From Brachionus manjavacas (lineage: Eukaryota > Rotifera > Eurotatoria > Ploima > Brachionidae): a DNA stretch of 64,000 nt. The stretch spans positions 2,919,001 to 2,983,000 of the forward strand of contig JAHQIY010000011.1 of NCBI GenBank assembly GCA_019054805.1. The letters are read 5' to 3'. The first letter of the stretch is position 1; each line of letters starts with the position of its first letter. Under the pieces are notes generated by a model, which was not told where the DNA came from, made no database searches, and was given only the letters and a program-made list of their open reading frames with translations. Shown here one piece after another: positions 1 through 64,000 of this stretch. A program made the translations under genes and the position numbers.

Positions 1-183
1 GAATTAAAGCTGGGAATTCGCTTTGATCCTTTAAAATTGAATAAGAAAAATTTGAGTGACGGCATAGTTCAAGTATTGAATGACAAATCTTATTTGTGCA
101 GAATGCTAGAATATTCAAAAAAGTCTCAAAAACATGATGGAATCAAAATTAGCGTTAATTTAATCAACGATTTTTTAAAGTAA
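1..183 (+). CDS. UDP-glycosyltransferase, C-terminal end (partial)
   Basis: The reading frame enters from the left edge and ends at TAA after 60 codons. The visible peptide has the usual end of the UGT nucleotide-sugar-binding domain: a G-I-R-F-D segment, then K-x-N-L-x-D-G-I-x-x-V-L-N-D-x-x-Y. This corresponds to the 'G-V-A-L-D ... N-L-x-x-A-I-x-x-V-L-x-D-P-x-Y' stretch that follows the donor-binding signature in family-1 UGTs. Such enzymes transfer sugars from UDP-sugars to small lipophilic molecules, usually at the ER membrane. No C-terminal membrane segment is seen after the match, so this copy may be soluble or lack the usual anchor. The signature itself lies outside the window, so the family call rests on a short stretch. 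Confidence 0.55.
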   Translation, partial: ELKLGIRFDPLKLNKKNLSDGIVQVLNDKSYLCRMLEYSKKSQKHDGIKISVNLINDFLK

Positions 184-969
184 AAAAATATTAATCATTT
201 ATAACAAATTTAATTTTTTTATTTAAATTATTTTTTTATTTGGACAAAAACAATAAAATAAAAAAAAATAAAATTAAAAATTTTTATTATTTTTTTTTTC
301 CGCTTTTCAATTTTACACTTTTGATTGCATTTATTAATAAAGATCAATGTCCTTTAGTTACTCTGTAATTTAAAAAAAATCAAATATTGAATTTTTATGT
401 GCCTTTTCGTCTAACTCGATTCTAGTTATCAATTTTTTTAAATTAGTTAAAAATTTTAGAAAAATTTTTTGAAAAACTATCTGAAAAATTCTAGGCAAAT
501 TCAAGACAATTCTGAACCAAAATGTTCTTAAATAAATCAATTGAAAATTTAAAAATAGAAATAAAATTTTATTCAATAAACTTTACTAAGCGAAAACTGC
601 AAATATTTCGATTCCTGCTTAAAGTGAACCTTCTGAAAGACTTTTTCTGTGACAAGGCTATCAAATTTTGGAAAAAAAAAATTAAGAAGCCGCATTTTTT
701 AGACACTTGAGAAAAAGTTTTTTTTAGGAATTAAAAACAGTAAGTTCCTAATGTGTTTTCATTTACGCAACAAAAATCAGCAATTTTTTATGTAGCAAAT
801 ATTAAAAATTAAAAAAAAAGATTTTTTTTATTTAAACATTAATTTTGAACTAAGTCTCTTATATATAAAAAAAGATATAAAAATTTTTATTTTCATTAAA
901 TTTGTTAAAACTATGTGCAATGACCAAAAAGATTTAAAATGACTTTGAGACAAAGCTGTTATGGTCCAT
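184..969. other. Intergenic AT-rich spacer between convergent genes
   Basis: This spacer separates the 3' end of the UGT fragment from the 3' end of the ABCA gene (tail to tail). It contains A/T runs, AATAAA-like hexamers near 250-275 that could serve UGT polyadenylation, and no coding segment I can recognise. Confidence 0.5.
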
Positions 970-1999
970 TCACTCAATATTTTCTTTCATATCAGCAATG
1001 GATAAGAAAATTTCTTCCAGGGTAGTTTCAGATATGGAATATGACTCAATTTTGTATTTTATTTTGTTTGTTTCCACTAAATTAAACAAATCGGAAATAG
1101 AAGTTTTGGTCTTTTCTGTCACTTTGATATGAACAAGAATACTTTCGGCTTTTTTTTCTTTTTAAAATTTAAAATTTATTTCTGAACTAGAAAAGTTTGC
1201 AATCAAACCTTTAATGAATGAATGAGGAATTTTTCTTAGCAAAAATTTTTCCAAAACTTCTACATCGTTGGATGGTTCACCTTGTCGCTCGCATTTTACC
1301 ATTAAACAAAATCCTTTACCATATATTTTGCTTAGACTTTCAAAAGTACCACAAAATTCAAGAGTCGTATCATTTAAAATCGATAATGTTGAACATAGCT
1401 TTTCACATTCTTCCAGGCTGAAAAAAATTAGTTTTAAAATTGAAAAAAATTTAAATTTTTTTTTAATTACCTATGACTTGAAATAATTGAAGTTATTCCA
1501 TAATTTTGTGATTTTTTAATCAAATTCCAAAAATAAACTCTCGCAGACGGGTCCATACCAGTAGTGGGCTAATAATGACAATTTATTATTTTTCAAAAAC
1601 AAAATTAATTTAACTACTTCATCCAAAACAATTAATTTTGGATTTCCCAAAAACGCGATAGCTGTGCTAAGTTTTTTCTTGTTTCCTTCGCTTAATTCTT
1701 TGGTAACAACATTTCGATAAAGATCAAGCTTAAATATTTTAACAAGATCATTAGATATAAAATTTTTGTATTTAGAATCGATGCCCTTCAATGTCGCAAA
1801 CATTTCAAAGCATTCATGGACTTTGAGAAACTCGGGCAAGTAGGGAAATTGAGGACAATAGCCAAGATCGCTTGGTAATTTTAGTATATTTTTGTTCAGA
1901 TCAACTCCATTTACAACTATTGTTCCACTAGTTGGTTTTAATTCTCCAATAATTGTCTTCAAAAGTGTTGTTTTACCAGCTCCATTGATTCCAAGTATT
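970..1999 (-). CDS. ABCA exons: second nucleotide-binding domain and C-terminus
   Basis: Four exons: 1618-1999, 1471-1568, 1209-1417 and 970-1157. Joined they give Walker A G-I-N-G-A-G-K-T-T, Q-loop Y-C-P-Q, signature L-S-E-G-N-K-K-K-L (Ser-Glu-Gly instead of Ser-Gly-Gly), Walker B L-I-V-L-D-E-P, then T-T-G-M-D-P-S-A-R and the H-loop S-S-H-S-L-E-E-C-E. The last exon ends E-T-T-L-E-E-I-F-L before TGA at 970-972. Introns of 49, 53 and 51 bp separate them. A read-through of the last one would meet TAA at 1162-1164, which is why I place an intron there (1158-1208, AAAAAG acceptor, like that of another exon in this gene). Confidence 0.85.
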
Positions 2000-4900
2000 C
2001 TAATTTCAAAAAAATTACTTTTAAAATAACAATTGAAAATTTAAAAAAGTCTTTTATTAATAATTTTGTATAAACTCTAATATTTTATTTCAAAGGAAAG
2101 TAATTATTTTATTTGCTCAGATTAGTAAATGAAAGTATTATCATTTTTTTTTAATTTGTTTAGTTTAATTACTCTTAATTTTATTCAATAAATTCAAATA
2201 AAATTCAATTAAATTGGCATTTAAAGTAAAGATCAAAAATACCCAGAGGGGTTTTAAAAGTCACAGGTTAAAAATATAGCCAAAGTAAACTGATTATCTA
2301 AATTTAAAAATTTAAATCTTGTTATTCTTATTAAAAAATAATTTAAACAAAGTTTTTTAGAGACATGCGGCAAAGCTGCGCTGGAGCCGAAAAACATTAT
2401 AAAGATCCTTATTTTTAATTCGAACCAAAATTTCATTTTCTTCATCTCTATTGTTTCATAGAAAATAAAATGACTTGGATAATTTTTGGTTAACATTGGT
2501 TCCAAAATCCTCCAAAAATTTTATTAATTAATAAAGAAACGATTTGTGGCACTAATTTTCAAGGAAATTATTTTAAAAGTCTCTGAGACGAAATATGCTA
2601 ACAAAAGCTAAACTTTGAAGGCTATTAAAATTGATTAAAAAAGAAACATTTATCTTTTTTCCTCAGAGGGTCTTGGATCACAAAATTTCAAAATAGAATT
2701 GTCATGTTAACTTCTGTTTTGTTGCGGCACAAAATTATTAAGGAATTTAGAAATGACTTAATCGACTAAAACTTAATTGTCTTTGTTATTAGTAAACAAA
2801 AGAGATAAAGGGACAAACAAAGATAACAAATCAATTTAAGCTTGGTGGACTAATTGATTGTTTTTTTTATAATAAATATTTTATCTATAATACATTGTCA
2901 GAAAAAAAAAAACAGATTACATACAGTATGTCTAGAAAATTTAAAACATTATAAAAAAATAAACAAAAAATTTTTAAGTATTGAAAATTTAAAATAATAA
3001 TCGATTATCATTTAATACAAACTATAACATCTAAAAGAATTATTTTTTAGCTTTCTTTTGATTTAAAAATTGTCAAAAAAAAGCTTCTTATCACTCCAAA
3101 ACCCTTTTTAAAAATAATTAGATAAAATTCATAAAAAAAAACTAGTTTATAAAAGTTTAGAACATTAATTTTTTACTAAAATTTTATCTAAATTTTCCGT
3201 AAAGATAGGTAAAAAAAATAACTCAAGCGCAAAGGTGGCAAATAATTGGGCTGTTGAAGGATAAGACAAAGTCTCAACAAGAAATAGCTGATTTAGTAAG
3301 AGTTTCCAGAAAAAACGTGTTTCCAACAAAGTGTAATTATGAGAAGACTTCGGTGGCCAAAGAATTACCAAGGTCTGGTTGACCTCGAAAGCTTACTAGT
3401 CGAGATAAATCGTACATTTTTAGAAAGTTCAGAATCAATCCTGCAAAAAGCTATAGAAAACTGGCATCTGACTTTAGTTCTAAGTTTCCGAATGTTAGTG
3501 TAAATAAAGACATTGTTAGAAAAATGCTATTCAGGAAAAAAAGACAGGTATAAAAAGCCTCTTTTGACTGTATTTGACCAAAGAACAAAAAAAAAGGACT
3601 GTTAAAGACTGGCCAAAAGTTATTTTCAGCTATAAATCTAATTTGAAGTATTAAACAGGAAATCAAGAGTGTTCGTAAAAAGTTCCGCAAACGAAAAGTA
3701 TCACCCCAAGTTTTGTTTACCAAAGTTATAGAATGGTGGAGGTTTGGTTGGAATTTGAGGATGTATTAATTATAAAGGTACTGGATGCTGCTCCATTTAA
3801 ACAGGCAGAATTAATCAAATTGTGTACATGGACACTCTGGAAAATAACTTATTAACTAAAAATTGATATTTTTTGATCATAGTCAGCATTGGATTTTCAG
3901 CAATATGGGAATAGTTCACATACTGCTCATTCCGTTTGAGATTGGTTTCATAAAAGACAAATATCGATCCTCCCTTGATGCCCAAGATCACCTGATCGTA
4001 TTCCAACAGAGAATTTATGGTCGTATATTTATATACAACAAAATGGTCAATACAAAAATTACATCAGTAGAGCATCCAAAAAGCGTTTTTTTTTTGATGA
4101 ATGGTTGAAGTTCCAAGTGAAATGGTCAAGAAAATGATTGAATCTATGGCAAAATGTCTCGCTGAGTGTATTAAAGCTAAGGGTGGCCATTTTAAATGTT
4201 AAAAAATATTATGTTATAAATTTTGTTGACATTTTTTTGGCTACCTATTTTTTTTTGAAATTTTCATTTCCTATTTTTTGTACTTTTCCGATGAAAAAAT
4301 TATTTTTGTTTTTTTAATTAACCACCCGGCTTCCCAGAAACAAACCTCGCTCGCAAACCATGCAACCAAGGTTGCAAGCACTAATGTGTTACAGCTCACA
4401 CTAATACTACTACTACTACTTCTATTATTTAAGAGGATTATAAATTGTTTATTTTGATTAAAGATTGGAAAATATTAAGAAATGTAAAATTTGTGACACG
4501 CAGTATAAAAAAAAAAAATTTTTATTTGAATAAATATAGCAATATTTTTTTTTTTTTGATATTTTTTATTCTTTTTTAAATATTTTTTTTTAATTAATGA
4601 TTATTTTAATTAAAATATTGATAAAATAACTAGATTAGTGGAAAAAAAACTGAATCTGTGATTGAAAATTTAATTTGTGGTTGTTTTATTAAATTAGTGG
4701 TATAATTTGCTATTTTTTATAGTTTGGGAATATTATTGCTTCAGAGCATTTATGGATTTTTAAATCAAGAAATCAAGGAGGGGACCTGCTTGGAATGAAA
4801 TCCATATCCCTTTTGAAGTAAAAGATTATCACTTATATTTTGTATTTAAGAAAAAAATTCAGCATTATCAGCATATTTTTTACACTTATTGCTCAAACTA

Positions 4901-7900
4901 ATTGATAGATCGTTTAAAATATCAAAAATAGAAGTGGTCATAAAATACTTAAGGATACTTGAGGAAATTAAAACTAAAAAAATCAAAATGGGCTATAAAT
5001 GAGTTATTGCTGAATTTTAATTTTATATTATTTTCATGATTTTCGCTCTCAATGTATAAACATCTTAAAAATTAAGAAAAACGCTTGCAAAAAAGTCAAA
5101 AGTATAGATTTAATCTTTTTTAAACTTAAGTCAATAAATTTTAAAATTGCATAAAAAACAAAATTAAGTTACCCAAAACATTCGGATTGCTTTACATTGA
5201 TATTAATATCTTTTAGAACAAAATTATTTTTGCGTCCATATTTTTTGCCAATATCCTTTAGAACCAAAGCGCCCATTTGATCAATTTGCGGTCTTTTTTT
5301 AAAAAAATTCAAACTCAACCGATCTTTTAGCTCCAGAGCCACAATAAATAAATTTCCGATTAAAAACTGGAACAAAAGCACCAAAATAATTGAGCCAATT
5401 CCAGGTTGCTCAAACGAAAGTCCACCAGCGTCCAAAGCAAAACTAGTTGCCAATAGTCTGTTCGAAAATTCCATACACTTGGTGTTATTTCTAATTTTTA
5501 GAAAATACAGTCCTCGTTTTACACTTGCATTTGGCAAAATAAAAAACAAACAGTCTTTAAATGTGGTCAAAAAGTTAAAAAGGCCTTCGTTTTTATCCAA
5601 AGGGTCCGAGCTTATGAAAAGCTGAATGAACGAGCACAGCATGTCCACTACAACAGCGCTGCTCAGCATTATAAACAAAGTTATGAAAGCGAGAATCTCT
5701 GTTTTGAAAAAAAATGACCAAACATAGCTCAGAGTGCAGCTTGGAAAAGATGAAAAAATTAACAAAAAAAAAACATAAGCTATATTCGACTGGGAAGCCA
5801 AGACTGCAGACTCTACCAACGCATCGTTTCTGACTGCATCCACTATCTTCATGCTGGACACCACACAAACGAAGATGACTACCAAAAATGGCAAATCGTA
5901 CAGATAATTGCTGAGCCAGTAGGTGAACATGTTAGTTCGGCTTAAGTGCTGAAGCTTTTTTGAGCCACTGGCAAATTCTCTTGAAATATTGATTGCATTT
6001 GCTGCTATTAAAAATGAAGACAATAGGGAGATTATCAAGTTTAAAATTGATCCTGGCACTATGTCCAAGCATGCAAGAAATTCAAGCAAATCGCCGCCTT
6101 GATACAAAGAGTTGTTTGATCGCAACGGAACGTTTGTTGTTGTGATTGATTTTGCCACATCTTTGGATAAAAATGTGAGAAGTAAGTTGGTTGCCTCATT
6201 TAGCACTGTTGCTGAAGAATGAAATGCCAAAGTGCTGTAGAATAAAGTGGCTTGGAATGTGTCCCAATTGGTAATGTTAAAGCTAATTGCTATAAATAAA
6301 TCATTTACCAAATTGTTGGTGTTTTTTTTCTTTTCTCTTTGCAGAAAATCAGAAACATTTTGGGATTTTATCTCTAGAAGTTGAATGTTTGGTCTGTTTT
6401 GAGTGGTGTAAAATTTTTGTAAAAGACTTCGTAGTGGTATATCAGAGTAAGAGTTGTTCACAATGTGATATGGCATGCGAAAATTTCCGTAATTTTCTAT
6501 GTCCAGTTTGATTCGACCAGAATAGCGAAGTGTATTGTCATTCTTGTTGACCAAGTTGGTATTAGGAGGTATGCAAGCAGTAGATAATATTTGTACTATA
6601 ATAGGAAGAAAAAATACTGTCAAAGTAAGTAGGTATCGACGAGTAGAAATGCGAAATCTTTTTTTCAATAGAGCTACTATCTGTTGCACTATTAGTCTTC
6701 TGCCTGATACAATTTCCATTTCACTGTTGAAAACTAAAATTTGAAATAATTTTAGAATTGGTTTAATAATTTAATTAAAATATACATAAAAAGTTGTTGC
6801 ATTATTTAATATTTTTTTATTTTTAAAATATTTTATTAGTCCTAGAAAAAGTAAAAAAATAAAAAAAAGGTATTAAAACATTAATATTGTAAATTTACGT
6901 ATTATGTAAAAATAAAAATGTCCAAAAATTGAAATAATTTGGCCTTTTTCTAAAAAAAATGAATTTTCTCATACTTCAATATTTATTTTCAAAATTTAAA
7001 AAAAAAAAATTTACCACAATTTACTTGAAATTTAAAAAATTTAATGGTAAAAAATGGTCAAATGTCCAAATTACATAAAAAATTAAAAAAAAGTTAAAAT
7101 TGAAAATATAAAATAAAATTTAAATTAATTTAAATTTAAATCTAGATAAAAATTAAATTAATAGAAAATCAAGGAGGTTGGTCAAACAATTAAAAAGCAT
7201 CAAAACTAATTAAGATATTTTTTTTAATGTAAAAAAATGAATATAAAAATTTTTTTTCAATTTAATTAAAAATTTTAATTAACCATTTTTTACTATTTTT
7301 TAGTGAGCTACAATAGTCATCTGTGGAGTGTCAAGAAGCAGCAGAGCCAAAGCCTCTAAGAGGGAAATCCAAGAGATTCTTCAAAATACAGTATAAAAAA
7401 AATATATCTAAATGTTAAGCGAAAGTGAGAAAAATGCATTGTTAAAAATGGAAGCTTTCTTTTTAACAAAAAATGACCAAGTGGTAACATTGAAAACTAA
7501 AATGTGAAGAATGCCTCATTTATTAGACCCATCTTCTAAAGAATATAATTCTTTATAAAAATTATAACATGTATCATTTGAAGATAATACTTCCTCAAGT
7601 AATAGAATCTAATTTTTTGAAAAATTGCTATGAAAGGAAAATGTCAAAACCAGTTTAAATAAAATAAATTCAATGATTTCAAATTTCAAAAATTACTTAA
7701 ATGCAACAAAAAATGGTTCAAGGAAGACTAATAATTTAATCTTTTTTATTTCGAATCAGGATATATGAATACCCAAATCCATTGTGATATTGCTAACTTA
7801 CTTTTTCCTCTTTTTTTCCTTAAACATGTGTCACATGTTACAACCTTGTTCAATATGTCTTTTTTACTTTCTTTTCATTTTTTAGCTTATTTACTTTATT

Positions 7901-10900
7901 TTAATTTTTTTATTTTATTTTTTTTAACTTATTCTTAAAGATCTCTAGCTCGGTACAGAAAACAAATAAATAAATAAATGAAATCTTAAAATTTTTTACT
8001 GATTATTAATTAATTACTTATTAGAAATGTTGATTAATTAATTTAAGCTTCATTCATAAATAATTAAGAAATACTTTTTGCAATTTGATGATTTTCAATT
8101 TCTGGCTTGTTTATGCCTTCATCTTCCATTTTTCCCATTCTTTTGTAACAAAAAAATAAATCCAAAGTAAATGAAATTAAAAAAATATTTCACCTGAGAA
8201 AGACTTCTTCTAAAGTTGGTGAGCTGATTGAATAGCTTTCATAGCCAATATATAAATTGTTATCTTCTATGTTTTTAAGAAATTGATAAATTTCATGAGA
8301 AGAGCTGTTGTTCACATATAGCGAAATTTCGTTGTGGTAATTAGCTTCAATCAGGTAATTTTCATCGAATAACTCAATTATATTCCTAAGTACAATTTCA
8401 TTGAAATTTTCGCTCTTTTTAACAACCAATTTGTATCCTTGGCAAAAATTGGATTTCAAATATTTCGGATTTCCGTAACACTTAAGACTGCCTTTGTTTA
8501 ATATTCCAATTTTATCACTCAAATAATCCGCCTCTAAATATATAAATTAATAATTTAACTCTAAGATTTTAAGATTTAGATTATAATTGTTACCCTGCAA
8601 GTAATGAGTTGATATAATGATAGTTTTGTTGAGCTTAAACTTTTGAATTATGTTCCACAATTGTCTTCTATTTCTAGAGTCGATGCCAGAAGATGGTTCA
8701 TCCAAAATTATTATCTCAAAAAAATTTCTAGATTACTTTTAATCAATTATATAAAAGTCATTACTTTAGGGTCCCCAATTAATGCCATCGCAATGCTCAA
8801 ACGCTTTTTAGTACCTCCCGACAAATTTTTAGCTCTTTTAGAAATGAAATCTTCTAAATTCAACAAGGCAGCTATTTTATGAATCTCTATTTCGATTTCA
8901 TTCAAGGCATAATCTTTGATCTTTTTAATTTTAAAATAAAAATTTTTTTATTGAATTTTATTTAAATACTGTGGCAATAAGTTTGAGATGTTCATAGACA
9001 GTTAAATCGTCAAAAAGTATCGGAATCTGTGGACAAAAACCGATGAGCTTTCGAACTTTGTCGAGATTATTCCGTATATTTTGGTTGTAAATCAAAACGT
9101 CACCTGAACTGGGAGAGAATATTCCTTAATTAAAAATTAATTTTTTAATTTTTATTAAGTAAGATTTATTACCACACAAAATGAATAGTGTTGTTGTCTA
9201 TTTGAATTATTATTTTAAATTTTTAGATGTAAATTAGTAAATTATTACTGTTAGGAAAAATATCTTGTTATGTTCAAAAAAAACAATAATAAAATAATTC
9301 AAATTTTATGTTTGATTTTAATTTTTAATTTAGAAACATTTATTTTTTGCTAAAATGATTTTTATCCTAATTCAAAGATAATAACATGTTCCAAACAGTA
9401 GCAATTTTAAATAGTTTTTGATGAAATATTTATAGAAAATTACTTTTCCAGCTCCATTATGACCTAAGAAATTTTTAAAAAAATTTTAAAAATAAGGTTT
9501 TTCTTTAATAATTTACCTAAAAGTGAAATTACTTCATTTTCATAAAAATCTAAATTTAAATTGTTGATCACTGATATTTTTTTGGATCCACGCTGAAATT
9601 TCTTAAAAAAATTTAAAACTTTAAGTCATTTCTAATTTAAATTTTTTTTTTATTTCAAATCCTCTTACTTTAGTAACGTCACGGAAAGCGACAGTTGACT
9701 CAGACCCATCTTGACTATTCAGAACAAAATCATTTGATCGGGACACGGTTAAATTATTTATTTTTTTGTACTCAAATAAATTGGACCAAAATGAAAGTTG
9801 AAATAAAAAATAAAACGGAAGTGAAATTCCAAACTGTGACGGAACGACTTTTTCAAAGTACCACATAAATGGTATCAGCATTAAGCTCCAAATAATCATT
9901 GAAATTAGAACAAAGCCTACATTCAAATTTGTGTCATAAAGTCCCGAGAATAAATTAATCGAGTCAATTTCTTTAAAAATTATATTAAATTAATTATTTA
10001 AAATTCGAACATCTTATTGAGAGAAAATTAGCTTTTTTTAACTTTATTTAAATATTTTTTATTATTTCTTATTTTTATTTTAGTAGAGTAAATTAAAACA
10101 ATTTAAAATAGTTACGTTTTCATATTTTTTTATCTTATAATATTTTTGTACAATATTTTCAGAAAATCTAAAATAAAAGTCATCAAAAGATTTTTCTGAA
10201 AAAAAATTAAATAAAAATGTAAAAATTTTAAATTTTAAAATCATTATATTTTGCCATTTTGTATATGCTTTTTTAATTTAGTTTTATTTTTATATTTTGT
10301 ATTTGATCAACTTCTTTGAATTCTTTCTACTTTAATTTTGCCTATGATTCTTAAATAAATTAAATAAGTCCTTAAGTTTAATGAAGTCCTTCAGTAACAG
10401 GTATCCCATGTAAAAATGGCCGAATTTTTGTTAATTTTAGTAAATTTTCACTCAAAAAAAAATTTCAGAGTTTCTATTGCTTTTTTTTGGCAAAATTTAC
10501 CAAAATTTACGTAAATTTTGACTTTTTTTCGTGTAAAAAATTATAAAATTTTGTAAATTAAATTTTATTTAATGAAAAAATGCTTATCAAAGACATTGTT
10601 TGATCCAGCAGTTTGACCAATCTCCATTTTATTTTATCACGATTTTCATTACCTTTATTATTATTACTTTATTCTTTTTATCTTATTTAAAAAAATACCT
10701 TTTTTTAAATGATTTATGTATGCTTGGCATTTAGCTGGAGTAATATTTCTTTGAAACTCTAAAATTGCCTCAACTGCTTCCTTATAATTTTGAATATTTT
10801 ACTTTCTCACAAATTCTTTCAATTTATTCCAAATCATTACGATAGGAGTCAAATCTGGTGACTCTGGAGGAGATTTTTTTATATTTAAATAAAATAAATT

Positions 10901-13900
10901 AAACAGCTTAGATTTTTTTTTTAAACCCAGTTAATGTCATTATTTTTCAAAAATTGGGCACCAATTTTTTACAAGAAAAAAAGTCAAAATTTACGTAAAT
11001 TTTGGTAAATTTTCTTTTTGCCAAAAAAAAGCAACAGAAACTCTGAAATTTTTTTTTGAGTGAAAATTTACTAAAATTTACAAAAATTCGGCCATTCTTG
11101 GCCAAAGTAAAATAAGGTAAATTTACGAAAATTTACGTAAATTCCACGTGACGAATCAGTACTGTAAATAAAATTCAGATTAATTTAAATAAAAAACAAA
11201 ATGTAACAGAATTTTAAATTCTATTTGAAAAACCAGATTTTTATAAAAATTGTCAGAAAAACCGTTTGCGTGGTAAATTTTGAATTTTTTTTTTTAATAT
11301 ATTTTTTTTGATGATTTTTCTATATATTTTTTTTCTATAATCATTTATTAGTTTCTAGACTAGAAATATCCTTTTACTATTTAATAAAATATAAATGAAA
11401 TTTGTTTAATTAACTTTTTCATTTTCTGCTAAAAAACAGATTATCACAAGAACGAAATAAGTATTAAGTAATTATAACAAAAACCTCTTTATAATAAAAA
11501 TTGCAAAATATAATGTAAAATATAACTTCATTTTTGAAAATATGGTAAAAGAACCTAAAAAATATTTATCAAGAGCTGTAGGCGAAAAAGAACAATGGCT
11601 TTTCAAGAATAAAAATAAAATAAGACACCGCAGTTTTTTTCAATATTTTGTTAAACCCACCCGATGTTGTTCATACAAAGGTTGATGTATTGAAATTTTT
11701 TAATTTTAGTACTCTCATCTAAATCCAAAACCCTGGTTGAGAATATTCTAAATTTTAGGGCTGTACTTTAATCTTTTCTTTAATAAAATATTTAATGATA
11801 ACTGACAAATTTAACATTTTTAAAAGATGTCCATGAAAATTCAGCTTACCACTTCTTTCATACTGGTAGAAAATTTGAAATGATAAAATTAGACCCGTGT
11901 TTGGAACCATGCAAAAAAAATATTTCCACACATTTTCTAAATCATTGTAAAAATTAACACCTGAAACAGTCCATATTAAAATGACCACCAGTTTGGCCAC
12001 CAGAGCTAATTGAAAACAAAAATTCAAAAATAAAATTCCCAAAAACACTAATCTTACGTTTGGTAAAAAATACCGACATAAAAATGACAAATAGGCAAGA
12101 TTGGACTGAATAGGCCATCATTGATACAAAAATAGTTGAAAATTTTACATGCTTTAAGAGAACTTTTTTTGCCAATCTTTCTTCCTCTCTTTTTGGTTCT
12201 AATTCCAAAGTGCAGAAATATGCAACCATTAGGCTCATAAACAAATAAATCAGACCCAATCTGATACAGTGGCTTAGTTTGTAAACATAAGGCTGAGCGC
12301 CCATTATTTTCAAGTATTCGCTCATTTTTGTCTGCTTTTCGCGAACCATTTGACCGATTGTGTTTATTAAAGGTATCAGAAAACCGAGTTGAATGACCAA
12401 AGGAATCAGGAAGCTGAATGATGACTTGAGCTCGTCGTTTAGATAGCCTGGGCATCCAATTTGTTGAATTTTAACCTTAAAAAAATTGTAAAAATCTGGA
12501 CTTCAATTAATTAATTACATTTCTCGGATTGTTCATTGGAACTTTGGTCATTTCTTGAATAATACTAAGGTCTAGTGCATATTTGATAGAATTGAATGTG
12601 TTATATAAACGAAAGTATTTGCTGTCTAAATAAAAAGCCCAAATAAATTTTTTGATTTTTTTTTATTTTATTACCTTGACACAACTGTTCCGGAGACTTT
12701 CCGAACATAAATTCTTTTTGAGGATAAAAAATGTTTGCGACATTGTAGACAAAATCGTTTTGTCTGTGAACAAAAAATTTATTTTTATTTATATTTTAAA
12801 TGAATAAATTTTACTCTCTAGTAGTGATAGTATATTCGACTTTGTTTGGCAGTAAAGTTTGGTTGTCGGAAGGAAATGCAATAAAAGCAAGAAGTCGATT
12901 TGCTGTGTAAAAATTCAAATTGGTCACTTCGGATTCATTGGTACCTTGAACTTTGAACAACAAATTCAGTTTTAAAATTTCGAAGTATTGAAAAAAAATA
13001 TTAAAGACACAATTATGGGTAAAATATTTTCGCCTTCGTTTACCCACAATGGGTACTTAAACAACAAAGTCTCCATTTTTGATGTTAATTAAATCACCTA
13101 GTTTAGAAAATGAAGAAAATGTTGATCATGTCGAGACTTCCGAACCTATTATTGTAGTCAAATCTGTCATTAACTAAAAATAAAAATAAATGACCATTAA
13201 ACATTTTTTTTTCTTCCTTATTCACTCCTTGTGGAGCATAGGGTCATTATTTTTTGTTTCCACTCAAGTCGATTGTCCCTTGAGCTTCTTTCTGATTTCT
13301 TGATTTCTTTATAACTTGCTTGTATACTTAGGCGGTCGGGTAGTTAGCCCTACGCGCTTGCAGAAGAGCCTTTGGTGTAGATGATACTTTTCAACAGCAA
13401 ACTTTGCATTTTTAACTTTCTACTTCGAATTCCTCCAGGAGGGTTCGAGCCATCGACCTTTTGCTTTCTTCACTTTTTAAAGCGGCTGATCAAACCATTA
13501 CACCAAACTTTTAAAATCCAAAATTGTTGTTTCGAACATTTTTTTATTTGTAAAATTAAATATATTTTTATAAAAAATCATTTATTATTATGTAAAATTC
13601 AATGTTGTGTCAATAATACAAAAGCCATCCTTAAAATTTTATCAAATTTTTGTCTTACTTGATAAATTAAGCCAGTACTTTTGACTTTTGATGACTCTAA
13701 TAGCCCTGCTTACAATATTTTGTACAAGTGGGATATTCGGGTAGAATAAAATAAGGTCCTGAGAAGCTGTTTTGTAAAAATAGTCTATGACATTGTAAAT
13801 AGGATTTGATATGGGTGGAAAATATATTATTTCGACGTAAAATCGTAGGATGATGATAAATGATATAAAAAAAATGGAAAGTAAAATTTCAATGAGTGGT

Positions 13901-14019
13901 CCAAAAGGATTTCGTTTGATGATCAAAATGTTTTTCCAAATCAAAATTAGAAATTGTCTAAATGTCTGATTTTGGAATACATTTGTGAGATTTTTAAGGA
14001 CAGACGAGAGTGCTTGCAT
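970..14019 (-). CDS. ABCA-subfamily full ABC transporter (multi-exon)
   Basis: This is a complete two-half ABC transporter of subfamily A, a family of membrane lipid exporters or flippases. I traced about 20 exons on the minus strand. In order they are: N-terminal TM1 (13659-14019, start M at 14019 with an upstream in-frame stop), the first extracellular loop (about 12.5-13.2 kb), the TM block with the family motif E-Y-L-K-I-M-G (12058-12468), more TMs (11850-12005), TM6 and linker (9669-9970), NBD1 (8194-9592), a linker exon (8075-8139), TMD2 as one large exon (5173-6733) and NBD2 (970-1999). The summed length is near 1700 residues, the size of ABCA3-like proteins. Both NBDs keep Walker A, Q-loop, signature, Walker B and H-loop. 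Introns range from 49 bp to over 3 kb and several hold transposons. The exon following the first one (13.05-13.17 kb) is ambiguous. The gene looks functional, but the substrate cannot be told. Confidence 0.85.
3235..4203 (+). mobile_element. Broken Tc1-like DNA transposon in an ABCA intron
   Basis: A degenerate Tc1/mariner transposase lies on the plus strand inside the 3.2-kb intron before NBD2. Its N-terminal helix-turn-helix is readable (G-L-L-K-D-K-T-K-S-Q-Q-E-I-A, then P-R-S-G-stop-P-R-K-L and N-P-A-K-S-Y-R-K-L-A). The middle has a Y-x-D-T-L-E-like piece, then F-Q-Q-Y-G-N-S-S-H-T-A-H around the second catalytic Asp region, where the Asp is not kept. The end matches the Tc1 close G-G-H-F-K-C. 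Several stops and frame changes show it is dead. A left end may lie near 2927, where TACAGTATGTCTAGAAA resembles a Tc1 terminus, but I found no matching right end. Confidence 0.7.
4318..4436. repeat. Possible LINE 3' tail with ACT repeats
   Basis: A short, locally G+C-richer stretch ends in (ACT)n. A CR1-like LINE fragment at about 42.2 kb also ends in an ACTACTACTAC tail after its coding region. No coding remains are visible here, so the call is tentative. Confidence 0.25.
5173..6733 (-). CDS. ABCA exon: second transmembrane domain
   Basis: One 1.56-kb exon encodes TM7, a large extracellular loop and the TM8-12 bundle. After R-R-L-I-V-Q-Q-I-V-A-L-L-K-K-R-F comes a hydrophobic helix and then a loop of roughly 200 residues with several N-x-S/T sites. 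A series of helices follows, including S-R-E-F-A-S-G-S-K-K-L-Q-H-L-S, the second-half counterpart of the 'E-R-x-x-x-x-K-x-L-Q-x-x-S-G' motif. The exon ends with the beginning of NBD2 (V-L-K-D-I-G-K-K-Y-G). The acceptor is TTTTAG at 6734-6739 and the donor GTAAC at 5168-5172. Confidence 0.85.
7748..7978 (+). mobile_element. 5'-truncated jockey-like LINE tail (copy 1)
   Basis: This is the last codons plus 3' UTR of the LINE family whose long copy lies at 58531-62234. Shared landmarks are the T-T-T-C-G-A-A-T-C start, 'attgctaacttac', 'aaacatgtg.cacatg' and the end GAGCT(T/C)TAGCTCGGTACA followed by an (AAAT)n tail. It sits in the ABCA intron between 6734 and 8074, in the opposite orientation to the gene. 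Confidence 0.8.
8194..9592 (-). CDS. ABCA exons: first nucleotide-binding domain
   Basis: Seven small exons spell NBD1: 9517-9592, 9444-9463 (20 nt), 9173-9197 (25 nt), 8970-9125, about 8771-8920, about 8596-8720 and 8194-8533. Spliced in frame they give Walker A G-H-N-G-A-G-K-T-T, Q-loop F-C-P-Q, signature L-S-G-G-T-K-K-R-L, Walker B I-I-I-L-D-E-P and H-loop I-I-S-T-H. The domain ends with S-P-T-L-E-E-V-F-L, the usual ABCA NBD1 close. All phases agree at the junctions I checked. The P-loop is cut between K and T by an intron, so the Walker A motif is shared by two micro-exons. Confidence 0.85.
9669..14019 (-). CDS. ABCA exons: first transmembrane domain
   Basis: This block encodes the N-terminal half membrane domain. 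Exon 1 has one hydrophobic helix after a short cytosolic lead with K-R-N-P, as in ABCA proteins. Loop exons at 12818-13047, 12675-12767 and about 12520-12635 follow. The exon at 12058-12468 begins near a G-C-P-G-Y loop, then a helix, then R-E-K-Q-T-K-M-S-E-Y-L-K-I-M-G, the cytosolic motif typical of the subfamily, then two further helices. The exon at 11850-12005 joins in frame (donor GTAAG, acceptor TTAG). The exon at 9669-9970 carries the last helix and W-Y-F-E-K-V-V-P-S-Q-F-G, the equivalent of the conserved 'Y-x-x-x-V-x-P-G-x-Y-G' before NBD1. The intron at 9971-11849 contains a transposon. Confidence 0.8.
10395..11170 (-). mobile_element. Mariner-like element with long inverted repeats
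   Basis: Two inverted arms of roughly 130 bp (about 10420-10550 and 10960-11100) share runs such as TTTACGTAAATTTTG. Between them a minus-strand remnant reads S-P-P-E-S-P-D-L-T-P-I-V-M-I-W, then L-K-E-F-V-R-K and I-T-P-A-K-C-Q-A-Y-I-N-H-L, the C-terminal third of a Tc1/mariner transposase (third catalytic residue region). The outer right end reads ACAGTACTGATTCGTCACG inward on the minus strand, and the left end is shortened. It lies in an ABCA intron. Confidence 0.7.
13203..13507 (-). mobile_element. tRNA-derived SINE
   Basis: Read on the minus strand, the head has a perfect-looking pol III A box (TGGTGTAATGG) and, about 45 bp on, a B-box-like GGCTCGAACCC. A body of about 230 bp and an A-rich 3' end (GAATAAGGAAGAAAAAAAA) follow. 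The last 70 bp recurs at 18024-18102. It lies in the first ABCA intron, in the same orientation as the gene. Confidence 0.7.
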
Positions 14020-14815
14020 TTTAAAATATTTTTAAAATTGTTTTAGATTTGAATTATTATTTAAGAAATTTTTGTGATTAAAACTGTTTTTTTTTTCGGT
14101 GTTTAAATTATCTATATTATAATTAAAACAAATATTTATTTTGGTTAATTATTTTTTTTTCTAAAATTAGATAATTTTGAAATTTCAAATTGGCCGAGAA
14201 ATCAAAGCCTTGATGATATTCAAATTCTATCAAATATCTTGATATAAATTTTTTTTCAATTTTAATTAAATAACCTCTGATTGAATTTTTTGAAAAAATT
14301 TTTCAAAATTAATTTCATATATTTTAAAATTAAGAGACACAACTATTTTAATTATTAATTATTTTTTCTAAGTCTAATTTAATTGCATTTGTAGAATTTT
14401 AATAAATTTTTTTGTGGCTTGATAGTTGTAGTTGATTAAATTTACATGTTGATAGAATCCACATAAAAAAAACTTTGACAATTAAATATTAAGTTTTTTA
14501 ATTTTTTGTTTTAAAATCAACAATGCTAAAATTTAGGATAAAAATCAATAAAAACTTACCAAAAAATATATTTCCAGTGAGTGAACCATTATAAGCCTAC
14601 TATAATTTAGTTATCATTTTTTAAAACACACAACAGTATATCGGTTAGGAATTGGAGACCAAAGATGAATCTAGTCTTTCAGGAATAGATTTAATATGTT
14701 AGTAAATTTGGTAATCGCTATTAATTTTTTGCGAATTAACCATTCATATAAAATTGTAAAGTTTTTGAAATAAAAGTATTAAAAATTATTTTATTTAATA
14801 ATCAGAGTTGAATAA
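14020..14815. other. AT-rich region upstream of the ABCA gene
   Basis: This is presumably the promoter side of the minus-strand ABCA gene. It is dominated by A/T runs. I see no coding segment and no convincing promoter element. Confidence 0.4.
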
Positions 14816-14819
14816 AAGT

Positions 14820-15260
14820 GACAAGTCACAAGTCAAGTGCAAGTCAGAACTTTGACTTGTTTCAAAAATTTAAAAAAAAATTTTATTTAATAAATAATAA
14901 ATTTTTTTGTCATAATTTATTTTCTAATGAAAATTGAAACATGATTTATACAAAATTAGATGTCATAGTTATATAGTATTTCAGTGAATAAATGAATAAA
15001 AAAATAAAATTTATTTTTGCTGCCAACATTGGTATTGTGAATTTCAAAAATAAAAATAAATTCTTCTTTTTTTTTTAAAAATTAAAATTTTCAAAAAACA
15101 AAAAGGTTTAAAAAAATTACCACAACATGATGTAAATAAAAAATAAAACACATTTAAGATCTAAATTGATTTTTTTTGCCTAAAAAAAAGATCTAAAAAT
15201 TATTTTAAATAATTTTTAAATTTTTGAAGCAAGTCAAAGTCCTGGCTTTTTTTCTTTAAA
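14820..15260. repeat. MITE with imperfect terminal inverted repeats
   Basis: The left arm (AAGTCAGAACTTTGACTTG then TTTCAAAAATTTAAAA) is matched in reverse complement near 15215-15260 (AAGTCAAAGTCCTGGCTT preceded by the same A/T stretch). The interior is A/T-only and non-coding. Length is about 440 bp. Family is unknown. Confidence 0.5.
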
Positions 15261-15545
15261 AAATATATTTTCAAAAGTTGAACTTTTTGGCGAGCGGTTA
15301 CTTAAACTTTCAGAAAATATTTAAGAAAAAATAGTTTTTTTTTTTATTATTTAAAAGATTTTTTTCAAAAACTCTTCCAATTAACGTGACCGACCTCTAA
15401 AAAATTTGGGCATATTTTTGGTCGTCCGTATTTTATGGCATTCCAATACTTGTTGAAAGAGATTCGAATCTGGAAGTTCACAGGAACAATAGCAACTAGA
15501 TTAGTAATTTAATGCCAATCATGATTCAAGAACACTATGAATTAA

Positions 15546-16196
15546 ATGGTCAGGCTCTCGAACTTAAAACCAAAGTGGAGGTTGATGGGGAATTGGATAG
15601 AATTAGCGTTACTGATAGTAAAAGACGTGAAAATTCAATGGCAACTGCAATTTTGCTATATAAATGGTCATAAAGAAGTTAAGTGTAGGAAAAATCGTAG
15701 AAAAATGACCGTATCTATCAATAATAGCTTGATGTTTAACCAGAATAATGAACTTGGCAAAAAATTTTCTAGAAAAGAGAATGAAAAAATGGAAAACTTT
15801 AATGCTAAAGCTTATACGGTCCAACTAGATAAAATTCAAAAAGAGCTTGTTGAACTGGAACAATTTAACATGCTCGAAATACAAACATTAGTTTTGAAGC
15901 AAAAGGTCAACTTGATTAGGGTAAATGGACTGGCAAAACTGATAGGCACAAAAAATGGCTGCGCGTTAAGTATGATAGTGTATGGAAGTACATTGCATTC
16001 ATTCATCAACAAGAATTTTTTAACAAATTTCTTGAAGCTAATACTTAGAAACAAGATACTGGATCGGACCGAACTTGAACCGAAAAAATTCCAAAGAGAT
16101 TCAAGTGTCGATGTTAGTCGCTTGTTTAAAAAGCAATCCAATGCAATCCACTTAAGAGATCTTCTAATCTTCCCTAAGTTCTTAGTTCTGTTTTAA
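15546..16196 (+). CDS. Unidentified 216-codon open frame
   Basis: An uninterrupted frame of this length is uncommon in such AT-rich DNA outside genes. The product is Lys/Asn/Leu-rich with a basic region (C-R-K-N-R-R-K-M) and a helical stretch rich in Glu/Lys/Leu (about residues 78-105) that could coil. I recognise no domain. It lies among transposon remains, with an acidic minus-strand relic directly downstream, so it may be a piece of an old element, not a host gene. The start codon is only the first ATG. Confidence 0.2.
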   Translation: MVRLSNLKPKWRLMGNWIELALLIVKDVKIQWQLQFCYINGHKEVKCRKNRRKMTVSINNSLMFNQNNELGKKFSRKENEKMENFNAKAYTVQLDKIQKELVELEQFNMLEIQTLVLKQKVNLIRVNGLAKLIGTKNGCALSMIVYGSTLHSFINKNFLTNFLKLILRNKILDRTELEPKKFQRDSSVDVSRLFKKQSNAIHLRDLLIFPKFLVLF

Positions 16197-16199
16197 TTT

Positions 16200-16700
16200 T
16201 TAATTTTTTTGCTTTTTTAAGTAATTTCAAAATCAGGATTTTTTTCATTTTCGTCAGAATCACTTTCGGTATTTGAATCTGTCCCGGATTTTGAATATAC
16301 TTGAATTTCTTTATTTTTAGATTCAAAATAATCTTCCTCAAGATTTACTTACCAGCTTTCATTAAAATCAGCGTCGTTCTCATATTCACCATCTTCGCTG
16401 ATCGAGTCACAAAAATCATTCATTTCCTGATCGCTAATCGAATCTTCATTGTCAGTATTTTATGAATCATTCACTTCATTAAAATCGTCTATTTCATTTT
16501 TTACATCTACACTGATGTTTGGTGATATTATGCCATCTTGATAGATCTCTCGCAATTCTGAATGAAAGTCATATGAGTTTAAAGTTCCAATAGCGCAATC
16601 TTTGAATTATCTTGAAATGCACTCAGGATTTAACTCTAATCAACCATCTGAGATCCAATCAGTCATATTTTTATAACTAAAAAAATTTATTTAAACTTTT
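16200..16700 (-). pseudogene. Acidic coding relic, minus strand
   Basis: Read on the minus strand, a frame gives D-F-H-S-E-L-R-E-I-Y-Q-D-G, then an Asp/Glu/Ser/Asn-rich segment with E-D-S-I-S-D-Q-E-M-N-D-F and S-E-D-G-E-Y-E-N-D-A-D. The run of acidic codons is unlike random A/T sequence and looks once-coding, but stops interrupt it. The family is not recognised. An acidic N-terminal region followed by a transposase would be one possibility. Confidence 0.3.
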
Positions 16701-16784
16701 ATCAGTCCAAGGCTTATTGAAAAATGATTTTTAATTATATTTAATTAATAGTTAATTTAAAAAATCTTTTTGGTTAAAATCAGA

Positions 16785-17668
16785 CTTGGGATACTGACAG
16801 TATTATACTGATCAGTATCAGTATATTTCAGTATTCAGTATTACTGGTACTGTTACTGATACTTATCGTTAAAATATTGCTACTGACTGGAGCTGATAAT
16901 CAGTATTTCAGTATTACTGGAAAATACTGAAAATTAGAAAAAAAATTTAAAAATGTCAAATTAATTTTGAAACATAATTTTTTTTTTTTGTTTCATCAAT
17001 TTACATGTTTATGTAAAATGGATTTAATTGTTTTAAAAACAAACAAAAATAAAAGGGGCGGTTAATAGAAAATTTGAACTTATTTTCTTTCATTAAGAAA
17101 AATGGCGACAAGTAGTCAGTTGAGAACAAAAGAAATTGCTTTTTATTTTTTTAAAGATTTGCATCTTGAAATAAGTAGTAATAAAAATGAAGGGACATGT
17201 TCACTTTGTGTTAATGTTAAAAACCCTGTGCATACTGATTCTAAAGGCAACTACGGTAACTTCAAAAAACACCTTGAACAGAAGCATGGGAAAATATATT
17301 TAGAAAAGTTGGCTGATATGACCACACATAGTACTAACCTAATAAATCAAAAATTAAGTTTTCAGAATTCGCCACGTAAAATGTACGATCACGGGAGTCA
17401 AAAGCAAAAAGAATTTAAAAACGCCGTTATTAAAAACTTAATCATTGGCTGTGGCCTTCCCGTTTCAATTGTTGAAAGAGAAGATTTCCTTCAATTTGTT
17501 GCTGCGCAAATTGATCCAAAATTGACCAAAATTTCTCGAAAAATGATAATGACTCATGATTTACCACGAATGGTATTACAAATGAAAGAAAAATTAATTG
17601 GTATGATTAAAAAATGTGATAGACTCAGTATTACCATAGACATTTGGAGTGACAGAAGGATTAACTAA
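16785..17668 (+). mobile_element. hAT-type transposon, 5' part
   Basis: The first 150 bp (16795-16935) is packed with copies of CAGTAT/TACTG in both orientations (for example CAGTATTACTGG and ACTGATCAGTATCAGTA). Such short subterminal repeats are typical of hAT ends and bind the transposase. About 170 bp later begins a BED-finger transposase frame (17102). No matching 3' half or right end is present, so the element is truncated. Confidence 0.6.
17102..17668 (+). pseudogene. hAT transposase with BED zinc finger (N-terminal part only)
   Basis: The frame encodes 188 residues. Residues about 33-62 form a BED-type zinc finger (C-S-L-C ... G-N-Y-G-N-F-K-K-H-L-E-Q-K-H). Residues about 115-150 (N-L-I-I-G-C-G-L-P-V-S-I-V-E, then F-L-Q-F-V) match the conserved helix of ZBED/hAT transposases, and the frame ends shortly after L-S-I-T-I-D-I-W-S-D, the block holding the first catalytic Asp. 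A normal protein is 600 residues or more, so the catalytic core and the C-terminal dimerisation domain are gone. It is probably inactive but could still encode a short DNA-binding protein. Confidence 0.65.
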
Positions 17669-18023
17669 ATAACTTTATTTTAACTTAAAATTTAGTTAAC
17701 TAAAATTTGGCTATCAATTAATGGACTGACAAAAAAGACTGACAAAAAAAAAACTACATATGATGACAAATAAATTTATTGACTGATAAAATAATTATAT
17801 GAGTGTCAAAAATACTTTTTTGACTAATTAATTATTTTTACAACAAATTAATGATTTTGAGGTCACAATAAAAATCAAAATCTTGAACTATAGCATCAAA
17901 ATCAGAAGGAAGCACCAGACCATTATGACAAATCTCATCATCAAGCTAGAGTCAACTATGAGAAAACGTCACAATTTAAGTTCATTCCTTAAAATATTAG
18001 AGAATTAAATTACTAAATAGCTT

Positions 18024-18102
18024 TTCCTTTTTTTTTTCCTTATTCAGTCCAGTCCTTGTGAAGCATAGGGTCATTACTTTTGATTTCCACTCAAGTCGAA
18101 CT
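18024..18102 (-). mobile_element. SINE 3' fragment
   Basis: This matches the 3' body and A-rich tail of the SINE at 13203-13507 (shared 'aagcatagggtcattac' and 'ttccactcaagtcga'), in the same minus orientation, truncated at its 5' end. Confidence 0.65.
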
Positions 18103-18522
18103 AAATAGCTTAATTAGAACTAAAATAAAATTAAAAAAAATGAATAAAATTTTGTCGGTGCAAAATTATTAAATAGTCATCTCAATATATATATATTTGT
18201 CAGTCGTTTAGTTTTTTTTATTGTCAGCTAAAATAGATTAAATCAGTCACCACTTTTAGTTATTTTTGTCATCTCATCAAGGATAACATCTATTGTTGGG
18301 GTTCAAAACAGGAAATACAGTACGTTTCTGAAATAAGTTGACAGCTTGCTTAAGTAAATGCTCTAGAGCTGCGCTAGGTTGCTTAAGCAGCGCTTGAGTA
18401 CATGCTCTAGAGCTGTAGGATGAATTATTAGTCAGCTAAATCCTGAGTTAAGAAAATGATGGATGGTGACATGTAAATATAAACCAAAACCCGTCTATAG
18501 CGACATGTCACTCGAGCATTTA

Positions 18523-19345
18523 CAGTGGTTCTTGCCAAAATGAAACGTTCCGTTCCTGACAAAGGAACGGAATGGAGACGCATTCCATAAAAACCCATTC
18601 CCGTTCCGTTTCATCCATTCCATTCCATCGGTTCCATTCATTCAATTCCGCTCTATTACTTCCATTCCATCCATTCCATCGGTTCCATCCATTCGCGTTC
18701 CATTCCATCCATTCCACTCGATCCGTTCCATCCATTCCATTCCATTCAATCGGTTCCATCCATTCCATTCCATCCGTTCCGTTCAATCCATTCCATCCGT
18801 TCCGTTCCATACAGATTTTTTTTTATTACTTTTTCTTTATAAAAAAATCGTTTTTTTGATTTTTCAAAATAAAATTTTTTTTTTTTGAAATTTAAATTTT
18901 TCTTTCTAATAAATTTTTATTTTGAAATTTAAAATTTTTTTTCTTCATAAAATTGAAACGATGGAGAAGAAAACAATAGTGCATATAAAATTTAATATTT
19001 TTTGAAGAAAAAAAATTTTAAATTTCAAAATAAAAATTTATTAGAAAGAAAAATTTAAATTTCAAAAAAAAAAATTTTATTTTGAAAAATCAAAAAAACA
19101 AATTTTTTATAAAGAAAAGTAAAAAAAAAAAATCTGAATGGAACGGAACGGATGGAATGGATGGAACGGAACGGATGGAATGGAATGGATGGAACCGATT
19201 GAATGGAATGGAATGGATGGAATGGATTGAACGGAACGGATGGGGTGGAATGGATGGAACGGAACGGGAATGGGTTTTTATGGAATGCGTCTCCATTCCG
19301 TTCCTTTGTCAGGAACGGAACGCTTCATTTTGGCAAGAACCACTG
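18523..19345. mobile_element. Tc1/mariner-type MITE with GGAAT-minisatellite arms
   Basis: This is a near-perfect palindrome flanked by TA on both sides (18521-18522 and 19346-19347). The ends read CAGTGGTTCTTGCCAAAAT. Each arm, about 370 bp, then carries a unique stretch (with GACAAAGGAACGG) and a run of 5- and 10-bp units of the type GGAAT/GGATGGAAC, followed by an A/T-rich segment. The loop is only about 100 bp. Frames read through it are repeat artefacts (Trp-Asn-Gly or His-Ser-Ile repeats), not genes. Confidence 0.8.
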
Positions 19346-19637
19346 TACGTTACATCAAATTTTAATTTGTCTGAAATTAACCTTCTTTTGAATTTGTTAT
19401 ATTTTTTATCCCAAAAAAATTTATGTGAAACTTGTTTCAGTTTAAAATTTTAGAAATATTTGCCTAGTAAAATTTTGACACATTAAAGAATTTAAAAAAA
19501 ACAACGCAATTTAAAAATATCCAAAAAAATAATAAGAAAAAAAATGATGTGAATTTATTTTACTTAAATAATTTTTTATGATTAAAAATTAATAAAAAAA
19601 ATTTAATTCCTAAGACTAAAAAAAAAATTGTTTCGAT

Positions 19638-20600
19638 TTATTTTGTCTTTCCCGGCTGATAAGTTGTAAACCAAGGAAAAAATCGGCTAACACGATCACT
19701 ATAGCTTTTATACTCAGGATACTTTTTGGTTGTGATCCATTCGGTCAAAATGGTTGATCCTTGAAATAAACTGGTCAAGAAAACAGCAGCAAAGCATGAA
19801 TAATTGAATAATGTTCCAACTGACAAATTAGTCTTTAAAAAGTCCATTTGAGAGGACAGCGTAAATGAATATACAACCCACCAAATGGATTGCTCGGCCC
19901 AAAAATTTGGATGCCTCGAGTATTTAAAAAGACCTTTGATCAAAAAACCCCGCTTAAAACCTTCTATCTCGTTTTGAGAGTATTTTGATCTTTTGGACTC
20001 TTTGTTATCAATCCAGTCATATTTTCTGGTCTGATAGACCCATTGTTGCTGGTCAGCAATAGTCTCGATTAACAAAAAGCTCAAAAATAGAGCTATATTC
20101 AAGTAGTCGAAAGAGTTTAGATCACTTTGAGCATTCTTATCTGTCTGAACAAACCATACTGGCACCACCAAGAACATTAGGAGAAGATTTTGGAGCACAG
20201 CAGTGAACACAAAGTTAAATATATGATAAGGTATTTTGTAGTGTGGATAGAAAAACATTTTTCTCACATAAATCCATCTATAATCTTCAGTTTTTAGGTT
20301 GTATCCATCTTTTCTCCAAAAATTGTATGTCAACCTAGCACCCCAAAGTGTGACCAAAGCGGCCATGATTGAGCTTCGAGTGCACCTTTCAGCATTTGTC
20401 TGATATCCAAAATATACAAAAAACCAAGCGTATACTGCTGGTATTATGGACCAAAGTCTGTCAACTTGAGAATAGTTATCGGTAATTACTGTGGCCAGCC
20501 AGCAGATGAGCGAGAGTATTCCACAAGCAATTAAGAAATAGCGGAACACTGGATCATGCCACAATTCTATGTAAGGAGTAACTATGTCGTTAATGCTCAT
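19638..20600 (-). CDS. DUF1295 / steroid 5-alpha-reductase-like membrane protein
   Basis: A single-exon gene of 320 residues. It has about seven hydrophobic segments and the family's signature blocks: V-D-R-L-W-S-I-I-P near residue 46 after helix 2, L-W-G-A-R-L-T-Y-N-F-W-R-K-x-G-Y near residue 85, and F-K-Y-S-R-H-P-N-F-W-A-E-Q near residue 226. These belong to the C-terminal steroid-dehydrogenase fold of DUF1295, which binds NADPH in related reductases. The length is normal for the family and no lesion is seen. The start M at 20600 is followed by a short polar stretch before helix 1. It is probably an ER-membrane oxidoreductase or methyltransferase-like enzyme; the substrate is unknown. Confidence 0.85.
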   Translation of the reverse strand: MSINDIVTPYIELWHDPVFRYFLIACGILSLICWLATVITDNYSQVDRLWSIIPAVYAWFFVYFGYQTNAERCTRSSIMAALVTLWGARLTYNFWRKDGYNLKTEDYRWIYVRKMFFYPHYKIPYHIFNFVFTAVLQNLLLMFLVVPVWFVQTDKNAQSDLNSFDYLNIALFLSFLLIETIADQQQWVYQTRKYDWIDNKESKRSKYSQNEIEGFKRGFLIKGLFKYSRHPNFWAEQSIWWVVYSFTLSSQMDFLKTNLSVGTLFNYSCFAAVFLTSLFQGSTILTEWITTKKYPEYKSYSDRVSRFFPWFTTYQPGKTK

Positions 20601-20959
20601 TTTTAAAAGTAATAATTACTCAAAAATAATTTTGAGTTCTTAAATAATTGATATTACATCAACATAAAGATGTGTTCACTAACACAAGCTAAAAAATCAC
20701 GTGATCAAACAAAACTTAATTTAGTTAAAATATTTCAAGGCATAATTTAAAAATCCATGTAAGACCAAGAAGTAAAAATAATTTAATTTGTCCTAGAAGC
20801 CATAGTAAGCATAAAAATGTTCTTAATGATGTATGAAGCTATGAGTACAAGGTTTCTGAATATAAATTGTCAAATAATTAAGAAACCATAGAATCTGTAG
20901 TATTTCGCAGTTTTATTAAAACACACACTGAATCATTAAAATTCTTTAAATTTTAAAAT

Positions 20960-21245
20960 TTTTTGTTAAACCATTTTTTACTAAATCGAGCAAGCAGGAC
21001 ATTTTTTTCTTTCATAAAAAATTTTTATCTTACTACTTTCGGTAAGGTTCATTTCTTTAAGGTCTTTATTCGACCAATTTTTAAAATTAGAAAACCGATT
21101 TTCCACCCCAACTTACACTTGCTTCATTTTCCAAATATTATACCAACTACAAAGCGAGTCGATGTCAGTCTGCAATGATTTATCCAGGAAATTGTCAGGT
21201 TTCCTAGATATTTTTCTATCATCAGCATAAAAATGTAGAAAAAAA
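20960..21245 (-). mobile_element. CR1/jockey-like LINE reverse transcriptase relic
   Basis: On the minus strand a frame reads L-H-F-Y-A-D-D-R-K-I-S, then L-Q-T-D-I-D-S-L-C-S-W-Y-N-I-W-K-M-K. This is the Y-A-D-D catalytic box of a non-LTR reverse transcriptase and the helix that follows it. The rest has decayed. Confidence 0.6.
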
Positions 21246-21249
21246 AATA

Positions 21250-23165
21250 TAGAAAATAAAAAACATTATTTTCATTACATAACATTGCTATTATTTGAAA
21301 GGAATAAAAATTTTAAAAAAATTTTGTTTATTTTAATGAAATTTGAGCAGAGTTACATGGAGTCAAATTTAGTGAGCATTTTTCAAGGCGAAAGTATAAA
21401 GCGAACAAAAAAAAGTTTGTTGAGAAAAAGGAAAAATCAAAAGAGTTGTTTCTTCATACGAAACTTTAACAATTAATTTACATATTGATGACTTGGCTAA
21501 TATATTGGCAGATTGAATAGTTGAATAATTTAATTTACATTTTTTTTCTATATTTATTGATACGATGTTTTTTTCTACATTTTGATCATCCCTCTTAGTT
21601 TTAGTGTTAAATCATCTTATTTTTTTTTTTAAATATAAATGATAAAATCTTTTAAAAATATGAATTTTCTGTATTTAATGCTGCATTAACTCATATAATT
21701 TGAAAAAAAAGCAAGTTTCAAATTGACCGAAAAAGGATTTATTTGTCAAAGTTTCTGGAATTTAAATTTGATTGAAAAAAAATTAACAAAAATAAAAATC
21801 TTTTTTTAAATTAAAAAAAAAATTTTTTTTTACCTTTTTTAATTAATTTACTAGATAGTTTACAAAACCAATTTATTTTAATAAGAGTAGTGGAAGTAAA
21901 AATAGCTGACTTTTATTCTGGGATAAAAATGGGAAGAAATAATCTAACTCGTATGCTGTTTTTATGGCTGCATTAAATCACCACTCTTTCATCTCTAAAT
22001 ACCTATAACTTTTTCGGTTTTTTTTTAATTTTTGATATAATGTTTCATGTGCGCCAAAAATTTACCACATTTGTTCCCATTTTCTTCAATAATATCTTCA
22101 ATTTTTTCCCCAATTTGTTAAAAAAAAATAAGATTTAATTATCAGGTTATTCCAAATTTGGATTTGATATTTAAATAGCGAGAAAAAAATGTATGAACTT
22201 TTGAACAAACCGGACCAAAGGACTAAAAAGAAAAAAGAAAGTAAATAAAAAATATTCCGAACAGGAAAATGTAATTAAAATTTTTTTCGTCATTGTAAAA
22301 TGCCTATTTGTGGGTCGTTGAGAATAAAATTAAAAAAAACAATCAGTTCAAAAAAGTGAATATTAAAAATGATATGAAATAGAAAAGTAAATATATTTTG
22401 CCCTAGAAGTCATTTAAATTATAAATTTTTTTTTTTAAATTATGGATAAAGAAATGAGTTTAAGGCTTCTCAATATAATTTGTCAAAATAATCAAGAAGC
22501 CATTTAACCTGCGGTATTTCGTAGTATTAATAAAAAATATCACAGCATATTTACACTGGACCAGCAACAATTCATTTTTCATGTAGAATTTTATCTTGAA
22601 CCATTTTTGATTAATTAAGATTTTGATTCATTTGGTATAAATATCTCTATTGAAACTGATGGTGAAAAAGGTATTCGTTATGTTATACAACATTAGCGCA
22701 CTGAAACCAATAGAATACAAATTTCTAGCAGTTCATAATCTAATGGAACTAAAAGTTCCATATCAAAAAATTTCAAATTTCATAAGATAAATTTCTTTTT
22801 TTTAAATTTTTTTTATTAAAGTTTAATTCTTTTTGAAAATTTTGAAACCAAAATTTTTTTTTTGGAACGAAACCTTTCGTTATGACGAGGCTCGACTTTT
22901 ATAAAATTTTCATTTTCTGAGCCTTCAAGAACATTAACCTATAGAAGAAGCGTCATCAAGCCACAACTGAAATTTATGTCAGTTTATGTTACTTCTTTGT
23001 TATCTATAACTTCAAAACTAGTTTGTCTGCTAATTAGTAATTCCTCTAATTTAAATGAAAAATTTTTAACAAATAAATACATTTTTATTAACCTCTAAAT
23101 GACAAAGATGATATTTTCTATTTATCCAAAAACTGATTGAACTTTTATATGCTCCAAAAATTCGA
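21250..23165. other. Long AT-rich stretch without recognised content
   Basis: Only A/T-rich sequence with short spurious frames. I see no gene, RNA or clear repeat structure. Confidence 0.4.
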
Positions 23166-23168
23166 GGT

Positions 23169-23529
23169 ATAGACAATAAAAATATTTAAAAGTAAAAATC
23201 CTTTCTGTACTTTTTCAAAATATTGTTTTATTTGGCCCTGTTCCTTTTTGTACTTTCTGTACTTTTTGTACTTAATGGTAATAAAAAAACCTTTTATTAA
23301 TCAATATTTTAGATATAAATTTTAAATTTAACTAATATTTTTCCTACCTTCAGCATACCCGAATCTCTAAACAAGGGCTCCGCCCCGGACCCCGTTTAAG
23401 TTTTAATAAAATGATTAAAATTACTATTAATCACAAAAAGTACAAAAAAGAACAGGCCCAAATAAAATAATATTTTGAAAAAGTACAAAAGTAAAATGAT
23501 TTTTTAAAAGTTTGGTCTAATTGTCTATC
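23169..23529. repeat. Foldback element with G+C-rich core (copy 1)
   Basis: The inverted arms begin ATAGACAAT on both sides and share TACTTTTTCAAAATATT and the T-T-T-G-T-A-C-T-T repeats. In the middle sits a sharply G+C-rich core with GGGCTCCGCCCCGGACCCC. The same layout and core occur at 28160-28731. Confidence 0.6.
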
Positions 23530-24940
23530 CATGCTTTTATAAAGACAATCATCACTAAAATTAGAAAAAAATTATCATTTTTATTTTTAAGAGAATCGTA
23601 ACTTTTAAAAAAAAATTCAACACTTTATTTGAAAAAATAAGGTTAATCAACGCTATTTGTAATAAAAATTACAAATAATTCTGAAAAATTGATAAAAAAT
23701 AAAATTATCACTAAAAGAATGAGATGCTTTAATTAATTTGTTCTTAACTAAATTTTATTTTAAAAAATAATAAAAAAAATCCCAAGATTAAAACAAAGCT
23801 TTTTTGTAATTTTAAAAAATATTCATTAATATTAGTAAATGGTACTTTTTTATCACTTTTTATAAATTTACTTATATCTATATTAAATAAATTTTGGCCT
23901 TTAAAACGATTTTACTAAGACAAAAATTTAAAGTTAAAAATGCTTTATTTTTTATTCCGAAAAAAAAAATTCAAATATCTTAAAATGTCTTTTCAACTTC
24001 AAAAATACTCGGCATTTTGAAGCTTATGATCAAGCCAAGTTTTAAGTATGGAATTAATTGTTATTTTTTAAAAGAATAAATGCAGCACTACACTTTTGGA
24101 TTTAACATACTCTGTTAGATCTAAATGTAGACTCTGCAAAAATCTGAAAAAAAATTCAATTAAAATAGTATTATTTAGATGGTGTGCACTCTGCAATGTG
24201 CATATATGGCATAATCTTCAAATTGCCAAATACTCAGCGTCTTTTTCTTTCTTCTTCTCATTCTTTCAATAAAACTTCTTTTGGATTTACTTTCCAAATC
24301 AAGCATTTTAGAATTTGGTGAATTATATTTAAGTGTCCCAAGTGATAAACCCTAGTTAAGAAATTAGCCTAGCAATTTTTTCAAAAAAATTGTTCACCTA
24401 GCTAATTTTTCAGAAGGGTTTTAAATTTTTAGGTTTCAGGTTTCAAGTACTATTTATATGTTTGATTTTCTAGTTCTTTCAAACCCCAATAAATTGATCT
24501 GAAAAGAATGCTAGTAACAGGTACAAAATAATACTAAAAAGATTCCATGAGTTTATTTAGGAAAAAAAATGTAGGATTGGTTTTTCTTTAAAAAGATATT
24601 AAACTCAAATATTGTTCAAGATTGAAACCCTTCTTTAGAGATCATTATCTGGATATAATAATTTTTTTTTCCTTTTTATATTATTAAAGTTAGTATTTTT
24701 ACTAATAAAGATAGGTGACGGTTTGTTTTTTAAAAATTTTTTATCATGAAATTCTGAAGAATTGTTAAAAATGTAAACTTCGAATGATATGGTTATCAAA
24801 AAAGGTAATTTTTAGGCTAAAATCACCTAGTTAAGCAAGGTTTGGCCGAAAAAAACTTCATTTTATCGTGTGCATCAATTTGGTAAAATTGATAAACCAT
24901 TAAACTAGACAAATATTAAAAAAATTGATGAATTAATTCA
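23530..24940. other. AT-rich spacer
   Basis: No coding segment or structured repeat recognised. Confidence 0.35.
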
Positions 24941-24944
24941 AATA

Positions 24945-25307
24945 CCGTAAACTCGTGTTCACGACCTTAAGAGTAAAGCCCAAATCCAACCTTTTTTCTT
25001 TAAGAGTTAATTACATAGTTTCTATGTTACAAAAATTAAAAAAAAAATGAAAAAATTGACTTTTTTTCTATTTTTAAATAAACTCTACAATTTTTAAAAT
25101 TTTCATTTTTTTTTGAGAGCAAAGACAATTTTTTTGTTAGAGTAAAAGTTAAATTTGGGCTTTATTTTTAGAAAATTTCCCATATTCAGGGTATTTTCTT
25201 GTAAATTAAATTTTAATTGTTGTAACATAGAAACTATGTAATTAACTCTTAAAGAAAAAAGGCTGGATTTGGGCTTTACTCTTAGAGTCGTGAACACGAA
25301 TTTACGG
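24945..25307. mobile_element. MITE with 88-bp TIRs and TA target duplication
   Basis: The inverted arms start CCGTAAACTCGTGTTCACG on the left and CCGTAAATTCGTGTTCACG on the right (read inward). They continue through an AAGAGTAAAGCCCAAATCC block to CATAGTTTCTATGTTAC. TA flanks both ends (24943-24944, 25308-25309), as for Tc1/mariner-type elements. The interior is A/T-rich and non-coding. Confidence 0.75.
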
Positions 25308-25309
25308 TA

Positions 25310-26120
25310 ATTTAAAAATTTTAAGAAAATTACAAAAAAAATTATTAATCTTCTTTTTAAAAAAAAAAATTTCACCCTTAAAAACCAAAGAAATTTATTT
25401 TTTAAAAGAAAAGTTCTAATATTCCTGGGAAGTTAGGATTCATGATTTGCGACACCTTTCAAATTAATGTCAACAAAGGTTTTTTATATGAAAAACTAAT
25501 TTTAGTCGCAAAAATTATTTTTTTTAAACTGGATAATATGAATCCGATGAGAATGATTTTTTCTAATTTCAATAATTATTTCCTTTTTAAATTTAAATAA
25601 GATGAAGTTTTTATTACAAAATAGAAAATGTGAAGTTCGAATTTGAACCCATTTTTTATCATTATTTGTCATATTTAGTAACAGTAAAATAAAAGTTCTC
25701 CAAGAGCAACCAGTCAACCTAAAATGGAGAACAACATTTGCATGCTTATGTAAAAAACAGATTGCATGCCAATAATTAATTCAACAATTTACTTGAGTAA
25801 ATTAAATAGTTTTCAATAATTATTAAAATTTAAAATGTTTTATTTTTAAACGCGTTTAAATTTTTATCTAGAGATTGATTGTCAAAAGCTAAAAATATTT
25901 GGCCTAATCTTTCTAAAAATGAAAATCTTAAAAAATTAAATTATTTAGCATTTTTGTTAGCTTTGAATTATAAACAAAATACATAATTAAACTTGATGCA
26001 CAACCCAAATGCAAATATTTTCTTGGTTTCTTGAATTAATAATTTTAAATTCATTTTTATATTTTCAATAAGGCTAAATAATTTCAACCCCTTTGTTTCA
26101 AACAACGCTCGCTAAACACA
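25310..26120. other. Spacer upstream of ABHD16A
   Basis: Presumed promoter region of the plus-strand gene. It is AT-rich and no specific element is recognised. Confidence 0.35.
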
Positions 26121-29100
26121 ATGTTTGTCTATTTGATCAAAAGTGTTTACGGCCCACAGCTGTACCGCATATTTGGCCAAGACAGTTCTACAAGGGGTCG
26201 ATACTACATTCCCGGAAATTTAGAATACTATTCCAACTCTCTTCTAACATTGGTAAAAATTTTTTGTCAATTTTTTTCTATTTAAAAAAAATGATTTAGT
26301 TTCGTGGTCTGTATGTGTTTTGCAAATGGAGTTCTCCATTAATTTTGGCTTATGCCTATAGAAATAGCTACTTTAGTCTTGATGGCATGTTCTCCTTGGC
26401 GAAACTAACCTGCCTGTTCGGCGTTGTGGTCATTTCTACCTTTGTGAGCCGAGGACTCGGCAGATGCCGAGATCCGGACTATCTGGATTTCATTAAGCAG
26501 TACACTGAGATTAACCGGAAGAAAAATTTTGCCGAAAAACAAGTCAGTTGCTAAATAAAATAAAGAATGAGATTTTTTTTAAATTTTTTTATTTTCAGAA
26601 GTTTTTGCAAAAATATGATTTTGAGATGAAAAATTGGAATTCGGACTTTATCTCCTCGTCAAAGCCGCCACTTTTGTAAATAAAAAATTTTCACAAATAT
26701 TTACTTTTTTTGTAAAATTTTTTTAATATTTTTAGTAAAAATAAGACACATAGAAGTGTGAACGAAGGCTTTTTGTCAATGATAAAATATTCAATTTGGC
26801 GAGTGCTGAGCATGATTTGCGTGGACACATTTGGTCTGAGAATGATGTATCCAGGCGTAATGATTCAAAATTTAATTGGAAACGCACTTTTGGATGGCAG
26901 AGCCAAGCTGATCGAACACAAAAAGGCTAAAAGAGCCATCATCCAAACTGCTGATGGTTATCAAAACAAAATAGACACTTTGTTCGTTGACCAACGCACT
27001 CACAAGAATTTTAGTAATCTAAACACTCTACAAAATAATAATTTAGCCTCAAATGGACAATATTTGGTCATTTGCTGTGATGGAAACGCTTCGTTTTACG
27101 AAGTCGGCTGTTTTCAAATTCCGATAGAAAATGGATACTCAGCACTTGGCTGGAATTATCCCGGGTTTGGTCAGAGCACAGTAAGTAAAAGAAAAAGCCT
27201 AATAAATTCTATTAAAATGTTTTAATTAAAGGGTCTGCCTTATCCGAAGCAATTGACCGCTGCAGCTGATGCAGTCATGCAGTATGCGTTCAGTCTAGGC
27301 TTCAAACAAGAGAACATAATTCTATTTTCGTGGAGTATTGGCGGATTTGCAGTCTCATGGCTCTCCAATCATTATCCGGATGTTAAGGCTGTGATCATGG
27401 ATGCTTGTTTTGACACCATTACACCTTTGGCTCAGCAACAAATGCCCAAGTTCGCCAGCAAATTTGTCCAATACACCATAGAGCATAATTTGAACTTGAA
27501 TGTGGCTGAATTGATCAGCAAATATCACGGTCCCGTTATGTTCATCCGAAGAACTCAGGACGAAATTATATCTACCATGTAAATTAAATTCTGTTTTATT
27601 GTTTTTAAATGTTTTAATTAATTTAGGAAAAAACGTATCTAAGACATTTTATTTGTCCATAACGGACATCAAAACGACCATTACTAGTTTTGTGGTTCAG
27701 TAGACTTCTTCTTGAAGTCTCTAGCGCTAATGTTTAGATATCTTAAAAGTTGAATTCAAAAAGTTAATTTTTATATGAATGTTTTTTTTAATTTGACAAT
27801 CCGTAATTCACTTAAAAACGAGGTGAAGTGTAGGATTAATGTGATTTTTAATCAAAAAATACTTAATTTTATATGAGCATTTATTTTTTTTTTTTTAAAT
27901 AAATTTTCATTTTCTAGAAAGCATGAATAATATAGATTTTTTTTAAAACCATGTTTTGAAAAGAAATATTTTGAAAAACGGGTCCTACTAAATTACTGAT
28001 CTTTAATTTTTTAAAATTTTCTTACCCCCACTTTTTTAACAAAGCAAAAATATTTTAAAAAATTTTTATATCTTTTTTTTGAAAATTAATTAGCTTTTCT
28101 GCAAAATTTTTATTTTTAGTCAAAATTGAATATTTTTAATTTTTAAAAACCTGACCCCCTACTGAGAGCTATAGACAATGAGCGTGTTTTTACTGATAAT
28201 TATTCTTTTGTGTCCTTTACTTAATAAAGAATAACTATCCAACTATTCAATTAATTATATTTCTTAAATTTTTTTAATTATTATTATATTTAAATTTGAA
28301 ATTCTCGATCCATTTTTTTAAATTAAGCAAAAAAATTAATTAAAATTTTTAAAATTTACAGTAAGTAATTATAAATTTAAAATACATTCTAAAATTTTCT
28401 CAATAATTATGCATAGCCGGATCCCTAAACCAGGGCTACGCCCCGAACCCCTTTTACTTGTCTCAGATTTTAAAAATACTTTTTTTGTCCAAAAATTATG
28501 AAGGAAAATTAAAATATTTTTTTATTTAGATAATCTTTAATCAAGAATATTTTTTTTCTTTAAATAAAACCAAATTTAAAAAAAATTAAAATTTTTTTAT
28601 TTATGAACACATAGTAAAAGACACTAAAGGTCACTAAAGGACAATATTTAATTCTTTAATAAGTAAAGGACACAAAAGGACACAAAAGAATTTTTAGGAT
28701 AAAATTCAAGCTCATTGTCTATCCATGCTTACTGACCCCCGTTTTCCTTAAAGAGAATTAAAAAAGGTTTCTAAAAATGTGCTTAATTTTTGTCCAGGAA
28801 GTATGGTTTTTAAGAATTTTAAATAATTTCATTATAATTAAGAAAATTCAATTTATAATTGTATTATTTGATATTTTTTGTTTTATTAGTTTTATAAAAA
28901 ACAGAGTCTATGTCTTAAATTTTCAAATACGTAAAAAAATGATAACCTTGAATGAGGCAAAATTTTTTTATTTCTTTTATAGCAATCTTTTGCCTCTTTT
29001 TTCTCATTTTCCTAAAGGAAAGTTACTTTTCTTTTCATTTTAGTTTGATCTTTTGGTGATGGGATCATTTTAAAAACTTTGAGAAATTTCAAAAATTTTA

Positions 29101-29895
29101 AAACTAGCATTTTCAATCATTCACAAATTAGAAAAAACTTTGAAAAAAATTATATGGCATTAATCAGGCAAGATAGCTCTTCAAAAACAGCGACATGTCA
29201 TTAAATAATCTTTTTAATGCTATAAGACCCTGTCGTTAATTCTGAGTAATTTCGTTTTTAACAATTTTTTCTCTATTTAAATTCATTTTAATTAATTAGA
29301 TGCAATAATTAAATAGTTATTTTTTCTGATGATTTATTTATTACTTTTTTTGTTGATGAAAAATAAAAAAATAAAGCTTATTGTTTTTTTTTATTTAACA
29401 CTTCAATTTTTTTCAAAAATTTTTAATTTTTTATTCTTAAAAAAATAATTAATTTTATTAAATTTTTTAAGACCTAGAATAGCGGCAACTAATAGAGGCA
29501 ACGATTTACTGATTAATACATTGATGATCAGATATCCAAGTGTTGTTGACAAGGAGAGCATTCCGTACATTCGTACATGGCTCAGTGCGAGAAATGACTT
29601 GGAAAGAACAAAGATTTTTAGCTCTTATACCAGTGAAAGTATTCAAATGTGTGAATCGGTACTAAATGTCGATGCCAATGAGCCGATAGGGGCCAAAAAA
29701 TATCCCAAATACTTCGGAAAAGAAAATGAGGCTAATGGGTTGATTAGCAAGAGCTCAAAGCTAGCACTGGCTGTTTATTTGGCAGACAAATATTTGTTGA
29801 ACTTTGAATCATCGCACTGTCAGCCTTTGTCAAGCGAGTTTTTTCGCATTCCGTGGTCCGAAAGCTCAATGAAACAACTAAGCTATTCATTTTGA
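26121..29895 (+). CDS. ABHD16A: ABHD16A-like phosphatidylserine lipase
   Basis: Six exons join in frame: 26121-26252, 26300-26542, 26599-26675, 26736-27180, 27232-27578 and 29472-29895, giving about 555 residues against 558 in human ABHD16A. Exon 1 starts with a G-P-x-L-Y-R-I-F block as in vertebrate proteins. Exon 2 carries two membrane helices and G-L-G-R-C-R-D-P-D-Y. Exon 4 has M-M-Y-P-G, I-D-T-L-F-V-D-x-R and C-C-D-G-N-A-S-F-Y-E-V-G-C. Exon 5 has the nucleophile elbow S-W-S-I-G-G-F and I-R-R-T-x-D-E-I-I (catalytic Asp region). Exon 6 has A-T-N-R-G-N-D-L-L and, near the end, N-F-E-S-S-H-C with the catalytic His. The family hydrolyses phosphatidylserine to lyso-PS at ER membranes. Intron 5 (1.9 kb) contains a foldback transposon. 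No lesion is seen. Confidence 0.92.
28160..28731. mobile_element. Foldback element with G+C-rich core (copy 2, 9-bp TSD)
   Basis: This lies in ABHD16A intron 5. Both ends carry ATAGACAATGAGC. The arms share TTCTTTTGTGTCC and TTTACTTA-TAAAGAAT. The core contains GGGCTACGCCCCGAACCCC. CTGACCCCC stands directly outside both ends (28151-28159 and 28732-28740), a 9-bp target duplication that suggests a Mutator-type origin. Confidence 0.65.
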
Positions 29896-29929
29896 GGCCG
29901 AAAAGTAAAGAATAGGTTTTTCTATTGTA

Positions 29930-29935
29930 AATAAA
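29930..29935 (+). promoter_or_regulatory. Polyadenylation signal of ABHD16A
   Basis: A canonical AATAAA lies 35 bp after the TGA stop of the lipase gene. Confidence 0.5.
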
Positions 29936-30689
29936 AAGGAATAATATAAAGGTTACGCTTGGTCTACTGAAACTTTTGCGTTATTTCGAAAAAATACAAA
30001 AAAATTGTTTTTCATTCATTTTTTTATTTTGTTTTGGAATTTTATAAATAAATAGTTGATGGAATTTATTTTTAAACGATAAGTATTAATTAGCTATGTG
30101 AAATTAAAAAAACAAAAGTTTAACTTTGAAGTTTAGTCAACAGTCTAGTGCTACGGTCTACAAAAGACCGATTAACACTTTATTTATTCAAAGTTGATTC
30201 AAATTTAATATTTTTTTTAAATAAAGTTTAAATTATCTTGAATTTTTTCTTTCTTTGAACTCTTGAAACATAGCACCGGGCTAAAATGCAAAAATTTAAG
30301 TTTAATTGACTTTCTGTTTAAATGTGCTCTAAATTTCAAAGGTTCTAAAACTCATTATGGTTGTCACTACGATTGTCTTAAGCCACTGGTTAAAGTTTTA
30401 TTAGTTAAACTATATTTCGTTGAACATAATTTTTTGCCAAAATTAAATTGTTTATTGACTAAGGATAATAAAAAATTTAATTCAAATAATTTATTTTTAA
30501 ATTCTAAAAATGTGCTTAATTTTAGTATTTTCATTTGTTTTTAGTCTGAATGAGCATTTGCTGGGGAAAAAAAAATGAATTATTTAAAATTTAAAAAAAG
30601 AATTTTCGATATTTTTTTCAAATTTAAAAATAAAAATTAAACTCATTCTATTTCACTAAAGAGTTTAATTTCAAATATGAAAATGCTTG

Positions 30690-30830
30690 CAATTTCAACT
30701 TAAAATTATTTTTTTTGTTCAAACTTAAAAAAATATTTGAAACATCGCACTTTTTCAATGTTATTTCAACATTGGATACATTTTGTAATTCAAACACAAA
30801 AAATGAAACCATTTTTAACTTAAATTTAAA
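30690..30830. repeat. Dispersed repeat (copy A)
   Basis: Contains AAACATCGCACTTTTTCAA and 'gttatttcaacattggatacatttt', found again at 43150-43270 in the same orientation and at 42515-42640 inverted. The family is unknown. A short minus-strand frame runs through it but is not conserved in the other copies. Confidence 0.5.
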
Positions 30831-30954
30831 TTTATCCAACATGGTGCAAAATCTATCAAAGAAATAAAAATTAATCAAAAATTTAAAATCACGTAATCTT
30901 TAAAAAAAACAAATTATACTATTTTCTCTATATTTTTTTCTCTGTAAATAAATA

Positions 30955-31731
30955 CTAGTAGTTGACTGAATCACATGAAACGTGTCCATAATCAGTGTCG
31001 ATTCGGTCAAATATTTTTTCTATCTGTTTAAAATCATTGTGATTACTCAACATTAAAGTGGACACATAACTTGATTTGTCTTTTCGCGAAAATACCGAGA
31101 ATTTGCACACAAACTTGAATGGTTCCCTGATTTTATTCTTTTCATATTTGTATCCATGTTCGACTGTTTTTTCAGCGTCATGAATAAGAACAATCTCAGC
31201 TCGATTGGCATACTTTTTTGCATCAAAAGCTCGCTGTGTAGCATTGATATGGTCAACCAACACAATTCCCCACAGCTTGTTTTCCTCGATGCCAAGTTTT
31301 TTTTCCACTTGGTCAAAACTTGGCCAACAATAAACTCTATGATTCATTGTTTTGTTGTAGAGCGCAAAATTGTTCACCCAATTGATGTCTGTATCGATTG
31401 AAACAACTTGTTTTTTGGTATCGACTGCCAATTTGTGAAGAAGAGGAGTTGAAAACTTACCCATGCCAAGTTCCAACAAATCTCCAGTGGTCATCAGTGA
31501 TGCCACAACTAGAGGAATAGAATTGCTTCCATATCCATAATTGTAAGGCAAATTAATGTACTTGAGTACCACGTCATTGGCATGCTGTTCTAAATCAATG
31601 TCATTGCTCTCCAAAATTGTATGTGTTCGTAATTTGTTCAAGTTTTGGAAGTTAGACTTTGATTCTTTATAAATTAGAACTAGGAAAATTAAAACAATTG
31701 CACCAAAACATATTATCAAACGATTGTTCAT
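30955..31731 (-). CDS. Membrane-anchored methyltransferase-like protein, copy 1
   Basis: Single exon, 258 residues. I chose the start at 31731 because the identical gene copy at 40.6-41.3 kb diverges just upstream of this ATG; an upstream in-frame ATG at 31821 exists only here. The N-terminus is one membrane helix (residues about 5-22) followed by a stem, so the protein is probably type II. The core reads D-L-L-E-L-G-M-G-K-F-S-T-P-L-L (nucleotide-binding Gly loop), V-V-S-I-D-T-D (acidic strand-2 end), then W-G-I-V-L-V-D-H and I-V-L-I-H-D-A-E. This order fits a class I SAM-dependent methyltransferase fold of an uncharacterised family. The substrate is unknown. Confidence 0.65.
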   Translation of the reverse strand: MNNRLIICFGAIVLIFLVLIYKESKSNFQNLNKLRTHTILESNDIDLEQHANDVVLKYINLPYNYGYGSNSIPLVVASLMTTGDLLELGMGKFSTPLLHKLAVDTKKQVVSIDTDINWVNNFALYNKTMNHRVYCWPSFDQVEKKLGIEENKLWGIVLVDHINATQRAFDAKKYANRAEIVLIHDAEKTVEHGYKYEKNKIREPFKFVCKFSVFSRKDKSSYVSTLMLSNHNDFKQIEKIFDRIDTDYGHVSCDSVNY

Positions 31732-31734
31732 CTT

Positions 31735-32185
31735 GATAAACACAAAAAATATTTTTTCTAAAAAAATTTGGTTATTAGTTGTGATTATCTTTTGATAAAA
31801 GAGAATTTTCAATGTTATCAATCATTTCATTAGTCTTTTGAATTAAATTTTTTATTTTTTAAAATTCTTATGAGTGACTTAATACTCTTAAATATTAATG
31901 TTCTAATAAAATCATATTAATTCGATGATGCTCAAAAATTTTTCACATTTATACTTTCAAAATTTCTTAAATATCATGATTTTCTCAGAAAATCACCATA
32001 ATAACAATTATTAGCAAACTTGCTGAGAGGGATTTAAAATCCATAAAAATGGAAAATTTAATTAACAAGTTCACTTTTTCGAGAAAAATGAATAAATTTA
32101 GTTGTAAATCAGACAAAATTTCTACACTTAAAAGGAAACTAGATATTTGAATCTTCAAGCAACTCACCGATTCTTTGACTGTCAA
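31735..32185. other. AT-rich spacer upstream of methyltransferase-like copy 1
   Basis: Presumed 5' side of the minus-strand gene. No motif recognised. Confidence 0.3.
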
Positions 32186-32189
32186 GAAG

Positions 32190-32400
32190 AAGAAACGTGT
32201 GGTGATAGTCTAATATGTCTCGTAACGCAATGACAAACTAAGTTGAGTCCCACAAAAATCAAGTTTAAGTTGCATTTGTGAGACCCAATTTAGAGTACGG
32301 TGCAGCTTTCTGGAACCTTGCACGAAGTCACACATTTTATGAAATAACTTGCCAGTGAAAATTTTTCTGGACTTGAATGGCAGAAGATTGAATTAATTTT
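32190..32400 (+). mobile_element. LINE fragment (post-RT region)
   Basis: A frame reads F-V-R-P-N-L-E-Y-G-A-A-F-W-N, the conserved 'F-V-R-P-x-L-E-Y-A-x-x-x-W' block that follows the reverse transcriptase domain in jockey/CR1 LINEs. The rest is decayed. Confidence 0.55.
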
Positions 32401-32794
32401 AAAAATTATTTTGAGTAAAAAATAATTTGTAGAAGAACGAGAGTGATTAGATTCAGATTTTAAAATTGTATAATAAAAGTTAAATTAAATAAGGGAATTA
32501 ATTCCCCAATTACATTGCAAGTCAGGTTTTCAATAAATAAAAATAATAAAACGATTTTATAAAAAATTTTGAAAAGGATTTTTTAATTATTAATATAATT
32601 TATATATAAATTACTTGTTGTATTTGACAAAAAATTAAAACCCGTTCGCTATGTTAAAAGATTTGTATACTAGAATGGGCGGTGCTTCTCATTTAATATA
32701 AAAAAAAGAATTGAAAGAGACTTAACAACAGTCTTACTTTTACTATTAATAAGCAAAGTCATGGAAATAACTAAGAAAAGCTGAACTAGACCTC

Positions 32795-33475
32795 AACTCA
32801 CCATGGAAAAGACAGATTCCTCAAGCAGACACGTCCTGCGATATACTGAAGTGGAACGTGACCTTGGCATTATGTTATCCTCCAACTTGAAATCGGAGAA
32901 CCAGATATCTAATGCGGTGTCAAAAGCAACAAGTGCACTAAGTATCCTTAGAAAGACATTCAAATGCTGGACATCGACCATCTGCAGAACCCTCTACACA
33001 ACCTTTGTTTGCCCACATCCAGAATACGCCGCTGTAGCCTGGTCACCACATCAAAGGAGAGATATCACCTCCATGGATAATCTCCAAAGGAGAGCTACCA
33101 AATTGGTCAAACAGTTTAAAAACTTTGACTGCAGTGATAGACTGGTGAAACTAAATCTGACCTCCCTGGAGGACAGGAGGACTAGAGGTGATCTTATATA
33201 ATTCTATAAATGTTACACAGCCCTGTCTGTCAAAGTTAACGGTATAACAAGATGAAGCTCCAACCAGCACTCTTTTGTCCGACCACTTCCAGCCAACACC
33301 CAACTGAGATCGGTAGAATCGATACGAGGGAATAGTGACCTAACTAAGAACAATCTTCAGTTATGATGAAGACAAGCCTGGAAGTGACTTTGCTCTAAAA
33401 ACAGTGGTGGGAAGGCTCAGCAACCAGAACAGGAATGGGTCATACCAGCAGGTCGGATTAAAAAAAAAAAAAAAA
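32795..33475 (+). mobile_element. CR1/L2-like LINE 3' fragment
   Basis: The plus frame gives R-D-L-G-I-M-L-S-S-N-L-K, then L-Y-T-T-F-V-C-P-H-P-E-Y-A-A-V-A-W-S-P and L-Q-R-R-A-T-K-L-V, ending T-S-L-E-D-R-R-T-R-G-D-L-I, a textbook LINE C-terminal region. TAA follows at once, but homologous sequence (F-Y-K-C-Y-T-A, V-R-P-L-P-A-N-T) continues for about 200 bp with further stops, up to a poly(A) run at 33461-33476. It is 5' truncated. Confidence 0.8.
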
Positions 33476-33479
33476 TAGA

Positions 33480-34572
33480 AAAGAATATGAGTTACCTTGA
33501 TTGGGATCTTGAAAAAAAAAAGAAGAAAAGAATAAAAGAAAAAGATTAATTTAAAATTCAAAATGCAGTGGTGATCTAGTATAGCAAGTTTATGAAAGCA
33601 TGAAGTAGCATATGAATGTTTTTTTTTTTTTTTGTTATTGTTATTATTACATATCACAGTTACCATAGATGGGAATCTACTGTTTCACATTTTCGCAAGT
33701 CTAGCTTGCTAGCTTGTTTCAAGCTTTATTATTATTTTTATAAATTCATTATTTATATTATTTATATATAGATAACTTTTAAAAATTTATCATATGAACA
33801 AAAGAAGGAATTAGTAGAATTATTAGTAAATTTACAGTAATCTTTGATTAGTAAAAAAAAGAATTATTAGATTATTCTTTCGATTATTTGTATCATTTGA
33901 CGGTAAAATGAAATTATTTATTATTAAACAATTAAATAATTTTAAATTTTGGTTTTAGAGTTTTTTAAAAGAAAAAAAATAACATTAAATTATTAAAAAG
34001 CATTTCTGATTATCGAGCGATTATTGAAAGAAATGATCCAGTTAGAATCGATCGAATTTAATAGTACAGATTGTAGATTCACTTGAAGTAGTAGATGCGC
34101 TTGTAGTTATCAAGAATTATTATTCATCTCTTATAATTTCATTAGAGAATACTAATCAATATCAGCTCCAAAAACAAAAGCCGGAAGACTAGCTAAAGCA
34201 ACTCAATTAAGCAATAATCAAGCAATAGCTAGGCAATAATCTATTAAGTTTTTGGTTTTTTTATTTAGATTTTTTTATATTTTGATTTTTGAAATATTTT
34301 TTAATATAATAAATTTTTATGAACAAGATTAAAGATAAACAAAAACTAATTAATTTAAACTTATTAAGTAAATTTTTTAGTGCAAAAAATAATTTTAACT
34401 TTTTCAAAAAATAGTAACTAATCGCAACAGAAAATAATTATCTTCTAAATAAACAAATTAAATTGAACAAAAAATAATTATTTTCAACATTTAATATACA
34501 ACTTACAACTTATTTATTACTTTTGACTGTAAAATAATTATTTTCAGCAAAAAGTAATTATATACAACAGAA
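33480..34572. other. AT-rich spacer with purine and T runs
   Basis: Holds A/G-rich and T-rich runs and a 20-bp motif (GATCTAGTATAGCAAGTTTA at about 33572) repeated at about 34783. Nothing else is recognised. Confidence 0.3.
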
Positions 34573-34905
34573 AAATAAACAGGTATATTGCAATATGTGA
34601 CCAGCTGGTCACTTAATATGTGACCATTGATTCCTACTTAATTATGTGATCAGGACTGTTCACCTATTAAGTGACCAGTAAATAAGTGACCAAAAAAATT
34701 AAAGATTAAAAAAACATGGTCACATAAATTTGTTTTCGGTCACTTAAATTTTTAATTGGTCACACATCATAAAGATTTAATTTGATCTAGTATAGCAAGT
34801 TTACTTAAATTTAGTTTTTAATTTTAAAGTAAAACATCATAAAGGTAATAATAATTTTATTTAAAGAAACAAACAAATTTTTTTTAAAAATTCTATTTAA
34901 ATAAA

Positions 34906-35343
34906 GGCAAGGATTTAAAAAGAGACCCATTATGGGTATTTGTTTTAGTAGAGCGTAGCATTGAAAACAACAATTCTATATGTTACATGCAAAAAGTTGA
35001 TGACAGAGAGGCTAGTACACTATGTTGTATTATTTATGACAAATGTGCAAAGGGATCAATTATTTATTCTGATAGTTGGGCTAGCTTTTCGAAGTTTTCA
35101 ACTATGAATAATTTTATTCATAAAAAGGTTAATCATAGTATCAATTTTATCGATCCAGAGAGTGGTGCTTGCACCAACCGCATAGAAAGCTTGTGGCGAG
35201 CCTGCAAGCAGAAATTTAAAGACATGAATGGATGTAAACGGGTTTATGTTCAATCTTACTTAGATGAATATGTTAAGCGTTTTAATAACGGAGTCTGTAC
35301 TAATCGTGTATTATACGACCACAATACGACCTATTCCACCTAA
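34906..35343 (+). pseudogene. Merlin transposase, catalytic half
   Basis: The frame reads K-R-D-P-L-W-V-F-V-L-V-E-R, then D-R-E-A-S-T-L, I-I-Y-S-D-S-W-A-S-F and H-K-K-V-N-H-S-I-N-F, then T-N-R-I-E-S-L-W-R-A-C-K. These are the ISXO2-type DDE blocks: the second catalytic Asp lies in Y-S-D-S-W and the Glu in R-I-E-S-L-W. The first catalytic region upstream is missing or decayed on this strand. The frame ends at TAA 35341-35343 after S-Y-L-D-E-Y-V-K-R-F, which is a normal C-terminus. Confidence 0.75.
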
Positions 35344-35431
35344 GGTGAGATTTTCTTTGTCAAGTTTTAGTGAACAAGCTTGTCTTAACTTAGAATATAG
35401 TGAAATTATCATTCCATCAGATAACTTTTGA

Positions 35432-35800
35432 TTAAAATTCATTTCTATTACGGTTTTCACTTTGGCTACCGTTAGTTTGGCAGACCAATTTGATAATGGC
35501 TAAGACTAGCTTAATTGGTTTACGAAATAAACCAAAGAAGGAATCAGAATAAATTGAAGAATATGTGGTACAAGTTTTACAACGCCAAGTAAGCATTCTA
35601 TCGTTACTCTTATCTATTTTTAATTTATTCCTGTTCCTTAAATCATAGCTTAATGCTTTTCCAAAACTTTTCCAATTTTTATTAGTGCAAAATTTTTGTA
35701 CGTCAATCAAACCAATTTGGCTCAGTTTTATGAATATTTTAGATTCTTCGGACTCTTGAATGTTCATTTTAGTTCTTTTCAAATTTAATTTTTTTCTCAA
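35432..35800 (-). pseudogene. Merlin transposase, N-terminal half (inverted)
   Basis: The minus-strand frame gives W-R-C-K-T-C, then S-I-Y-S-D-S-F-F-G-L-F-R-K-P and L-V-L-A-I-I-K-L-V, matching the zinc-ribbon and 'S-x-R-x-x-S-F-F' region at the start of IS1595/Merlin transposases. It ends at a stop before reaching the catalytic core. Its orientation is opposite to the catalytic half in the same element, so the element was either rearranged internally or assembled from two copies. Confidence 0.65.
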
Positions 35801-36189
35801 TTTAAACGCAAATTTAAATTGCTTAATTTTTCAAAAGAGTTATTAAGAAATTTTTGTTAATGAAAATTAAAAAAGCGAAGCAAAATTTAGTCAACTTTTT
35901 CAAATTTAAATTTTATTATTGATTTTCGTTTTGTTTAAAATAATTTAATAAAAATTTTTTAGGTGACCAATAAAAAATTTAAGTGAACAAAAAATATTTT
36001 ATGTGACCAATTAAAAATTTAAATGACCAAAAACAAATTTATGTGACCATGTTTTTTTAAACTTTAATTTTTTTTGGTCACTTATTTACTGGTCACTTAA
36101 TAGGTGAACAGTCCTGATCACATAATTAAGTAGGAATCAATGGTCACATATTGCAATAGACCCAAATAAACGTTAACTAATTAATTTCA

Positions 36190-36972
36190 ACTTGGATAAA
36201 GCTGGTAGCGCCAAGATTGTCTTACATAAAAGGCCAACAGGGGACCATCCTCCTATTAACTGTATCCCGTTTATAGCAGTCGGAAAGGAGAAGAAAGATA
36301 TCCAAGAGCAAATAAAAAAAATAGTAAAACAAGGCGTAATCAGACCCTACTAAAGTCCTTAGGCTTCCCCATTTTTGCTTGTTCAGAAGAAAAGTTTATA
36401 AAAGTTTTCTTTTTTAAATTGCTCAATTATTAATTTAAATTTAAACATTTTTCAAAAAGTTTCACTTGTTAGCAAAATTTCTTTTCAAACCCCTTAAAAT
36501 CTTTAAAGACCAATTTTTTCGACTAAAACTTAAAAGAAAAGTAGGACATACCAATTAATTGCTGTCGGATTTAAATTTTATGATCTTTTTGAAAGAAGCT
36601 TTTTTTAAAAAAAACTCCAAAAATATTAATTTTTAAGATAGTGTGATAGCTGACTATTTGTATCGAGTAACAACAAATGAGGAAAATTTTGATGCAGATC
36701 ACATTCTCGACATATATCTGTTTAACAATGAGACCAGAGAAGACCCAATCACAACTCGCGGCTTGACTAGTGAACAGATCGAAGACGAGGCAATCTCAGC
36801 TATCAGAAGGAAGCATTTCGGTGATAGGGTAAGCGGTGAAGACGGGAAATTTATTTTAAAAGAATCAATTTTCCATCTTAAGTCGAAGATCGCCTGCCGA
36901 ATCTTTTTGGTGAATACTGTGGTACGACCGGACAGGCAGGAAACGATTTGGTCATTTTCAAAGAAGGAGGAG
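36190..36972 (+). mobile_element. Ty3/gypsy retrotransposon fossil
   Basis: Remains of a gypsy pol gene. A reverse-transcriptase N-terminal region (about 36190-36400) is recognisable by H-K-R-P-T-G-D-H-P-P-I and a G-V-I-R-P block followed by A-S-P-F-L-L-V-Q-K-K. Further on (about 36640-36970) there is a piece resembling the segment after RNase H. A polypurine tract ends at about 36972. The element is broken with many breaks, most of pol is missing, and it looks old. Confidence 0.6.
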
Positions 36973-37190
36973 TGTTAGCGGCTGGCGCTTTAAATAATTG
37001 ATATTAATTATAAAAATTCGAGAATAGCTTAGAAATTAAGTTACGAGTCTAATTTATAATTTAAATCTGATTCTATGATTTGATTCTAAGTCATCCAGAT
37101 TCAGATTTGTTATGTTGTTTTCTAGTTAAATATGTTTTATTTTTTTGTTATTTTTCTAAGCTTTTTTTTTTTGAGAAATAAAGAATAAAA
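36973..37190 (+). mobile_element. Possible 3' LTR start of the gypsy fossil
   Basis: Directly after a purine run (AAGAAGGAGGAG) the sequence begins TGTTAGCGGC, as an LTR would. Its right end could not be placed because other repeats follow. No matching 5' LTR was found. Confidence 0.35.
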
Positions 37191-37214
37191 TGTTTATGTA
37201 TAATAATAATATTT

Positions 37215-37310
37215 ATGAATAATACGACCAATTAATTATTAATTGGTCGTATTAATTACATTAATTAAAACATAATACGACCAATTAATTGGTCGTACTT
37301 CTGGCATGAG
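37215..37310. repeat. Short inverted/direct repeats of AATACGACCAATTAATT
   Basis: The motif appears three times in about 90 bp, in both orientations, at the edge of the mariner relic. It could be remains of terminal repeats. Confidence 0.4.
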
Positions 37311-37985
37311 AGCTCGCCAAGTCGGGCTGGAACTTATAGTTGCCGTCTAAATGATGCTTTTTAATAAACGGAATGACTCCACGCTTTATAGGGTCTAAAT
37401 AGAAAGTTTGATGGCCTGCAAGTTCACTTTTTCGTATGATTGGCGCCGAAATACCCCTCTCAGAAATGATCAACCAAACAAGTAATTTCTGCTCAAATTT
37501 CTTAACTGGGGTTAAGAAATTTGATAATTTGTAATTGCTGGTGTAGCAGCAATGTTACTTGAGTAAAATATATCATTTCCATTGATTTTACCATGACTGA
37601 GAGTGAAATAGGATTCATCGTCTATAATCCAGGAAATATTTGGATTTTTTTAAATGAAATTTCTAAATTTAACTCTAGCTAGTTTTTTTGCGTTTGGATT
37701 CGGTCAGGGATTTTCATCTTTTTTCTAGGTGTTATTTTTAGCTTCTTCAACAATTTCGAGACCATTTTCTTGCTTATATCAAACTTTTTGGCTGCTTGAC
37801 GCCTATTGATGTTGTCTTTGTGATCACAAATTTGAGAAAAATTCACTACGTTTTAAAATTCGGTTAACAGTACTCCTTGGAATTTTTTCTGCCATAAAAT
37901 CCTCACAGTGAATATCTTTCCAAGTGATCTTTTCTCGTTAAAAAACGCATACACGCGAATTCTTAGGGCCTCTTCTTTAGATGAA
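37285..37985 (-). mobile_element. Mariner-type transposase relic
   Basis: On the minus strand a paired helix-turn-helix region (K-D-N-I-N-R-R-Q-A-A-K-K-F-D-I-S-K) is followed by W-I-I-D-D-E-S-Y-F-T-L-S-H with the first catalytic Asp and, in a uniform frame at 37285-37473, G-I-S-A-P, then F-I-K-K-H-H and F-Q-P-D-L-A-S-S-H-A with the second Asp. The third catalytic residue is missing, so the element is 3' truncated. Several frame changes are present. Confidence 0.7.
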
Positions 37986-38303
37986 TTTATTTCGATCATT
38001 TTTTATTCAAATTGAAATTTTTTTTTTCATCGTATTTAAATTAAATTTAATACAAGAATTTGGAAAGAGATTTAAAAAAAAATTTAAAATAGCATTGCAA
38101 ATGATACTTAAAGTTCGTCTCGATTTGAAGTTGTCACCCATTTTATTGTATATTTATTTGTTTTCTGTACAAAACTTAAGCTCCTTCAGAATTAAACATA
38201 AAATAAAAATTCAAAATAAAGCTAGATAAGTTAAAATAAAATGAAATAAAAATAAAAATTCAAAATACCCCAAGATCTCTTTCGGTTTCTGACGTTGATA
38301 ATT

Positions 38304-38578
38304 TGTTACCTTGAACAATCACTTATTCATCAGCTTGTCAACTGATGCACAAAGATAAGAAAGAATTATAATTGTCACGTATCTCAGAAGTTAGACGCTT
38401 CGAAATGCTGACAGATACATTAAGCACTTAGCTTACATCTTGACTTAATTATAAGCTCGTTGTCTTGACACGAGCATATAGGTATAAATAAGAATTCCAT
38501 TCATAGAACTTCAGAACGTTCAATAACTTAAATAAAGCTTTTAAAGGATTAAACATTGTTTATTATAAACCGGTTACA
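38304..38578 (+). mobile_element. Solo LTR
   Basis: A 275-bp unit starts TGTTACC and ends GGTTACA, flanked by AATT on both sides (4-bp target duplication). It contains a TATA-like box (TATAAATAAG) and AATAAA about 45 bp before its end. It is locally more G+C-rich than its surroundings. No internal retroelement sequence is attached. The family is probably gypsy- or BEL-like, and the matched ends suggest moderate age. Confidence 0.6.
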
Positions 38579-38589
38579 AATTGCTTACC

Positions 38590-39450
38590 ATTGATAAAAT
38601 AAGGAAAAAGAGCGTCATATTTCCTGCCTATGGAAAAGTTCTCATTCAATTTCTTCTTATAATTTAATTAAATGTTCAAGGAAAATATTTTGATCTTTGC
38701 TTTAAGTTTTCCACCTTCATTTACTGCAAGCATGCGTTTAAGATCTTAAATTAAATTTTTCAAGACGAATATCTCCTCATTTTAAATTTTTGAGTTCTTC
38801 TTTTCTCTTTTGGGTCTATTTTAATTTCATATTTATTTGTAGCCCAAGACTTCTGTTGAAGAGTCAACACGTTGACCAGCTTCCATTCGAATTTTTATTA
38901 TTTTTTCATTTTTTATTTTCTTGGTTTTAACTATCTTGATTTATTCATATAATCGTTCTTGAGGAGTTGATATTTTTTAATTTATATTATATTAAGTTTA
39001 ATATTAAAAATTTTTAATTTTTTACTTTATTTTGTAAAAATTTTTCATAAACAAAATCAGAATAAAAATTGGTCGATTTCATTTTTAAAGCAAAAAATAA
39101 AACTTGAAAAATTTGCAGTAATATAAATAGCAGCTTATGTTCGTTCTTGTTAATGATGAATCTTTGTTGAGCGAATTCGATTTAGAAAAGTTGTCAACAA
39201 CAAATATGAAATAAAATCCTCTCCAAATTAATTAACTTTTCACATCAAATCAAACAGAAATTTACGGTTCCCAAAAAATGATAAAAATTAAACCAAATAT
39301 TTGCGCCCAAATTATCTAAATACTAATACAAAATATCAAGTGACTAAATGTGAATTTGAATTTGGAATTTATGAAATCTTAATTACTCAAAACTCAAGGT
39401 TCTTAGTATTAAATTTGATTCTTAGTTTAATTTTAACATACTGGTAAGCG
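38590..39450. other. AT-rich spacer
   Basis: No coding segment or structured repeat recognised. Confidence 0.3.
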
Positions 39451-39453
39451 AAA

Positions 39454-39940
39454 TTAAAAAACGCTGCAACTAAAAGCTAAATTTTATTAAGATAATGTCA
39501 AACAAAAAATGGGGTCTTAATCAAAACACACTAGGGAATTTTATAAAAACTTAAGTCGGATCAATTTTAGACTATTCTTTTGCTTGCTTGAATTCATTTT
39601 CAAAAAACTACAAGTAATTCAGAATACAGCAGTCAGATCTATCCTAAAGTTAAAATCTAACATTTTGGTGTGTTGAAGAGAAGTAACCAAATATCCAACA
39701 TCGTGTTGTAGGGAGTATATAAACTTAAATTACTAACAGTCTCGAATCGACTTTTTGAGTTGAGTTAGAGACATGTTGGGACAGGACTGAGTAATTCTAT
39801 TCCATTGATTGTCAGACTGGTGGAGGAATACAGAGAAGATTTCGAATCAAGATGTATTGAATATTTTTCTCTTTCATTTTATTTTTATTTTATTTAGAAA
39901 GAGCTCTAGCTCGGTACAAAAAACAAATATATAAATATTT
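39454..39940 (+). mobile_element. 5'-truncated jockey-like LINE (copy 2)
   Basis: Collinear with about 61568-62225 of the long LINE: shared 'aaaaaacgctgcaact', 'aacaaaaaatgggg', 'gagttg..tgagagac' and the 3' end CTAGCTCGGTACA plus (AAAT)n tail. A piece of the 3' UTR is deleted and small indels have broken the frame, so it is older than copy 3. Confidence 0.8.
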
Positions 39941-40179
39941 AACCAAAACTTGCTGGTATTATCTCATTAGTTTAAAATAAGAAATATTCAGCAATAGGAA
40001 ACTTTTCTATCTGTCTTCTTTTGAGAAATTAATTGTAAAGGATCATCAAAAAATAAAATTTTTATGAAATTTATTTTTTGGGAATATTCATAGTAAATTC
40101 ATCATAAAAATAGCTTTTTTTCTTTTTTGTCACTAATTTAAAAAAATTAAAAAATCAATTAAGGAAAAAATATTTTAAC

Positions 40180-40470
40180 GGCAATGTGAAATATTAGTAC
40201 AAAAAGTAAAAATGATTTAATTATTTTTCTAATTGGGAAAAAATAGTTCTGTAAACAATACAATATTGTACAAATTTTTTTACAAACGAATACCAAGCTC
40301 TGCAAAAACTTTGCAATTTATTGCATATATTAATCAAATATTTTTTGATGGTGTGCATTTTATCCGTTTGTACAAATTTTTATAACATTGCACTGTAAGC
40401 AGAACCATTTTTGCACAATTAGAAAAAAAATATATCGTTTTAACTTTTTGTACTAATATTTCACATTGCC
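40180..40470. mobile_element. MITE, 291 bp, 28-bp TIRs
   Basis: Perfect inverted ends GGCAATGTGAAATATTAGTA continue into CAAAAAGT. The interior is A/T-rich with a secondary inverted repeat. It ends a few bases before the duplicated segment that contains methyltransferase-like copy 2. Confidence 0.75.
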
Positions 40471-40565
40471 TATAAAAAAAATTAGTCAAAAATTTAAAAT
40501 CACGTAATCTTTAAAAAAAACAAATTAAACTATTTTCTCTATATTTTTTTCTCTGTAAATAAATA

Positions 40566-41342
40566 CTAGTAGTTGACTGAATCACATGAAACGTGTCCAT
40601 AATCAGTGTCGATTCGGTCAAATATTTTTTCTATCTGTTTAAAATCATTGTGATTACTCAACATTAAAGTGGACACATAACTTGATTTGTCTTTTCGCGA
40701 AAATACCGAGAATTTGCACACAAACTTGAATGGTTCCCTGATTTTATTCTTTTCATATTTGTATCCATGTTCGACTGTTTTTTCAGCGTCATGAATAAGA
40801 ACAATCTCAGCTCGATTGGCATACTTTTTTGCATCAAAAGCTCGCTGTGTAGCATTGATATGGTCAACCAACACAATTCCCCACAGCTTGTTTTCCTCGA
40901 TGCCAAGTTTTTTTTCCACTTGGTCAAAACTTGGCCAACAATAAACTCTATGATTCATTGTTTTGTTGTAGAGCGCAAAATTGTTCACCCAATTGATGTC
41001 TGTATCGATTGAAACAACTTGTTTTTTGGTATCGACTGCCAATTTGTGAAGAACAGGAGTTGAAAACTTACCCATGCCAAGTTCCAACAAATCTCCAGTG
41101 GTCATCAGTGATGCCACAACTAGAGGAATAGAATTGCTTCCATATCCATAATTGTAAGGCAAATTAATGTACTTGAGTACCACGTCATTGGCATGCTGTT
41201 CTAAATCAATGTCATTGCTCTCCAAAATTGTATGTGTTCGTAATTTGTTCAAGTTTTGGAAGTTAGACTTTGATTCTTTATAAATTAGAACTAGGAAAAT
41301 TAAAACAATTGCACCAAAACAGATTATCAAACGATTGTTCAT
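40566..41342 (-). CDS. Membrane-anchored methyltransferase-like protein, copy 2
   Basis: 258 residues, identical to copy 1 apart from one replacement (Leu to Val in the S-T-P-x-L motif after the Gly loop) and, as far as I could compare, one silent change. The membrane helix, G-M-G loop and H-D-A-E motif are all kept. The duplicated block runs from about 40475 to about 41346, so it includes roughly 90 bp after the stop but essentially no 5' flank. This copy must therefore use a new promoter or be silent. Its open frame is intact, which implies recent duplication or gene conversion. Confidence 0.65.
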   Translation of the reverse strand: MNNRLIICFGAIVLIFLVLIYKESKSNFQNLNKLRTHTILESNDIDLEQHANDVVLKYINLPYNYGYGSNSIPLVVASLMTTGDLLELGMGKFSTPVLHKLAVDTKKQVVSIDTDINWVNNFALYNKTMNHRVYCWPSFDQVEKKLGIEENKLWGIVLVDHINATQRAFDAKKYANRAEIVLIHDAEKTVEHGYKYEKNKIREPFKFVCKFSVFSRKDKSSYVSTLMLSNHNDFKQIEKIFDRIDTDYGHVSCDSVNY

Positions 41343-41429
41343 CTCAAGAAACACTAAAACTAATTGATGTTTTTCAAAGTATAAATGTTATTCTTAAAAA
41401 ATCAAAAAAAATTTTTTAGTGAAATAGAA

Positions 41430-42220
41430 AAAATAAAATTGAACTCTTTTTTACTGAGTGGAGTTCTGCAAGAGTCTGTACTTGGACCCCTGCTATTTGT
41501 TCTTTACATAAATGACCTTCCTGACAGCGTTTCAAATAGAATGGAATTGTATGCAGATGACTCGAAAATACTCGGCATAGTTAAAAATGTTTATTAGAGA
41601 GCGATGTTACAGAAAGATCTGGATGCAGTATGTCAATGGATAGAGGTTTGGCGTATGGGACTGTGTGCTAACATATGTAATATAATGCATTTCGGCAGAC
41701 TAAATGAAAGGCATATACACAAAAAAGCAACAGGAATGCTTTACTAGCGACCACAGAGTATGAAAGGGATCTTGGAATGACGTCAGATTTAAAGTAGACC
41801 AGCCAAGTGAAAAGTGCTTGTGCGAAAGCGAGTAGGTACTGATTGAAATGTACAAATTAGTGAATGGAATAGAAAAGGTAGGCTTGGTCAAGAATCTAGT
41901 GAAAAAATCAGAAAACAAGGGAACAGCCGGGGCGTTAAGAGGAAATAGCATCAGAGTCCAGAGAGAAAGTTTCCCAGCTCGAATTAGAAACGATTTTGCG
42001 GCTGCAGTAAATGCCAGACATGTATTTTTCTCAAACAGAGTAGTTCCGCATTGGAATAAGTTGCCAGAAAATGTGGTGAAATCCAAGTTAACAGCAAATT
42101 TTAAAATGGCTTTGGATAAGTTCAATGGAATCGGCTGCTACAGCTCTACACGGCCAATTGGCGGTGATGGGCTTAGACAATCTACATGTTAGGTGTCGCA
42201 GCAAGAACTACTACTACTTT
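41430..42220 (+). mobile_element. CR1-like LINE fragment
   Basis: The first part reads [22 protein letters not shown] and then L-Y-A-D-D-S-K, reverse transcriptase boxes 4 and 5. After a broken middle section, an uninterrupted frame at 41848-42192 gives the C-terminal region (A-R-I-R-N-D-F, W-N-K-L-P-E-N-V-V, F-K-M-A-L-D-K-F). It ends with an ACTACTACTAC tail. The region between lacks the usual 150 or so residues, so it carries an internal deletion. Confidence 0.75.
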
Positions 42221-42514
42221 TTAGAATTCGATTTTATTTAATACACTTCTAATGAAACCAGTTTATTCTTTTAAATTATATATTAACAAATTCTTATTTT
42301 TGAATGAATTGAAGTGTTCAACAATCCTTTAAAATTTGAAAATTTAAAACAACTATAGACTTAAAAAATTAAGCATTTTTTTTAAGTTTATTTTTCATAA
42401 TAGAAATTATCCTTAATGCCGTAACTTTACATTTATCGCTTTTTTTTCAAAGGACTCTTATTTTTTTATTGTTAAATCTTTTTGTTTTTTTCTTGAAATT
42501 TAATTTAAGATCTA

Positions 42515-42640
42515 ATTGGTTTAATTTATTTGTGTTTGAATTACAAAATGTACAAAAGTGCGATGTTTCAAATATTTTTTTCAGATTCAAATAAAAAAAT
42601 AATTTTTAGTTAATATTGCAAGCATTTTCTTTTTTGAAAT
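42515..42640. repeat. Dispersed repeat (copy B, inverted)
   Basis: Reverse-complement match to the repeat at 43150-43270 (and 30690-30830), sharing AAGTGCGATGTTTCAAATATT. With copy C it makes an inverted pair about 750 bp across. Confidence 0.5.
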
Positions 42641-43149
42641 TAAACCCTTTGGTCAGATAGAATAAGTTTAATTTTAATTTGGAAATTTGAAGAAAATATT
42701 GAAAATTCTTTTTTTTTAATTTTATATAATCTATTTTTTTATTTACCTTATTCTGGTAAAACTGCAAATTTAGCTATTTAATTGAATTTGGTGCTTGTCT
42801 GCATGAAGCATAAATTGTGTTCTCCGCCTAACTTAGAATTTTTTTTCTATCTGTTTTTGAATATTACATTTAGCTCATTTCTAAATAGATGAAAAAATTC
42901 AAAATAGGAAAACAATTTTTAGATTTGGTGAACTAATAGTTCACAAAACCAATTATTTTTTTCTTTATAAATTTTGACTTTAGCGATAATTGACGTTCAT
43001 TTGATACAGTTTAACAAAAACTCGATTTATAAAATATGTAAAACAGAGAGGAGATAGTTTATTAAACTACAAACATTATCTTAAGGATCATCACATTTCC
43101 TAAGTCAAAATTTATAATAAAAACAAAGTTTATCTTGCTTGCTTTATTA

Positions 43150-43270
43150 ACTTAAAATTATTTTTTTGAAACTGAAATAAATATTTGAAACATCGCACTT
43201 TTTCAATGTTATTTCAACCTTGGATACATTTTGCAATTCAAACCCAAAAAATTAAACCAATTTAACTATT
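43150..43270. repeat. Dispersed repeat (copy C)
   Basis: Same family and orientation as copy A (AAACATCGCACTTTTTCAA). Confidence 0.5.
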
Positions 43271-43279
43271 AAATAATTA

Positions 43280-45270
43280 TTAAAAAACAGGATACTTCAA
43301 TTTTACTTTTTTCTCAATTTAGGTCTAAATTAATATTGAATTAATAGAAAAATTAGATCATTAAAATATAAATAAATCTAAGATCTTAATTGGAGTTTAA
43401 TGTTTATTAAATTTTACAAAAATTTTCTTAAATCTTACACTTTTCATTAGATTTTTTTCAATCCAGTTTATCTTTTTTAGTTTTGAAATTTTCCGATTTA
43501 AATTTTTTTTCTGAATCAAATTAAAAAAAAACACTATCCTAAAATTATTTTATTCTTTTATAATTAAAAAAACCTGGACTCATTAGGCCTTGATGGTGTT
43601 TTTAAGTTAAATATATTCAGTTTAAATAAATTGTCTGCATGAAGCATAAAACTGGAACTCATTATCTATTAGCTTTTGCTTGATTTAATCTAAGAACCAA
43701 GTAGACCTTATTGAAAATAGGTCTCCTCTAGAGAATGTAAATCAAGGATATCTATTCATGGAATGGAAATGCATGTTATTCCTGTTTAACTGCGGAAAGA
43801 CCAATTTGATCTAATTCCCTTTAAAACTGAGTAAACTGAACATATTGCCTTTCTTTAAGGTAAATCAACAGGCTATTGCGTTGTCTTTAAAAAAGTTAAT
43901 AATTCTTTAATTTTATTTTTATAGTAATGAAAAAAATTGTGCCTTAATCACACGTTTTTTCTAAAAAAAAATTTCATTCGAGAAATCATGTCACATGATC
44001 GACCATGGTCTTAAAATCTATGGAGCAAGTTAATTTCAACTTAATTGTCAAACGACAAATATTAATTTTAGCTTTCAATTCGGCATAAATCAAATACTCT
44101 TTTCCTATTCTTGGTCTTGGCTTGCTCTCACCGATTATTCAAAAAATGAGGTGCTTAATGAATATATATTAATTTGCTAGCTTTTATCCAAAAATAAATA
44201 AAAACAAAAATTTTTACTTGGTTTATTTCAATAAAGCCAAATTTATAAATATTTGCAATTAAATTAGAGATTTACATAAATTTACTAGTATTTACCAGTG
44301 ATTACTTTACAAAAAAGACAAAAATATTTATTCATATAATAAATCTATATATATCTATATATTTAAAAAAATTAACCAAATTTTTGTTTAAAAATTTGAA
44401 ATTTGGAATTTGGAATTTTTGTTTAAAAACAAAAAATGAAATCTTTTTTGGAATTTTATGAAATCTTCAACAATATAAAAGTCACTTCTATATTCATTTT
44501 TAAAATAAGTAAATTGAAAAAACTATAAAAAAAAATCTGTTCATTACTTAACTCGATACCTATTACTTGGAAATTATAAATAAAGAACGCTATAAGGTTT
44601 TTCTAGATAAAAAGAAATTTTCCAAATTTGCGTCAAAGATTTCCAATATAAATGAAATTACAATTCACTTATTAGAATTTTACAAGTCGAAAATTAGAGA
44701 AGGCTTAAAAGCATAATTTTTATTTATTCCTTTTTAAACTTTTTTATTGCTAAATTATAGATGTTAAAAAATATAAGATAAGGGGTATTGTTATAAAATT
44801 TTATAAAAAAATAAAATGAAATTTTCTAGAATGCGTCAAAACTTTTCAATTACCTAAAATTGAAAAAAAAACCTTTGTAAAAATATTTTGATTTTTGATT
44901 TTATTTTTAAAAATAAGTATGAAAATTTTATAATTCAAATGTATTAATTTCAATAATATTAAAAAAAAATTTTCTTTAATTGAATTAAATTGTAGAATAG
45001 AGCTTCTTAAAATGTTATGTTCTTTAACAATTTATCAAATTAAATAATATAGAAAAAATGATGCTTAGATTCGTAAATGTAGAAACTTGGTGAGTAGTTT
45101 CAAAACACTACAATGATCCTTTTAAAGCCTTTATTATTTTTTAGTAATTTTTTTGAAAGAAAATTAAAGAAATTTTTTTGTGTTGTTTTTACATGATACC
45201 TTTTAGATAGAATAAATTAAAAATTATAAGAAACGCTTTTGATTTTTCTAAAGATATTTTTAGAAAATTT
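43280..45270. other. AT-rich spacer upstream of the glycosyltransferase-like gene
   Basis: Nothing recognised apart from (TATA)n-like simple sequence near 44340. The last part should hold the promoter of the downstream gene. Confidence 0.3.
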
Positions 45271-45275
45271 AAAAA

Positions 45276-46315
45276 ATGAGATCAATTTTTGTATCTTTGT
45301 TATCACTGACTTTATTATCAATATTTGTTTTTGTTTATTTTTTGGGAAGTGGAACAAGTAGCTTAATAAGTATTCGTTTAGCATCGAGTATCTTTAAGTT
45401 TGAGCAATCAGCTCGACCAAGTAAATACGCTTTGATGGCAGTAAACATTGATGAAAGAATAAACACATTCTATTTTTTCTACTTGCCATTTGCAGCCCAG
45501 GCTTGGAAAAGACTAGGCTTTCAGTCTATTGTTTTGCTAGTCAGCACAGAAGAAGGTGATTTGAACACTTTTAATAACAAAAATGGTCCAGCCGTGAAAA
45601 CTATCAAGTATTTGAAAAACCTCGGTGCTACTGTCAAATTAATCAGGTCTCAAAAAGACTATGGACTAATGACCTCTATGATTTGCAGATTGTTTGTTGG
45701 TGCTTTGGATTTTTTAGATGAGGAGGACTATGTTGTGACAAGTGATTCGGATTTGATGCCAATAGGGTCACAGTACTATGAAATCAAGGACATGGAAGCA
45801 ATAACTGCATGGAATTCAGAATGTTGTGGAAACTTTGTGCATAAAAATCGAAGCTACAGAATGTTTCCATTGGAATGAAGAAAAAACATTGGAAAGGTGT
45901 CATGAACCTTAGTTCAGATTTTGAGATACAAACCAAGACAATTATTGATCTTTTGGAGTCTTTTTTTAGCACTAATCGGGTAAAAAAAGATAATGAAGTC
46001 AGGAGAGGAGATGCAACTTGGAATGCAGATCAAATTATTTTAAGCCAAAAGATCGGCATTTATTCGACTGATTTAAATCAAACAAAACTTGTCAAAAAAC
46101 CATACCAAGGCATTCGGCTTGATCGCAGTCAAAGTTTATCTACCTTGATGAATTTGGTTGATAATAAATTTTCACAGCTAACAGATTTTCATGCATTTCA
46201 TTCAAATTTTTTAGATAGATGGATTGTTACCAGGAAATTGTTGACCAAGATGTTCAACAACAATACATTGGAAATTTTATCTTCTTATTTCACTGAATTT
46301 AAGGAAGGCATTTGA
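45276..46315 (+). CDS. Type II membrane glycosyltransferase-like gene with one frameshift
   Basis: The first frame (45276-45875, 200 codons) starts with a short tail and a membrane helix (residues about 5-25), the layout of a Golgi type II enzyme. It has W-K-R-L-G-F, then L-D-E-E-D-Y-V-V-T-S-D-S-D-L-M-P; the D-S-D is a likely DxD metal/nucleotide-sugar site. At about 45865 the frame changes: codons for M-F-P are followed, one base out of phase, by I-G-M-K-K-K-H-W, and the product then continues to 46315 with A-T-W-N-A-D-Q-I and ends normally. One missing base in 'tttcca-ttggaatg' explains it, so this is a very young pseudogene or an assembly error. The total would be about 346 residues. The family is uncharacterised and the donor and acceptor are unknown. 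Confidence 0.55.
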
Positions 46316-46654
46316 ATTTATTTTTTTATTAAATTTTTTTTGAAATTTCTATTTATCATTATCAATTACATATTTCGTTTCGATTCTTTGCTAATAACTG
46401 TTGAATGGACTGAAATAAACTGATTCTGCTAAATGTAACACAAATTTTGTTTGTTCCACTTGTGACCTAAGTATGTAAAAACTGTGCAAAATATTTGCTC
46501 ACCTGATATAAATCCAAACTATTAGACTTGGAAAAAACTCCTACTGGTCAAACTCGTAAAACTCGACATTAGTTTTTTTTGAATTAATAACAATTTTTTA
46601 ATTATTAATAAAAATATTAAATTCTAGTAAAAAAAATATTTGTTAATAAATTAC

Positions 46655-47160
46655 TCTAACAGAATTGTCTTAGAACAGATAATTATCTTTACCTATTAAG
46701 GTAAATTTTTTGAAGATAAAATATCTTTACAAGAAAGAACTACAAAAAGATAATTAATTGATTACTTTGAATTTTGTTATTTATAAAATCCAAGTCAATA
46801 GTCAATCAAACAATGTATGTTCAATTTGCCAAGTTGCAACTAATCAAAATCACTTGACTTGCAATACATGTAATTTATTTTTTCAAAATCATGTATTAAA
46901 GGATATATTCTTTTGAAAAAATCTTGGCTTTGCAAAACATGTAAATCTGGCTCTAACTCTTAATCACTTTTTAATCTATAACACTTTTTTCATTTGTTTT
47001 TTAATTATTTTTAAAATAAAAATTTGCACTTAATTATCTTTTTATAGTCATTTAATCACTTCTAAGATATTTTATCTCCCTCCAGATTAAATTTTTTTAA
47101 GATAATTATCTGTAGTAAGACAATTCTACGTAAAGATATTTTATCTATACGCAGCCATAC
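46655..47160. mobile_element. TIR element carrying a PHD-finger-like relic
   Basis: The arms share AGAATTGTCTTA, ACAGATAATTATCTT and GATAAAATATCTTTA in inverted order at both ends (46660-46740 and 47080-47150). Inside, on the plus strand at about 46835-46965, a frame reads C-S-I-C ... H-L-T-C-N-T-C-N-L-F-F-Q-N-H, and one base out of frame W-L-C-K-T-C-K. Together this is the C4HC3 spacing of a PHD finger. The element family is unknown. Confidence 0.5.
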
Positions 47161-47164
47161 TCAA

Positions 47165-48280
47165 AAAATTAAATTTAGATGAGTAAAAAATTAATTTATT
47201 TGCTGAATTCATCCTCGGCTTTGACATCCAATGTTGTAGTTTTAACAGACATAAATGCCTGATAACGATGAAATGTATGAAGAGAAGGCTGAATTTTAGA
47301 TGAAGAATTCTTGGTAAGAGAACCTGAATTACTCATTGGAAAACATTTTTTATTTTTTTTTTCTAAATAATTCAAATTATTTGTTTAACAAATATTTTTC
47401 ATTATTAAAATACTGAAAAACGCTCAAGTTTGGTTTTTAAGGTAAAAATTTTCCTTAAGTTCAAAATGCACGTCATTTTGTGTAACTAACTTGTTAAATG
47501 TTGTTTTATTTTGCAGAACAAGCAAGAGAGTTCCAATAATTACTGCAAAATTCAGTGAAATAATGTTCCAAAATTTTTCGAAAAAATACTCAATTATCAT
47601 GAAAAATTTTTCAATTTTGAAAAAGAAAAATAAAAAAAATTATTGACTTTTTTGACCGGAATTGAGGTAAATTTCGATAAATTTTTGTAAAAATAACAAA
47701 AAAATAATTAAACCAATTTTTTTTAATTTATGAAAATTCAAATTCAAGAGATAAATGAATTTCAAAGAATTCTGACGATTGAAAAAATTAAAGAGATTTA
47801 TAAATTATCTAAAAATAGCAAATGAAGTTATTACAAGCATTCACTGAACTAATTTTAAAATTTTAGGAAAAAAATTATTCATTTTTGAATTTTTTTCTAT
47901 ACTTTTGTACTAAATATCAAAAAAACTGACTGGTCAGACCCCTAAATTTCAGTCGTAGCAGCACTGCGCTTACTTTTTTAACTTTCAAAATTTAAATTTT
48001 TTAAGAACGAATTTAAAAAAAAAACACAAGATATTTTCACTCAAAAAGTGATCTTATTATCTATCAACTATCAAATTTTGTTTTTCTAAATTTTTTGGTC
48101 AAAAGAAAATTGATGTCAACAGCTAAATAAACTATAAATAATTATTTAAATCAGTGATTAAAATTTTTTATCTTGTTTTCAATTGTAGGAAGGATTCATA
48201 GCCTAATTGATAAAATTAATTATTAAAAGACTTTATTTAAAAAATTAACTTATAAAAAAATTAAAACATGTAAAGACAGT
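47165..48280. other. AT-rich spacer
   Basis: No gene or structured repeat recognised. Confidence 0.3.
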
Positions 48281-48285
48281 TTATT

Positions 48286-49459
48286 CTAAAATTCATCGCT
48301 TTTGTAGTTACTTAGCAGTTTTTTGTAAATGAATGTCCTAACCAAGAAAGGTACTCGCTTGCATCCTGACGACGAGTATTTTGTGTATCCGGGAGGCTCA
48401 AAAATGTGCTCGTCTACAATACTTTCTATATCACTATCGCTAATTCTGTTAACAGAGGCACCGCTACGAGTTTCATTTATGGAATAATTGTAATTCCGGA
48501 ATTCAGCGAGTATACACTTGCGTACATGATCCCTCTCAAGTGGAAGAAAAGGCACATAAAAGTCAATCAAATAGCTGTCGATTATAGACGCATGCCACAA
48601 ACCTTTTTCGTTCTCTTCTAAATAAAATTTGAATAAAAAAATGAAAAAAAAATTTTCTCTTTTAATCTTACCTTTATTGTGGTAAATAGAATTTTGAATT
48701 TCGTTCTGAAATACTTTGAGATCAAAGTCATTCCGGTTCATTGCTTGCTTGTCAAATGACAGAGTCAATTGAGCAATGTCTTTGGCTGCACTGTTGCTCA
48801 GAAAAATGAACACACTTTTCCTGAACGCTATTCCGTCCACTTCCGGATAGAAATCAATATAGGCCTTGATTGTATCCATCAAACCTATGGGTATTTTGTC
48901 TGTTTCGTCAAATACAAACAAGTTTGTGTGACACAATTTAACTGTTTCTTCAATGGATCGAATGATTGTTTCCTAAAAAAATAATTTGATAAAAAATTTT
49001 TTTTTTTTATTTTTATTTAAATTTAAGAAAAAAATTGTGACAACTCACGCGGTATTCATCAATTTTTTCGTTGTGCGGAAAGTCCCTGGAAGCGATGAAC
49101 AGCTTGAAGAATTTGCTTTTGACGCCTCGTTCAAACATTGCATTTGCTATGAATTGAATGACAAAATTTTTGCCAACTCCTGTGGATCCGTGAAAAGACA
49201 TGACTAGTGCTTTTTTCGGCCCGTTCAAATTGAAGTGTCCCTTGAGGGCGCTAACAATTGTGTTTTTGACCAGAGGCTGGCCGAAAAGAGATTTGTTCAG
49301 GTTGTCTTCTAGTCGGCTAAAATTGTTCGGCAAGTAGGGAGGTGAGCAGCACTCATACAAACGACACTTGACGTTTTGAATCAAATTAAAGCCGATTAGT
49401 TGACCGAATTTGAGATATAAAAGACATAATATTATATGGTGACGTTTTAGCGAATTCAT
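48286..49459 (-). CDS. Torsin-family AAA+ ATPase
   Basis: Three exons: 49049-49459, 48672-48972 and 48286-48617, in-frame junctions, about 347 residues (human torsin-1A has 332). I chose M at 49459 because the next 25 residues form a signal peptide (I-I-L-C-L-L-Y-L); an in-frame ATG at 49537 would bury it. The first exon has C-C-x-P-x-Y-L-P-N-N-F then L-N-K-S-L-F-G-Q-P-L-V and Walker A G-S-T-G-V-G-K-N, the Asn variant that marks torsins. Exon 2 has Walker B L-F-V-F-D-E-T-D-K-I-P and sensor-1 L-S-N-S-A. Exon 3 has F-x-P-L-E-R-x-H-V and G-C-K-R-V-P with the redox-sensitive sensor-2 Cys. Torsins act in the ER and perinuclear lumen with LAP1/LULL1-type activators. The gene appears intact. Confidence 0.92.
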
Positions 49460-49544
49460 TGTGTCTAAAAAAGTGAAATTTAATTTTTTTTTTCTAAAGT
49501 CATATGAGTCTAATTGAGTCCGGCTCTTAATCATCAAGACCTAA

Positions 49545-50250
49545 TTTATTTTATGCTTTATTCATTTATGCAGTTTTAATTTATTTTCAATTTAATATAC
49601 CTTGATTGTTAAAGATCTGAAATAATCCTACTTTAAAATGTAAAATTTTATTTGTGGTCATTTGATTTTGAGTTAATTTTTAAATATAATATTAACTTTG
49701 AAAAAGTGATCGCTTGCCTTTGTTAGGACCCAAGAAAATATTGGATTAAAAAAGGGAAATTTAATAAATAAAAAAGAAAAAGGTTTTTTTATACTTAATT
49801 TAAATAATTGTAAGCTTATTTAAAAAAGGGTGACTTTAAGAAAAAAAGTGAGAAAAAAATTGTCCTCTTTTTATTTTGATACAAGAAATAGTTCAATATA
49901 CAATTAAAAATATTTTCACTTAGTTATATTGAATACCTTTCTATTGTAGACATGAATGGTGTGGTCAATATTCCTAACAATTTTGTCAGAACATTTTAAT
50001 ACCCATTTCATCAGAATAAAATTTTTTTTTTATTTTTTCATAAAATTATGGACACTTTATTTTTTAGAAGAAACTTACACAAGATTTTTAGCTGGCTTTA
50101 TAAACAACACCTTTCACTTAACTTATTTTTACTGGAAACTGACAAATGAGGAATGCTAAATAGCATTAAGTCTCACTTTAACCAAAGAAATAAACTCTGA
50201 GAATTTTTTAAAAAATTTTATAGATTAGGTAATTTAATTTAATTTGAAAT
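49545..50250. other. Spacer upstream of torsin
   Basis: AT-rich. It should hold the torsin promoter, but no motif is recognised. Confidence 0.3.
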
Positions 50251-50251
50251 T

Positions 50252-50522
50252 TAAAGTTACTTTTTTTTTACTAATTTTTACGTAAATTTATGTAAAAAAA
50301 GGTAAAATATGGTAAAAAAAAGTAACTTTTGAAAGAAAATAAATTTTAATTTTTTTTAGTTGATATAGTGATAGACAAAAATGGCCGATTGTCGGACTGC
50401 TAGTTTATTAGAAAAATTAAAATTTATTAATTTTTTTTCAAAAGTTACTTTTTTTTACCATATTTTACCTTTTTTTACATAAATTTACGTAAAAATTAGT
50501 AAAAAAAAGTAACTTTTGGTAA
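50252..50522. repeat. Foldback MITE with TTTACGTAAATTT-type arms
   Basis: Inverted arms of about 95 bp share AAAGTTACTTTTTTTTACT, TTTTTACGTAAATTTA and GGTAAAATATGGTAAA around a loop of about 60 bp with ATGGCCGATT. Motifs overlap those of the elements at 10395-11170 and 50590-50755. Confidence 0.65.
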
Positions 50523-50589
50523 GATTTGATTTAATCAATAGAAACCAATTTTTTCAAAATTTATTAGAAAATAATAAAAAATTCAAAAA

Positions 50590-50755
50590 ATCGGGCTTTA
50601 TTTTTGGCATTTTCATTTTTACCAATTTTTACGTAAATATACGTAAATAAACGTAAAATTACGTAAAAATACGCAAATTTACATTTTGTTACAAAGTAAT
50701 TTTACGTAAATAAATTTAACGTAAAATTACCAGAAATCCACTTGTCAAATCGGTA
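50590..50755. repeat. Element end related to the 10.4-11.2 kb mariner-like element
   Basis: A run of ACGTAAA units is followed by an outward end CACTTGTCAAATCGGTACTG before TAAA, closely resembling CACGTGACGAATCAGTACTG at 11142-11165. Only one end is seen. Confidence 0.5.
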
Positions 50756-50759
50756 CTGT

Positions 50760-52595
50760 AAATTTTTTTTATTTTAAATTTTAATAGAACAAACCAAGCC
50801 GATAGCTTTGATTTTAAGGATATTATTTCTGTAATATCCTTAATGCATCAATAGAAATTTTAAATTTCCATACAGAAAAAAGTAAAGAAAAAGAGCATTT
50901 AGATAGAAAAAGGTTAAGTACTTTTTATTCTATATCTTTTTAGATAGTAGTTCTTTCCATACTTTTTTTTGTATAAAGCTTTAATTAATTTTTTTTGAAA
51001 AATTTAGAACAACTCTTTGGCTTCACTTCTTTGAATGTTTGAGTTATTAGCCCAATATTAATTCATCTAATAGTAGCTCCCGAACTAGATAGGTAATAAT
51101 TAGTCTTTGTAAGTAATGTATTCACCTTGAAATTACTACAGGGGACCAGTAAGGATTCTGTTTAATATTCCTCGAATACCACTAATACTTTGAAAATTAA
51201 GTCTTTTTTGACAAATGTTTCTGGTAATATTTTGATGATCATTCTGAGAAGTTTTTTTTTAAAAAAGGTATTTTTGTAATGAAATTTATTGTAGAAACAT
51301 TTTTTAAATTAAAAAATTCATTTCTTAACTTAATTTTTAAATATTTGCAAAAGTGTTAATGATGCTGAATTGTTCATACTACTTGGCTGTGGCTAAACAA
51401 AAAAAATGTCTCTACATCAAATTATTTAATAAAAAAATTTTAAAATGCCTTCATTCATCTTGAGCAAGATCAGTAAATTTTGATCGGAAACTTCAATTTT
51501 TTCTTTTCTTTAGAATTTGCAGTTCCTTACTAGGCCGACTTTTTTTATGAACATTAACAATGGCCAAGGCCAGAAATAAAATTTTTTCCAGTTTCATTAA
51601 AGTTAGGCAGTTTTCACTCACGGTCAACTTTATGTGATCTTATCTAGATTCCCGATCTAAGAATATAAAATAGTTTCCCTCTCAAAAACATAAATTTACA
51701 CTAAAAATTAGTAAAAATTAGTAAAAAAAAAAATTTTATTGTTTAAAGTTTTTTAGAGAATTAAAAAAATAAATTTTGATGTATTATTTTTTAAATTTTT
51801 TATAAGCGAAACCTTGAGTGCTATCTTAAGAATTTCGATTCTCATTCAGTTAAATCATTTTTCCTATAAAATTAAAGAATATTCAGTGAAAAAGGCCGAC
51901 CTGCTGTACTTTTAAAAAATTTCCATTTTCTGAATGCTCATCTCCAAGGTTAATCTGTCTAAATTTTACATTCTAATAAATGAGTGTAAAATAGCGACAG
52001 GTTCTAACCCCTGAGAATTTTTAGCATCCAAGAATGAAATTAATCCTTAATAACAGTTGTCCCTTCGGGTATAGAAAAAAACTATCAAATTAAATGGATT
52101 TAACTTTTTTTTTAATTTAAAATTAATTTTATTTCATCACACTTGAAGTGCTTATTGAAAAATACCGTCAGCGTTTGCGTACTTCTCTTAGAGATAAGAC
52201 GAATTTCCATTTAGCTTAATTATTTTAGTAATTCAGGGATGAATCTTTAATGGGGTAAAACCGTGAATTCTTCTTTAAATGACTATAACTTTTCTTTGAA
52301 AAAAATTTTTCTATTAAATAAAAAAAAGCATATAAAAAACTTCTTTGTTAAAAAAAAAACAATAAAAAAGAATTTTATTTTTTAAATTTCATTTAAACGA
52401 CTAATCTTCGGTACTTAAAAAAATTGCCGATCCTCAAAAAAAATTTTCTTGATAATTTGAACTAAGAACACTATTATATGTATTTTTTAATGCTGTTTTT
52501 CGAATTTCTTATTGAAAAATTCAAACAGATTTTCTATTATTTCAAATTATTGTGGGAAATCTATTACTAGAAATGTAACAATTGGTCTTGTGGAA
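50760..52595. other. AT-rich spacer
   Basis: No coding segment or structured repeat recognised. Confidence 0.3.
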
Positions 52596-52599
52596 AATG

Positions 52600-53190
52600 C
52601 CTTCCAAGAGGCCTGGATTTAACTACGGAATTTTTCTGGTCAAAAAAGTGTTCTTAATAGATTAATTTTGTTTTAAAATAGGAAACATACATTTTCATCA
52701 AGACTTGAGTTTAAGACAATAAATAATTTTTTTTTAATATGAATTTGGTGCAGCACCAGAATCAAAGAAATAATAAATTATAAAAATTAATTTTTTATTT
52801 TTTTATTTTTTGTTTTAAACTCAAGTCTTGATGCCGCATTAAATTAAGAATTTCAGAGTTTGATGCGGCCCTAAACCCATGGTCTAAATAAAACTATTAG
52901 ATCATGCGTTCTTAATCAAAAGTGTTTTAGCATGGGCGAGATTTACTTTGGTGCTTGGTTTTAAAAGCCTGTCTTTATTTGTGGTGCAGTTAAAATAAAA
53001 AAATGTGTTTCATTAACGTTTCAACCCTTACATTGGGGTATATCCATGAATTGCATAAATTCAAGCAATTAAAATACAAAAAAGTATAAGAAAATATATG
53101 TTTCTTTGTTTAAAACGAAATTAATCTATTTAGAACACTTTTTTGACCAAAAAAATTCCATGGTTAAATCAAAACCTCTTGGAACCGTTC
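52600..53190. repeat. Foldback repeat with about 80-bp arms
   Basis: The left arm (GGAATTTTTCTGGTCAAAAA, then GTGTTCTTAATAGATTAATTT) pairs with the right arm at 53090-53175. A second, inner inverted pair (CATCAAGACTTGAGTTTAA with TTTAAACTCAAGTCTTGATG) lies within. Family is unknown. Confidence 0.55.
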
Positions 53191-53194
53191 TTTT

Positions 53195-56160
53195 ATTTTA
53201 AATAAAGTTATTTTTAAACTAAAGACAATATTCTCTTTCATTATTTTGTATTTTTTTCAAAAAAAAAATCTCACAGCTAATTAGCGATCAAAAAAAAATC
53301 TTTTTTAAAAATTTAATTTTTAAGAAAAAAGTCAAAAATTGGACAATATTAAATGGAAGATAACATAAATTTATTAATTTTTACCTAGATAAAATTAAAA
53401 ATTTTTATAACATGGTTTAGGTGGTTACAGCTTCAAAACAGATGAATTTAAAGTTCGTCTAATTTTTAAAAGAAGAGTATATGGTAAATAAAAAAAATAA
53501 AAAAGCATCTTCTTTTTTAATTAAAAATACTCAAATTTCCTATAAGACCAGTGCATCAACAAGAACAGATGATGGAGCCTATTTAAGTCAACAAGTCTTT
53601 GCACATGGACATGGTTTTTTCGAAGGGTGAAAATAGAAAAAAACTTTATTTTAATCTAAAAATAGTTTAATAAATCCGAAAAAAATTGAAAATTGACAAA
53701 AAAATACGACTAACCTCTAGATTAAATTTAATTCTGAAAAAATTTCTTTTTTTTTGCTCGAATTGATTATCTCAAAATAAATGTCAAAAAACTTTTTAAT
53801 TAATTGACCGAATTTTCCGGCCAAACAGTTATTTTACACTGAGTGAACAAAAATTTCCTTTATTTTCCAATAAAGGAATATATCTAAATAAAAGCTGATT
53901 TTCAGCAGAGTTGTCGAAAAAATGTTTCTCATGAAATTAAGATGTCATTTCGTTTAGAATTTAAAATTTATAAAACTGATCACAATATTGTGATAGAGGA
54001 AAATTTGATTGCATAACACAAAAAGGGGTTAAATAGAATTTAATTGAAATATTTTACGTAACCGACTATTAAGTTGTCAATTTTTGAAAAATACTCTGCT
54101 GAAAAGATAGGTTCTTGACTAAAAAAGAGCCACAAAATAAACAAAAAAAAGTGAAATATTTTCAATTAATAGCAAACTAGACGAATAAAGAGGTTACTGA
54201 ATTAATTAAAATATTTGAATAGGTTCTAATTGAAGGCTTTTTTCTACAAATTACAAGATAAGAAATTCAATTTTTTTTCTCAGAATTTTGAACAAAACAA
54301 AAGTTGAAATTCTTTTATTTCGCTTACCTATTTTCGTATTCTTTATTTATCCGATTAAGAATATTCATATTTTGTTTCGCATTTTCCACAATCTTAAGCT
54401 AATTCAATAAAATTAAATCTGAGTAATTAGGTTAAAATTTCTTTTTTTCTTTTAACGACGTTTCAAGTTCTTAAGGGTCAATGAGCAAAATCAGTTTAAT
54501 TCAGTATTTTAAAATTCCAAATATTTAAATGATAATTTTTTCACTCAAGCGACATGCTCTGTTTGTATTATTTTGCATATTTTTCATTTTTATCATTTCA
54601 ATGACCAGCGCATCCTTTTTGTCAAAAACAAAATTAAGATATTTTTATCCTTTATCTCAATTTAAAGTCTTTTCTGAATAAATAAACCCATTTAAAATCA
54701 AAGGCTTAAATTAAGAAAAAAAATTCAGTGAACACTTTATTTTAGAAAATTGAACATGAGAATTTATGGACAAACAAATAAATGAAAAAAATAATTAATT
54801 AATTTGAAAGACTCTTAATATATATATTATTTATTTCAATGAACGCCTTAAAGGCGATGTTAATAAAAATTTAGAAAATAAAATGTAATAAATAAGACAA
54901 AGTTTAAGTGTTTTCTAAAAAATTTAAATAAAAATTGAATAAAATATTTAATTTAAATGTTAATTTTGTTTTTTTTTTCTTTCTGCTTTTTTAATTTCAA
55001 TAATTATTATTCATTTTATATTTTAAATTTTTTACATTTTATATTGCCTCTATTTTCAACTTTGCAAGGAGAACCACCATCAAATCGACTAAGGAGTCTA
55101 AAACCACATTACAACAGCGATGGAAACCCAGCGATGAATATATGTGCACAATTTTATTTTAGTAAAAATTCCACAGAATTAATAAAATCGCCAAAAAAAA
55201 TTATGCAATAATAAAGTTAATTTTGTGACAATTTTTTTTATCCAAAATAAACATAATAAGCAAAAATACCAAAATTTTTTGATCTTTTCCATTTAATCAA
55301 TAAAGAAACCTTTTTAGTAAAAGAAAACTTAAAAAAAAATTTAATTTCTTTTCTTAGTACAACCATTTGTTCGGGATGATTCGAATGAGTCTCCTCTGAT
55401 TCTTTGAATTCACATTGATTATCATTGATTTATTTGAAATCTGAAATTCAAAATTAAAATTTTTTGCATTTTCGATTATTCGATTATTAAAATGAAAAAT
55501 CTTCGATTTGTCTACGGGTTGTATAACCTATTCAGATGTATTAATGTTTTTTAGATTAGAACTGGTCAATTCTAGCTTTAAATGTTGAACAAAAAAATAA
55601 TTTTTTTTGCCATGATTCGAAATAAACTTATAAAAAATAAATTTACAAAAATTCCAAAAAAAATTTTAAAACTTAATATAGATTTTATACTCCACATTTT
55701 TCTGTAAGTTTTATAAGGCCAAATAAACAATGTTTATTTAACAGTCAATTAAAAAAAAAATTAAAAAAAAAATTTTGTCAATTTGAATTTATTAAATTGA
55801 TTTTTTTAAATAAAATAAAATATTACATTATAGGCAATAATAGACATTAAATCAAAATTTATTAAAGCCGCGATGATAGAATTTTAACATTTAAAAAAAA
55901 AATTTTAAATTGCAAAAAATTCTAATTAGAATAATTAAATCTAAATTAAATTATATTTTATTTGATCATTAATATTTCCTTGCTAATTAAAATTAATTTT
56001 CAATTTTTGAATTTAGTGAAACATATTTTGTTTCATGTTGTTCCATCATCAAATTTTTAAAGCTCAATTTTGTCAATCTAAATTTAATGAAAAAGAATTT
56101 TATCTTTGTAAGTTTTGGAAGGTTTGTATGGAAATTCACAATACCGATTTTTTAGAATAA
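53195..56160. other. Long AT-rich stretch, no convincing gene
   Basis: A short plus-strand frame near 55060-55211 is the only candidate (see rejected items). Otherwise A/T runs. Confidence 0.3.
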
Positions 56161-56170
56161 ATTAATTTTT

Positions 56171-56262
56171 ATTATTTTTTTTTTTTTTTTCAAGCGAGGG
56201 GGGTTTAGACGGACTGCTTGGAAGCTCATTTCTTCCTTTCAGCCCCCGTTCGTGCTTGATCT
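56171..56262 (-). mobile_element. SINE/LINE-like 3' end with poly(A)
   Basis: Read on the minus strand: a G+C-rich body (GGGGGCTGAAAGGAAG, then CTAAACCCCCCTCGCTTG) followed by a long A run. The layout and the CTGAAA(A/G)GAAG block resemble the small insertion at 62462-62608. Confidence 0.45.
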
Positions 56263-56264
56263 TT

Positions 56265-57000
56265 TATTTTAAAAAAAAATAATACAAGTAGAATAATTTT
56301 TTTAAATGTTGATTATGTTTTGAATGAATTTGAAAAAAAGAAGAACTGTAAGCTTTTTTTTTAAATTAATTTTGTAACGTGATCTAAACAAAAAACAAAA
56401 ATAACATAAATTTGGAAATTTTTTTTTATTTATTAGAAGGACAATTATTCGAGAATTGATGATGGATTGGAAATTAATTTTTTTACACTTGATTTTTCCA
56501 CCCTATCTGGACTGAGACTGAGACTTCATTTCAAAGGTTTCATTTAGCACTCTTCTCTCTGTCCATTTACCCATTTGATTACTAAAATTATGAAAAGCTA
56601 AATGATCAATTTCAATCGAAAAATAATCTTCAAAAATAAAAATTAATTCTCAAGTGAAAATAATTAACATGCTAATATTATCGGGTAACGGCGCTTACGG
56701 TAACGGAGCCAATTTTTTTAGCTGTATAATTTAAAATGACTTTTATTAATTTTAATTTTATACCAAATAAATATAAAATTAATTACAAATAAATGAAAAT
56801 TAGTTCTGATCTTTTTCAAATAAATAATTTACATTAAACACTTTGAAAGTGACACCGCCAATGCCACCGCTACCCCGTTTGGCAATACTAAATACTAAAT
56901 TTACTTCTAAATTGATTTTAAAAAAATTAAAAGTAAATAGCATGTGATTAATTGAAGCGCATAAAAACCTTCTAGAATATACTTCTTTTATTGATTCAAT
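56265..57000. other. AT-rich spacer
   Basis: Nothing recognised. Confidence 0.3.
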
Positions 57001-57004
57001 TTAT

Positions 57005-57240
57005 TTCTTTTCTTTATGATAGAGTCTCCAATTTGCTTTTTTAAAATTAAAATTAAAATTTAAACTTTTAACTGCAATAGCATGCTCAATAGAAAAAAAC
57101 GCTTGAAAAGGAAAATAATCACTTAAAATATCATCATCTTTCAGAACTTTTAAGTCAATAACTCTATCTGTGAGTGAGGATGGTATTAAAAAAAATATCT
57201 AAAAAAAATGGTTCACTATCAACAATTAGACCAAGTAGAG
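57005..57240 (-). mobile_element. LINE endonuclease relic
   Basis: The minus strand reads L-I-P-S-S-L-T-D-R-V-I-D-L, then L-S-D-Y-F-P-F-Q-A-F-F-S-I-E-H and N-F-K-K-A-N-W-R-L-Y. This aligns with the end of the endonuclease domain of the LINE at 58531-62234 (F-P-I-E-A-C-I-S-I-E-H, N-F-K-K-A-N-W). It is a diverged, truncated relative. Confidence 0.6.
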
Positions 57241-57700
57241 CCCGGGCTCCACATGATTTCCGCTTTTAATCTAAAAACTTTACTTTTTTTTAGTAATATA
57301 ATTAACCGAATAGAAGAAGTTAAAAGAAAAAAGAAACATTTAATAGAAACTGAAAATTTTTGTAATTTAAACAATAAAAAACGATTTTTTTACAATTTTT
57401 ATTTTAAGTATTGACAAAAAAATTTTGTATAAATTTAAATAAAAATTTTAAATCATTGTTTTATTTTTTTATTAAAAAAAAATCTTGAAAAATTTTTAGT
57501 TTTATGGCAATAAACATAAAAACTTTATAAAAAAATTTCTTCGTCAATTCGTCAATTGTTGCTTTTTATCGGAAAATACTAAGAATCAAAAATTAAATTC
57601 TTCGATCCAAATTTATGTTTCTCAACTTTTGTTAATAATGAAATTATGTTAGCACCACTAACATTAAATTATTTCCAAAGGACTCTGAATAATCAACTAA

Positions 57701-57709
57701 TCATTATTT
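57701..57709 (+). repeat. Left 9-bp target duplication of the MULE
   Basis: TCATTATTT, repeated exactly at 63584-63592. Confidence 0.75.
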
Positions 57710-57929
57710 GAGCGAGACTCGGGGCACCTAGTCATAGGTGCACCTAGCCATCAATTTTAAACCTATAACTAGAAGTTTACCTATTTTTCTTAATTGATCA
57801 TTTGTTCTATGAATTTAAATTATTTATGAGTACTTTTTTTGAAATAAAATGTCTTAACAAACTATTAAATGCTTTACTATTTTAATTCTTATATCAAAAA
57901 ATTTATTTCTACTTATAATCAATCTTAAA

Positions 57930-58443
57930 ATGTCTAATGATAGAAACGAATTTATTGAATCAAGCAGTAGTGAGTCTGACTCATCTTCTGATATGTCTGA
58001 TAATGAAAGTGTGCCATCTAAAACTGTAGTAAAATGTAAAACTAAATAATTAAAATTGGGTAAGAGTTTTGCAAAGTATGATGAATTTGAAAATGCATAT
58101 AGAAAAATGATAGAAGACACTTATCGACTTTTTAATGTAAGAAATAGCAATTATTATAAAGATAGTCGAGGTAAGGCAACTAACAAACTAAAATAAATAG
58201 AATTCCGATGTAAGAGACATAAGGAATTAGAATCTGTTAAGAGCCGTGGAAATTGTAAAAGACCAGTTCAACGGTATAACGCAAATAGGTGTGAATCAAT
58301 CATAAGAATTAATCATGCTGAAAAACAAGATAAGTATAATATAAAAAAATTAAATTTAACTCATAATCATGAAGTTTTTAAGGAATTGTTTGATCATGAC
58401 GCTAAGAATCGTAAGTTGGACGAAAATGAACAACATTTTTTTT
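57930..58443 (+). pseudogene. FAR1/ZSWIM-like DNA-binding domain of the MULE transposase
   Basis: From ATG 57930: an acidic Ser-rich lead (S-S-S-S-E-S-D-S-S), then after a TAA L-G-K-S-F-A-K-Y-D-E-F-E-N-A-Y and, past a second TAA, F-R-C-K-R-H-K, N-A-N-R-C-E-S-I-I-R-I and L-N-L-T-H-N-H-E-V-F. The C..C..H-N-H arrangement is the WRKY-GCM1-type zinc domain of FAR1/ZSWIM1-3 and MULE transposases. The protein resumes beyond the nested insertions at about 62610 (E-Q-H-E-V-I-N-M-L-K-T-G), where the stretch before the catalytic core begins, then stops at the inner transposon. Confidence 0.65.
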
Positions 58444-58530
58444 TTTTAATAAAATAATTTTAGGGATTAACCCCTAAGACTATCCCGAACGGCTTATCGC
58501 CTTCTTTTCAGTCCTCATGTAATATAAAAA
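58212..58530 (+). repeat. Left copy of the ~320-bp duplication flanking the LINE
   Basis: From TAAGAGACATAAGG to ATGTAATATAAAAA; near-identical to 62235-62554 (I could find at most one base of A-run length difference). It contains the MULE zinc domain codons and most of the SINE-like insertion. Confidence 0.85.
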
Positions 58531-59182
58531 TTGGACAATTAAGTAGGACAATTTGCCATGTTAAGGCTGATTGTCCTACTTATAGAGAACGCTCTTCACT
58601 GGTATGCCGAATTTGTCAAAAAAAAGGACACTCAACCGAAGAACACACTACAGCAAACATGATCCGTGACGGTGATTTTGACAAAATGAACACAGAAGAT
58701 GACCTTGATCGTGTAGGAGCTGAAGTAATCTGCCAAAAAACAAACGAAAATCCTCTATCTGGTTTCTTCTCTATCGAGGAAATCGAGAAGTCGTTTGTTG
58801 AAGTGAACAAAATGATAACTTGTGATAATACAAGTTACAAGCGAAACATTAATGCACTTGATAAAGCGGTAACTGACGATACCAACTCGAAAAATGGCCG
58901 CCTGAGTATCGGACGTGGTTTTAAGAATTTGCAATATAATGTTAATATCCAAAACAATGGTAACTCAGGTATTCCAAATACAACTAAGCAAACAGAACAT
59001 AAAAATGAAATCACAAAAATTCCAATTTCAAAGACAAAAACTGATCAAAAACAAGCCAATACACAACTCGCACTACAAAATGAACATCCTAAACAAAATC
59101 CGACAAAAACTCAAACACAGCAGTCAAAAATAGATGAAAAAAACAAAAACAGGAGATTTTCTTTCGCAGTCAAACCTACGTA
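58531..59182 (+). pseudogene. LINE ORF1, C-terminal part
   Basis: The frame starts at the insertion edge with C-H-V-K-A-D-C-P (rest of a zinc knuckle), then C-R-I-C-Q-K-K-G-H-S-T-E-E-H, a second knuckle with C-x2-C-x4-H-x4-H spacing. A long Asn/Lys/Gln/Thr-rich C-terminus ends at TAG 59180-59182. ORF1 proteins bind the LINE RNA. The N-terminal half is absent because of 5' truncation. Confidence 0.7.
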
Positions 59183-59238
59183 GAAAGTCACTCATTCAAT
59201 CCATAGATCTACGGCTCAATCAGCATCACAAAATAAAA

Positions 59239-61990
59239 ATGAACAAAAAAAAATCAACAACTTTATCAAAAAAAAGGTTAGTAATTACACATTGGAACTG
59301 TTCTCATCTTCCCAGTAGAGTGTTACTATTGCAAAATTTTTTGGCTCAGAATTCCCCAGATATTTTGTTACTAAATGAAATAAAAATAGATGCAAATGAA
59401 GAAAATATTTTTTTGAACTACAAAAATTACCTATTAATAATCAAACCTAGAAATAAATATTGAGGCGGTGTAGCAATTTTAGTTAAGGAGGGACTCGATT
59501 TTGCTCAAGACTTATCATTTGAAAACTTCTCAGCAGAGCTACTTTGCATCAAAATAAAAATAAAAAATGACTCCTTGTTTATCTTTAGCCTATACAACCC
59601 ACCTAATAAGATTCTAAATTTTGAGCTTTTTGAACAAATCAGTAAAAACTGTAAAAACTTTATTCTTGGCGGTGATTTAAACGCTAAGTCCAAGCAAATA
59701 GGAAGTTTTGGTCAAAACGAAAATGGAAATATTTTAGAAAATATAATAAATAAGTTAAACATGTCAACTATAAATGACAATTCACCCACTTTTAACATAT
59801 TTAATAGAGAATACTATGAATTACTTGATATATTTTTAGTCTCATCCGATCTCTTAGACAAAATCAGTGATTTTAGGGTTTTATCAAAACATGATATGAC
59901 AAGTGTTCATTTCCCTATTGAAGCTTGCATATCAATTGAGCATTTTATGACTTCCGAATTGATTTCAAGAAGGTTAAATTTCAAAAAAGCAAATTGGTCA
60001 TATTTTCAAGAAATTCTTAGTGTTCCGATCTTAAACCCAGATAGTGTTGACGACTATAATAATATAATCTCAAAAAAAAAATAATAAGTGCTGCCCATAA
60101 AAGCATCCCATTACAGTCAGGGAAAATATATAAAACTACCCTACCGCATGAAATTGTGAACTTAATAAAAGAACGCAGGAAAACCAGGAGGTATTTTCAA
60201 AGAACTCGCTCCCAATTAGCAAAGCAAAAATTCAACTTTCTAACTTCTCAGTTAAAAATCTCTCTAAAAAAATTTTGGGACAAAAATTGGTCTGACTTTA
60301 TCGATAAAATGGGCAAGAATCCCTTATCCAGCAGGCCTTTCTGGAAAAAAATTAATAAATTCAGATCAAAAAAAAGTTCAAAACTTATCCCAACCTTACT
60401 GGCAAATAATCAAGAACTAAGCACTGATAGTGAAAAAGGAAAATTCTTTTGAGAATTCTTGTCCTTAACTTTTAGTCCCAATTCTGATTTAATTAATAAT
60501 AATACAGACAGTGAGATAACTGATTTTAACTCGAACTTCTTTAAAAGCCACAAATCATTCATAATTAATGAACCTATAAGTCTAAAAGAGATCAATGTAG
60601 CTATCAGGAAATTAAAAGGAGAAGGGGCATCAGGACCTGACAAAATTCAAAATATCATGTTAAAAAATTTACCACGAACTTGTCTTCTTGATATTAAGGA
60701 ACTCTTCAACCGAAGTATTCTTCAGGCTAGAATTCCCAAAGAATGGAAAACAGCTTTCATAACCATGATTCCTAAAAAATCCTCAGCATTAAATGACCCA
60801 ACTAACTATAGACCAATAAGCATGACAAGCTGTCTTGGTAAGCTCCTAGAGCGGATTATCTACATTAGAATATATAATCACCTAGAAAAGAATTCATTGT
60901 TAATTCAAGAGCAATCAGGCTTCAGAAAATATCGACGAACCGCCGACAATCTTATTTTCTTGATTCAAAAAATTTCTGAATCATTCAATAGAAAGAAAAA
61001 AGTCAATGCCTTATTTTTTGATATCTCAAAAGCTTTTGATAGGGTGTGGCATTACGGATTAATTTATAAACTAATTAAAATGAACTTGCCTGACTATCTT
61101 ATCCACTGGATAAAATCATTTCTTGATTCCAGATCATTCAAAGTAAATGTAAATGGTCATATAAGTGATGAATATTTAATAACTGCAGGTGTCCCCCAAG
61201 GTTCAGTAATTAGTCCTCTTCTGTTCAGTATATTCATTAATGATATTCCAAAGAGAAATAAAACTAATAGTGAATACTCCCTCTTATTTGCAGATGATCT
61301 AGTGACTTTTTTTATTTATAAAAAAAGGGTAATCTAGAAAATAAGATAAACAAATATCTAAAAGAACTAGAAAAATGGCTCTGCAAGTGGAAAATGAAAT
61401 TATCATTAGAGAAGTCTTGCTTTATGGTATTTTCCAAGTATAGTAAAGAAAATTCAAATCTTAACTTAGAGATATATGGGAATAAACTCGAAAGTCAGAA
61501 AAATGTAAAATTTCTTGGCATTAAGTTTGACCCAAAATTAACCTTTAACCCTATGATTGAAGATATAAAAAAACGCTGCAACTCAAGATTAAATTTAATT
61601 AAAATTTTATCAAACAAAAAATGGGGCTTAAATACTTATACATTAAGTAATCTCTACAAATCATTAATAGGCTCGATATTAGACTATTCATTTCCCTGTC
61701 TAAACTTATTTTCAGAATCAAACTTTAAAAGAATTCAGGCTATTAAAAACTCAGCAGTTAGATTCATTCTCAAACTAAAATATGATACACCCTCTGACAT
61801 ATTACATAATGAGGCCTTTGATAAACTAGAACTGTTAAAAGTCTCTAACCGACTTTTTGAGTTGGCTGAGAGATACGTTGGAGTAGGACTGAGCCATTCT
61901 GTTCCATTAGTAACCAGACTGGTCGAGGAGTACACGAAGGGTTTCGAATCAAGATTCATCGAATACCCAACTCCACTGTGTAATTGCTAA
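59239..61990 (+). pseudogene. LINE ORF2: endonuclease and reverse transcriptase
   Basis: The endonuclease shows I-T-H-W-N-C, L-L-L-N-E-I-K (catalytic Glu), G-G-D-L-N-A-K and L-D-I-F-L-V, ending S-V-H-F-P-I. The reverse transcriptase has Y-R-P-I-S-M-T-S, F-F-D-I-S-K-A-F-D-R-V-W, G-V-P-Q-G-S-V-I-S-P-L-L-F and L-L-F-A-D-D-L-V. The C-terminal region has F-L-G-I-K-F-D and S-L-I-G-S-I-L-D-Y. Lesions: TGA at 59461-59463, a frame change in the A run near 60070, TGA at 60450-60452 and a frame change in the A run near 61320. Two of the four are in homopolymers and could be sequence errors. The F-A-D-D box and domain order place it near the jockey/CR1 group. Confidence 0.85.
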
Positions 61991-62234
61991 CTTACTATTT
62001 CTTCTTTTTTTCCTGAAACTTGAACTATTTAAACATGTGCCACATGAAACAATCTTTTCCAATTTATGTCTTTTCAACTTTAATTTTTTATTAGCTTATT
62101 TACTCTATTTTTTTTTTTTTTTTTTTTATCTAATTTTATTAACTTTAATTTTATTCTTATTTTGTTTTTTTTTTTTATTTTATTTTTTTAATTTATTCTG
62201 AAGGAGCTTTAGCTCGGTACAGATAACAAATAAA

Positions 62235-62554
62235 TAAGAGACATAAGGAATTAGAATCTGTTAAGAGCCGTGGAAATTGTAAAAGACCAGTTCAACGGTA
62301 TAACGCAAATAGGTGTGAATCAATCATAAGAATTAATCATGCTGAAAAACAAGATAAGTATAATATAAAAAAATTAAATTTAACTCATAATCATGAAGTT
62401 TTTAAGGAATTGTTTGATCATGACGCTAAGAATCGTAAGTTGGACGAAAATGAACAACATTTTTTTTTTTTAATAAAATAATTTTAGGGATTAACCCCTA
62501 AGACTATCCCGAACGGCTTATCGCCTTCTTTTCAGTCCTCATGTAATATAAAAA
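62235..62554 (+). repeat. Right copy of the ~320-bp duplication flanking the LINE
   Basis: Second copy of 58212-58530, beginning directly at the LINE's (AAAT)n tail and continuing into the rest of the SINE-like element. Confidence 0.85.
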
Positions 62555-62608
62555 TAGAAAATTTAAAAATAGTAATTAGGTTAAATATAAAAATGATGTA
62601 TACAAAAA
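62462..62608 (-). mobile_element. Small SINE-like retroinsertion in the MULE
   Basis: Read on the minus strand it has a G+C-rich block (GAGGACTGAAAAGAAGG, then GATAGTCTTAGGGGTTAAT) and ends in poly(A). The 14-bp sequence AAAATGAACAACAT stands on both sides (about 62448-62461 and 62609-62622), a normal retroposition target duplication, and rejoining the flanks restores the MULE reading frame. It has no A/B boxes that I can see, so it may be a truncated LINE tail instead. Confidence 0.6.
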
Positions 62609-62705
62609 AATGAACAACATGAAGTTATCAATATGTTAAAAACTGGCTCAAAAGTAGCCAAAGTAGCGGAGCACATGGAAAATAAAAGTAATACATATAA
62701 GTTTG

Positions 62706-63447
62706 GGGTCTTATAAACCTGACGATCAGTGTTCGTTACATTTCACGAACAGTCAATTTGACGACCAGGTAAATTAATTACTGTTCGTAAAAAAAAAAGA
62801 ACTGATCGTGAAAATTTTTACCTGGACGAAAAAATAAATTATCAAATTAATTAATATTTATTTCTAAATGAAAAATTAAAGTAGTTTTCTATATTTTTTT
62901 CGAAATTTCGAGCAAATTAGTTTAATTAAAAATTTCGTTTATTCGTCTTATTCTTGATTTTTTTTCGGACGGCCTCTAGTTCTTTCAATTGGGATATTAA
63001 TTACGTCTTCAACATGATTGTCTCTAGCAACACTTTCCAATCTTATACTAGATAATTTCTGGCTTAATTCATCGCATTCATAAGGAACAATTGAAGAAAA
63101 ATAAATAGTTAACTTTTTAAATCGAGTGCCCTTAGTTGCGTGCTTTAAGCAATGTAAATCGCAAAGTTCATGTATTATTTTACGTTGTTTTGAACTTAGA
63201 CAACTCCTAAAAGTAAAACCGTTTTACTTGAAAGGCTTTCAAATTCTCAACTTTTAATTTGAGTTATAATGTCTTTAATTGATGAAATAAATGAATAAAA
63301 CTTTGATTTGCTTTTTATTTACAATTTTTTTTTCACTGATCATACGAATACACACCTGACGATCAGATAAATTAATTAATTTACCTGGTCGTCAAATTGA
63401 CTGTTCGTGAAATGTAATGAACACTGATCGTCAGGTTTATAAGACCC
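62706..63447. mobile_element. TIR DNA transposon with R3H exon
   Basis: Inverted ends of about 75 bp start GGGTCTTATAAACCTGACG and include TTTCACGAACAGTCAATTTG. The flanks TAAGTTTG (left, 62698-62705) and TAAATTTG (right, 63448-63455) look like an 8-bp target duplication with one change, pointing to hAT- or P-type insertion. The element is 742 bp with a coding relic on the minus strand. Confidence 0.7.
62948..63206 (-). pseudogene. R3H-domain exon with GRPKK tail
   Basis: After a TTTTAG acceptor the frame gives C-L-S-S-K-Q-R-K-I-I-H-E-L-C and L-K-H-A-T-K-G-T-R-F-K-K-L-T-I-Y-F. This is the R3H fold (Arg-x3-His spacing), which binds single-stranded nucleic acid. It closes with R-T-R-G-R-P-K-K-N-Q-E before TAA, an AT-hook-like end common in Mutator-like and other transposases. 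The frame is unbroken for 86 codons. It is either the last exon of a transposase shortened to a MITE-like element or a captured host exon. Confidence 0.6.
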
Positions 63448-63583
63448 TAAATTTGTCTTTTTCCTTTAATTCTGTTTAAAAAAAAATTTAAAAAACTAGG
63501 TTTTCCTAGGCTACCTGCGCCTATAAATAGGGCTACTTTTTTTGGCTACGTGCACCTATAACTAGGTTTCCGCATTCATATCC

Positions 63584-63592
63584 TCATTATTT
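63584..63592 (+). repeat. Right 9-bp target duplication of the MULE
   Basis: TCATTATTT, matching 57701-57709. Confidence 0.75.
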
Positions 63593-64000
63593 TATAAAGA
63601 TTGTGAAACTAATTTTTAATCAAACAAACCCGTTGTTATGTCCTTATATTCAGTTAATAGGACATTGTAATTTTATATCTCTTTATTTCTAAAATAAAAA
63701 GAGAAACAGCCGTCTAATGACAAAGCAAATAAGTATCCAATGTCCTAAATAAGCTTAAGAAGCAAAATAACAAGAGGATTTTCATTAAATGAAGTTCCCA
63801 AGTTTGTTATCTTTTTCATTAAATATACTTTTCGAGCAAACATGTTCAAGTTGTTGTGTTTCAAACAAAAAAATTGTCAATCCAAAATGTAACTTGAATT
63901 TACAAACATCTAAAAATAACATTAAATACAACATGTAAATTAAATGACAGTTAAGTAATATTATGAACTAAATAATGCATTTATAAATACCTGATGTAAC
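63593..64000. other. Unannotated right edge
   Basis: Slightly less A/T-biased than the surrounding spacers, but no frame or repeat is recognised. Confidence 0.3.

Follow-up and report, generated by a model that had tools for sequence, protein, structure and literature searches.

A 321-bp target-site duplication at a LINE insertion in the rotifer Brachionus manjavacas: an uncommon but documented outcome of retrotransposition

Background

Insertion of a LINE usually duplicates about a dozen bases of the target site, and long target-site duplications (TSDs) are a feature of Rte-1 of C. elegans. The zebrafish LINE ZfL2-2, inserted into the genome of wild-type DT40 cells, yielded one long TSD, of 1,228 bp, among 25 insertions; the cited part of that report (PMC2666801) states a model in which the length of the TSD is determined by the position of second-strand cleavage, and favors template jumping as the origin of the extra 5' nucleotides of ZfL2-2 insertions. 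For human L1, the cited part of another report (PMC5223499) puts the share of events with TSDs longer than 100 bp at no more than 10% in HeLa cells and at 3 of 9 in complemented cells. It describes large TSDs, with a median of 1,495 bp, as the rule when cells are NER-deficient, and suggests that the second-strand break of L1 may be an unrelated nick at a distal position. L1 TSDs of up to several hundred nucleotides are mentioned in the cited part of a third report (PMC1291365).

Here we describe a natural LINE insertion that is flanked by a 321-bp duplication. It is located in a stretch of 64,000 nucleotides, hereinafter the window (C11:2919001-2983000 of the 114-Mb, 61-contig assembly); coordinates without a contig refer to the window. 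The long TSDs of ZfL2-2, as presented in the cited part of PMC2666801, resemble this case in that a duplication far above 20 bp occurs in a small minority of the insertions and in that extra nucleotides occur at 5' junctions, but they come from an engineered assay with another LINE in chicken cells. Similarly, TSDs longer than 100 bp are a minority both for human L1 (up to 10% in HeLa cells) and for the present LINE, but those of L1 predominate in NER-deficient cells only, within the scope of the cited part of PMC5223499, compared to 2 of the 60 copies in this genome. The 321-bp TSD is a real, uncommon but documented outcome of LINE insertion and, on present evidence, represents neither a new mechanism nor a property of the LINE family. 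The first-pass annotation of this DNA described the duplication as exceptionally long, which is apt inasmuch as it is far above the readable TSDs of the other copies in this genome but not with respect to LINEs at large, given that rare TSDs of hundreds of base pairs to more than 1 kb are documented for ZfL2-2 and human L1 (cited parts of PMC2666801 and PMC5223499).

Results and discussion

Structure of the insertion

Alignment of the two copies of the repeat, 58211-58531 and 62235-62555 (both on the plus strand, with a spacing of 4,024), revealed identity at 321 of the 321 positions, and the bases immediately outside the copies differ (G versus A before the repeat and T versus A after it). 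The left copy ends at the start of the insert, which consists of a 20-nt filler followed by the LINE from position 58552, and the right copy begins directly past the LINE tail, ...ACAAATAAA, which is of the (AAAT)n type. The first-pass annotation had placed a near-identical direct repeat of about 320 bp at 58212-62554, which is within 1 bp at each end, and had correctly noted that the repeat starts exactly at the tail; the first bases of the right copy, TAA, could also be LINE tail. When the flanks of LINE copies were compared, matches of at least 25 bp were detected in 16 of the 61 real left/right pairs and in 13 of the 58 mismatched pairs, but none of the 58 mismatched pairs gave such a match that extends from the tail at one end to the 5' end of the LINE at the other, so that chance is not an issue for the 321-bp repeat.

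The element between the copies (58552-62234, plus strand) is a 5'-truncated LINE in which the APE endonuclease and reverse transcriptase are in broken reading frames, and which ends in an (AAAT)n-type tail. Comparison with Pfam identified an apurinic-like endonuclease domain (PF14529, 58.8 bits, with a cut-off of 27.4) and a reverse transcriptase of the non-LTR kind (PF00078, 121.7 bits), for which the best matches among solved structures are R2 and human LINE-1 ORF2. The truncation is apparent from the copy L004, which extends further upstream in the LINE sequence than 58552; the copies have the 3' end and the tail in common, are truncated at many variable points at the 5' end, and are devoid of LTRs. 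The window element is an APE-type non-LTR retrotransposon (LINE), and the TSD expected of this class is present, 321 bp in length and with an ancestral site that can be rebuilt from paralogs. Two stop codons are private to the window LINE, one in comparison with 3 and the other in comparison with 10 further aligned copies. The Rfam search yielded no matches at gathering scores, and searches for splice-leader sequences, nematode SL1 (exact) and the rotifer SL (with up to 1 mismatch), yielded 0 matches each.

The 20-nt filler at the 5' junction of the LINE (58532-58551, plus strand) is, in part, an inverted copy of the nearby LINE: the 13 nt at 58540-58552 are the reverse complement of the LINE bases 58570-58582, compared to a maximum of 8 in 32 control positions. 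This templated filler shows some template switching at the 5' junction of the window LINE. A direct match of 11 nt, with a control maximum of 8, was detected at the 5' junction of L006. Inspection by eye identified CTTGAGCAAAATCGAG, upstream of the LINE in L005, as the reverse complement of window positions 59494-59509, but in the scripted junction test, which covered the first 100 bases of the copy only, L005 scored 9, with a control maximum of 12. No excess of junction templates was apparent in the remaining seven of the ten tested copies, including L008.

Reconstruction of the target site

We denote the duplicated sequence X, and the host sequences to the left and to the right of it A and B, respectively. 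A model of the empty site that consisted of the left flank, one X and the right flank was used for a search of the genome, and the best 40 of 168 candidates were scored. Among the matches listed, nine loci match the first 326 bases of the model with 92-96% identity, across the left boundary of X, and in all nine, the part of the model from base 470-473 on follows directly in the genome; the LINE, a second X and the SINE-like insert are absent from all nine of these paralogs, which match the whole left stretch. Three further loci match a shorter left part, short of the left boundary, with the same continuation and a single copy, and four fetched paralogs (L079-L082) confirm the uninterrupted left junction base by base. 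On the other side, at least 10 copies of the SINE-like insert cross the right boundary of X, and both of those that were fetched (L083 and L084) are unbroken through it. Because the ancestral A-X junction is unbroken in the paralogs and the ancestral X-B junction is unbroken in the copies of the insert, A-X-B became A-X-LINE-X-B, that is, the repeat is a true long TSD; in full, the present structure is A-X-filler-LINE-tail-X-B. These comparisons indicate that the 321-bp repeat is pre-existing host DNA that was duplicated at LINE insertion, and the earlier assignment of the repeat to the host site rather than to the LINE is borne out by paralogs on both sides. Both sides of the empty site could be rebuilt because the LINE landed in nested repeats, and the window insertion is a clean natural example of a long TSD.

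The duplicated segment includes 226 bp of a multi-copy FAR1/MULE-like sequence (58211-58436 and, again, 62235-62460, plus strand), followed by 95 bp of an older poly-A retroelement insert (58437-58531, minus strand). The insert is complete at 62461-62606 (minus strand), where it spans the right end of the duplication; it aligns with L083 and L084 and is absent from the MULE-like paralogs. It carries its own 14-bp TSD, AAAATGAACAACAT, at 58423-58436 and 62607-62620 (plus strand), which is a single copy in the four paralogs read. The similarity between L083 and L084 continues past the point at which the window copy stops, so that the insert, which the first-pass annotation detected and called SINE-like, looks more like, and probably is, a 5'-truncated copy of a longer retroelement. 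The name MULE for the target sequence also comes from the earlier annotation, in which it was labeled MULE coding sequence; this label rests on a sub-threshold match to the FAR1 DNA-binding domain, the only domain seen (21.3 bits, with a cut-off of 28.1), and on the multi-copy paralogs. The nesting indicates the order of events, in which the poly-A retroelement inserted into the multi-copy FAR1/MULE-like sequence and the LINE subsequently inserted into the retroelement insert, with the 321-bp duplication.

Target-site duplications in other copies of the LINE

The genome search for copies of the LINE produced 4,239 candidates, of which the best 40 were scored; in this set, the window subfamily is represented by 14 other fetched copies with 92-99% identity (L002-L014 and L027), and the copies of the sister LINE are about 72-77% identical. 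When up to 2 mismatches are allowed, the 3'-end pattern of the LINE matches the genome 1,649 times and the reversed control 0 times; the exact window-type 3' end has 18 matches. Flanks were compared for 71 fetched copies in which the 3' end is intact (61 plus 10, with L001-L030 compared twice), a non-random sample made up of the best-scoring copies, all 18 exact window-type 3' ends, and the first-listed matches on C1 and C2. Exclusion of the 11 copies in which the LINE 5' end is uncertain or outside the stretch (L018, L019, L021, L024, L025, L026, L046, L047, L052, L065 and L066) yielded 60 informative copies. The compared right flanks were 600 bp long (1,500 bp for L001-L030) and some of the left flanks only 106-170 bp, so that much longer TSDs could be missed in this survey.

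A TSD longer than 100 bp that is anchored at both LINE ends was identified in 2 of the 60 copies (95% interval, 0.4-11.5%), namely, the window copy and L008, a rate no different from the published 1 of 25 for ZfL2-2 (P = 1.0). Both fall within the set of 19 copies that have the window-type 3' end, compared to none of the 41 others (Fisher P = 0.097); this set comprises the 18 exact ends and L005, and includes some short copies that cannot be assigned to the window subfamily with clarity. A regularly long-TSD family would carry TSDs of over 100 bp at most of its insertions; the counts do not establish long duplications as a property of this family, a possibility raised in the first-pass annotation. 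Nor does it seem probable that the window subfamily itself, rather than chance, is responsible through a proneness to distant second-strand breaks, in which case the near-equal lengths (321 bp and 316/300 bp) could reflect a preferred spacing set by proteins or chromatin. In a few percent of the copies examined, then, LINE insertion in a natural genome can duplicate hundreds of host bases, and transposon annotation should accordingly look beyond short TSDs.

The second long TSD, that of L008 (C1:7357205-7359756), is 316 bp long on the left and 300 bp on the right, and its copies differ by one 16-bp indel and four mismatches and are otherwise identical. L008 is similar to the window copy in its LINE sequence (~97-98% identity), its tail and the presence of a ~300-bp duplication at both LINE ends, but it has an unrelated target and non-identical flank copies; the target sequence was found in no other place in the genome among the matches listed. 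The differences between the copies (positions 441-757 and 3309-3608 of the locus) are a 16-bp deletion between short repeats and four T/A changes around a T run, all within one stretch, as if from slippage during fill-in.

At first sight, L013 (C3:577089-581746) is a third long TSD, of 175 bp with 98.9% identity, but it was kept out of the 60: part of the 92 bp between the LINE and the right copy of the repeat is contiguous with the repeat in the paralog C4:7597991-7598274, and the start of the repeat is the same in the other paralogs, or shifted by no more than 2 bp, like the end of an element. The right-hand unit of the repeat occurs again ~2,060 bp downstream, which indicates that the locus is rearranged. 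In L044, an 80.6% match over 62 bp lies 36 and ~45 bp off the LINE ends and was not counted. TSDs exceeding the fetched flanks in length were sought with 150-bp pieces of the left and right flanks of 8 window-family copies (L003, L005, L006, L007, L010, L011, L012 and L014) and 8 full-length sisters; among the matches listed for these 16 copies (the best 40 of 66, 280, 513 and 1,768), there is no near-identical direct copy across the LINE. The left flank of L020 recurs 7.5 kb upstream (99%), both flanks of L011 recur in inverted orientation 0.5-2 kb upstream (94-98%), and the right flank of L005 holds tandem repeats, in each case without a direct repeat across the LINE.

With regard to short TSDs, exact junction matches of at least 9 bp are present in 9 of 51 copies, compared to 4.4% of 296 mismatched pairs, and exact flank matches of at least 7 bp in 23 of the 51 real pairs, compared to 23% of the mismatched ones; in an AT-rich genome, short exact flank matches are weak evidence of a TSD. 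Of the nine copies, the tail-like L055 and L023, which requires a filler, were not relied on; L008 ranks low in this test because its copies are not exact. Readable TSDs were identified in L033 (~12 bp), L035 (11 bp), L037 (10 bp) and L043 (~12 bp) and, among copies nested in older LINEs, in L056 (9-10 bp) and L034 (5 bp); paralogous empty sites show a TSD of 6 bp for L006 and a nearly blunt insertion for L016. In most of the remaining copies, the junction match does not exceed 8 bp or is absent, which is indistinguishable from chance. The copy L056 (C9:910989-913920), inside an older LINE, retains only ~35-41 nt of the LINE 3' end, an extreme 5' truncation.

Mechanism of insertion

The best explanation of the window structure is target-primed reverse transcription in which the break in the second strand lies 321 nt downstream of that in the first, an explanation to which we assign a probability of roughly three in four. 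We infer the nicks, the distant second break, the fill-in and their timing from the structure of the locus. The bottom strand would have been nicked between CCGATG and TAAGAGAC, and the LINE RNA would have been copied from this nick, starting in the (AAAT)n tail, possibly at a TAA shared with the target. The top strand would have been broken 321 nt downstream, within the older retroelement insert, perhaps by an unrelated nick. An early halt of the cDNA would account for the 5' truncation, and joining of the cDNA to the top-strand end via the ~20-nt filler, partly copied in inverted orientation from the nearby LINE, followed by fill-in of both 321-nt single strands, would produce the two copies of X. 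With 321 bp between the two nicks, the ends do not come apart by themselves, and unwinding or strand displacement has to be assumed. The exact repeat anchored at the LINE ends, the ancestral junctions, the family hallmarks, the readable short TSDs, L008 and the published cases all support the target-primed model. What counts against it is that private substitutions occupy 15 of the 2,284 comparable columns of the LINE, compared to no differences between the 321-bp flanks; under an equal clock, ~4.2 flank differences are expected versus 0 observed (P about 0.015). Therefore, source-copy differences, copying errors or homogenized flanks have to be assumed, and we take the private changes in the LINE to come mostly from the source copy or from reverse transcription, with homogenization of the flanks as a possible factor.

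An identical end product is also expected from insertion coupled to replication or repair, in which the cDNA is primed at one end and linked to a sister chromatid or fork that is broken 321 bp further along, so that X is duplicated by the choice of template, without distant cuts and fill-in. The template switching in the 5' filler is compatible with this route, but nothing in the sequence requires it, and the position of the second cut is all that the model of TSD length in the cited part of PMC2666801 calls for; we consider such an insertion unlikely. Of the two mechanisms proposed in the first-pass annotation, widely spaced breaks with long fill-in fit best; copying of the flank by break repair or template switching is less likely, and some template switching is evident in the templated filler at the 5' junction. 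The final structure would be the same if a 321-bp tandem duplication already existed and the LINE inserted at its junction, a scenario that is highly improbable considering that X is a single copy in all nine paralogs matching the whole left stretch and in the three partial ones, among the matches listed, and that the two ends of the LINE would have to coincide precisely with the tandem junction, in the window and again in L008. Duplication of one flank copy by misassembly, which would likewise give identical copies, is hardly credible at all: the boundaries of the repeat coincide with the LINE ends, the contigs are up to 12.1 Mb long, and the independent copies in L008 differ by the 16-bp indel and four bases. 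By itself, the window case adds little on the mechanism.

Additional observations

In the window, the near-identical open reading frames at 30955-31821 and 40566-41387 (both on the minus strand; 288 and 273 amino acids, respectively), ~9.6 kb apart, are a recent gene duplication. An 82-bp inverted repeat with 96% complementarity is located at 62699-62780 and 63373-63454; a related sequence is the target of L006, which implies that the inverted repeat belongs to a repeat family. The 3' junctions of L015 (right flank at C2:7425942 onward) and L073 (right flank at C2:3662-3664 kb) are at the same target, GGTCCTTTCAAAATAACTTAACC; these are a full-length and a 5'-truncated LINE, respectively, that either inserted at the same point in a repeat or were co-amplified. 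Inspection of the right flanks by eye places the LINEs L012, L015 and L016 just upstream of apparent start codons in other repeats, which may be those of transposase genes.
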